Shown: positions 1-41,657 of the stretch, piece after piece
Position numbering within the stretch: the stretch's first letter is position 1
How the letters are laid out: each line of letters opens with the position of its first letter
Assembly: GCA_013204045.1 (NCBI GenBank)
Contig: JABMOQ010000057.1
Span: forward strand, 1-41,657
Reading direction: 5' to 3'
Length of the DNA stretch: 41,657 bases
From: Rhodospirillaceae bacterium
GTDB taxonomy: Bacteria; Pseudomonadota; Alphaproteobacteria; Rhodospirillales; JABHCV01
Made by a program: the position numbers and the translations under genes
Notes under the pieces: generated by a model
Told to the model about the DNA's origin: nothing
The model's input: the letters and a program-made list of their open reading frames with translations, nothing else
Database searches by the model: none

Positions 1-344
1 CCGCCGGCATGTCGGGCGGCATCGCCTATGTTTATGACGTCGGCGGTGACTTCGAAAAACGCTGCAATCTGGCCCAGGTAGATCTGGAGCCCATTGCCGA
101 CGACGGCCCGGTCGTGCCGGCTGCCGACTTGGCTGATATGACCACCCATGACGCCCAGCGTCTGCGGTCTATCATTCAGGCCCATCTTGATGTCACCGGC
201 AGCGCCCGGGCCAAGGCGATCCTCGACGATTGGGCAAACCAGATCGCTAAATTCGTCAAGGTCATGCCCGTTGACTTCCGCAAGGCACTGGAAGACGCCA
301 AGGCCTTGCCTGAAAAAGAAGCCATCGCCGTGAGTGCCGAATAA
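1..344 (+). CDS. gltB: Glutamate synthase large subunit, C-terminal end (partial)
   Basis: This is the last roughly 113 codons of the large (glutaminase/synthase) subunit of NADPH-dependent glutamate synthase, which makes two glutamates from glutamine and 2-oxoglutarate. The reading frame is open from the window edge. The visible piece starts inside the GXGXG beta-helix domain, with [12 protein letters not shown] followed by a typical alpha-helical tail. The TAA stop overlaps the gltD ATG by one base (TAATG), so the two subunits are translationally coupled. The amidotransferase and FMN/Fe-S domains lie outside the window. The identification rests on the GxSGG-AYVYD motif and on gltD directly downstream. 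Confidence 0.93.
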
Positions 345-1783
345 TGGGAAAATCTACCGGATTCAAAGAGTTTCAGCGTCATGACCGGTCCTATAAGCCG
401 GCCGCCGAGCGCATTACCGGTTATGCCGAGTTCACGGTTCCGCTGACCGACGCCGAGCTTCGCGATCAGGGGGCGCGCTGCATGGATTGCGGTATTCCCT
501 ATTGCCATAGCGGCTGCCCGGTCAACAACATCATCCCGGAATGGAACGATCTGGTTTATTCCGGCGACTGGCAGGCTGCCATCCGTGTTCTGCATTCAAC
601 CAATAACTTCCCGGAGTTTACCGGACGTGTCTGCCCGGCGCCTTGCGAGGCGGCATGCACGTTGAACCTGACCGACGAGCCTGTGACGATCAAGACCATC
701 GAGTGTGCCATCGTCGACCGCGCCTGGGAACAGGGCTGGATCGAGCCGCAGGTGCCGAAGCGCCTGACCGGTAAGCGCGTTGCCGTGGTCGGCGCCGGAC
801 CGGCCGGCATGGCCTGTGCCCAGCAACTGGCTCGCGCCGGTCATTCTGTCGTGGTGTTCGAAAAGAACGCCAAGATCGGTGGCCTGTTGCGATACGGCAT
901 TCCCGATTTCAAAATGAGCAAGGCCCTGCTCGACCGCCGCATGTCGCAAATGCAGGCCGAGGGTGTCGAGTTTCGGCCCAACAGCCACGTCGGCTACAAC
1001 GTGCTGCCGGAGCGCCTGCTCGAACGTTTTGACGCCATCGCCCTGACCGGCGGCTCAGAGCTTCCACGCGACCTGCCTGTTGCCGGTCGCGACCTGAACG
1101 GCGTTCACTTCGCCATGGATTTCCTGACCCAGCAGAATCGCCGCAATTCCGGCGAGGCCCTGGGCGAAGTCAAGGAACTGCTGGCGACAGGCAAACATGT
1201 CATCGTCATCGGCGGCGGCGATACCGGGGCCGACTGCGTCGGCACTTCGGCCCGTCAGGGGGCGGCATCAATCACCCAGATGGAAATCATGCCGTGCCCG
1301 CCGGAAAAAGAAAACAAGGCGCTGACCTGGCCCGACTGGCCATTGAAGATGCGCTCGTCGTCGTCCCACGGTGAAGGTTGCGTGCGCGATTGGGCGGTCG
1401 GCACCAAAGCCTTCGAGGGCAAGGACGGCCAGCTGACCACATTAAAGGCCGTGCGGATGGATTGGTCAGACGGAAGCCCGAAAGAAATCAAGGGCAGCGC
1501 GTTTGAGCTTAAGGCCGACCTTGTGCTGCTGGCCATGGGCTTTGTCAGCCCGGTACACGAAAGCATGCTCAATGATTTCGGCGTCGAATATGACGGGCGC
1601 GGCAATGTCCTGGCGCCGACCGACGGGACGGGCGCCTACCGCACGTCCATCGACAAGCTTTTCACCGCCGGCGACATGCGACGCGGACAGTCGCTGGTCG
1701 TCTGGGCCATTCGCGAGGGCCGTCAGTGTGCCCACGCCGTCGATGAATACCTGATGGGCAGTTCGGAGCTTCCCCGCCAATGA
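344..1783 (+). CDS. gltD: Glutamate synthase small subunit (NADPH-dependent)
   Basis: This is the beta subunit of glutamate synthase. It takes electrons from NADPH through FAD and passes them via Fe-S clusters to GltB. The 479-residue length is normal. The N-terminal region has the cysteine-rich Fe-S motifs [14 protein letters not shown] (about residues 46-59) and CPAPCEAAC (about 97-105). Next come an FAD-binding GxGxxG ([12 protein letters not shown], about 148-159) and a second dinucleotide site ([11 protein letters not shown], about 287-297). Near the C-terminus [16 protein letters not shown] completes the FAD fold. It starts at an ATG overlapping the gltB stop, and its own stop overlaps the next ATG (ATGA), giving a four-gene plus-strand run to about 2408. 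Confidence 0.97.
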
Positions 1784-2019
1784 TCGTCTTTTCCTTGCAA
1801 TGCTCAAAAAATCATTCGTTTGATGAATGGTTTTCGTCGTCCGCCGATTACGACACGCAAAAAAAATCCAAAGCCATCGCCTGCCCGACCTGCGGCGACA
1901 AAAAAATAGAAAAGGCGTTGATGGCGCCCAGTGTCGGTAAATCGGCCGCCGCACCCGCGCCTGCCTGTGGCGCACCGGCGTGCGGCAACGGGGCGTGCCC
2001 CATGTCGGGGGTTAGATGA
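1780..2019 (+). CDS. Short DUF1178-type zinc-ribbon protein
   Basis: This 79-residue protein begins [18 protein letters not shown] and has a CPTC knuckle followed by [12 protein letters not shown]. These are the N-terminal hallmarks of the DUF1178 family: an initial C-x3-H segment, a CxxC, then KALMAP. Function is unknown, and zinc binding is inferred from the cysteines. Family members as I recall them are about 140-150 residues, so this one lacks the usual C-terminal half. It ends instead in an Ala/Pro/Cys-rich tail with cysteines spaced C-x4-C-x4-C. Its ATG overlaps the gltD stop and its TGA overlaps the next ATG, so it is part of the same transcript. The tail also resembles FmdB-type zinc ribbons, an alternative family label. 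Confidence 0.7.
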
Positions 2020-2408
2020 TCAAACGCGATCTTACCGGCCTGTGGTTATTGCTCGCAGGGTTTTTCGGGGCCAGCGGCGTCGGTGCCGGGGCCTATGGCT
2101 GGCACAGCCTGGGGGAAAGCGATTCGGCCCGGGAAATTTTCATGATGGGCGTCGCCTACCAGATGTGGCACGCCCTGGCCCTTATGGGCGTTGCGTGGCT
2201 GGCGTCCAGGGACTCCTCTAAGCTGACGGCGCTGGCCGGGATTTGCTTCAGCCTTGGCATCGTGCTTTTTTCGGGCACCCTTTATTTCTTTGCCGTCGCC
2301 GGCACTGTGCCGGTCGAGGGCGCGGCCCCGATCGGCGGCTGGATGATGATGGGTGGTTGGGCGGTGTTCATGTGGCGCGGCGTCACGTCGCTGCGCACCG
2401 CCGCCTAA
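2016..2408 (+). CDS. DUF423 family small membrane protein
   Basis: A 130-residue hydrophobic protein with about four membrane helices. Near the N-terminus, [18 protein letters not shown] is a version of the DUF423 (YgdD-like) signature G-A-x-G-A-H-x-L. Further on are [33 protein letters not shown] and a glycine-rich final helix [14 protein letters not shown]. These inner-membrane proteins have no settled function. The start overlaps the preceding stop by four bases. The TAA stop overlaps the TAG stop of the convergent pckA gene, so there is no room for a terminator between them. Family assignment is moderately sure. Confidence 0.78.
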
Positions 2409-4231
2409 TCCTCCAACTCCCAGACCTCGGGTGCACGTTTCAGCCGTTCGACCAGCAATTTGCGCTGCAATTCCATTTCCTTGGGCAGGTTACCCGCGAA
2501 CCGCTTGAAATGGTTTTTCTGGTCTTCGGCTTCGGCCTGGCCGGCGCTGCGGTCGACGGCCATCAGCTTGAGGAAGGTGTCCTTTCCGAAATCGAGGCCC
2601 TGCCAGGTAATGTCCTGGTAGCGCGGCATCATGCCGAGCGGGCTTTCGACACCGTGGGCCTTGTCATGAACCCTATCGACAATCCATTTCAGCACCCGCA
2701 TGTTCTCGCCAAAACCGGGCCAGATGAATTTTCCGTTTTCGTCTTTGCGGAACCAGTTGACGCGGAAGATCAGCGGCAAATCCTTGACCTTGTCTTCCAT
2801 GTTCAGCCAGTGCTGCCAGTAATCGCCCATGTTGTAGCCGCAGAATGGCAACATGGCCATTGGATCGCGGCGAATGGCGGCCTGCCCGACGGCCGCCGCC
2901 GTCGCTTCCGAGCCCATGGTGGCGGCAAGGTAGACGCCGTGAGACCAGTCGAAGGACTGAAACACCAGCGGGAAGGTGGTCGACAGCCGACCGCCGAAAA
3001 TAAACGCCGAGATCGGCACCCCTTCCGGCTCTTCCCAGGCCGGATCCAGGCTGCCGCATTCAGATGCCGGGGCGGTAAACCGCGAATTGGGATGGGCCGC
3101 CGGGGTGTCGCTGGCCGGTGTCCAGTCGTTGCCTTTCCAGTCAATGGCGTGGGCCGGAGCGTCGCCGTCCAAACCTTCCCACCACACATCACCATCATCG
3201 GTGAGCGCCACGTTGGTAAAAATACAGTTCTTTTTCAGCATCAACGTGGCCGTCGGGTTTGACACCATCGAGGTGCCGGGGGCGACGCCGAAATAACCGG
3301 CTTCCGGGTTAATCGCCCTGAACTTGCCGTCGGGACCGGGTTTGATCCAGGCAATATCGTCGCCGACGGTGGTCACTTTCCAACCGTCAAAGCCTTCCGG
3401 CGGAATCAACATGGCCAGATTGGTCTTGCCACAAGCGCTGGGGAATGCGGCGCCAACGTAGGTTTTTTCGCCTTCCGGGCTTTCCATGCCAAGGATCAGC
3501 ATGTGTTCCGCAAGCCAGTCTTCATCGCGGGCCATGGCCGATGCGATGCGCAGCGCGAAACATTTTTTACCCAGCAGCGCGTTCCCGCCGTAGCCGCTGC
3601 CGAACGACCAGATGGCGTGATCTTCAGGGAAATGAACAATGTATTTTTCATCGTTGCACGGCCACACCACGTCGGCTTCGCCGTCGGCCAGCGGTGCGCC
3701 GACCGAATGCAGGCACGGCACGAAGTCGCCGTCGCCAAGCACTTCAAGAACCTTCTGGCCCATGCGGGTCATGATCTTCATGTTGACGGCGGCGTAGGCG
3801 GAATCCGTGATCTGCACCCCGATATGGGCGATCGGCGAGCCTAACGGGCCCATGGAAAACGGCACCACATACAGGGTGCGCCCGGCCATGCAGCCGTCGA
3901 ACAGCCCATGCAGGGTCTTTTTCATTTCGTCCGGATTGGTCCAGTTGTTGGTCGGGCCGGCATCCTCGACACGTTCCGAACAGATAAAGGTGCGGTCTTC
4001 AACCCGCGCCACATCGCCGGGGTGCGATCGGGCCAGGTAGCTGTTGGGGCGTTTTTCCGGATTGAGCCGGATCAGGGTGCCGCTATCGACCATCTCCTGG
4101 CACAGGCGGTCATACTCGGCCTCGGAGCCATCGCACCAGTGGATGTCTTTGGGTTGGCACAGGGCCGCAACGTCGTCGATCCAGGCCAGTAGTTTGGCGT
4201 TGGTCGTCGGGGCTTTCCCTTGCGTGGACAT
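2405..4231 (-). CDS. pckG: Phosphoenolpyruvate carboxykinase (GTP)
   Basis: Converts oxaloacetate and GTP to PEP, CO2 and GDP, the entry step of gluconeogenesis. The 608-residue length fits the GTP family (about 600), not the ATP family (about 535). The P-loop with its catalytic cysteine, [15 protein letters not shown], lies at about residues 261-275. The metal and phosphate-binding segments [20 protein letters not shown] (about 211-230) and DDIAWIKPG follow, and [13 protein letters not shown] is near the C-terminus. A good ribosome-binding site (GGAGAG) lies a few bases before the ATG. In Agrobacterium and Rhizobium the pckA gene next to chvI is, as I recall, the ATP type, so this would be a different enzyme family at a related locus. 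Product PEP also feeds the EI enzyme encoded at 13031. Confidence 0.96.
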
Positions 4232-4324
4232 GATCTCTCCTCAAAATAGGCAGATCGCGGCCGCTATTTCCCACACACAGGGGGTTTTGGGCGCAACATC
4301 CCTTGTTTCCCGGGCTTTTTGATT

Positions 4325-4340
4325 CCCGCTTTCAAGCGGG
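4325..4340. repeat. Perfect 7-bp inverted repeat at the predicted pckG transcript start
   Basis: CCCGCTT-TC-AAGCGGG is a perfect palindrome with a two-base centre. It lies 3-18 bp downstream of the predicted -10 element of the pckG promoter, so it covers the expected start of transcription. It could be an operator, or it could form a stem-loop at the very 5' end of the mRNA. No T-run follows on the minus strand, so a terminator for the upstream gene is less likely. Confidence 0.5.
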
Positions 4341-4342
4341 GC

Positions 4343-4371
4343 AAGATATGTCGAAAATGCGCCTGTGACAA
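4343..4371 (-). promoter_or_regulatory. Predicted sigma70 promoter of pckG
   Basis: Read on the minus strand, a -35 TTGTCA (4366-4371) is separated by exactly 17 bp from a -10 TATCTT (4343-4348). The pckG ATG lies about 110 nt downstream, leaving a leader that carries the inverted repeat at 4325-4340. The promoter sits in the 162-bp gap after the small coiled-coil gene, so pckG can be transcribed on its own. The call is by consensus only. Confidence 0.5.
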
Positions 4372-4393
4372 CAGCCGGGCGGAAATTCAGCGA

Positions 4394-4720
4394 TTAACCG
4401 GTTTTTGCCTGGGCACCGCCGGCGCGAAGCTGTTTCTTCAGGTTTTCAAGGTCCTTGGCCAGGGCACCGACCTCGGCCGAGCCGCCCTCACGATTCATGG
4501 TCGCGGCCTTGACCTTGCCCTCCATCTTTTCAAATTTTTCGCCCATTTTCTTGATCGCGATATTCTGCTCGGCGATGGTTTGCTTGATACCCTTGATATG
4601 GACGTCGATCAGGCGTTGGGTGCGGCCTTCCACTTTCTTGATGGCTTCGGTGGCCATCCACAAGGACGCCAGCCCCACCAGCAAGGCCACAACTGAAATG
4701 ATTGCCGTAATACCGCCCAT
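4394..4720 (-). CDS. Small membrane-anchored coiled-coil protein, function unknown
   Basis: I do not recognise a family. The 108-residue product has one N-terminal membrane helix (about residues 4-24, ITAIISVVALLVGLASLWMA). A long charged helix with heptad-like spacing follows (about 28-75, rich in K, E, I and M), then a second coiled-coil segment (LAKDLENLKKQL) near the C-terminus. The expected topology is one membrane anchor with a soluble oligomerising domain. AGGGG lies about eight bases before the ATG. About 40 bp further upstream TATAAT (minus strand, 4757-4762) could be a -10 element, although no good -35 pairs with it. It is oriented like the DUF1538 cassette and lies 142 bp after its last gene, so it could be a late member of that transcript or an independent gene. 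Confidence 0.65.
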   Translation of the reverse strand: MGGITAIISVVALLVGLASLWMATEAIKKVEGRTQRLIDVHIKGIKQTIAEQNIAIKKMGEKFEKMEGKVKAATMNREGGSAEVGALAKDLENLKKQLRAGGAQAKTG

Positions 4721-4862
4721 GCCGCCTACCCCTGAAGTTTCAACTCTGGATACTTAATTATAAAACTGACTCCGTCGGAATCATCCCCTGTTGTCACCAT
4801 TGAAGCCGATTTGCTTTTCCATGGAAAGGTTGAAATTTATTTTTTTCTTGAATTCCCGCCTT

Positions 4863-5267
4863 TTAGTCCGATTCTCCGTGTCGCAACACCATATCGCGCA
4901 AGGTTACGATACCGGACGGGGTCCGCCCCTCGTCGACGACCAGGGCCCGGGAAAGTCCAAATTGCACCAAAAGGCGAACCGCATAACGGATATTCATGTC
5001 CATCGGCACGGTCAGAACCGGCTTGGTCATGATTTCATAAACATTAACCCGATCGGCGGCGCGGCCCTTGGCGATTACCTCGGCGGCGATATCCGAGACC
5101 ACGATCATGCCAAATTCATCCGCTTCGTCCCGGCGCTCGACAATAATGGAACTGACGCCCGAGTCCCGCATCAGGTCAACGGCTTGGGCCACCGTCGCCA
5201 TGCCGGTGATGGTCTTGATCTCGGTCGTCATGATGTCCCTGACGCATATGTTGGTGTGTTCGCTCAT
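4863..5267 (-). CDS. CBS-pair protein of the DUF1538 cassette
   Basis: A 134-residue protein made almost wholly of two CBS motifs. The first runs over about residues 7-68 (VRDIMTTEIKTITGMATVAQAVDLM ... GMIVVSDIAAEVI). The second covers about 75-131 (VYEIMTKPVLTVPMDMNIRYAVRLL ... GIVTLRDMVLRHG). CBS pairs usually bind AMP, ATP, S-adenosylmethionine or cyclic dinucleotides and act as energy sensors. Stand-alone ones often regulate a neighbour. The ATG overlaps the stop of the PII-like gene (ATGA) behind a GGAAGGA ribosome-binding site, so it is made together with the PII-like protein and the two DUF1538 membrane proteins. A role as a nucleotide-responsive regulator of that transporter is inferred from position. 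Confidence 0.85.
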   Translation of the reverse strand: MSEHTNICVRDIMTTEIKTITGMATVAQAVDLMRDSGVSSIIVERRDEADEFGMIVVSDIAAEVIAKGRAADRVNVYEIMTKPVLTVPMDMNIRYAVRLLVQFGLSRALVVDEGRTPSGIVTLRDMVLRHGESD

Positions 5268-5614
5268 ATTCCTTCCTCTATTTCATGCATGATGGTGGGG
5301 GCCTGGGTGGTCATGCCGACGGCATCCTCTATTTCAAACTGAATGGCGATGCCGGCGCCCGGTTCTTCGTCGAATTTCCCGGCCGCCGAGATCGTTTCAA
5401 GAATTTCCCGGGCCTTTGGTTCGGCGACCAGAAACAACACCACATCACGTTGCGCTGTCAGGTCGAGGCCCATAAAAGTTTTCTCCGGCTTCAATCCTTC
5501 GCCGCGAACGCTGGTGATTACCGTGGCGCCGGTGGCGCCGGCCTGGCGGGCGGCGTCAATAATGGCCTCGGTTTTTTCGTCGCTGACAAGAGCCATAATC
5601 ATTTTAAGGTTCAT
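5264..5614 (-). CDS. PII-like signalling protein of the DUF1538 cassette
   Basis: At 116 residues this has the size and fold pattern of the PII superfamily. A first strand MKMIMALV-like segment is followed by a helix (KTEAIIDAARQAGATGATVI) and the glycine turn VRGEG. A third strand RDVVLFLVAE precedes a helix ending AAGKFDEEPGAGIAIQFEIEDAVGM, which matches the GKIGDGKIFV region of GlnB/GlnK. The segment matching the T-loop is short and lacks the tyrosine that GlnB uses for uridylylation, so it is not a classical nitrogen regulator. PII-like proteins commonly bind adenine nucleotides and gate a membrane partner encoded beside them. Both ends overlap neighbouring genes by four bases, which points to the DUF1538 proteins as partners (inference). 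Confidence 0.8.
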   Translation of the reverse strand: MNLKMIMALVSDEKTEAIIDAARQAGATGATVITSVRGEGLKPEKTFMGLDLTAQRDVVLFLVAEPKAREILETISAAGKFDEEPGAGIAIQFEIEDAVGMTTQAPTIMHEIEEGI

Positions 5615-6447
5615 CGTTTTCTCTCTTCCCTGATATCAAGGTTGTGGTCAACAATATCCTCGTCAACGGGTTCCTTTTTTATCATGCGATATTGGATCCA
5701 CCAGTCCGAAAGGGTGGCGAAGCCAAGCACGGCTATTATAGGGAACACGCTGGCGAAGGCGATTAATCCAAATCCGTCAAGCAACGGGCTGCGGCCCGGG
5801 ATAGTCGAGGCCAACCCCAGGCCCAGGGCCGTAACAACCGGAACGGTTACCGTCGATGTGGTCACCCCGCCGGAATCATAGGCGAGCGGAATGATCGTTT
5901 TCGATGCCCGGAAAGTTTGTGCAATTACAATCACATATCCGGCCATTATGTAAAGCGCAAGGGACGTGCCGCTGACAATCCGGTAGGCCCCGAGCGCCAC
6001 GCCGACGGCGACGCCGACGGCCACGGCAATTCTTAAGCCTCTGGCGCTGACGGCGCCGCCGGAGACCTTTTCGGCCTTGATGCCGACGGCGATCAGCGAT
6101 GGCTCGGCAATGGTGGTGGCGAAGCCAATTGCGGCGGCAAAAGCGTAAACCCAGTAATATTCCTGCCACTGACCCTTATATGACGGCCCCGCCGTGGCAT
6201 GGATGAATTCCGGTGCCGTCAACTGCCGGGCCATGGTCTCGCCGATCGGGAACAGGGCCATTTCCAGGCCGACCAGAAACAGGGTCAGGCCGGCCAGCAC
6301 ATAGGCGAACCCAATGGCGATCTTGCCCATATCGGGCGGCCTTTTGCGAATCACCAGAAACTGAAATCCGAACAGGATGGCGGCGATCGGGGCGACGTCA
6401 AGAAGGGTTGCGGCCGCCGTCGTCAGAATATGCACCAGTAGTTCCAT
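5611..6447 (-). CDS. DUF1538 membrane protein, second subunit
   Basis: A 278-residue polytopic membrane protein with about six to seven helices and a short charged C-terminal tail. It carries the DUF1538 signatures G-F-A-T-T-I-A-E-P-S-L (about residues 108-118) and [19 protein letters not shown] (about 190-208), then [11 protein letters not shown]. The upstream protein has the same motifs in the same order, so the pair looks like an ancient duplication that works as a heterodimer. From memory, a DUF1538 pair named UmpAB in Halomonas zincidurans was reported as a Na+(Li+,K+)/H+ antiporter. If this pair is similar it would be a monovalent cation/proton antiporter, but the substrate here is unproven. 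Its ATG overlaps the upstream stop (TGATG). Confidence 0.88.
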   Translation of the reverse strand: MELLVHILTTAAATLLDVAPIAAILFGFQFLVIRKRPPDMGKIAIGFAYVLAGLTLFLVGLEMALFPIGETMARQLTAPEFIHATAGPSYKGQWQEYYWVYAFAAAIGFATTIAEPSLIAVGIKAEKVSGGAVSARGLRIAVAVGVAVGVALGAYRIVSGTSLALYIMAGYVIVIAQTFRASKTIIPLAYDSGGVTTSTVTVPVVTALGLGLASTIPGRSPLLDGFGLIAFASVFPIIAVLGFATLSDWWIQYRMIKKEPVDEDIVDHNLDIREERKR

Positions 6448-7181
6448 CAGACCACCATCCCGAAAACCAGCACGAAAATCATCGGCATCAGGCTGGCGAA
6501 CGCGATCAGGCCAAAACCATCGACCATGGGGTTGCGCCCGCGAATGGTGCTGGCCAGGCCGACACCAAGGGCGGTAACCAGCGGTACGGTAATGGTCGAG
6601 GTCGTGACGCCCCCTGAATCATAAGCGATGCCGACGATCTCCGGCGGCGCCACCGTGGTCAGGACGACGACCAGGCCATAACCGCCGACAATCAGGTAAT
6701 GGATTGGCCATCCTTTGAGGATGCGGAATACCCCCAGCACGAGGGCTACGCCGACAGATAGGGCGACCGTCATGCGCAGGTTGAACGCATAAGACTTCAA
6801 GGCCTCTGGGGTATCGTCGATGTGTCCGGCGCTGCCAGCGACCTGAGCCGCTTCGGCGACGACGGCGATCAGCGCCGGCTCGGCGACCGTGGTGCCAAAC
6901 CCTAAGCAAAAAGAGAAGCCGAGCAGCGCCGTCAGGCTGCCCTTGCGGGCGAAGGCTTCGGCCATGGCCTCGCCAAGGGGAAACAGGCCCAGGTTCAGCC
7001 CCCGGATAAAAAATGACAGCCCGATGACCACCAAGACCAGGCCGGTCAATACTTCGGCCAAGTTGGGAAACGGCTGACGCAGCACGAAAAGCTGAAAGAA
7101 GGCGATGACCAGAATGACCGGCATCAGATCCCGAAGAGAGCCGGAAAAAAATAGCACCAAGTGGCGAAGCGACGTCATCAT
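6447..7181 (-). CDS. DUF1538 membrane protein, first subunit
   Basis: A 244-residue polytopic membrane protein and the first of the DUF1538 pair. Its motifs are [19 protein letters not shown] (about residues 93-111), [20 protein letters not shown] and [18 protein letters not shown] at the C-terminus. Buried acidic residues (E of AEP, D of YDSGG) flanked by small polar residues are what a cation-binding site in a membrane would look like (inference). In many bacteria DUF1538 occurs as one long protein with two halves. Here the halves are separate genes overlapping by one base. Two tandem ATG codons open the gene, with only a modest GGGA ribosome-binding site. A short ORF with a strong ribosome-binding site ends 19 bp upstream and may couple translation. 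Confidence 0.88.
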
Positions 7182-7200
7182 GCTGCTTTTCCCACTAAAT

Positions 7201-7278
7201 TCACCACAATCTAGCCCGTTTGAATCTGTCCGCCCGATTGATATTCGTCAAGGTAAAGTGGCATCCATAGCCTAACAT
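7201..7278 (-). CDS. 25-codon upstream ORF / possible leader peptide
   Basis: A small ORF starting [13 protein letters not shown] and ending in RARLW. Its start is preceded by AGGAGG (7284-7289) at five bases from the ATG, the strongest Shine-Dalgarno in the surrounding 3 kb. The TGA stop lies 19 bp before the tandem ATG of the first DUF1538 gene, which itself has a weak site. This layout suits a leader peptide, or an upstream ORF that brings ribosomes to the transporter gene. The peptide resembles nothing I know. No run of a single amino acid suggests classical attenuation, although Arg, Thr and Asn recur. Confidence 0.45.
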
Positions 7279-7322
7279 GATTGCCTCCTGAACAATGATC
7301 TTCTCAAAAAGGATTCCCGAAA

Positions 7323-7850
7323 ATGTTACGTCATCTCTCTCATCTGGTGCTGGCCATGGTCTTTTTGGCACTGGCTGGACCTGCCGCATCCGATTCTACC
7401 GACTTCGGTGATATCACCATTAGCAATGCCTGGAGCCGGGCATCGGCCGGCATGGCCCGAAATGGCGCCGCCTACCTGACCCTTTCCAGCGCAGGGCCAG
7501 CCGACCGGCTTGTCGCAGCCATGACCCCCATCGCCGGGCGGACCGAACTCCACACACACCTGATGGAGGACGGCATCATGAAGATGCGCCAGGTCCCGGC
7601 TATTGATATTTCCGCCGGGGGGGCCGTCGAACTCAAGCCCGGCGGATTCCACGTGATGATGTTCAAGCTGACTCAGGCCCTGAACGAGGGCGACCACTTT
7701 CCGCTGAAACTGACTTTCGAAAAGGCCGGTTCGGTTACCGTCATGGTGATGGTCGGAAAGGCCGGTGCCATGGATATGGATGGGAATATGAAGGGCATGG
7801 ACCACAGCAACATGGATCACGGCACCATGAACATGCCGGCGAGCCAGTAG
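7323..7850 (+). CDS. Periplasmic copper chaperone, PCu(A)C family
   Basis: A 175-residue exported protein that likely carries Cu(I) to the Cu-A or Cu-B site of cytochrome oxidase or to other copper proteins in the periplasm. A signal peptide covers about residues 1-23 (hydrophobic core LVLAMVFLALAG, then AAS). The PCuAC domain includes NGAAYLTL, then TELHTHLMEDGIMKMR and GGFHVMMF. The H-x-n-M-x-n-HxM arrangement of Cu(I) ligands is thus present. The last 30 residues are a Met/His-rich tail with repeated MDHxxMDH-like units, which probably add metal sites. AAGGA lies nine bases before the ATG. It diverges from the DUF1538 cassette and converges on cbtA with a two-base gap. Confidence 0.9.
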   Translation: MLRHLSHLVLAMVFLALAGPAASDSTDFGDITISNAWSRASAGMARNGAAYLTLSSAGPADRLVAAMTPIAGRTELHTHLMEDGIMKMRQVPAIDISAGGAVELKPGGFHVMMFKLTQALNEGDHFPLKLTFEKAGSVTVMVMVGKAGAMDMDGNMKGMDHSNMDHGTMNMPASQ

Positions 7851-7852
7851 GA

Positions 7853-8536
7853 TCAGCCCCTGTCGCCGTCACCCATGCGGCCATATAGATAGCCGGCGGC
7901 GCTGCCGAGTAGCAGCCAAAACAGCCCGGCAATGACCAGTGCGCCGAAAGCAAAATCGCTCGCCAGTTCGGCCGGCACGACGCCGCCAGATTCGACCGGA
8001 TGCGGGGCCCCGTAGATGTGGGGCAAGGCCAGCAGGGCCACGCCGACGGCCCTGATCGGGACCCGGTGGGCGAAGGCGATCAACGCCAGACCGCCCGCCG
8101 TCGCCGTCGCCGTCAGCAGCCACCAGGCCTGTCGGTCGAACAAGTCGGCCCGCATGGTGCCGGGAACCTCGGGCGGCAGGCCGACGGCAGGCGCCAGCGA
8201 GAACGCCGCATATCCGGCCAGCCCCCACAGCGCCCCCAGCCGCCAGTCCATAGTCCCGCCCCTGAGCGCGAAACCGGCGACCAGTAACAAGCCAAAGCCC
8301 GACGCGATGATGATGTTGGCAAGCACGGTCAGGGCCGTGCGCTCGACCCCGGCGTGGGGCGTCGCGCCATGGTCGTGCATTTCACCGCCGCCATGATCGT
8401 GCATGGAAAGCGTGCCCATTTCATAACGTTCGGCCTGCATCAACATCGGCACCAGACGTTGCGACTGGGCCAGCGATGCGAACAGCCCGGCGACCACCCC
8501 GGCGACCAGTGCCAAGGTGAATATTCGTTTCAACAT
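7853..8536 (-). CDS. cbtA: CbtA family cobalt transporter, membrane subunit
   Basis: A 227-residue membrane protein with about five helices, matching CbtA, the larger subunit of a predicted cobalt importer found under B12 riboswitches. The N-terminus LKRIFTLALVAGVVAGLFASLAQ is typical of the family. A histidine-rich loop MHDHGGGEMHDHG (about residues 45-57) after the first helix probably binds metal, and ALPHIYGAPHP adds more histidines. It follows cbtB by 17 bp with only a poor ribosome-binding site, so it may depend on cbtB translation. Cobalt as substrate rests on comparative genomics of the family and on the upstream riboswitch, not on a direct test. Confidence 0.9.
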   Translation of the reverse strand: MLKRIFTLALVAGVVAGLFASLAQSQRLVPMLMQAERYEMGTLSMHDHGGGEMHDHGATPHAGVERTALTVLANIIIASGFGLLLVAGFALRGGTMDWRLGALWGLAGYAAFSLAPAVGLPPEVPGTMRADLFDRQAWWLLTATATAGGLALIAFAHRVPIRAVGVALLALPHIYGAPHPVESGGVVPAELASDFAFGALVIAGLFWLLLGSAAGYLYGRMGDGDRG

Positions 8537-8553
8537 GATTTACTTAAATCAGG

Positions 8554-8751
8554 TCAGTGACAGGGAAACGACATGGAATGCCGAGAATCGTGGGCGGCGT
8601 TGTGCAGGGTCGCGGAATTGGCGAAACCGGCGCCGAAAACCAGAAAGGCCCCGAACAGGGCGGCAAACAGGGCGGCGGCAACGGCCGTCGTTTTTTCAGT
8701 CGCTGCTTGTTCGTGGGTGATGGCTTTTACGTGGTTGTTCTGATCAGTCAT
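8554..8751 (-). CDS. cbtB: CbtB family cobalt transporter, small subunit
   Basis: A 65-residue protein with one membrane helix (about residues 26-46, AALFAALFGAFLVFGAGFAN). It has the characteristic C-terminal metal-binding motif HNAAHDSRHSMSFPCH, whose clustered histidines and terminal CH define CbtB. It is predicted to work with CbtA to take up cobalt for cobalamin synthesis. The gene is first in its transcript, downstream of a cobalamin riboswitch. A GGAG lies 14 bases before the ATG, rather far, and directly behind a hairpin (8770-8798). Confidence 0.92.
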   Translation of the reverse strand: MTDQNNHVKAITHEQAATEKTTAVAAALFAALFGAFLVFGAGFANSATLHNAAHDSRHSMSFPCH

Positions 8752-8769
8752 AATTTTTCTATATGCTCC

Positions 8770-8798
8770 GTAACGGTTGATGTTTTATCGACCGTCAC
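8770..8798 (-). promoter_or_regulatory. Hairpin next to the cbtB ribosome-binding site
   Basis: On the minus strand GTGACGGT pairs with ACCGTTAC (8 bp, one G-T pair) around a 13-base loop. The second arm is followed immediately by GGAG, the putative cbtB Shine-Dalgarno. It could change access to that site as part of the riboswitch response. Confidence 0.4.
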
Positions 8799-8817
8799 CG
8801 CGTACGGATCTGAACCG

Positions 8818-8845
8818 CCCTGCCAAAAATCCCCGTCCGGCAGGC
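8818..8845 (-). promoter_or_regulatory. Candidate riboswitch expression-platform hairpin
   Basis: Downstream of the aptamer, CCTGCC (8839-8844) pairs with GGCAGG (8819-8824) on the minus strand across a loop containing a T-rich run. The same CCTGCC occurs at the 3' edge of the aptamer (8863-8868), so GGCAGG has two possible partners. This is what a switch between alternative structures would need. Confidence 0.4.
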
Positions 8846-8859
8846 CCGCGATGACTTCC

Positions 8860-9054
8860 AATGGCAGGTCTCCTGGCTTGCGGGTCCCTGTGAAACGTTG
8901 CCTTCCCGTGGCCCCTTGTCAGGGGCCGTCAGTGGCCTTGAAACGCTCACTCACCGCTTACAGTTGCGGGAACAGCCACGGTTAAAAATCCCCACTTGGG
9001 TCGATTCTTCCGCGTTCCCTTTTAATCCCCAGGCTTTTCGCCCTTGGGGAACCA
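8860..9054 (-). promoter_or_regulatory. Cobalamin (B12) riboswitch controlling cbtBA
   Basis: Read on the minus strand, the consensus blocks of the adenosylcobalamin aptamer appear in order. They are GGTTCCCC, GGGGATTAAAAGGGAAC, GGCTGTTCCCGCAACTGTAA (GCAACTGT core), GCCACTG, GGGAAGG, and finally AGCCAGGAGACCTGCC, the B12-box end. Spacing is normal for the class. High cobalamin should reduce expression of the cbtB and cbtA genes that follow. Together with promoters on both strands it accounts for the 396-bp gene-free stretch 8752-9147. Confidence 0.95.
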
Positions 9055-9071
9055 TCATCAATGACTATAAT
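9044..9071 (+). promoter_or_regulatory. Predicted chvI promoter
   Basis: A -35 TTGGGG (9044-9049) and a perfect -10 TATAAT (9066-9071) are separated by 16 bp. Transcription would start near 9078, about 70 bp before the chvI ATG. The -10 overlaps the -10 of the opposite-facing cbtB promoter. The -35 is only fair. Confidence 0.45.
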
Positions 9072-9093
9072 TCTGCCACAAATGCCGCGTCAA
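9064..9093 (-). promoter_or_regulatory. Predicted promoter of the riboswitch-cbtBA transcript
   Basis: On the minus strand a -35 TTGACG (9088-9093) and a -10 TATAGT (9064-9069) are 18 bp apart. The expected start, near 9057, is only a few bases before the first aptamer block at 9053, which supports the call. The -10 overlaps the chvI -10 on the other strand by four bases. Confidence 0.55.
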
Positions 9094-9147
9094 TTGCCGA
9101 TACGCCTATTTGTGGCCCAAAACCGATATTTTTTACGGATTGCCCCC

Positions 9148-9837
9148 ATGACCCACACCATTGCCCTTGTCGATGACGACCGAAATATCCTGACATCCGT
9201 CTCCATGGCCCTGGAAGACGAAGGCTTTCACGTCGATACCTACACGGACGGGGTGCAAGCCCTGGAAGGGCTTTCCCTCAAGCCTGCCGACCTGGCCGTT
9301 CTCGACATCAAGATGCCGCGCATGGACGGCATGGAACTGCTGCAAAAAATTCGCGACAAATCCAGCATGCCTGTGATTTTCCTGACCTCCAAGGATGACG
9401 AGATCGACGAGGTGCTCGGCCTGCGTCTGGGTGCCGACGATTACATCACCAAGCCGTTTTCCCAACGCCTGCTGATTGAGCGTATCAACACTATCTTGAG
9501 GCGCACCGAGCCGGCCCGCGAAGGCGATGAAATGAACATGCTGAAACGGGGCGACCTGGTCATGGACCCGATCCGCCATAAGTGCACATGGCGAGATAAG
9601 GAAGTGATCCTGACGGTCACCGAGTTTTTATTGTTGCAGGCGCTGGCCAAAAACCCGGGCCATGTTAAAAATCGCGACCAGTTGATCGACGCCGCCTACG
9701 GTGAAAATATCTATGTGGACGATCGCACCATCGACAGCCACATCAAGCGCGTGCGCAAAAAATTCCGGGGCGACGATAAAGAGTTCGATCAGATTGAAAC
9801 CCTATACGGCATTGGCTATCGCTATCGCGGGGACTAA
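9148..9837 (+). CDS. chvI: Response regulator, ChvI family
   Basis: A 229-residue OmpR-type transcription factor. The receiver domain (about 1-120) has the acidic pair DDD (9-11), the phospho-acceptor Asp53 in [13 protein letters not shown], the Thr of FLTSKDDE and Lys of TKPFSQ. A winged-helix DNA-binding domain follows, ending in [16 protein letters not shown] and GIGYRYRGD. The start [19 protein letters not shown] is the conserved ChvI beginning, so ATG 9148 is preferred over the longer frame from 9061. With ChvG it forms the ChvG-ChvI (ExoS-ChvI) system, which responds to acid and envelope stress in rhizobia and Agrobacterium and there affects pckA. chvG begins three bases downstream. Confidence 0.95.
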
Positions 9838-9840
9838 AGC

Positions 9841-11436
9841 ATGACGCCAGACCACGCCCGCCACCTTCGCTGGATACCGTCGTCGCCCATCCTTAGGCGC
9901 ATCTTGGCGATCAACGTGCTGGCCCTGGGCATCCTGGTCGCCGGTCTTATGTACCATGACCAGTACCGGGAAAGCCTGGTCGAATCAGAGTTGGCGGGCC
10001 TGAGCGTGCACGCCGAAATTATTGCTGCCGCCCTCGGCGAAAGCGCCATTGAGAACGCCGTGACCGGCGAGCAATTATTACGCCCGAGCCACGCCTTGCA
10101 AATGGTGCGCAGATTGGTCGAGACGACCGGCGGACGGGCCAGGCTGTTTGCCCCGGACGGCATATTGATCGCCGATTCCCTTAGCATAAGCGCCAGCGGA
10201 AGCCATGTGCAAAGCGTCGAGCTGCCAGCCCCCGATAGCGTCGAAGACAAGACCCGGGGTCTGCTCAATGTCATTCTCGATGCCTACGAATGGTTGATTC
10301 GATTGTTTCCCGGCGGCGGCGATATGCCGCCCTATCTTGAAGGCCGGGTACAACGCGCCAGCGACTATGGCGAGGTCGTCTCGGCCCTGTACGAGAAACC
10401 ACTGGACGGTATCCGCCGTACCGACAATGGCGGCATGATGCTGATCACAGCGGTTCCGGTAAAACGCTACAAGCAGGTGCTCGGTGCACTGATGCTGTCC
10501 AGGGGCTCGGACGATATCGAGGCAGCGTTGCGCGAGGTGCGCGTTGACATATTGCGGGTCTTCGGCATCGCCCTCGCGGTGACTATCATGCTGTCGCTGT
10601 ATCTGGCCAGCACCATCGCCCGGCCCATTCGCCTGCTGGCAGAGGCCGCCGAAAGGGTTCGCCACGGTCATCACCGCCAGCACGCCATACCCGACCTTGA
10701 CGACCGTAACGATGAAATCGGCGAACTGGCCAGCGCCCTGAAAGAAATGACCGAGGCGTTATGGGCCCGAATGGATGCCATTGAAAGCTTCGCCGCCGAC
10801 GTATCGCATGAAATAAAAAACCCACTCACATCCCTGAAAAGCGCCGTCGAAACCGCATCACGGATCACCGATCCGGAACAGCAACGCAAATTGATGGATA
10901 TTATTCTGGATGATGTTCATCGCATGGACCGGCTGATCAGTGATATTTCTGATGCCTCCAGGCTCGACGCGGAACTGTCCCGGGCCGAGATGTCCCAGGT
11001 TGATCTTAAGGCCCTTCTTTCGTCGCTGATTGAGGCCAATAGCAACGCATCGGGTCTGTCCATAAACCTTAAGGCCGAGGGGGAATTTATCGTTAACGGC
11101 ATTGAAAGCCGCCTTGGTCAGGTTTTCGCCAACCTTCTTAATAATGCCGTCTCGTTCAGCCCGCCTGATAGCAAGGTGTCCATTTATATGACCGGCGACG
11201 ATAAAGCCATATCCATCATTGTAGATGACGAAGGGCCCGGCATTCCGGCAGGCAAGCTTGACGCCATCTTCGAGCGCTTCTACTCGTCGCGTCCCGAAAG
11301 TGAAAAATTCGGCACCCATTCCGGGTTGGGCCTTAGCATTTCCAAACTGATCGTTGAGGCCCACGAAGGCTCAATCCGGGCCGAAAAAAACAGTGCCATG
11401 GGGGCGCGCTTCATTGTTGATCTACCCCGCAGTTGA
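9841..11436 (+). CDS. chvG: Sensor histidine kinase, ChvG family
   Basis: A 531-residue membrane sensor paired with ChvI. One membrane helix (about residues 20-38) and a second (about 241-260) frame a periplasmic sensing domain of some 200 residues. HAMP follows, then HisKA with the phospho-accepting His323 in FAADVSHEIKNPLTSLKSA. The HATPase domain has the N-box QVFANLLNNAVSFSPP, DDEGPGIP and HSGLGLSISK. Rhizobial ChvG/ExoS is repressed in the periplasm by ExoR, but no exoR is seen here. The gene lies three bases after chvI, and hprK follows 31 bp after its stop. This order matches the known alphaproteobacterial arrangement and connects envelope stress sensing with the PTS relay. Confidence 0.95.
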   Translation: MTPDHARHLRWIPSSPILRRILAINVLALGILVAGLMYHDQYRESLVESELAGLSVHAEIIAAALGESAIENAVTGEQLLRPSHALQMVRRLVETTGGRARLFAPDGILIADSLSISASGSHVQSVELPAPDSVEDKTRGLLNVILDAYEWLIRLFPGGGDMPPYLEGRVQRASDYGEVVSALYEKPLDGIRRTDNGGMMLITAVPVKRYKQVLGALMLSRGSDDIEAALREVRVDILRVFGIALAVTIMLSLYLASTIARPIRLLAEAAERVRHGHHRQHAIPDLDDRNDEIGELASALKEMTEALWARMDAIESFAADVSHEIKNPLTSLKSAVETASRITDPEQQRKLMDIILDDVHRMDRLISDISDASRLDAELSRAEMSQVDLKALLSSLIEANSNASGLSINLKAEGEFIVNGIESRLGQVFANLLNNAVSFSPPDSKVSIYMTGDDKAISIIVDDEGPGIPAGKLDAIFERFYSSRPESEKFGTHSGLGLSISKLIVEAHEGSIRAEKNSAMGARFIVDLPRS

Positions 11437-11467
11437 CTCTCGGGCCCGGCGGTTCCACCCTTCATTT

Positions 11468-11917
11468 ATGAGCAATAATACACCTGAAAAAATTCACGGC
11501 ACCTGCGTCGAAGTCGAGGGCATGGGCGTGCTATTGCGTGGACCTTCGGGCAGCGGCAAATCGGATTTGGCATTGCGCCTGATGGATGACGGGGCGCGCC
11601 TGATCGCCGATGATTATACGGAGGTCGCCGCAGACGGCGAAAAACTGTTGGCCAGTGCGCCTGAAAATATTCATGGCCTGATAGAGGTGCGCGGCGTCGG
11701 TGTGTTGCAGACCGATGCCGCCGTCAGGGCCGAACTCGGGGTCGTTATCGATCTGGTTGCGGCCAAGGATATTGACCGCCTGCCCGAAGACAAAACCACC
11801 GATTTGATCGGAACCTCCATCCCGTACTTCCGGCTGGCGGCTTTCGAGGCTTCGGCCCCGGCCAAGGTGCGATTTATTGTCCGCCGGGTTAAAGGCGACA
11901 TCATTCACGTTCCTTAA
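11468..11917 (+). CDS. hprK: HPr kinase/phosphorylase, short alphaproteobacterial form
   Basis: A 149-residue protein with only the catalytic domain of HprK and without the N-terminal domain of Firmicutes enzymes. This is normal in alphaproteobacteria. The Walker A motif GPSGSGKSD is at residues 25-33 and LIADDY at 45-50. The family signature, HGLIEVRGVGVLQ, is near 77-89, and IPYFRL comes near the C-terminus. It phosphorylates, and with phosphate dephosphorylates, a serine of HPr, whose gene lies 830 bp downstream with the matching Ser52. The ATG at 11468 is chosen because the family homology begins with IHGTCVEVEG and the upstream in-frame codons lie inside chvG. Confidence 0.94.
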   Translation: MSNNTPEKIHGTCVEVEGMGVLLRGPSGSGKSDLALRLMDDGARLIADDYTEVAADGEKLLASAPENIHGLIEVRGVGVLQTDAAVRAELGVVIDLVAAKDIDRLPEDKTTDLIGTSIPYFRLAAFEASAPAKVRFIVRRVKGDIIHVP

Positions 11918-11932
11918 GCTGCGGAGTGTCTA

Positions 11933-12316
11933 TTGAGCGATAAAATGAGCATTTCAGTGGTCTCTTTCTCCTATAAAAAGGGACTGCCGGGCGAATCGGA
12001 TCTGGTATTTGACGTTCGCTTTCTGAACAATCCGCACTATGATCCGCAGCTACAATCGTTGTCAGGCCGGGATGCGGCGGTTGCTGAATTCATAACCGGG
12101 GATGCTGAATTTACTGTTTTTTTTAATGGCCTGACAAAAATGCTGGAGCCCCTGTTGCCGCGCTATGCGGACAAGGGCAAAAGCCACCTGACCATCGCCT
12201 GTGGTTGTACAGGCGGGCGTCACCGTTCAGTCTTCGTCGCCGAAAGGTTGACTCAATGGCTGAAAGATAAAGGACAGCCAGTGCAACTTCTACACAGGGA
12301 TCTGGACGAGACATGA
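11933..12316 (+). CDS. Stand-alone RapZ C-terminal domain protein
   Basis: A 127-residue protein matching only the C-terminal half of RapZ (YvcJ/YhbJ). It contains VVSFSYKKGLP, DLVFDVRFLNNPHY and the diagnostic GCTGGRHRSV (91-100) followed by VAERL. Full RapZ is about 280-300 residues and has an N-terminal P-loop domain, completely absent here; only 15 bp separate this gene from hprK. In E. coli the C-terminal domain binds the sRNA GlmZ and senses glucosamine-6-phosphate to recruit RNase E. Whether it acts alone here is unknown. A TTG start at 11933 is preferred because GGAG lies six bases before it. The next ATG (11945) has no properly placed site. It sits between hprK and the EIIA gene, the usual place of rapZ. 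Confidence 0.85.
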   Translation: MSDKMSISVVSFSYKKGLPGESDLVFDVRFLNNPHYDPQLQSLSGRDAAVAEFITGDAEFTVFFNGLTKMLEPLLPRYADKGKSHLTIACGCTGGRHRSVFVAERLTQWLKDKGQPVQLLHRDLDET

Positions 12317-12329
12317 GGGGCTTAAGAAT

Positions 12330-12737
12330 ATGATTGGAATGGTACTGGTCACTCACGGGCGCTTGGCCGACGAACTGGTTTCGGCGCTTGAGCATGTGGT
12401 CGGCCCGCAGGAACATACAAAAACCGTCTGCATCGGCGCAGACGACGACATGGAGCAGCGGCGTAAAGATATACTAGAAAGTATCGCCGACGTCGAACAG
12501 GGCAAGGGCGTTATCCTGCTCACCGATATGTTCGGCGGAACGCCGTCAAACCTGGCCATATCGGTCATCGATAAAGCCAACGTCGAAGTCATCGCCGGGG
12601 TCAACCTGCCGATGCTGATCAAGTTGGCCAGTGTCCGCAAGGATGAGCCCTTGATGCAGGCCGCAACCAGCGCCCAGGACGCGGGCCGCAAGTATATCAA
12701 CATCGCCTCTCAGCTTCTGAGCCAGGAACAGACTTGA
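12330..12737 (+). CDS. PTS EIIA component, mannose family
   Basis: A 135-residue EIIA domain of the mannose type. The phospho-accepting His9 lies in MVLVTHGRLADELVSALE. LLTDMFGGTPSNLAIS and the core VIAGVNLPMLIKLA are also family hallmarks. In alphaproteobacteria this protein (called ManX, PtsM or EIIA-Man) is not attached to a sugar permease. It ends a regulatory phosphorelay EI to HPr to EIIA. No EIIB, EIIC or EIID is seen in the window, in line with a regulatory role. GAGGGG lies ten bases before the ATG. The HPr gene follows after nine bases. Confidence 0.93.
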   Translation: MIGMVLVTHGRLADELVSALEHVVGPQEHTKTVCIGADDDMEQRRKDILESIADVEQGKGVILLTDMFGGTPSNLAISVIDKANVEVIAGVNLPMLIKLASVRKDEPLMQAATSAQDAGRKYINIASQLLSQEQT

Positions 12738-12746
12738 TCCGATCAT

Positions 12747-13031
12747 ATGCCCCTTAAGGCCCTAACACATTCCCGGGTTGTCACCATACTTAACCAGCGC
12801 GGACTGCATGCCCGCGCCGCCGCCAGGTTCGTCAAAACGGCCGGGGAATTTAAATCCGACATCGCGGTTTGCCGTAACGGCCAGACAGTTTCCGGCTTGT
12901 CGATCATGGGCCTGATGATGCTGGCCGCTGGCATCGGCAGCGAAATCGAAATCACTTGTTCGGGGGCCGACGCCGAAACGGCCATGCAGGCGCTGGCCGA
13001 TATGATCGCCAATAAATTCGAGGAAGAATAA
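12747..13031 (+). CDS. ptsH: Phosphocarrier protein HPr
   Basis: A 94-residue HPr. His21 in QRGLHARAAARFVK is the site phosphorylated by EI. Ser52 in VSGLSIMGLMMLAAG is the equivalent of Ser46, the HprK target. It carries phosphate from EI to the EIIA encoded upstream and integrates the HprK serine signal. The ribosome-binding site is weak and the gene is probably read through from the EIIA gene. The TAA stop overlaps the ATG of ptsI by one base (TAATG), so HPr and EI are co-translated. Confidence 0.95.
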   Translation: MPLKALTHSRVVTILNQRGLHARAAARFVKTAGEFKSDIAVCRNGQTVSGLSIMGLMMLAAGIGSEIEITCSGADAETAMQALADMIANKFEEE

Positions 13032-14785
13032 TGACCGCCGGAGAAATAGTCTTCAAAGGCATGGGCGTTTCGCCCGGCATCGGCATCGGACAGGTCCATG
13101 TGCGCGAAAGCGGTGCCGTCATCGTGCCCGAATACAAGATTCCGGCGTCCGGCATCAAGAAAGAGCTGGCCCGTCTGAAGGCGGCGCTGACACTTGCACG
13201 CCGCCAGATCGGCCACCTCAGGACCAAAGCCAAAGCCTTGCCCGGCTCCGCCGCCGACGATATGAACGAATTACTGGATGCCTATGTCCAGATGCTCACC
13301 GATTCCAGGCTGGTGCGCGGCGCCATGCGGCGGATCACCGACGAAGGCATTAACGCCGAATACGCCGTCAACGAGGAACTGGGCGATATTTCCGCCGCCT
13401 TCGCCGCCATGGACGATGACTATCTGGCGGCCCGGGCCGGCGACATCCGCGAAATCGCAAACCGCTTGATTGGCAATCTGGTTAAATCGCCGACTAAATC
13501 GACGACGCAGACACCCAAGGGCTCAATCATCGTCGCCGAGGAATTAACGCCGGCCGACACTGCCCAGTTGGACCCGTCGCGCATCGCCGGGTTTGCCACC
13601 GTCGGTGGTGGCGCCGAAGGTCACACGGCAATCATGGCGCGCGCCCTTGCCATTCCGGCCGTGCTCGGCTCGCCGGATCTGCTGCATGGGGTGGCCAATG
13701 GTGATGCCATCATCGTCGATGGTGACAAGGGACGGATCGTTGTCAATCCATCCCCGGCAACCATCGCCGCATACGAAAAAAGAAAAACCGAATTGCTGGG
13801 GGATGCCCGCCGCCTCAACCGGCTTCGCAATCAGCCGTCCATCACCAGTGACGGCACCCGAATCGGTCTTCAGGCAAATATGGAGCTACCGGTGCAATTG
13901 GCCATGATCGGACAGGCCGGGGTAACTGGAATTGGCCTGCTGCGCAGCGAATTCATGTTCATGAACCGCCCCGATATTCCGTCCGAGGATGAACAGTTCA
14001 AGGTCCTGAAAGCCATCGTCGAAGGCATGGGCGGGCACCCGGTGACCGTCCGCACCCTGGATATCGGCGGCGAAAAAATTGCCGCCTCCCTGCTCGACAA
14101 ATTTGGCGACAGCGTATCGTCGGCCCTCGGCCTGCGCGGTATTCGCCTATCCCTGGCCCATACGGATGTCTTCGAGACCCAGATCAAGGCAATTCTCAGG
14201 GCGTCGGCCTTTGGCCCGGTGCGCATTTTGTTGCCCATGGTTTCCAGTACGGTCGAAGTCCGCCGCGCCCGTGACATTATAAAAAAGGCGGCAAGCAGGT
14301 TGAAACGGCACAAGATCGCCATCGCCGATACCCTGCCGCCCATCGGCATCATGATCGAGGTCCCAGGCGCGGCGCTTTCCGCCGACGCCCTGGCCCAGGT
14401 CGCCGATTTTTTCGCCGTCGGCTCCAACGACCTGACCATGTACACCCTGGCCATCGACCGCTCCGACGAGCAGGTGGCGGGCCTTTATAACCCCCTGCAC
14501 CCGGCGGTACTGCGGCTCATCCAGTTTTCATCGGAAGCGGCGTTTCGGGCCAATATTCCGGTCAGCATTTGTGGGGAAATGGCCGGCGATCCACGCTATA
14601 CGGCGCTGCTGTTGGGCCTCGGCTTCCGCGAGTTGTCGATGACCGCTTCCAGCATCCCCAGGGTCAAGCGGCGCCTGATGGAGATTGATATTGAGGCGGC
14701 AAAGGCCCGGGCCCAGGTGATCATGGACCAAATGGATAGCGGCCGCATATCCATGCTGGTCGAAGATTTTAACGCGCTGGCGTAA
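13031..14785 (+). CDS. ptsI: PTS enzyme I (PEP-protein phosphotransferase)
   Basis: A 584-residue EI that takes phosphate from PEP and gives it to HPr. The N-terminal HPr-binding domain begins with KGMGVSPGIGIGQVHV. The active His198 lies in VGGGAEGHTAIMARALAIPAV. The PEP-binding barrel includes GIGLLRSEFMFMNR, VRTLDIGGEKI, FAVGSNDLTMYTLAIDR and VSICGEMAGDPRY with the active cysteine. There is no N-terminal GAF domain, so this is the plain EI type and not PtsP. GAGGAAG precedes the ATG. It closes the hprK-rapZ(C)-EIIA-HPr-EI run. Its substrate PEP links the chain to PEP carboxykinase. Confidence 0.96.
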   Translation: MTAGEIVFKGMGVSPGIGIGQVHVRESGAVIVPEYKIPASGIKKELARLKAALTLARRQIGHLRTKAKALPGSAADDMNELLDAYVQMLTDSRLVRGAMRRITDEGINAEYAVNEELGDISAAFAAMDDDYLAARAGDIREIANRLIGNLVKSPTKSTTQTPKGSIIVAEELTPADTAQLDPSRIAGFATVGGGAEGHTAIMARALAIPAVLGSPDLLHGVANGDAIIVDGDKGRIVVNPSPATIAAYEKRKTELLGDARRLNRLRNQPSITSDGTRIGLQANMELPVQLAMIGQAGVTGIGLLRSEFMFMNRPDIPSEDEQFKVLKAIVEGMGGHPVTVRTLDIGGEKIAASLLDKFGDSVSSALGLRGIRLSLAHTDVFETQIKAILRASAFGPVRILLPMVSSTVEVRRARDIIKKAASRLKRHKIAIADTLPPIGIMIEVPGAALSADALAQVADFFAVGSNDLTMYTLAIDRSDEQVAGLYNPLHPAVLRLIQFSSEAAFRANIPVSICGEMAGDPRYTALLLGLGFRELSMTASSIPRVKRRLMEIDIEAAKARAQVIMDQMDSGRISMLVEDFNALA

Positions 14786-14839
14786 GCGAGCGCGTTAAGT
14801 GTTTAAGCCCCCTTAATGAAAAGCAGCCAGTCCGACCGC

Positions 14840-14868
14840 TTGCAATTGGGCGTGTGGGGAGTTACAAC
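14840..14868 (+). promoter_or_regulatory. Possible ahcY promoter
   Basis: TTGCAA (14840-14845) and TACAAC (14863-14868) are 17 bp apart in the 126-bp gap before ahcY. Each matches the consensus at four of six bases. A short TGGGG/CCCCA inverted repeat overlaps the -10. No SAH or SAM riboswitch consensus was found in this leader. Confidence 0.3.
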
Positions 14869-14911
14869 CCCAGCCTTGATTTACACACATATTTAGCAGG
14901 AGAGCGCCATT

Positions 14912-16207
<1,296 letters not shown>

Positions 16208-16306
16208 GCTTTTCCACCGGTTGCGGAGGGGGCTATCACAGACCGCCGGCGGCGGGGTGTGATGCATGTCCTTGTCGGCAGACTCGCAGGCGATTAAAAT
16301 CTGCGC

Positions 16307-18649
16307 GTGTTGATTCGCCCTGACATTATCGTTCTTTTGGCCGTGCTGGCCGTGCTGGCCCTGGGCTTGGTGTGGGCGCTTGTCCGCAACCGGGCCCTGG
16401 GATCAGAAAACCAGCGCCTTGCTGCGAATGCCGAGCAGGCCCGGGAAATTCTGGCCGCCGCCCCCGACGGCCTGTTCCTGTGGGATCACGGCAAGGCCGA
16501 GCAACGTTGTTCCCGGCGCCTCGCCGTGCTGCTCGGGCTGGAGACCGGAACCGCCGCCCGTTTCGATGACGTGCTGGCCAAGTTTGCCGGATCGCAAGCG
16601 CTGGCCCTGGAAAATGCCGTCATGGCCCTGCACCGCAGCGGCGACTCCTTCGATCTGATGTTGCGCCTCGGCAAACGTACCATCCAGGCGACCGGAACCC
16701 GGGCGGCGGCCCTCGACGGCAGGCCCCTCGACGATCTGATGTGGATGCGCGACGTCACCGAAGATGTCGCAAAGACCGCAGAAAATGCCTCTAAAACCGA
16801 TGATGCCGCCTTCGATCACTTCCGCATGCTGCTCGATGTCCTGCCGATTCCGGTGTGGATTCGGGGGAGCGGTCTGGAGGTGGTTTTCGTCAATCAGGCG
16901 GCGGCAGACATTGCCGCCATACCCCATGATGCAACTTCCGCCGACCTTGCCCGCAACGCCCTTGCCAACACGCGCGCCGTCACCGAAAACCGCCGACTCG
17001 ATCGGGGTGGTGTCGCCGTCATACTTGATGTCACCGAAGTGCCGGCCCGTGGCTGGGCCGGAACCATCGGCTTCGCCATGGCGCCATCGCCGCTGGGGGA
17101 TGGCGCCATGGCCTCGAGCGATCGTATTCAGGGCGAAGCCCTGGACCATCTCCGCACCGCCATCGCCATATTCGGCAGCGACACACGCCTGACTTACAAT
17201 AATGCCGCCTTCGCCAAACTATGGCAGCTGGACAGGGACTGGCTCGCGGAAAAACCGGGTTTAAGCGAGATCCTGGATCGTTTGCGCGACCAGCGTCACC
17301 TACCGGAAGTCACCGATTTCAGGGCCTTTAAGGAAGAATGGCTGGCCCTTTTCAAGACCCAGACCGGGGCCGAGGAATCCTTGCTGCATCTTCCCGACGG
17401 CCGCACCTTGCGCCACATCGTCGCGCCGCACAGCCCCGACGGGCTGGTTTTTTCCTTCGAGGACGTCAGCGACCGGCTGGCCCTGGAGCGTTCCTTCAAG
17501 ACCCTGAATGCCGTGCAGCGTGAAACGCTGGACAATTTGTATGAAGGCATCGCCGTGTTCGGTAGCGACGGTAAATTGCAGCTTTCAAATCCGGTGTTCG
17601 CTGATCTGTGGGGCATCGATGACGATATCGGTGACGGCCTGCACATGAGCGACTTCATCGCCAGGACACGCCCGAAGCTCGCCCTTGCCATCGACTGGAG
17701 CGACGACGACTGGCACACCCATGCATCCCACATGATTGCCCGCCTATCCGGGCGGCAACCCTCACAGGGCCGGATATCACTGAGCGGCGGAACAATCCTC
17801 GATTACAGCAACGTGCCTTTGCCCGATGGCGCCATGCTGCTCAGCTACCTGGATGTTTCCGACAGCGCCCGTGTCGAAGCGGCATTACGTCAACGGGCCA
17901 ACGCCCTGCAACAGGCGAGCCGCCTGAAATCAGAATTTATTGCCAACGTTTCCTACGAGGTGCGTACCCCCCTGACTTCCCTGCTCGGTTTCGCCGATAT
18001 TCTCCATCAACAGTACTTCGGTACCCTTAACGAACGTCAACTGGAATACAGCCGCGGCATTATCGACAGCGCCCAATCCCTGATGGACGTGATCAACGAC
18101 ATTCTCGACATGGCGACCATCGAGGCCGGCATGATGCAGCTGGAACTGGACACCCTGGAAATTCACTCGACCCTGGCCGCCGTGTTGCGGCTGATCCACG
18201 AAAGGGCCCGTCACAAGGACTTGAATATCGTATTCGACTGTCCGCCCGATATCGGCTGGATGGTCGCCGATGGCCGCCGCCTGAAACAGGTTTTGTTCAA
18301 TCTGCTGTCAAACGCCGTGCGTATCACGCCGCCCAGGGGGACCGTCAAACTGACGGCGGCCCGCCAAGGCGACGCGCCTGATGACACCCTCATTTTTACC
18401 GTTACCGATACCGGCAAGGGGATCCCGGCCGTCGAGCAACTGGACATTTTCGGTGCTTTCGAGGGCGGCTCGGACCAAACCGGCCTCGGGCTGTCGCTGG
18501 TCAAACGTTTCATCGAACTGCATGGCGGCACGGTCGAGGTCAAGTCGCCGCCGGGCAAGGGCGCAACCATTATCTGCCGGATGCCGGCGGGGGGCGGTAG
18601 GCGCACGGGCCATCCTGATATTTCCGTGGTCGAAGAAAGCACCGGCTAG
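16307..18649 (+). CDS. divL: DivL-type pseudo-histidine kinase (cell-cycle regulator)
   Basis: A 780-residue protein, close to Caulobacter DivL (769). One N-terminal membrane helix (about 8-26) is followed by several PAS-like regions (about 45-150, 168-250, 280-390, 405-520). The dimerisation domain reads FIANVSYEVRTPLTSLLGFADIL, with Tyr550 (codon 17954-17956) where kinases have histidine. The Tyr is the hallmark of DivL, and in Caulobacter it is also Tyr550. The HATPase domain is intact: LFNLLSNAVRITPP, VTDTGKGIP and GLGLSLVKRF. DivL binds DivK-P and steers CckA, and so CtrA, at the pole. The GTG at 16307 is used as start, and TTG 16310 is equally possible. The nearby tsaE-amgK-murU-addBA-trxA cluster fits the usual divL neighbourhood. 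Confidence 0.9.
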   Translation: MLIRPDIIVLLAVLAVLALGLVWALVRNRALGSENQRLAANAEQAREILAAAPDGLFLWDHGKAEQRCSRRLAVLLGLETGTAARFDDVLAKFAGSQALALENAVMALHRSGDSFDLMLRLGKRTIQATGTRAAALDGRPLDDLMWMRDVTEDVAKTAENASKTDDAAFDHFRMLLDVLPIPVWIRGSGLEVVFVNQAAADIAAIPHDATSADLARNALANTRAVTENRRLDRGGVAVILDVTEVPARGWAGTIGFAMAPSPLGDGAMASSDRIQGEALDHLRTAIAIFGSDTRLTYNNAAFAKLWQLDRDWLAEKPGLSEILDRLRDQRHLPEVTDFRAFKEEWLALFKTQTGAEESLLHLPDGRTLRHIVAPHSPDGLVFSFEDVSDRLALERSFKTLNAVQRETLDNLYEGIAVFGSDGKLQLSNPVFADLWGIDDDIGDGLHMSDFIARTRPKLALAIDWSDDDWHTHASHMIARLSGRQPSQGRISLSGGTILDYSNVPLPDGAMLLSYLDVSDSARVEAALRQRANALQQASRLKSEFIANVSYEVRTPLTSLLGFADILHQQYFGTLNERQLEYSRGIIDSAQSLMDVINDILDMATIEAGMMQLELDTLEIHSTLAAVLRLIHERARHKDLNIVFDCPPDIGWMVADGRRLKQVLFNLLSNAVRITPPRGTVKLTAARQGDAPDDTLIFTVTDTGKGIPAVEQLDIFGAFEGGSDQTGLGLSLVKRFIELHGGTVEVKSPPGKGATIICRMPAGGGRRTGHPDISVVEESTG

Positions 18650-18651
18650 TT

Positions 18652-19695
18652 TTATTTTTCGCCGGGCACGCCCTGAGTCGTGGAATATTCAAAATGCAGC
18701 GCCTCGCCGGGGTGCAGGTGGGCGCGGGCGGCGTGGGCGGCGCCGGCGGCTTCGGCGAAACCGGACAGAATCAGCTTCAGCTTGTTTGGGTATGCGGCAA
18801 TGTCGCCGACGGCAAAGATGCCCGCCTTGCCCGTTGCCGCCGTCACCGGATCGATGGAAATTTGATGATGATCCAGGTTCAGGCCCCAATCGGTGATCGG
18901 GCCTAAATTCTGCGACAGGCCGAAAAACGGCAGCAGGGCATCGGCTTCCAAGTGGCGCTCATTGCCGTCCAGATCGGCAACGGTAACGCCTGAAAGCTTG
19001 CCTCCGTCGCCGTCGATGCGCGCCAGCTGAAACGGGACAACCATATCGATAACGCCGCCCGTGGCCAGTTGTTGCAATTTTGCTGCGCTGTCCGGGGCGG
19101 CGCGGAATTTTGGCCGACGGTGGACGATGGCCAGGCTGCTGGCGATGTCGGCCAGGGACAGCGCCCAATCGACCGCCGAATCGCCGCCGCCGGCAATCAC
19201 CACCTTTTTGCCGAGAAAATCTTCGCGGCGCTTGACCAGATAATGCACGCCGACGCCCGGGCCCTGACCTTCGTAAGCCTCGATCCCCTCCAGAGGGGGC
19301 CGGTTGGGGCCGAACGCACCCACCCCGGCAGCGATGATGACGGCGCCGGCGTCGATGACCACACCCTTGGATGTTTGCAGTCGCCAGCGGCCGCTTTTCT
19401 GTTCCTCAAGCGCCGTTACCTGCTGGTTCAGGTGATAGACCGGGTCGAAGGGCGCCGCCTGGGCCTCAAGACTGGTCACCAGATTGGCGGCCAGCACGCT
19501 AGGGTAGCCGGGGATGTCGTAGATTGGTTTTTCCGGATAGAGGGCCGACAACTGGCCGCCGATGGCATCCAGCGCATCAATCACATGGCACGACATTTTC
19601 AGCATCCCGCATTCGAAAACGCTGAACAAGCCAGCCGGACCGGCGCCGATCACCGCGATGTCCGTGCTATGCTCTGCTGCCGGCTTATTGGACAT
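18652..19695 (-). CDS. Ferredoxin-NADP reductase, thioredoxin-reductase-like type
   Basis: A 347-residue FAD/NADPH flavoprotein of the YumC-like class. The FAD site IAVIGAGPAGLFSVFECG is near residues 13-30, and IGGQLSALYPEKPIYDIPGYP follows. The NADPH site is VIAGGGDSAVDWALSL. The second FAD motif is FAVGDIAAYPNKLKLILSGFAEA. No CxxC redox pair is present at the thioredoxin reductase position, so it is a ferredoxin (or flavodoxin) reductase. GGGAG lies close before the ATG. It lies opposite to its neighbours, ends two bases from the divL stop, and separates divL from tsaE. Confidence 0.93.
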   Translation of the reverse strand: MSNKPAAEHSTDIAVIGAGPAGLFSVFECGMLKMSCHVIDALDAIGGQLSALYPEKPIYDIPGYPSVLAANLVTSLEAQAAPFDPVYHLNQQVTALEEQKSGRWRLQTSKGVVIDAGAVIIAAGVGAFGPNRPPLEGIEAYEGQGPGVGVHYLVKRREDFLGKKVVIAGGGDSAVDWALSLADIASSLAIVHRRPKFRAAPDSAAKLQQLATGGVIDMVVPFQLARIDGDGGKLSGVTVADLDGNERHLEADALLPFFGLSQNLGPITDWGLNLDHHQISIDPVTAATGKAGIFAVGDIAAYPNKLKLILSGFAEAAGAAHAARAHLHPGEALHFEYSTTQGVPGEK

Positions 19696-19772
19696 GGAAA
19701 CTCCCGGGTCAAAAGGGTAAACAATTAATCCTTAATGTAACCACTATCTGCGTCATGTGAAAGGCAGCAGCT

Positions 19773-20237
19773 ATCATAATTGATCTTGACGGTGAGCCGG
19801 CGACGGAAAAACTGGCGGGCGCTTTAAGCCGCATCGCCGGGGCCGGAGACGTGATTGCGCTCACCGGCGAACTTGGTGTCGGCAAGACGGTTCTGGCCCG
19901 GGCCTTCATCCGTGCCCTTTGCGGCATTGATACCGAAGTGCCGAGCCCGACCTTCACCCTGTTGCAGACTTATGATGGGGCCGGCGGCTTGCAGATATGT
20001 CATTTCGATCTGTACCGGCTGGAAGCCCCGGACGAGGCGCTGGAACTTGGCATCGACGAGGCCTTCGCCGATGCGGTTTCACTTATTGAATGGCCGGAGC
20101 GTCTGGGCGGCTACCTTCCGCAAACAAACCTGTCGGTCACGCTTCTGCAGAGCGCCGGGGCAGACCAGCGGCAGGTAATGATCAAAGGCGGTGGCGACTG
20201 GCCAGAACGATTGCGGAAGGCGGGACTTGGTGACTGA
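19773..20237 (+). CDS. tsaE: tRNA threonylcarbamoyladenosine biosynthesis ATPase TsaE
   Basis: TsaE is the ATPase that works with TsaB and TsaD to make t6A37 in tRNAs reading ANN codons. The P-loop is LTGELGVGKTVLARAFI, then PSPTFTLLQTY, CHFDLYRL and LIEWPERLG, all typical. The first in-frame GTG (19851) would begin only a few residues before the P-loop. The 24-26 codons upstream (IDLDGEPATEKLAGALSRIAG) clearly align with TsaE N-termini. Between the in-frame TGA at 19758 and that region there is no ATG, GTG or TTG. A rare start is therefore likely: ATC 19773 (eight bases after AAAGG), ATA 19776 or ATT 19779. I list 19773, and the start is uncertain. The gene overlaps the next one by eight bases. 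Confidence 0.85.
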   Translation: MIIDLDGEPATEKLAGALSRIAGAGDVIALTGELGVGKTVLARAFIRALCGIDTEVPSPTFTLLQTYDGAGGLQICHFDLYRLEAPDEALELGIDEAFADAVSLIEWPERLGGYLPQTNLSVTLLQSAGADQRQVMIKGGGDWPERLRKAGLGD

Positions 20238-21237
20238 CCGGGAAAATCAGATTCAGGCATTTCTTGGCGACGCCGGCTGGACCCGCGCGCCCTTGGCGGG
20301 GGATGCCTCGTTCCGAAAATACGAACGGCTATCACGGGGCGGTGAAACCTGCGTGCTGATGGACGCGCCGCCGCCGGACGAAGACGTCCGCCCGTTCGTC
20401 AAGATCGCCCGCCACCTGTCCGGGCTTGGTTACAGCGCCCCGGCCATCCTGTCCGCCGACGCGGAACGCGGCCTGCTGTTGCTGGAAGATCTTGGTGACG
20501 ATACCTACACACGAGTGCTGCATGGCGGCGGTGATGAAGAAGCGCTTTACGAGCTGGCCGTCGATGTTTTGATCGACCTGCATGGCCGTCCCCCTGGCCA
20601 AGCCATCCCGCCCGGATTGCCACCCTACGGTAATGGGCGACTGCTGGAAGAAGCATTTCTCTGCCCCCAGTGGATCCTCCCGGCCTTCACCGGCATAGCT
20701 GCCAGCGAAGATGTCCGCCGCGCCTATGGGGATGCCTGGCTGGCGGCTTTTCCTGTTGTCCATGCCCAGCCCAAGACCCTGGTGTTGCGCGACTATCATG
20801 TGGACAATCTGCTATGGTTGCCCGATCGAAACGGCATCGCCGCTTGTGGCTTGCTGGATTTTCAGGACGCCGTTACCGGTTCCGGCGCCTATGACCTGAT
20901 GTCGCTGCTCGAAGACGCCCGCCGCGATATCGACGCAGAAATGAAAGCCCGTATGTTGACGCGCTATTTATCCGCCTTTCCCGACCTGGACGCCGCCGCC
21001 TTCATGGATGCCTTCGCCGTGCTGGCGGCGCAACGACATGCCAAGGTCATCGGTATCTTCACCCGGCTTTGCCTGCGCGATGGAAAGGCCGATTATCTGG
21101 TTCACATTACGCGCGTCTGGCGACTGCTGGAAGCGGCCTTGCAAAACCCTGTGCTGGCCCCGGTCCAAGGCTGGTTTCATGAACACATGCCCGATGACAT
21201 GCGCACCGTTCCACCCCGCCCTGGTGAGCGATCATGA
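20230..21237 (+). CDS. amgK: Anomeric N-acetylmuramate/N-acetylglucosamine kinase
   Basis: A 335-residue aminoglycoside-phosphotransferase-fold kinase. The catalytic loop is LVLRDYHVDNLLW and the metal-binding segment GLLDFQDAVTGSGAYDLMSLLEDAR, both as in AmgK. The N-lobe has LAGDASFRKYERL. AmgK phosphorylates MurNAc at C1 during peptidoglycan recycling, bypassing de novo UDP-MurNAc synthesis and so affecting fosfomycin tolerance. MurU, which uses its product, is encoded next with a four-base overlap. The start GTG 20230 overlaps the tsaE stop region. TTG 20227 is an alternative, and the ATG at 20191 lies too deep inside tsaE. Confidence 0.9.
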   Translation: MTDRENQIQAFLGDAGWTRAPLAGDASFRKYERLSRGGETCVLMDAPPPDEDVRPFVKIARHLSGLGYSAPAILSADAERGLLLLEDLGDDTYTRVLHGGGDEEALYELAVDVLIDLHGRPPGQAIPPGLPPYGNGRLLEEAFLCPQWILPAFTGIAASEDVRRAYGDAWLAAFPVVHAQPKTLVLRDYHVDNLLWLPDRNGIAACGLLDFQDAVTGSGAYDLMSLLEDARRDIDAEMKARMLTRYLSAFPDLDAAAFMDAFAVLAAQRHAKVIGIFTRLCLRDGKADYLVHITRVWRLLEAALQNPVLAPVQGWFHEHMPDDMRTVPPRPGERS

Positions 21238-21980
21238 GCGCCATCAAAACCGCCATGGTGCTGGCCGCCGGTTTCGGGGTGCGCATGAAGCCGTTGACCG
21301 ACACCCGGCCGAAACCGCTGATCCAGGTATTGGGGCGCACCCTGATCGACCGCACCATCGACCGCCTGGCCGAAGCGGGCGTCGAGCGGGTCGTCGTCAA
21401 CACCCATCACTTAAGCGAACAAATCCACGATCACCTAAGCAAGCGCGACGACCTGAATATCGCCTTCTCGCCGGAAGACATGATTCTGGAAACCGGCGGC
21501 GGCGTCGCCCATGCCCTTTCCATGCTGGGTGATGATGCTTTTTTTGTCTGCAACGCCGACTCCCTGTGGCTGAACGGATCGCAAGATGCCCTCAAACGCC
21601 TGAACCGGCACTGGCTCTGCGACGGTAGCGGCGACGACAGCATGGACGGATTGCTGATGGTTCACTCCACGGTCGATGCCTATGGCTACGGCGGGCTCGG
21701 CGATTTCGGCGTCGATCCCTTGGGCCTGGTTTCCAGAAGACCGGAAAATGAAGTTTCGGCCTATCTGTTCACCGGCGTGCAAATCCTGCACCCGCGCCTG
21801 TTCAAGGGCGCGCCGGAAGGTGCCTTTTCGCTTAATGTTCTTTATGACCGGGCCATTGAAGGCGACCGCCTATACGCCATGGTTCACGACGGCGAATGGT
21901 TCCACGTCGGCACCCCGGAAGAATTGGCCGTCGCCGAAAATTATATGACTCTGCGCTATTCCGGGATCAAGCACCGGTGA
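21234..21980 (+). CDS. murU: N-acetylmuramate alpha-1-phosphate uridylyltransferase
   Basis: A 248-residue nucleotidyltransferase. The N-terminal nucleotide-binding motif AMVLAAGFGVRMKPLTDTRPKPLIQV is complete. FVCNADSLW supplies the metal-binding Asp, and DGEWFHVGTPEELAVAE lies near the C-terminus. In the recycling route MurU converts MurNAc-1-phosphate and UTP to UDP-MurNAc. The gene starts within the end of amgK (ATGA overlap), a pairing that supports MurU over a hexose-1-phosphate enzyme. Its TGA overlaps the addB GTG by four bases. Confidence 0.9.
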   Translation: MSAIKTAMVLAAGFGVRMKPLTDTRPKPLIQVLGRTLIDRTIDRLAEAGVERVVVNTHHLSEQIHDHLSKRDDLNIAFSPEDMILETGGGVAHALSMLGDDAFFVCNADSLWLNGSQDALKRLNRHWLCDGSGDDSMDGLLMVHSTVDAYGYGGLGDFGVDPLGLVSRRPENEVSAYLFTGVQILHPRLFKGAPEGAFSLNVLYDRAIEGDRLYAMVHDGEWFHVGTPEELAVAENYMTLRYSGIKHR

Positions 21981-24949
21981 GCGCCGTGCCGCGCCTTTAC
22001 ACCATAGAGCCTGGAACGCCGTTCCTGGAGGCGCTGGCCTCTGGTATTTTGGCCCAGGTGGGCGACGCCCCGGAAGACCTTTCCGTCGTCACCGTGCTGC
22101 TGCCAACCCGGCGCGCCTGCCGCAGTTTGGCCGAGATGTTTCTGCGCCTTGGGGACGGGCGGCCAATGCTGCTGCCGAGGATGACGCCGCTTGGCGACAT
22201 CGACGAGGACGAGCTGGAAATCAGCGGCGATATCGACCTGGACCCGGCCATACCGGGCTTAAGGCGGCAGCTGCTGTTGAGCAAGCTGATCAGCGCCGCC
22301 AGCGCCGACAAAACAACCCCCGATCAGGCCGCACGGCTGGCCGCCGAGCTGGCGCGGCTGCTTGACCAGGTGCTGACCGAACGCCTTAGCTTCGACGGGC
22401 TGGCCGAACTGGCAATGCGCGAGCATGCCGAACACTGGCAAAAGACGCTGGATTTTCTGACCATCCTGACCGAGCACTGGCCGAAAATTCTGGAACAGGA
22501 AGGCGCCATTGATCCGGCCATGCGTCGCAACAGGCTGCTTGAGGCCCAAGCTGCGGCGTGGACCGCCTCGCCCCCTAAGGGCCTTGTCATCGCCGCCGGG
22601 TCTACCGGCTCGATCCCGGCCAGTGCCGATCTGTTGAAGGTCGTCGCCGGCTTGCCTAAGGGCGCCGTCGTGTTGCCAGGGATTGACCGGGATGCAAGCG
22701 ATGCCGTCTGGCAGGCCTTGCAGCCGAGCCACCCACAATTTGGCATGGCGCACCTGCTCGCACACATGGGGGTTGAACGCAGTGCCGTCGCCGACTGGCC
22801 ATCGGGTGTCCCGGTGCGCACATCGAACCGACGGCAACTGCTCGACCTGGCCTTGCGCCCGCCGGGGACCGAACACCCGGCTACGGAAATTTCAGCCGAC
22901 GCCACCGGCGGCATGATTCGCATCGACGCCCCCGACCCGCAAGCCGAGGCGCGCACCATCGCCCTGATTATGCGCCAGACGTTGGAAACGCCGGAACAGA
23001 CGGCGGCCCTGATCACCCCGGACCGCACATTGGCCCGACGGGTCACCGAGGAACTCAAACGTTGGGACATTGCCGTCGATGATTCGGCCGGACGGCCGCT
23101 GTCGGAAACACCTGCCGGGGCATACCTCAGACTGACCGCCCGCATGATCGCCGACAATCTGGCGCCGGTGTCCCTGCTCGCTGCCTGCAAGCACCCGCTG
23201 GCCGGAGCCGGCATGGCGACGGCAGACTTTCGAAGTCTTGTACGGACACTGGAAATCCAGCTTTTGCGCGGGCCGCGTCCGGGGCCGGGGTTCGCCGGAT
23301 TGCGCGCCGCCTTGGCCGCCGAGATACAGACTGCCGAAAAGCGCGGCAAAGACCACCGACTGAAACAATTGCACGCCCTGTCACCGGCCCTGGCGCCGCT
23401 GGAAGAAATCCTGAAACCGTTTGCCCGCCTGATGGACGCCCCCACCGCCGAGCCCGGCAAATTATTGCAGGCCCATATTGCCTGCGCCGAGGCGCTGGCC
23501 AGTACGGACAATGAAACGGGGGCGATCCGTTTGTGGGCCGGCGATGATGGCGAGGCGGCGGCGCACTTTATCGCCGAGCTGGCCGATGGGATCGGCGTGC
23601 TCGCAGGTGATTTCGACCCGGCCCACTATCCGGCTTTTCTTGATGCCCTGATGGGCCCCCGCATGGTGCGCCCGTCCAGGGCCCTGCACGGGCGATTGCA
23701 TATCTGGGGAAATCTTGAAGCCCGCCTGCAACAAGCCGATGTGATGATACTGGGTGGCCTCAACGAAAATACCTGGCCACCGGAGGCGCGGCCCAATCCG
23801 TGGATGAGCCGCCCCATGGCCCGGGCCTTCGGGTTGCCCCTGCCGGAACGGCGCATCGGCCTGGCCGCCCATGATTTCGTCCAGGCCGCGGCGGCGGCCC
23901 GCATTTACCTGACCCGTGCCGACCGCATCGAAGGGACGCCGACAGTGCCGTCGCGCTGGCTACAGCGACTCGACAATCTGTTGCGCGGCAGTGGACTGAA
24001 AGACAATCTTGCGGCACAAGACGACTGGATCGGCTGGGCCCGCGGGCTCGACGAGCCGGGGGGGAAATCAACGCCGGCCCTGCCGCCGGCGCCGACACCA
24101 CCGCTCCATGCCCGGCCCCGGCAACTGCCGGTGACCCGAATCCGCACCCTGATCCGCGATCCCTACGCCATTTATGCGGAACGGATTTTAAGGCTCAGGC
24201 CTCTCGATAAAATTGATGCTAACCCCGACGCCCGTCACAAGGGCATCGCCATCCACGATATTCTGGATCGCTTCGTCAGCACCTATCCAGGCGACATGCC
24301 CGACCATGCGGAACAGATATTGATCGATATTGGCCGGGCTGAATTCGACCAGTTAATGGCGTGGCCGACGGTGCGCGCCTTGTGGTGGCCGCGTTTTGAA
24401 CGGGTCGCCGAAGCTTTTATCCAGTGGGAGAAAAAACGCCGGGCCGCCGGGGTACGCATGATGGGTTCGGAATCCGATGGCCGCATCACATTAGATATTG
24501 CCGGAGGCGAATTTGTTCTGACGGCCAAGGTCGACCGCATCGACCGGCTGGCCGACGGCACCCTCTCTATCATTGATTACAAGACCGGCGGTGCGCCCAC
24601 CGGACCCATGGTCGCCTGCGGACTGGAACCACAACTGCCGCTGGAAGCTGTCATTGCAGAGGCCGGTGGTTTCGGTGATGACATTAAATTAGAGGTCACG
24701 GATCTGCTGTATGTGTTGGCGTCCGGTGGCCGCGAACCATTGAAGGAAAAGCGCCCGCAACTGAAAGACAGCAGTGTGCGCCAGGTCATCGATGACAGCC
24801 TGGATGGCCTGAAGCGATTGTTGTCGCGCTACGACATGGAAGATACGCCCTATCGCGCGCGCACCCGTGTCCAGTACGAGCGTTACGAGGGTGATTACGA
24901 TCATCTGGCCCGCTTCAAGGAATGGGGTATCGGGGGCGATGAAGAATGA
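21977..24949 (+). CDS. addB: Double-strand break repair protein AddB
   Basis: A 990-residue subunit of the AddAB helicase-nuclease, which processes DNA ends for RecA and recognises the regulatory Chi-like sequence. It begins with VPRLYTIEPGTPFLEALASGIL, as in alphaproteobacterial AddB. The inactivated helicase region includes TVLLPTRRACRSL and LGGLNENTWP. Near the C-terminus lies the nuclease domain: the GxxxH motif HKGIAIHDILDRF, ending with the active LSIIDYKTGGAPTG. The conserved quartet of cysteines that holds an Fe-S cluster in Bacillus AddB is not evident. The GTG at 21977 overlaps the murU stop. GTG 21986 is possible, while the ATG at 21896 lies inside murU. Confidence 0.93.
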   Translation: MSAVPRLYTIEPGTPFLEALASGILAQVGDAPEDLSVVTVLLPTRRACRSLAEMFLRLGDGRPMLLPRMTPLGDIDEDELEISGDIDLDPAIPGLRRQLLLSKLISAASADKTTPDQAARLAAELARLLDQVLTERLSFDGLAELAMREHAEHWQKTLDFLTILTEHWPKILEQEGAIDPAMRRNRLLEAQAAAWTASPPKGLVIAAGSTGSIPASADLLKVVAGLPKGAVVLPGIDRDASDAVWQALQPSHPQFGMAHLLAHMGVERSAVADWPSGVPVRTSNRRQLLDLALRPPGTEHPATEISADATGGMIRIDAPDPQAEARTIALIMRQTLETPEQTAALITPDRTLARRVTEELKRWDIAVDDSAGRPLSETPAGAYLRLTARMIADNLAPVSLLAACKHPLAGAGMATADFRSLVRTLEIQLLRGPRPGPGFAGLRAALAAEIQTAEKRGKDHRLKQLHALSPALAPLEEILKPFARLMDAPTAEPGKLLQAHIACAEALASTDNETGAIRLWAGDDGEAAAHFIAELADGIGVLAGDFDPAHYPAFLDALMGPRMVRPSRALHGRLHIWGNLEARLQQADVMILGGLNENTWPPEARPNPWMSRPMARAFGLPLPERRIGLAAHDFVQAAAAARIYLTRADRIEGTPTVPSRWLQRLDNLLRGSGLKDNLAAQDDWIGWARGLDEPGGKSTPALPPAPTPPLHARPRQLPVTRIRTLIRDPYAIYAERILRLRPLDKIDANPDARHKGIAIHDILDRFVSTYPGDMPDHAEQILIDIGRAEFDQLMAWPTVRALWWPRFERVAEAFIQWEKKRRAAGVRMMGSESDGRITLDIAGGEFVLTAKVDRIDRLADGTLSIIDYKTGGAPTGPMVACGLEPQLPLEAVIAEAGGFGDDIKLEVTDLLYVLASGGREPLKEKRPQLKDSSVRQVIDDSLDGLKRLLSRYDMEDTPYRARTRVQYERYEGDYDHLARFKEWGIGGDEE

Positions 24950-27900
24950 GCCAGGATAATTCCCCGGGCAGTGATCGTGACAGCGGCGGCAACCCCAACC
25001 AGCTGCTGGCCGCCGACCCGGCCGTATCGGCCTGGGTGTCGGCCAATGCCGGCACCGGCAAAACCCATGTGCTGATCAATCGCATTTCCCGGTTGCTGCT
25101 GGCCGGGGTCGAGCCGGCGCGAATTCTGTGCCTGACCTTTACCAAGGCCGCCGCCGCCGAGATGGCCAACCGCCTCAACAAACGCCTCGCCGGATGGGCC
25201 GTGGCTGCGGACGCAGAGCTCAGCGCCGAATTGCTCAAGCTGACCGGCAGCGATGCCGGCCCGGACGACCTGGCCCCGGCCCGGCGGCTGTTTGCCGAAG
25301 TCCTGGACGCCCCCGGCGGACTTAACATCCGCACCATCCACAGCTTCTGCGAATCCCTGCTCGGTCGTTTCCCGCTGGAAGCCGGGGTATCGCCACATTT
25401 TTCGGTGATCGATGAGCGCACCACCGCCGAGTTGCTGGAACAAGCCCGCGATCGGTTGCTCTATGCCAGCCAGCGGCCCGGTGGTGAACAAGCGGTTCTC
25501 GATCTGAAAATGCTGGCCGGGTTGGTCGGCGAAGACGCCTTCGCGTCCTTGAAAAGGGAACTGGCGTCGAAACGCGGTCGGCTCGCCGACATGCGTAGCG
25601 CTGCCGGAGATACCGACGGACTGATCAACGCCGCCTACCGCGCCCTTGGCCTGCAACCGGGCGACACCTCGGTCGACGTCCTCGCCGCCGCCGCCGCCGA
25701 CGGCGCCTTTGATGCCGAGGCCCTGCGCGCCGCCGCCACGGTATTGTCCACGGGAACCGGCACCGACCAGACCCGCGCCAGCGGTATCGGCGGCTGGCTG
25801 TATTCGGACGCGCCGGACCGGGCCACAGATTTCCGGGACGACTATGCCAACCACTTCCTGACTGCGGCGGGGGAGCCCCGCAAAAAAATCATCACCAACA
25901 CGCCGGCAAAAGCCAGCCCCGCCGCCGCCGCGGCCCTGCTGGCCGAACAAGATCGTGTCCACGCCGTCATGCAGCACCTGTCTGCCATTGCCGACGCCGA
26001 GGCGACGGCCGCCCTGTTGCGTTTCGGCACCTCGTTGCTGGACGAATTCGAGACCTTGAAAAGCACCCACGCCTTGCTCGACTACGACGATTTGATATTA
26101 AAGACGCTGCGGCTTTTACAGTCCGATTCCGGTGTCTCGTGGGTGCATTACAAGCTCGACGGCGGCATCGACCACGTTCTCGTCGATGAGGCCCAGGACA
26201 CAAGCTCCGAGCAGTGGCAGGTGATCAGCCGCATCGTCGATGACTTCCATTCCGGCTATGGCACCAAAGAGCCGTGCCAGCGCACCATCTTCGGCGTCGG
26301 CGACGAGAAACAATCGATCTATTCCTTTCAGGGCGCCGATCCGGAAGGGTTCCGCCGTATGGGGGCCTATTTCGGCAAAAATGTCGCCGATGCCGATTGT
26401 GGCTGGCGCGAACTGCCGTTGACCGTTTCCTATCGCTCGGTGCTCGACGTGCTCGATACCGTCGATGCCATTTTTGCCGACCCAGCAGCCGCCGACGGCG
26501 TCGGCCCGGCTGGGGAAAAAATGCGTCACCTTCCCTATCGCGGAGGCCACGCCGGGGTCGTCGAGATCTGGCCGACGGTAGCCCTTGCCAAAACGCCCCT
26601 TGATTCCGCCTGGGATGATCCCGTCGACAGCATCGCTGCAAACGCACCGCCGCTGGTGCTGGCCGAACGCATCGCCGCCACCATCAGACGCTGGCTCGAC
26701 GATGCGGAAATACTGGCCTCCGCCGGGCGGCCCATTCGCGAAGATGACATTATGATTTTGGTACGCAAGCGCGGCGTCTTCGCCGAAGCCATGATCCGGG
26801 CACTGAAGCGCAACGACATTGCGGTGGCCGGTGCCGACCGCATGATCCTGATTGACCAGTTGGCGGTCATGGACCTGGTCGCCCTCGGCCGCTTCGCCCT
26901 GTTGCCCGACGACGACATGACCCTGGCCGAGGTGCTGAAAGGCCCGTTGTTCGGTTTCAACGATGACGCCCTTTACCATGTCGCCCACGGCCGGGCCGGG
27001 ACTCTGTGGCAAGCGCTAAAAAAATCCGCCGATAAAGACAAAGCCTCGGCCGCCGCCGTGACCTTGCTGTCGGGCATTCTGGCACAGGCCGATTATGCGC
27101 CACCGTTCGAATTCTATGCCCGTTTGCTCGGCGCCGGTGGCGGGCGGCGGGCGATCCTTGGGCGGCTTGGCAACGAGGCCTCCGATCCCATCGACGAGTT
27201 CCTGGAACTGGCCCTGGATTTCCAGCGTAATCACACGCCGTCCCTGCAAGGGTTCCTGCACTGGATCGAGGCCGGCGACACCCAGGTCAAACGCGATCTG
27301 GAAATTGACCGGGCCGAGGTCCGGGTGTTGACCGTGCACGGATCGAAAGGCCTGCAATCCAATATTGTATTCCTGCCCGATACCTGCACGGTACCCTCGA
27401 AGGCTAAGGAGTCGAGCATCCTGTGGGGCCAGAACACCCTCTTGTGGCAGCCGCAAAAAAACGAAAATTCCGCCGCCGTCTCAGGCCTGCGCGATGCCAT
27501 GCGGCGGCGCACCGAGCAGGAATACCGACGCCTGTTTTATGTCGCCATGACCCGCGCCCGTGACCGGCTTTATATCGCCGGTTGGGAAGGCAAGAACCCG
27601 CGCGGCGACGGCTGCTGGTACGACCTGGCGTGGGATGCGGCGCAATCAATGGCCCGGTTCAAGCCCATTACCCTGGATGGCTTCGATGCAACCGGATTGG
27701 GGTTCGTTTCCGAGCAGAAGGCCGTCCCCGAGGACAGCCCGTCCGGCAAGCCGGCCACCGCCGACGCTGCCGTCCCGCCGGATTGGGCCGCCTGCTCGCC
27801 GCCGCCGGAGCCGGAACCGGCCCGGCCGCTGGTTGCATCCGGTCCAGGCGACGCCGAACCTGCCGTAAGATCGCCCTTCGACGGCGACGACGGGGGGCGC

Positions 27901-28389
27901 TTCAAACGGGGCACCCTGACCCACCGTTTGCTGCAAAGCCTGCCCGAAATTGCCCCCGCAAAACGCCGCAATGCCGCCCGGCGCTACCTGGCGCGCCCGG
28001 TTCATGGGCTCGACCCCGAACAAATCGATGTCATTATCGCCGAGACCCTGGCCGTGCTCGACGATCCGGATTTCGCCAGCCTGTTCGGACCGGGATCCTT
28101 GGCCGAGGTGCCGATCAGCGGCCGTATGGGGGGAGCCATCATAGCGGCGCGCCTGGACCGGCTCTGCATCGAGGATGATGTGGTCACGGTGATCGACTAC
28201 AAGACCAACCGGCCACCACCGGAAACCGCCGATAATGTGGCGCCCGTGTACCTCAAACAAATGGCCGCCTATCGGGCGCTGCTGACGGCGCTTTATCCCG
28301 GACGCACCATTCGCTGCGTGCTGGCATGGACCGATGGGCCGCGCCTGATGGTCCTGCCCGATGGCATTCTTGACCCCTACGCACCTTGA
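24946..28389 (+). CDS. addA: Double-strand break repair helicase-nuclease AddA
   Basis: The 1147-residue motor and nuclease subunit of AddAB. Helicase motifs in order are Walker A VSANAGTGKTHVLINR (about residues 32-47), Ia CLTFTKAAAAEM, II VLVDEAQDTSSEQW, III GVGDEKQSIYSFQGA, V VLTVHGSKGLQSNIVFLPD and VI FYVAMTRARDRLYIAG. The C-terminal nuclease domain has VTVIDYKTNRPPP and QMAAYRALL. The ATG overlaps the addB stop by four bases, so the two subunits are made together. The presence of AddAB argues that RecBCD is absent. The stretch 27720-27880 codes for a Pro/Ala-rich linker before the nuclease domain. Confidence 0.97.
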   Translation: MSQDNSPGSDRDSGGNPNQLLAADPAVSAWVSANAGTGKTHVLINRISRLLLAGVEPARILCLTFTKAAAAEMANRLNKRLAGWAVAADAELSAELLKLTGSDAGPDDLAPARRLFAEVLDAPGGLNIRTIHSFCESLLGRFPLEAGVSPHFSVIDERTTAELLEQARDRLLYASQRPGGEQAVLDLKMLAGLVGEDAFASLKRELASKRGRLADMRSAAGDTDGLINAAYRALGLQPGDTSVDVLAAAAADGAFDAEALRAAATVLSTGTGTDQTRASGIGGWLYSDAPDRATDFRDDYANHFLTAAGEPRKKIITNTPAKASPAAAAALLAEQDRVHAVMQHLSAIADAEATAALLRFGTSLLDEFETLKSTHALLDYDDLILKTLRLLQSDSGVSWVHYKLDGGIDHVLVDEAQDTSSEQWQVISRIVDDFHSGYGTKEPCQRTIFGVGDEKQSIYSFQGADPEGFRRMGAYFGKNVADADCGWRELPLTVSYRSVLDVLDTVDAIFADPAAADGVGPAGEKMRHLPYRGGHAGVVEIWPTVALAKTPLDSAWDDPVDSIAANAPPLVLAERIAATIRRWLDDAEILASAGRPIREDDIMILVRKRGVFAEAMIRALKRNDIAVAGADRMILIDQLAVMDLVALGRFALLPDDDMTLAEVLKGPLFGFNDDALYHVAHGRAGTLWQALKKSADKDKASAAAVTLLSGILAQADYAPPFEFYARLLGAGGGRRAILGRLGNEASDPIDEFLELALDFQRNHTPSLQGFLHWIEAGDTQVKRDLEIDRAEVRVLTVHGSKGLQSNIVFLPDTCTVPSKAKESSILWGQNTLLWQPQKNENSAAVSGLRDAMRRRTEQEYRRLFYVAMTRARDRLYIAGWEGKNPRGDGCWYDLAWDAAQSMARFKPITLDGFDATGLGFVSEQKAVPEDSPSGKPATADAAVPPDWAACSPPPEPEPARPLVASGPGDAEPAVRSPFDGDDGGRFKRGTLTHRLLQSLPEIAPAKRRNAARRYLARPVHGLDPEQIDVIIAETLAVLDDPDFASLFGPGSLAEVPISGRMGGAIIAARLDRLCIEDDVVTVIDYKTNRPPPETADNVAPVYLKQMAAYRALLTALYPGRTIRCVLAWTDGPRLMVLPDGILDPYAP

Positions 28390-28491
28390 CGGAGCCCCCC
28401 CGGCTGCCTACATTCAAATTCATGATTCGGCTTCTTATGGGTCGGCAAAGTGAATTTTAATAACACATAACTCTTTGATTGGATTGAATAA

Positions 28492-28809
28492 ATGCAGATA
28501 GTCGTAACCGACGCCTCGTTCGAGGCCGACGTCAAAAATGCCGCGATGCCGGTGATTGTCGACTTCTGGGCCGAGTGGTGCGGACCGTGTAAACAGATCG
28601 CCCCGGCGCTTGAAGAAATCGCTGGCGAGATGGCGGGCCGGATCATTGTCGCCAAGCTCAACATTGATGAAAACCCGACGGTGCCGTCGACCTATGGGGT
28701 GCGCGGCATCCCGACCCTGATGTTGTTCAAGGACGGCCAGGTGGCGGCGACCAAGATCGGCGCCCTGCCCAAGGGCAAGCTGGTCGAGTGGATCGATTCG
28801 GTCATCTGA
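28492..28809 (+). CDS. trxA: Thioredoxin
   Basis: A 105-residue thioredoxin. The redox-active site [13 protein letters not shown] is at about residues 26-38, with the cis-proline at GIPTLMLF. It reduces protein disulfides in the cytoplasm using thioredoxin reductase. The 102-bp gap after addA is AT-rich towards the gene and may hold its own promoter, though I see no clear -35/-10 pair. A strong stem-loop terminator follows 32 bp after its stop, closing the tsaE-to-trxA run. Confidence 0.98.
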
Positions 28810-28840
28810 GCCCCCCTTTCATGGTTTGACGTTTTTCTGA

Positions 28841-28873
28841 CCAAACCCCGCCCTTCTGGGTGGGGTTTTTGGT
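28841..28873 (+). terminator. Rho-independent terminator after trxA
   Basis: AAACCCCGCCC-TTCT-GGGTGGGGTTT forms an 11-bp stem (one G-T pair) with a four-base loop. TTTTT belongs to and follows the second arm. It ends the trxA transcript. The A-rich first arm could also make it work on the other strand. Confidence 0.9.
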
Positions 28874-28972
28874 ATGGTCTTTCCGCATCCCGGAAATCGC
28901 CTTGGCCGGCTGATTCCAGACGCCTATATCTCTCGGTATTGCTGATGAAATGACCGCTGGCGGTGCCTGACT

Positions 28973-30169
28973 TTGTTAAACCACATAACCTCCTTCACGC
29001 CCCCGCAACGGATTCTTATGGGCCCGGGCCCGTCGGACGTACATCCGCGCGTCCTGCAGGCCATGGGCCGGCCGACCATCGGCCACCTGGACCCGGCCTT
29101 TGTCGCCATGATGGATGAGGTCAAACAGCTGCTGCGTTACGCCTTCCAGACAAAAAACGCCCTGACCTTGCCGGTATCGGCGCCGGGATCCGCCGGCATG
29201 GAAGCCTGCTTCGTTAACCTGATCGAGGCGGGGGACACTGTTATTGTCTGCCAGAACGGCGTCTTCGGCGGCCGCATGCGTGAAAATGTCGAGCGCATCG
29301 GGGCCACCGCGATCATGGTCGAAGATGCCTGGGGCACGCCCATCGACCTGAACAAGGCCGAAGAGGCCCTGAAGGCCCATCCGGGCGCCAAGGCGCTGGC
29401 CTTTGTCCATGCCGAAACCTCGACCGGGGTGCTCTCGGATGCCAAGGCGTTGTGTGCGCTGGCCACCAAATATGGGGCGCTCTCCATAGTCGATGCGGTC
29501 ACATCCCTGGGCGGCAGCCCGCTGCTGACCGACCAATGGGGCGTTGACGCCATCTATTCAGGATCGCAGAAATGCCTGTCATGCGCGCCCGGCCTGTCGC
29601 CGGTAACCTTCGGCGAGCGGGCCATTGATGTCCTGCAAAATCGCAAAACCAAAGTGCAAAGCTGGTTCCTGGACCTGACCCTGGTCATGAACTACTGGAC
29701 CGACGGCGGCGGCGCGGCCCGTTCGTACCATCACACCGCCCCGGTCAACAGCCTTTACGGATTGCATGAATCGCTGCTGATGCTGCACGAGGAAGGCATC
29801 GAAAATTCGTGGGCCCGCCATCGTCTGAATTCCGATGCCCTGCGTGCCGGTTTTGCCGCCATGGGCCTGAAGCCGCTGGTTGCGGACGCCGATCATCTGC
29901 CACAACTGACGGCCCTGAAAGTACCCGATGGTGTTGACAAGCCGGAAACCCGCCGCCGCCTGCTCGAAAACTATGGCCTTGAAGTCGGCGGCGGCCTCGG
30001 TGATCTGACCGGTAAAGTCTGGCGCATCGGCCTGATGGGGCAATCGAGCACCCCCGCCCATGTCATTTTATGTTTAAGCGCCATGGAAGGCACGCTGACC
30101 GACATGGGCGCCAATATAAATCCAGGCGTCGCCGTACCGGTGGCTCAGAAAATCCTGTTTTCAGACTGA
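28973..30169 (+). CDS. Class V aminotransferase (alanine/serine-glyoxylate type)
   Basis: A 398-residue PLP enzyme of the alanine-glyoxylate/serine-glyoxylate aminotransferase family. [27 protein letters not shown] is the family N-terminus, and [14 protein letters not shown] holds the PLP phosphate. Asp of [12 protein letters not shown] binds the pyridine nitrogen. The Schiff-base lysine lies in [16 protein letters not shown]. The likely role is moving amino groups between alanine or serine and glyoxylate. Exact donors cannot be told from sequence, and taurine-pyruvate or phosphonate aminotransferases are less likely. The start is TTG 28973, since no ATG precedes the conserved RILMGPGP region and an in-frame stop lies at 28946. 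Its ribosome-binding site is weak. Confidence 0.88.
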
Positions 30170-30195
30170 CGGGAATGACGAAAACTTGGCCGGCT

Positions 30196-31494
30196 CTAGC
30201 TGTTTTCGGCCAGCACCGTTCCAGCCAGATACAGCGATCCGGCGATCAACACCCGGCCCGCCGCGCCGCCTGCTGAAACAATACTGCTCAGCGCTGCGGC
30301 GACACTGTCCGCCGTTTCAGCCTCCATGCGCCAGGCACGCGCCGCCTCTACAACGTCATCGGCGGAAAGCGAATTTTCCTCGCCCGGTATGGTAACGCCG
30401 CGAAACAACACGATGCGGGCTTCCAGGTGTTTCAGGTAGTCGAGCGGATTTTTTGAATTGAGCATGCCGAAAATCAGGTGCAGCGGTGCATCCCGCCAGG
30501 CCCGCGTCTGTGCCCTGATGATTTTGGCCGCCGCCTCGTTATGGCCACCATCGAGCCACAACTCCCAGCCATCCGGTAACTGCTCGACCAGCGGCCCGTG
30601 CCTTAACCGTTGCAGGCGCGCCGGCCAGTCGACACTTTTCAGCCCCAGCGCCCGGGCCGCCGGCGGCACATCAAACCCGGCCATCAATTCCAGCGTCGCC
30701 AACGCCAGTCCGGCGTTCCTCGGCTGATGGGGGCCGGCCAGGGACGGCAGCGGCAATTCGTCGGAAACCCGCGCGCCATCGGCCGCGGTATGCTCGAACA
30801 CCAGCTTGTCGCCGGCTTTGCGTACGTGCCAGTCGCGGCCCTCGACGATCAACGGCGCACCCTTCTTTTCGGCCACCCCGTCCAGCACCTTCTGCGCTTT
30901 GCGTTCCTGTTTGGCGATGGCGCACGGCACCCCCGCTTTCAGGATGCCCGCTTTTTCATGGGCGATTTCTTCCAGGGTGTCGCCCAGGAACTGCTGGTGG
31001 TCGATGGAAATAGGGGTGATCACGGTGGCCAGCGGCTTGTCGATGAGGTTGGTCGCATCAAGCCTGCCGCCGAGGCCGGTTTCCAGTAACACCACATCGG
31101 CGGGCTGGCGCGCGAAGGCCAGAAAAGCCGCCGCCGTGGTGATTTCGAAATAGGTAATCGGCTGGCCTTCGTTGACGGCTTCACATTCTTCCAGCAACGC
31201 CGTCAGGTCGTTATCGTCAATCAACTGTCCGGCAACCCGGATGCGTTCGTTGAAGCGGACCAGATGCGGCGACGTGTAAACGTGGCAGCGATAGCCTGCG
31301 GCTTCAAGCATGGCCCTTAAGTAAGCGATCACCGAGCCCTTGCCATTGGTACCGGCCACATGAATGACCGGCGGTAATTTTTTCTCTGGGTTACCTAAGC
31401 GTTCGAGCAAACCTTCGATGCGATCCAGTGTCAGGTCGATGACTTTTGGATGCAGTCGCATCAGACGCTCGAGAACGGCGTCTTTTTGTTTCAG
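30196..31494 (-). CDS. folC: Bifunctional folylpolyglutamate/dihydrofolate synthase
   Basis: Adds glutamate to dihydropteroate and then to folates. The Mur-ligase-like P-loop VIHVAGTNGKGSVIAYL, YTSPHLVRFNERIR, the folate-binding ETGLGGRLDATN and ITPISIDHQQFLG are all present. The first ATG (31461) has no ribosome-binding site and would cut off conserved residues DAVLERLM before RLHPKVIDL. The in-frame CTG at 31494 overlaps the accD stop (CTGA) and has GGAGG at about eight bases. I therefore start at CTG, giving 432 residues, translationally coupled to accD. It is the last gene of the minus-strand cluster and converges with the aminotransferase gene. Confidence 0.94.
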   Translation of the reverse strand: MKQKDAVLERLMRLHPKVIDLTLDRIEGLLERLGNPEKKLPPVIHVAGTNGKGSVIAYLRAMLEAAGYRCHVYTSPHLVRFNERIRVAGQLIDDNDLTALLEECEAVNEGQPITYFEITTAAAFLAFARQPADVVLLETGLGGRLDATNLIDKPLATVITPISIDHQQFLGDTLEEIAHEKAGILKAGVPCAIAKQERKAQKVLDGVAEKKGAPLIVEGRDWHVRKAGDKLVFEHTAADGARVSDELPLPSLAGPHQPRNAGLALATLELMAGFDVPPAARALGLKSVDWPARLQRLRHGPLVEQLPDGWELWLDGGHNEAAAKIIRAQTRAWRDAPLHLIFGMLNSKNPLDYLKHLEARIVLFRGVTIPGEENSLSADDVVEAARAWRMEAETADSVAAALSSIVSAGGAAGRVLIAGSLYLAGTVLAENS

Positions 31495-32405
31495 CTCTCG
31501 TCCTCCAGTGAGCCGCGCCCGGAGGCCGAAATGGCCAACACGTCGGCGGCGGGGCTGGTGTTGATCAGCAACCCGATAACCCGGATTAACGTGGCGCGCA
31601 GATCATGGCGGCGTACCACCATGTCAACCATGCCATGGTCGAGCAGATACTCGGCCCGCTGGAATCCTTCCGGTAATTTTTCGCGGATCGTCTGCTCGAT
31701 GACCCGGGCGCCGGCAAAACCGATCACCGCGCCGGTTTCGGCAATCGCCACATCGCCAAGCATGGCAAAAGATGCCGAGACGCCGCCGGTGGTCGGATCC
31801 GTCAACACGACAATGTAGGGAAGGCCCGCATCTTTTACTTCTTCAACGGCGATGGTTGTGCGCGCCATTTGCATCAGCGAAAGAATGCCTTCCTGCATGC
31901 GTGCGCCGCCCGACGACGGTACCACGATCAGCGGTGCATCTTGCACGATAGCGAGGCGCGCCGCCGAGATCAGGCCTTCGCCGACGGCGACCCCCATGGA
32001 GCCGCCCATGAACGAAAAGTCGAGCGCCGCCACAACCACATTGATCCCGCCCATTCGGCCATGGGCGACGGTCAGCGCGTCTTCCAGTCCGGTCTTGCTC
32101 TTGGCTTCCTTCAGGCGGTCCGTATATTTGCGCCGGTCGCGGAATTTCAGCGGGTCGATTTCAGACGCCATCAGCTCGATAGACTGGTATTCACCCTCGT
32201 CGAACAGCATCTTCAAGCGGTCACTCGCCGACAAGCGCAGGTGGTGGCCGCAATGAGGGCAGACCTGAAAATTGTTTTCAAGATCCCGGTGGAAGTTCAT
32301 TTCCGCGCAGTTCGGGCACTTCTGCCACAGGTTGTCGGGAATGTCCTTCTGGCCGCCGACAAGCTGTTTGAGCTTCGGGCGCACGATGTTCTTCAGCCAG
32401 TTCAT
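31491..32405 (-). CDS. accD: Acetyl-CoA carboxylase carboxyltransferase subunit beta
   Basis: A 304-residue subunit that, with AccA, transfers the carboxyl group from biotin to acetyl-CoA to make malonyl-CoA for fatty acids. The N-terminal zinc ribbon has CPNC and CPHC separated by 18 residues (about residues 30-52). The crotonase-like core shows FMGGSMGVAVGEGL, VVPSSGGARMQEGILSLMQMA and PTTGGVSASFAMLGDVAIAE, with GFAGARVIEQTI after it. It starts four bases after trpA and overlaps folC. The accD-folC pairing downstream of trpA is the usual alphaproteobacterial order. Confidence 0.98.
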   Translation of the reverse strand: MNWLKNIVRPKLKQLVGGQKDIPDNLWQKCPNCAEMNFHRDLENNFQVCPHCGHHLRLSASDRLKMLFDEGEYQSIELMASEIDPLKFRDRRKYTDRLKEAKSKTGLEDALTVAHGRMGGINVVVAALDFSFMGGSMGVAVGEGLISAARLAIVQDAPLIVVPSSGGARMQEGILSLMQMARTTIAVEEVKDAGLPYIVVLTDPTTGGVSASFAMLGDVAIAETGAVIGFAGARVIEQTIREKLPEGFQRAEYLLDHGMVDMVVRRHDLRATLIRVIGLLINTSPAADVLAISASGRGSLEDES

Positions 32406-32409
32406 ATTT

Positions 32410-33210
32410 TTATCTTATACCCTTTGCCAGACTTGCCACAAAATTCAATGCTGCGGACGCCCCTTCTTCGGCGATAATTTTAACAAGCGCCGAGCCGACA
32501 ACAGCCGCATCGGCGATAGAAGCTACCTTAGCCGCCTGTTCCGGGGTGGTGATGCCGAAACCTACAGCGATTGGTAAATCCGTGTGTTTTTTCAATCGTT
32601 TATAGGCTTTTTCAATGTCCGACGCGGCGGCCGATGTGGTCCCGGTGATGCCGGTGATGGACACATAATAGACGAAGCCGCTGGCGTTTTCGAGAACCCG
32701 GGGCAGACGCCTGTCATCGGTGGTCGGCGCCGTCAGGAAGATGAAGTTAAGTCCGGCTTCCAGAGCAGGGATGCAAAGCTCGGCCTCTTCCTCGGGCGGC
32801 AGGTCGACCACGATCAATCCATCGACCCCGGCCGCCTTGGCATCTTTAAGGAATTTTTCGGGCCCATATACGTAGATCGGATTGTAATAGCCCATCAGCA
32901 CGACCGGCGTATCATCGTCGCCTTCGCGAAAGGCGCGCACCATATTCAGGGTCTTGATCATGGTCTGGCCCGCCTTAAGCGCCCTCAAGGAAGCCTTCTG
33001 AATGGCCGGGCCATCGGCCATGGGATCGGAAAACGGCATGCCCAGTTCGATGATGTCGGCACCGGCTTGCGGCAGGCCCTTTAAGATCGTCAGCGCGGTA
33101 TCGTAATCCGGATCGCCGGCGGTCGAAAATGTCACCAGGCCGCCGCGTCCTTGTTTCTTGAGCGCGGCGAAACGCCGGGCGATTCGTGTTTCCGGGAGCG
33201 CTTTCATCAT
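32410..33210 (-). CDS. trpA: Tryptophan synthase alpha subunit
   Basis: A 266-residue TIM-barrel enzyme that splits indole-3-glycerol phosphate into indole and glyceraldehyde-3-phosphate, passing indole to TrpB through a tunnel. The catalytic Glu and Asp are in [20 protein letters not shown]. The phosphate loop is GITGTTSAA and later [18 protein letters not shown]. The start codon overlaps the trpB stop (ATGA), with a second ATG directly after it. Confidence 0.98.
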
Positions 33211-34427
33211 TCGACCCCGAAGGTCATGCCGGTGGCGGTGGCGACCGTGTTCAGGTCCTTGTCGCCGCGTCCGGACAGATTCAACACCATGATATGGTCC
33301 CTTGGCAGGTTGCCTGCAATTTTCATCACATGGGCGATGGCGTGGGCCGATTCAAGGGCCGGGATGATGCCTTCCAGCTTGGTCGTTAATTGAAAGGCCT
33401 CGATGGCTTCGTCGTCGGTGACAGAGACATAGCTGGCGCGGCCAATGTCGTGCAGCCACGCGTGTTCCGGGCCGATGCCGGGATAATCAAGGCCGGCAGA
33501 AATGGAATGGGCTTCCTGAATTTGGCCATCGTCGTCCTGCAATAAATATGTGCGATTGCCATGCAACACGCCGGGGCTGCCGGCGCTTAAAGACGCCGCG
33601 TGTTGGCCGGTTTCAATGCCACGGCCCGCCGCCTCGACGGCGATGATGTCGATGCCAGAGTCATCCAGAAACGGGTGGAACAGGCCCATGGCATTGGAGC
33701 CGCCACCGATGCAGGCGACCAGGGTATCAGGCAGGCGGCCCTCGGCTTCCATGATCTGCATCCGCACCTCTTCGCCGATGACCGATTGAAAATCGCGGAC
33801 CATGGCCGGGAACGGATGCGGGCCGGCGACCGTGCCGATAATATAAAAAGTGTCTTCCACGTTGGTGACCCAATCACGCAGCGCCTCGTTGAGGGCATCT
33901 TTCAGGCTCATGGACCCGGCGGTCACGGGGCGTACTTCGGCGCCCAGCATTTTCATGCGGAACACGTTAGGGGCCTGACGCTCAATATCCTTGGCCCCCA
34001 TGTAGACGACGCAGGGCAAATCGAACAGCGCACACACGGTGGCGGTGGCAACGCCGTGCTGCCCGGCCCCGGTTTCGGCGATGATGCGGGTCTTGCCCAT
34101 GCGCTTGGCCAGCAGGATCTGGCCGACGCAGTTGTTGATCTTGTGGGCGCCCGTGTGATTCAGGTCTTCGCGCTTGAAATACACTTTGGCGCCGCCCAGA
34201 TGATCGGTCAGGCGCTGGGCCAGATACAGCGGGCTCGGCCGACCCACGTATTGGGACAGGTAATAGTCCATCTGGCGCTTGAATTCCGGGTCGTCCTTGG
34301 ACGTCTCGTAGGCCTGCTCAAGCTCGAGAATCAGCGGCATCAGGGTCTCGGCGACGAAACGCCCGCCATAGATGCCGAAACGGCCGTCTTCGTCGGGCCC
34401 GGCCCGGAATGTGTTTGGTGTGCTCAT
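33207..34427 (-). CDS. trpB: Tryptophan synthase beta subunit
   Basis: A 406-residue PLP enzyme joining indole and serine to tryptophan. The PLP lysine is in [15 protein letters not shown], the serine-binding region [14 protein letters not shown] follows, and the phosphate-binding glycine loop is [15 protein letters not shown]. The start is the ATG at 34427 ([18 protein letters not shown]). A longer frame from TTG 34448 adds seven residues without support. It overlaps trpA by four bases and follows trpF with a 54-bp gap. Confidence 0.98.
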
Positions 34428-34481
34428 GAGTGCGGTAATAAACCACAAAGAGAGGCCGGAACCTACCCTTTTCCGAACCTC

Positions 34482-35123
34482 TTACAAGGTCTGGGCCAAC
34501 GCCAGAAACTGCCTGATTTTGTCCGGATTCTTGACCCCCGGCGCATCCTCGACGCCGCTCGACACATCAACCGCACGGGGGCCGCAGACGATGACCGCTT
34601 CCCCTAAATTTTCAGCGTTGAGGCCACCGGCCAGCATCCACGGCAGGGCCCAGTCGGTATCCGCGATCAACTCCCAGTCAAAAGAAAGCGCGTTGCCGCC
34701 GGGCCGGGTGGCCCCTGCGGGCGCCTTGGCGTCAAACAACAGCCGGTCGGCGATGGCTTCATAGGTGTGGGCGGTGGCGATGTCATCGGCGGTGGAAATG
34801 GCGATCGCCTTCATCACCGGCAGGGCGAAGCGCTCCTTGACCTTGGCCACCCGGGCCGGGGTTTCGGAGCCGTGCAGTTGCAGCATATCGAGGGCGCCGC
34901 TGGCAACGGCGGCGCCGATGTCATCATCTGTGGCGTCAACGAAAAGCCCGACCCGGATCACCGTGTCGGGCACGGCCGTGGCCAGCACTGCCGCCGCGTC
35001 TGGCGTCACGAAACGCGGTGAGTTTTGAAAAAAGTTGAAACCGATGAACGCCGCCCCGCCATCGACGGCGGCGGCAACGGCTAGCGGCGTTTTCAGCCCA
35101 CAGATTTTGACGTCGATGGTCAT
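34482..35123 (-). CDS. trpF: Phosphoribosylanthranilate isomerase
   Basis: A 213-residue TIM barrel catalysing the Amadori rearrangement in tryptophan synthesis. The general base Cys is in DVKICGLKTP, the acid Asp in VGLFVDATDDD, then LQLHGSE, and the phosphate site is PWMLAGGLNAENL. The ATG overlaps the pyrF stop (ATGA). The arrangement pyrF-trpF-trpB-trpA lacks trpE, G, D and C, which must be elsewhere. Confidence 0.97.
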   Translation of the reverse strand: MTIDVKICGLKTPLAVAAAVDGGAAFIGFNFFQNSPRFVTPDAAAVLATAVPDTVIRVGLFVDATDDDIGAAVASGALDMLQLHGSETPARVAKVKERFALPVMKAIAISTADDIATAHTYEAIADRLLFDAKAPAGATRPGGNALSFDWELIADTDWALPWMLAGGLNAENLGEAVIVCGPRAVDVSSGVEDAPGVKNPDKIRQFLALAQTL

Positions 35124-35836
35124 TTACCGGAAAAAATTTCTTTGGCAATTCTATCGGCGGCCACGACCGGGTCGTCGGCGCCGGTGATCGGCCGGCCGAT
35201 AACCAGATAGTCGGCGCCCATTTTGATTGCGCCCGACGGGGTGACGATGCGCTTCTGGTCGTCCGCCACCGCCCACTGGGGCCGGATACCCGGCACCACC
35301 AGTTTGAAATCGTCGCCCAAATCCTGGCGCAGGGCCGTCACTTCCTTGGCCGAGCAGACCACCCCGTCAAGGCCGCTGGCTTTGGCCAGGGCGGCCAGAC
35401 GGCGGACCTGATCGAGGGGGCTTGAATCGACGCCGACGGCACGCAGGTCGCCTTCATCCATGGACGTCAGCACGGTAACGGCGATGACCAGCGGCCGCCC
35501 GGCTCCGGCGCCTGCCGCCGCATCCATCGCCGCCTTCATCATATCGGCGCCGCCGGCGGCATGAACGTTGACCATAAACGGCTTCAAGGCCAGGGCGGCG
35601 CGCACTGCACCGGCCACCGTATTGGGAATGTCGTGGAATTTGAGGTCGAGGAACACCGGCAGGCCGGCACCTGATATCCGTTCGACCCCGGCCGGGCCGA
35701 AAGCGGTAAAAAATTCCTTGCCGACTTTCAGGCCGCCGACGTGACCGTTCAGCCGTTCCGCCAGTATGGCGGCGGCGGCGATGTCGGTGGTGTCCAGCGC
35801 GACAAAGGTTCGGCGGTCGGGGGCAATGTCAGACAT
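35120..35836 (-). CDS. pyrF: Orotidine 5'-phosphate decarboxylase
   Basis: A 238-residue TIM-barrel enzyme making UMP from OMP, the last step of de novo pyrimidine synthesis. The catalytic D-x-K-x-x-D is in FLDLKFHDIPNTVAGAV. FVALDTTD is the N-terminal strand, and the phosphate-binding end is VVPGIRP ... YLVIGRPIT. It overlaps trpF by four bases and follows the cyclodeaminase-family gene after 15 bp. Confidence 0.97.
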   Translation of the reverse strand: MSDIAPDRRTFVALDTTDIAAAAILAERLNGHVGGLKVGKEFFTAFGPAGVERISGAGLPVFLDLKFHDIPNTVAGAVRAALALKPFMVNVHAAGGADMMKAAMDAAAGAGAGRPLVIAVTVLTSMDEGDLRAVGVDSSPLDQVRRLAALAKASGLDGVVCSAKEVTALRQDLGDDFKLVVPGIRPQWAVADDQKRIVTPSGAIKMGADYLVIGRPITGADDPVVAADRIAKEIFSGK

Positions 35837-35851
35837 GTGTGTTTTATAACC

Positions 35852-36787
35852 CTAGCCCCGTTCAAAGGCCAGCTTGGCGGCGGCCAGGTCTTCCAGGGCC
35901 GAGCCGGCGGATTTGAAATAGGTGATGTCATCGGCAGATTCGCGGAGCGCGCACGTTGCCTTTGCCATGTCGGATAAATCGCCGATAACGTCTTCTGCCC
36001 GAAGGGTTCCGTTGGCCAGGGGTTGCACCAGGTCGCCGGCTTCTTTCATGGCCCCGTCCCGGGTGTCGCAATAAACCCGGGCGCGCCGGATGCAATCATC
36101 ATCGGCCTCTCGCATATCGGGCTTGAAACTGCCGACCAGATCCAGATGCTGGCCGGGCTTCAACCAGCCCCCCATGACCAGCGGATCATTGGCCAGGGTG
36201 GCGCACGAAATGACGTCGGCCTTGCCGACGGCGGCCTGCAGATTGGTCTCGACGCTGATAGAGGCCCCCTGAATGTCCAGGGTCTCAACCAAAGAGCGCG
36301 CCTTGTCCGGATTGCGCCCCCAGACCATAATCCCGGTGAACGGCCTGACGGTGGCATGGGCCCGGATCAGGTGCGGCGCCAGCACCCCGGTACCGACCAT
36401 CAGCAGCACACTGGAATCCTTGCGTGACAAATAGCGCGACGCCAATGCAGAAACTGACGCCGTCTTCAGGGCCGTCAGCTCGGTTCCGTCGAGCATGGCC
36501 AGCGGGGTGCCGTTTTTGCCATCGATCAGCATATAGGAACCCATGACAGCAGGCAGGCCCTGGGCGCTGTTTTCGGGAAAAACCGTGACAATCTTGACGC
36601 CGATGATATCGCCCTGCCGCCATGCCGGCATCAGCAACATGGTCGGGTCGAGGCCGCCTGGCGTGTCAATTGAATGGTGGTGTCTTGTCGGCACCGTGCA
36701 GCCGCTTTCGAACATGGCGTCAATGGCGTCGATCAGCGACGGATAATCCAGTCGCTGGCGAAGGTCTTCGGCAGAGAGTATTTTCAT
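35852..36787 (-). CDS. Ornithine cyclodeaminase / mu-crystallin family protein
   Basis: A 311-residue NAD(P)-dependent enzyme of the ornithine cyclodeaminase/mu-crystallin family. Family features are MLLMPAWRQGDIIGVKIVTVFPEN (with the substrate lysine), LDGTELTALKTASVSALASRYLSR, the nucleotide-binding VGTGVLAPHLIRAHATVRP and the catalytic-Asp region LVGSFKPDMREADD. Members act as ornithine cyclodeaminase, alanine dehydrogenase or ketimine (pyrroline-2-carboxylate) reductase, and the sequence alone does not tell which. It lies inside a housekeeping cluster between lapA and pyrF. Confidence 0.85.
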   Translation of the reverse strand: MKILSAEDLRQRLDYPSLIDAIDAMFESGCTVPTRHHHSIDTPGGLDPTMLLMPAWRQGDIIGVKIVTVFPENSAQGLPAVMGSYMLIDGKNGTPLAMLDGTELTALKTASVSALASRYLSRKDSSVLLMVGTGVLAPHLIRAHATVRPFTGIMVWGRNPDKARSLVETLDIQGASISVETNLQAAVGKADVISCATLANDPLVMGGWLKPGQHLDLVGSFKPDMREADDDCIRRARVYCDTRDGAMKEAGDLVQPLANGTLRAEDVIGDLSDMAKATCALRESADDITYFKSAGSALEDLAAAKLAFERG

Positions 36788-36802
36788 GGGCTTTGGGCTA
36801 CC

Positions 36803-37162
36803 TCAAGCCGCGTCCGCATCGCGGCGGGGCAAGGCCAGGTTGGTGCCGGGGTGCGAAGCGATCTGGGTTTCCGCCTTCTTTAGCTGTTCTTTCAGGATCG
36901 CCAGTTCGCGAACCTGATTTTCAAGCTGCCGCATCAATTGGCGATTGCGGGTGCGGGTGCGGCCAGCCGAAATCCAGGCAATAATGGCGCCGATAATAAA
37001 GCCGGCGAAAACACCGGCCAGGGCGATGGAAAATACCGGGGCCTGAAATGCTATCGGCAGCGGCCACAGGTCTATGGCGGCCAGATCGCGGTTTGATATG
37101 GTGAAAACCATGATTCCCGCAGCCAGCGGGATCATCAATATCCAGGAAATAAGCTTGGCCAC
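36803..37162 (-). CDS. LapA-domain (DUF1049) inner-membrane protein
   Basis: A 119-residue protein with two membrane helices (about residues 5-22 and 42-65) separated by the typical NRDLAAIDLWPLPIAFQAPVF segment. A cytoplasmic coiled-coil follows (RQLMRQLENQVRELAILKEQLKKAE). It matches the LapA domain family. E. coli LapA works with LapB in lipopolysaccharide assembly control, but the role of short proteobacterial members is less clear. The start is GTG at 37162, two bases after ihfB ends. Confidence 0.82.
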   Translation of the reverse strand: MAKLISWILMIPLAAGIMVFTISNRDLAAIDLWPLPIAFQAPVFSIALAGVFAGFIIGAIIAWISAGRTRTRNRQLMRQLENQVRELAILKEQLKKAETQIASHPGTNLALPRRDADAA

Positions 37163-37164
37163 CG

Positions 37165-37443
37165 TTAGCCGTTCAGCTTCTCGCGAAGCTGCTTGCCGGT
37201 TTTGAAATAGGGGATGAACTTGGAAGCCACATTAACAGCCTCGCCGGTGCGCGGGTTGCGGCCAACGCGGGCGCCGCGGCCCTTGACCGAAAATGCCCCG
37301 AAGCCGCGCAGCTCGACCCTGTCGCCGTTGGCTAGCGCCGCGGTGATTTCGTCAAATATGGTAATGACGATCCGTTCAACATCCCGTTGATAAAGATGCG
37401 GATTGGCTTCCGCCAGACGCTGTATCAATTCGGATTTGGTCAT
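37165..37443 (-). CDS. ihfB: Integration host factor beta subunit
   Basis: A 92-residue DNA-bending protein of the HU/IHF family. [12 protein letters not shown] opens the helical part. The beta-ribbon arm signature [24 protein letters not shown] carries the RNPxTG that inserts into the minor groove. [16 protein letters not shown] ends it. The sequence and the position between sppA and lapA, downstream of rpsA, point to IhfB and not HU. GGAGG lies nine bases before the ATG. Confidence 0.96.
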
Positions 37444-37485
37444 CGCCTCATTCCTCCCTATGCGGTCATCCCGCCAATTCCTGCA

Positions 37486-38397
37486 CTACCAGCTATCAGG
37501 GTGCCAAAGGGAGATCAGGCCGTCAAGTCTAAGTCTTTCAGAAAACAGAGCTTTTCCAGCCATTCCCTTAAAATAATCACGCCAATCGTTGCTCGGATAG
37601 TTAATTTCCAGGTCGCGAACCGGCAAATCACCGGAAATATCGCGGTTTTTCTCGAGCCACGTGCGGGCCTGGGCCTCGCCACCAGTGGCATCAACAAGCC
37701 CCGCCGCCAGGGCCTGGCGGCCGGTAAAAATGCGCCCGTCGGCCAATGGCATAACGTCCCCCCGGGCCATATTGCGGCGCTCGGCGACCATATCGACAAA
37801 CATCGCATACATATCCATAACCACGTCCTGGGCGACCTGGCGGGCTTCCGTCGAGGTCGGTTCGAACGGGTTGGGTTGCGCTTTCAACGGGCCACTTTTG
37901 ATGGTTTCGGGTTTTATGCCAAGCTTGTCGAGCAGTCCGTTCAGATTGGCCGTTTGCATGAGCACGCCGATGGACCCGGTCACCGTGCCTTGCCGGGCGA
38001 CCAGATGGTCGGCGGCCAGCGCCACCATGTAACCGGCAGATGCCGCCGTCGACCCCATGACCGCGACCACCGGTTTGGTGCCGGCGACCCCCCGCAAGGC
38101 ATAATACAGGCTTTCGCCGCCGACGACGGTACCGCCGGGGCTGTCGATCCGCACGATAAGCGCCTGCACCTTGTCATCATGGGTAATGTCTTGAAGGGCC
38201 GCTTCACGGGAAATGTCTTCGAGGATAATGCCGTCGATATACATGCGGGCCACATGGTCACCCCGGGGGGCGCCATCAAAGCGACTGAGCATGGCGGCGG
38301 CGGCGATGACCAGCCCCACGACAGCCACCACGCGCCACAACAACAGGCGCGTTTTCAGGCGGCGGCGATCAATGATGGTATCGGCTTCCAGAGACAT
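37486..38397 (-). CDS. sppA: Signal peptide peptidase SppA (short form)
   Basis: A 303-residue membrane serine protease that digests released signal peptides. An N-terminal membrane helix (about residues 20-41) anchors it facing the periplasm. The catalytic Ser is in VMGSTAASAGYMVALAAD. The base Lys is in IKSGPLKAQPNPFEP. IDSPGGTVVGGESLYYAL is the peptidase S49 signature. The length is that of the single-domain type, about half of E. coli SppA. GGGGAAAG precedes the ATG. Members of the cluster on both sides match the rpsA-sppA-ihfB order. Confidence 0.94.
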   Translation of the reverse strand: MSLEADTIIDRRRLKTRLLLWRVVAVVGLVIAAAAMLSRFDGAPRGDHVARMYIDGIILEDISREAALQDITHDDKVQALIVRIDSPGGTVVGGESLYYALRGVAGTKPVVAVMGSTAASAGYMVALAADHLVARQGTVTGSIGVLMQTANLNGLLDKLGIKPETIKSGPLKAQPNPFEPTSTEARQVAQDVVMDMYAMFVDMVAERRNMARGDVMPLADGRIFTGRQALAAGLVDATGGEAQARTWLEKNRDISGDLPVRDLEINYPSNDWRDYFKGMAGKALFSERLRLDGLISLWHPDSW

Positions 38398-38441
38398 CTT
38401 TCCCCGTCTGTTCTGCGGGCCTTAACCCTTGGGCGGGGCGG

Positions 38442-38472
38442 GCAGGGCCGGAACGTGTCGTTCCGGCCCTGC
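38442..38472 (-). terminator. Strong stem-loop after rpsA
   Basis: GCAGGGCCGGAAC pairs perfectly with GTTCCGGCCCTGC (13 bp) around a five-base loop, nine bases after the rpsA stop. No T-run follows on either strand. It may be a processing or stabilising element or a weak terminator rather than a full intrinsic terminator. Confidence 0.5.
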
Positions 38473-38480
38473 TGCCCGGA

Positions 38481-40376
38481 CTATTCGTCCTTGGCTTTTG
38501 CCGCTTTCTTGGTTGTCGCTTTTTTGGCCGTCGCCTTCTTGGCCACGGCCTTCTTCTCTGTGGTTTTTTTGGCTGCGGCTTTCTTGGTCACGGCTTTCTT
38601 TTCCGTGGCCTTCTTGGCCTCTGCTTTCTTGGCCGCAGGTTTCTTGGTTTCTACAGCCTCGCCGGAGACCTGCTTCTCCTTGATTGCGGCGCCCAGAATA
38701 TCCCCGAGGGACGCGCCGGAATCGGACGATCCATATTCCTGCATTGCCTTTTTCTCTTCAGCAACCTCAAGGGCCTTAACCGAAAGCGTCAGTTTACGGC
38801 CACTGGCGTCAATCTGCATGACCTTGGCATCAACTTTTTCGCCAGTGGCATAGCGATCGGGACGCTGTTCAGAGCGCTCCCTGGACAGGTCGCCCTTGCG
38901 GATAAAGCCAGGGATGCCTTCGCCGACGCGCACTTCAATACCGCCATCGGTGATGGCGCTGACCGTGCAGGTGACGACTTCGCCCTTCTTGATGCTTTTC
39001 AGCTCGCCCTTGAACGGGTCTTCCGTCAATTGCTTGATGCCAAGACTGATGCGTTCTTTTTCAACGTCAACGTCAAGCACCTTGGCCTTGACCATATCGC
39101 CCTTCTTGAATTCGCCCAGCGCTTCTTCGCCGGATTTTGTCCACGACAGGTCGGACAGATGCGCCATGCCGTCGATATCGCCGGAAAGGCCGATGAACAA
39201 TCCGAATTCGGTGATGTTCTTGATTTCGCCTTCGACCTCGGTGCCGACAGTATTGTTTTCGACAAAGGCTTCCCACGGATTTGAGCCACACTGCTTGAGG
39301 CCCAGCGAGATGCGCCGCTTGTCCGGGTCCGCATCAAGGACCATGACTTCGACTTCCTGGCTCGTCGAAACGATTTTGCCGGGATGAATATTTTTCTTGG
39401 TCCAGCTCATTTCGGAAACATGGACCAGGCCTTCGACGCCCGGCTCCAGCTCCACGAAGGCGCCGTAGTCGGTGATGTTGGTAATACGCCCAGTGAACAT
39501 GGTGCCGACCGGGTACTTGGTGGCGACGCCTTCCCACGGGTCGGATTCAAGCTGCTTCATGCCAAGGGAAATGCGCTGGGTTTCTGCATTGAAGCGGATC
39601 ACCTGCACCTTGACGGTCTCGCCGATGTTGAGCGCTTCGGACGGGTGGTTGATGCGTCGCCAGGCGATATCGGTGACGTGCAGCAGGCCATCGACACCAC
39701 CAAGATCGACGAACGCGCCGTAATCGGTGATGTTTTTGACGATGCCTTCCAGGACCTGTCCTTCCGACAGGTTGGAGATCAGCTCGCCGCGCTCTTCCGC
39801 GCGGGTTTCTTCCAGAACGGCGCGGCGCGACACCACGATGTTGTTGCGCTGGCGATCCATCTTCAGAATCTGGAACGGCTGCGGGGTCCCCATCAAGGGT
39901 GAAATGTCGCGCACCGGGCGGATATCGACCTGGCTGCCGGGCAGGAAGGCGACGGCACCGGAAAGATCGACGATAAAGCCGCCCTTGACGCGCCCGAAGA
40001 TGACGCCGTTGACGCGCTCGGTCGCGTTGAACATTTTTTCCAGGTCCGTCCAGGCTTCCTCGCGGCGGGCCTTTTCGCGGCTCAGGCGCACGACACCGTC
40101 GCGGTCCTCGAAGCGTTCGACGAAAATATCGACGATATCGCCAACCTTGATGTCGGCGGGCTGACCGGGAAGGGCAAATTCTTTCAGCGATACGCGGCCT
40201 TCGGATTTGAGGCCGACGTCGATGGTCGCGGCGTCGCTGTCCATTGCGATGACCGTGCCCTTAACGACATGGCCTTCAAAGGCGCCGTCGGCACCAAGCG
40301 ATTCGTCCAGCAGGTCGGCGAAAATCTCGCCACTATCAAAGGAGGGTTCTTCTGTGCTCATGTTTGCAGGAGCCAT
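38481..40376 (-). CDS. rpsA: 30S ribosomal protein S1 with a Lys/Ala-rich tail
   Basis: A 631-residue S1, needed for mRNA binding and initiation on many transcripts. Six S1 domains are visible in order. They begin at HVVKGTVIAMD (about 35), RVNGVIFGRVKGGFIVDL, GQVLEGIVKNITDYGAFVDLG, GTMFTGRITNITDYGAFVEL, GTEVEGEIKNITEFGLFIGL and GEVVTCTVSAITDGGIEV. The third to fifth share the DYGAFV/EFGLFI and ISLG(M/L/I)KQ motifs. After the last domain comes an unusual tail of ten KKxxx pentapeptides (residues 578-627) ending AKDE. Typical alphaproteobacterial S1 is about 560-570 residues. The ATG at 40376 has AAGGA nine bases upstream. An ATG five codons later is a less likely start. Confidence 0.97.
   Translation of the reverse strand: MAPANMSTEEPSFDSGEIFADLLDESLGADGAFEGHVVKGTVIAMDSDAATIDVGLKSEGRVSLKEFALPGQPADIKVGDIVDIFVERFEDRDGVVRLSREKARREEAWTDLEKMFNATERVNGVIFGRVKGGFIVDLSGAVAFLPGSQVDIRPVRDISPLMGTPQPFQILKMDRQRNNIVVSRRAVLEETRAEERGELISNLSEGQVLEGIVKNITDYGAFVDLGGVDGLLHVTDIAWRRINHPSEALNIGETVKVQVIRFNAETQRISLGMKQLESDPWEGVATKYPVGTMFTGRITNITDYGAFVELEPGVEGLVHVSEMSWTKKNIHPGKIVSTSQEVEVMVLDADPDKRRISLGLKQCGSNPWEAFVENNTVGTEVEGEIKNITEFGLFIGLSGDIDGMAHLSDLSWTKSGEEALGEFKKGDMVKAKVLDVDVEKERISLGIKQLTEDPFKGELKSIKKGEVVTCTVSAITDGGIEVRVGEGIPGFIRKGDLSRERSEQRPDRYATGEKVDAKVMQIDASGRKLTLSVKALEVAEEKKAMQEYGSSDSGASLGDILGAAIKEKQVSGEAVETKKPAAKKAEAKKATEKKAVTKKAAAKKTTEKKAVAKKATAKKATTKKAAKAKDE
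38496..38645 (-). repeat. 15-nt period repeat coding ten KKxxx pentapeptides
   Basis: Ten consecutive five-residue units beginning with Lys-Lys (KKPAA, KKAEA, KKATE, KKAVT, KKAAA, KKTTE, KKAVA, KKATA, KKATT, KKAAK) are encoded in frame within the 3' end of rpsA. The low complexity resembles histone H1-like and AlgP-type tails and should bind nucleic acid. Such repeats can change copy number by slippage. Confidence 0.85.
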
Positions 40377-40454
40377 GATCTGGTATCCTTAGGTCTATGT
40401 TTTTTCCCGGCCAGCCGGTTGATCCCGGCGGTCTTTTGGCGGAAACGATCAAAA

Positions 40455-40477
40455 CTTTTTCACACCATGCGAAAAAG
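40455..40477 (-). terminator. Possible terminator between cmk and rpsA
   Basis: Five bases after the cmk stop, CTTTTTCGCA pairs with TGTGAAAAAG (10 bp with one G-T pair, three-base loop), followed by TTTT. The stem is AT-rich, so it may end only part of the transcripts. A GC-rich smaller hairpin lies between it and the rpsA ribosome-binding site. Confidence 0.4.
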
Positions 40478-40482
40478 CCGTC

Positions 40483-41657
<1,175 letters not shown>

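Follow-up and report, generated by a model that had tools for sequence, protein, structure and literature searches.

The known pairs of a PII protein and a transporter carry ammonium (AmtB) or bicarbonate (SbtA), and only these two, AmtB-GlnK and SbtA-SbtB, came up as PII-transporter pairs. SbtB is reported to be a PII-like protein that binds AMP in the PII cleft and whose T-loop enters the SbtA transporter (PMC8352866). Among DUF1538 membrane proteins, Na+(Li+,K+)/H+ antiport has been reported for the UmpAB pair of Halomonas zhaodongensis, whose subunits are described as having seven transmembrane segments each and as forming a heterodimer in co-immunoprecipitation; the pair was active on a fragment for which no PII or CBS gene is described (PMC5484666). 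The main text of that paper, the only one to show DUF1538 antiport, contains the terms PII, P-II and CBS 0 times, and the terms topolog, inverted and antiparallel occur 0 times in the paper. The original prediction had named UmpAB as an antiporter, in agreement with this source, and had supposed that its regulation by PII and CBS proteins is undescribed; no published account was found in the literature we searched.

We analyzed a stretch of 41,657 nucleotides (the window; contig JABMOQ010000057.1 of a Rhodospirillaceae bacterium) that encodes a DUF1538 pair together with two small putative sensor proteins. The cluster consists of the following features:

6447..7181, minus strand: umpA-like gene, DUF1538 membrane protein of 244 aa (ORF list, Pfam, NCBIfam)
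6447..6447, minus strand: 1-base overlap of umpA stop and umpB start, TGATG (ORF ends and junction letters)
5611..6447, minus strand: umpB-like gene, DUF1538 membrane protein of 278 aa (ORF list, Pfam, NCBIfam)
5611..5614, minus strand: 4-base overlap of umpB and PII-like gene, ATGA (ORF ends and junction letters)
5264..5614, minus strand: PII-like gene, 116 aa (ORF list, Pfam P-II, fold, residue comparison)
5264..5267, minus strand: 4-base overlap of PII-like and CBS-pair genes, ATGA (ORF ends and junction letters)
4863..5267, minus strand: CBS-pair gene, 134 aa (ORF list, Pfam CBS, CBS-CP12 alignment)

The four overlapping genes had been predicted with exactly these overlaps of 1, 4 and 4 bases, and their proposed identities were borne out by Pfam, all four products scoring above the cut-offs. 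DUF1538 (PF07556, gathering cut-off 22.6) was called at 227.3 bits in the umpA-like and 219.5 bits in the umpB-like protein, P-II at 38.7 bits (cut-off 25) and CBS at 71.6 bits in two stretches (cut-off 24). NCBIfam ranked UmpA first for the umpA-like protein (373.7 bits vs 182.4 for UmpB; equivalog cut-off 490, NF041627) and UmpB first for the umpB-like protein (322.5 bits vs 191.8 for UmpA; equivalog cut-off 500, NF041628). Judged by these profiles the pair belongs to the UmpAB family, the right subunit being ranked first in each case although both equivalog cut-offs were missed. Three neighbors tried as further module parts, a 108-aa gene (4394-4720), a PCu(A)C gene and CbtA, had matches in just 2, 1 and 1 searched loci, and we therefore place them outside the module. 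A promoter scan returned 2 sites vs 1.9 in shuffles, none of them upstream of umpA.

The original prediction hinged on the linkage of both small genes to DUF1538 in other genomes. Of 398 genomes, 126 had DUF1538, among them that of the window, and at least one DUF1538 place was fetched from each of the other 125, further copies in some being left out. The loci comprised 95, plus 33 from lower-scoring genomes (where some DUF1538 matches are fragments) and 10 on contigs of the same Pseudomonadota genomes. Of 141 clusters in total, the 125 with at least 1400 bases downstream were counted; the 16 left out include nine that show PII, six that stop at a contig end, or close to one, too early for PII to be seen, and L357, which has no PII in its 1180 downstream bases. 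As in GlnK-AmtB and SbtB-SbtA, the PII-like gene adjoined the transporter genes in 119 of the 125 Pseudomonadota clusters with room (87/91, 22/24 and, in the divergent class L336-L345, 10/10). The six without a recognized PII gene were L165, L200, L202, L215, L375, which is only a DUF1538 fragment, and L361, where a PII-like start is present and not fully readable. A CBS gene was also present in 63 of the 125 clusters and absent from 62, and no CBS gene without PII occurred in the DUF1538 cluster sets surveyed. The predicted link thus exists in other genomes and is near-constant for PII, whereas the CBS gene is optional.

Further samples gave the same picture for PII. Among the best 80 genome-contig loci, which are nearest relatives and partly from the same genomes, PII was found in 72/72 with room (eight were left out, five of which show PII while three end before it). 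The link was present in 6/6 plasmid loci read, of 9 matches, and in 5/5, 15/15 and 6/7 loci sampled from the phyla to which the L078, L114 and L125 genomes belong; L335, outside Pseudomonadota, has no PII gene. The 4-base start overlap of PII and CBS genes recurs in 115 of 134 loci holding both (sets L033-L132 and L142-L216). As the whole host genome, 2.68 Mb in size, has only 3 genes of the P-II family, the same adjacency in so many clusters is far from chance, and the recurring linkage supports the view of the four genes as a single conserved unit. Colwellia and Methylophaga are among the genera that carry the module.

In some classes the CBS protein is replaced by a second or fused PII. Often the cluster thus described has two sensors, the PII-like protein and either CBS or a further PII; second PIIs were detected with one profile at E 1e-3, by which diverged copies will be missed. 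Proteins of two PII-like units lie beside fused DUF1538 in Clostridia, and in the one tested (L133) Pfam calls the second half only. L310 and L311 have three PII-like stretches, and none of these three-unit proteins scored above the Pfam cut-off. One genome holds a natural DUF1538-DUF1538-PII fusion (L328), on whose PII domain Pfam gave no call; in a DUF1538 search around this fusion, of 61 genomes only G686 itself has DUF1538.

These distributions bear on the idea that the two small proteins are made together with UmpAB but have a different target, for instance some enzyme or regulator, so that co-transcription would do no more than match expression. PII proteins often have several targets, and of two paralogous clusters from G121 one has PII (L166) and the other does not (L165). 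However, PII adjacency is near-constant while none of the three tested window neighbors is conserved, L328 fuses PII to the DUF1538 domains, and second DUF1538 systems in the same locus bring their own PII (L204, L216). We regard a target other than UmpAB as rather improbable. Since PII nearly always accompanies the pump genes, the pump is probably switched by the PII-like protein, presumably by gating.

We then considered the membrane pair itself. A positive charge bias in UmpA (150/150 sequences) is matched by one of opposite sign, negative, in UmpB (150/150), and the halves of fused DUF1538 proteins show the bias in 27/27 and 27/27. This implies an antiparallel heterodimer, with the umpA-like protein predicted as N-in/C-out and the umpB-like protein as N-out/C-in; the number of transmembrane segments per subunit was derived from the helices of the UmpA model (pLDDT 90.4) and the charge bias. 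Foldseek found nothing in the PDB that matched this model at E below 0.96. VIA-align gave a top Z of 5.4, in a band shared with phycobiliproteins and other helical bundles, for which reason we assign no fold family. MgtE, a Mg2+ channel solved with ATP, was rejected as a fold relative (Z 5.2 and 4.9, 96 residues aligned, level with unrelated rows), and SbtA was not among the UmpA-model fold matches listed, which excludes nothing. Because the UmpA model lacks a convincing PDB match, docking cannot be argued from its fold. Searches of DUF1538 against the PDB yielded one chance match at E 0.93 by sequence and none by profile. An internal repeat within the domain was rejected as well (hhalign of N vs C halves, E 0.14), and a lead to BB0017 concerned DUF2179, not DUF1538, in the excerpts of the Borrelia paper.

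The natural substrate of a PII/CBS-regulated UmpAB might also be something other than Na+/H+, for instance a different cation or some small anion; the antiport in E. coli KNabc would then be a side activity or Halomonas-specific. The window proteins fall under the equivalog cut-offs, a single one of five papers mentioning DUF1538 supplies its function, large clostridial replicons carry DUF1538 too, and ammonium or bicarbonate is what known PII-partnered transporters carry. Yet the invariant acidic residues E101 and D188, located at or beside broken helices, suit cation/H+ exchange, and DUF1538 is reported among growth-pH genes beside Mrp and K+ transporters (PMC13255231). We consider a different substrate unlikely, albeit deserving of some weight.

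The model of the PII-like protein has a PII fold: Foldseek matched it to GlnK at E 1.5e-6 and to GlnK of the AmtB-GlnK complex (2ns1_B) at E 2.5e-6 with TM 0.62, and VIA-align to 1hwu_F at Z 12.7 (rmsd 3.3, 90 aligned). The residues K90, R101, R103 and R38, which we take to be the canonical PII ATP-phosphate residues, are poorly preserved. The K90 equivalent is I, V, M or L, that of R101 is G and that of R38 is not R in 78/78 sequences each, the R103 equivalent is kept in only 4/78, and Y51 is absent from 78/78. By these residues the protein falls outside canonical GlnB/GlnK, and the replacement of the K90, R101 and R38 equivalents throughout makes canonical sensing of ATP, ADP or 2-oxoglutarate unlikely, while other ligands are possible. 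The T-loop is about 5 residues shorter than that of GlnK and was modeled with less confidence (about 62 pLDDT) than the rest of the protein; taken as a whole, it is not exceptionally conserved (window 37-56 ranks 19th of 97).

The same replacements would fit a ligand-free PII-like protein that serves UmpAB as constitutive subunit or assembly factor, leaving sensing to the CBS protein alone; the lack of CBS in many clusters would then mean that sensing may be dispensable. Against this, the equivalents of T29, G37, G87 and G89 are kept in 77-78/78 sequences, AMP binding in the cleft of a PII-like protein has a precedent in SbtB (PMC8352866), and antiport is reported for UmpAB alone (PMC5484666). 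A ligand-free subunit is in our view quite unlikely. That report of activity on a fragment without a described PII or CBS gene also suggests that both small proteins would be modulators and not parts of the pump.

In the CBS-pair protein the motif S/T-x-x-D, presumably the adenosyl site signature, is kept as T-x-x-D in the second CBS and not in the first. Across relatives the second CBS has S/T in 119/138 and D in 98/138, the first T in only 18/138 and D in 128/138. The nearest solved relative is CBS-CP12 (5nmu; 38% identity over 121 columns), likewise a CBS pair, sharing Y77-E78 and K82-P83 with the window protein. It differs by a T at a position where the window protein has V in its first CBS, by carrying a CP12 domain and by acting on phosphoribulokinase, and it is reported to bind AMP (PMC9406205). 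Of the two nucleotide sensors originally proposed, the CBS protein stands at best, by way of this relative, whereas the PII-like protein does not as far as canonical ligand residues are concerned.

Cyclic-di-AMP acts on K+ transport through PII-like PstA/DarA and CBS proteins, and clostridial relatives of the module exist. Both small proteins could be receptors for this nucleotide (PstA/DarA-like PII, CbpB-like CBS), with a role in ion transport control like that in Gram-positive bacteria; PstA is reported as such a receptor (PMC4316997). The host genome, 98.7% complete, nevertheless has no DAC domain (PF02457), which was detected in 11/14 control genomes, and the CbpB model scored 21.6 bits vs a cut-off of 125. 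We deem this reading highly improbable.

On balance we favor, by a small measure, a PII-partnered cation/proton antiporter operon, in which a PII-like plug, often joined by another sensor, would gate the antiporter from the cytoplasmic side. UmpA and UmpB, each with seven transmembrane segments, would be inserted in opposite orientations, and the antiparallel heterodimer would exchange Na+(Li+,K+) for H+, as antiport and heterodimer formation are reported for the Halomonas relative. By analogy with PII, the PII-like protein would be a trimer; it would dock on the cytoplasmic face, and its T-loop probably enters the transporter; we infer that it throttles transport as in GlnK-AmtB and SbtB-SbtA. 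The CBS protein would be an additional sensor, its likeliest ligand being AMP or some other adenosyl compound, and may tune the PII-like protein or the UmpB cytoplasmic tail. Antiport would thereby be adjusted to energy or ion status.

More tentatively, and somewhat short of probable, DUF1538 may be a third family of PII-clamped transporters beside AmtB and SbtA, with an antiparallel heterodimer and an exchangeable second sensor that may be an AMP-type CBS, another PII or tandem PIIs, and in which the plug ties the sodium/proton cycle to energy charge in several phyla. To our knowledge, a PII-superfamily clamp on a cation/proton antiporter would be without precedent. If true, PII-type plugs would be a general switch of membrane transport, and DUF1538 proteins would gain a regulatory logic in an antiporter with ties to tolerance of pH and salt.

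Compared with Halomonas UmpAB, the window has the same adjacent paralogous DUF1538 genes with a one-base overlap and the same subunit order, and its umpB-like protein likewise has a hydrophilic C-terminal tail; the scores under the equivalog cut-offs set it apart. With GlnK-AmtB it shares the PII fold and a PII-superfamily gene adjoining a membrane transporter gene, and the host genome itself encodes GlnK and an ammonium transporter in the same layout. In contrast to that pair, the transporter belongs to a different Pfam family, Y51 and the ATP-phosphate residues are missing from the PII-like protein, which has the shorter T-loop, and PII-like proteins of this type are often accompanied by a CBS protein. 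With SbtA-SbtB, the window has in common that a PII-like protein is encoded with a transporter.

The four genes lie end to end on the minus strand (7181-4863) and overlap by 1, 4 and 4 bases.

6447-7181, minus strand, UmpA-type DUF1538 protein
5611-6447, minus strand, UmpB-type DUF1538 protein
5264-5614, minus strand, P-II family (PII-like) protein
4863-5267, minus strand, CBS-pair protein

Coordinates, overlaps, Pfam and NCBIfam confirmed the original prediction of four overlapping genes for two DUF1538 proteins, a PII-like protein and a CBS pair. Because the NCBIfam equivalog scores stay below their cut-offs (UmpA 373.7 bits against 490, UmpB 322.5 against 500), we regard the two membrane proteins as homologous subunits and not as certified equivalogs. 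In its 2.68 Mb the host genome has three genes of the P-II family: one adjoins a glutamine synthetase gene, one an ammonium transporter gene and the third is that of the module. Upstream (7323-8536), a PCu(A)C copper chaperone gene is divergent from umpA; next to it, on the opposite strand, lies a gene for a CbtA-type cobalt transporter. Of all loci searched, L054 alone matched both neighbours. A row of genes for a two-component system, a short HPr-kinase-like protein, an EIIA-like and an HPr-like protein (9061-13031) resembles what we take to be the usual alphaproteobacterial cluster.

We surveyed DUF1538 loci for co-occurrence of the two small genes, as had been proposed. Of 398 Pseudomonadota genomes sampled, 126 had DUF1538, the host among them, and at least one DUF1538 place was read in each of the other 125. 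Clusters with at least 1400 bases downstream were counted as having room. The first set (95 loci, 98 clusters, 91 with room) had a PII-like gene directly after DUF1538 in 86/91 clusters, or adjacent in 87/91 when L045, where it precedes the pair, is included; CBS followed in 59/91. The second set, 33 loci drawn from lower-scoring genomes, had 24 clusters with room, 22 of them with PII and 4 with CBS. Ten loci of a divergent fused DUF1538 class (L336-L345) gave 10/10 for PII and 0/10 for CBS. Linkage recurs, with PII adjacent in 119 and CBS in 63 of the pooled 125 clusters with room, and no CBS gene without PII was found in the surveyed DUF1538 loci. Six clusters lacked a recognised PII (L165, L200, L202, L215, L375 and L361); L375 holds a DUF1538 fragment only, and in L361 a PII-like start after the pair is readable only in part. 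The best 80 loci of all GTDB contigs, which are nearest relatives and partly from the same genomes as the other sets, showed PII in 72/72 and CBS in 70/72 clusters with room. The CBS start overlapped the PII end by exactly four bases in 115/134 loci examined.

Linkage extended to the phyla to which the genomes with L078 (titled Desulfobacula), L114 (Chloroflexi bacterium) and L125 (Nitrospirota bacterium) belong; there DUF1538 occurred in 7/148, 17/201 and 8/148 sampled genomes, respectively. Fetched clusters with room had an adjacent PII in 5/5, 15/15 and 6/7 cases and CBS in 2, 10 and 5, and the four-base PII-CBS overlap was kept in 10/17 outside Pseudomonadota. In the single PII miss with room (L335:1832-2923), the DUF1538 domain breaks off and unrelated sequence follows. 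Six of nine plasmid hits were read, two alphaproteobacterial and four clostridial, with PII in 6/6 and CBS in 0/6. The clostridial loci encode both DUF1538 domains in one protein of ~500 aa, followed by a 217-224-aa protein built of two PII-like units, the halves of three of which were aligned; in L133, the one such protein tested, Pfam calls the second unit only.

The sensors also varied within the surveyed loci. Using one profile at E 1e-3, a second PII-like gene was found to follow in 6/10 of L336-L345, 9/24 of the second set and 1/91 of the first. L310 and L311 each encode one sensor protein containing three PII-like stretches, of which the first is very weak and none is above the Pfam cut-off. 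At L328 the DUF1538 pair continues at its end into a PII-like domain (residues 630-731; own profile, i-E 2.2e-11), which is 42% identical to the PII encoded next to it (BLASTP); since Pfam made no call for it and DUF1538 was absent from the other 60 genomes searched around its genome, this fusion is one unreplicated case. Overall, the PII partner is nearly constant, and a second sensor, which may be CBS or a further PII, is optional.

Individual loci were more elaborate. L330 (4772-7764, minus strand) has three DUF1538 genes in a row, then PII and CBS. L204:4130-11640 and L216:5241-9853 each hold two adjoining but different DUF1538 systems, both of which have a PII-like gene of their own; the second system is a fusion whose N-terminal part is long. 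At L045:3496-7687 a fused DUF1538 gene with PII and CBS is followed directly by another PII and a distinct DUF1538 pair, and L047 has a second PII-like gene of the module's family on the opposite strand (11766-12128), 3.5 kb from the pair. In L348, L350, L351 and L352, which carry the fused DUF1538 gene of a divergent class, a divergently oriented ORF of ~440-460 aa beside that gene looks by eye like a putative voltage-gated potassium channel, and the PII gene is followed by a putative PII-like ORF that has diverged.

In the UmpA model (pLDDT 90.4), helices are broken at 99-102 and 192-198, and the invariant residues E101 and D188 lie close to these breaks. Structure comparison gave no convincing PDB match for this fold, and the DUF1538 sequence had no credible PDB match. 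In UmpA, Lys/Arg are more frequent in loops 2, 4 and 6 and at the N-terminus (difference positive in 150/150 sequences), and in UmpB they are more frequent in loops 1, 3, 5 and the C-terminus (negative in 150/150), although these sequences are related to each other and do not amount to 150 independent events. Without tails the bias held in 149/150 for UmpA (1 zero) and 124/150 for UmpB (26 zero). Fused proteins had positive first and negative second halves (27/27 each; of 28 long DUF1538 ORFs, one was excluded because two domains were not separated). By the positive-inside rule, these opposite biases indicate N-in/C-out for UmpA and N-out/C-in for UmpB. The strongest new point that we infer is this topology, in which both subunits would form an antiparallel heterodimer.

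The PII-like model (pLDDT 84.2, about 62 in the T-loop) matched GlnK/PII structures, GlnK of the AmtB-GlnK complex among them (best match Z 12.7, rmsd 3.3, 90 aligned). We aligned 78 PII-like sequences with the host's own GlnB and GlnK, naming functional residues as we assume them from canonical PII proteins. T29, G37 and G89 (each 78/78) and G87 (77/78) are kept. Residues that change in all 78 are K90 (to I, V, M or L), R101 (to G) and R38 (to non-arginine residues); Y51 is absent in 78/78 and R103 retained in 4/78. The T-loop is about five residues shorter than in host GlnB/GlnK; its F47 and G49 are invariant, and the whole T-loop window ranks 19th of 97 in conservation. Because K90, R101 and R38 are replaced and R103 is mostly lost, canonical ATP/ADP/2-oxoglutarate sensing appears unlikely. 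AMP-type binding, as seen for SbtB (PMC8352866), may still occur. The nearest solved relative of the CBS protein is CBS-CP12 (5nmu; E 6.8e-21, 38% identity), which binds AMP according to a review (PMC9406205). The second CBS has S/T in 119/138 and D in 98/138 sequences, the first T in 18/138 only; our best guess is one predicted adenosyl site, most likely for AMP. The original proposal of two nucleotide sensors is half supported, in that it would hold at best for the CBS protein. The host genome contains no DAC domain, making c-di-AMP control of the module in this host unlikely.

The antiport role of a DUF1538 pair named in the original prediction is that reported in PMC5484666: Halomonas zhaodongensis UmpAB gives E. 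coli KNabc Na+ and Li+ tolerance, its subunits co-immunoprecipitate and it performs Na+(Li+,K+)/H+ antiport. No gene of the 4.2-kb clone is described there as PII or CBS, so UmpAB reportedly functions in the absence of both. In a 2026 paper (PMC13255231), DUF1538 is one of the genes named as important for predicting growth pH. Given UmpAB antiport, this listing and the GlnK-AmtB and SbtB-SbtA precedents, our best reading is that the module would be a PII-gated cation/proton antiporter, the gating being what we infer. In agreement with the original prediction, we found no description joining PII, CBS and DUF1538 in a search of 5.39 million open-access papers, 5 of which mention DUF1538, with subscription papers mostly outside its scope, and the PII-partnered DUF1538 module is apparently undescribed so far. 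The gene module is real and widespread. Like GlnK-AmtB and SbtB-SbtA it is a PII-partnered transporter, but it is built on another transporter family, DUF1538.
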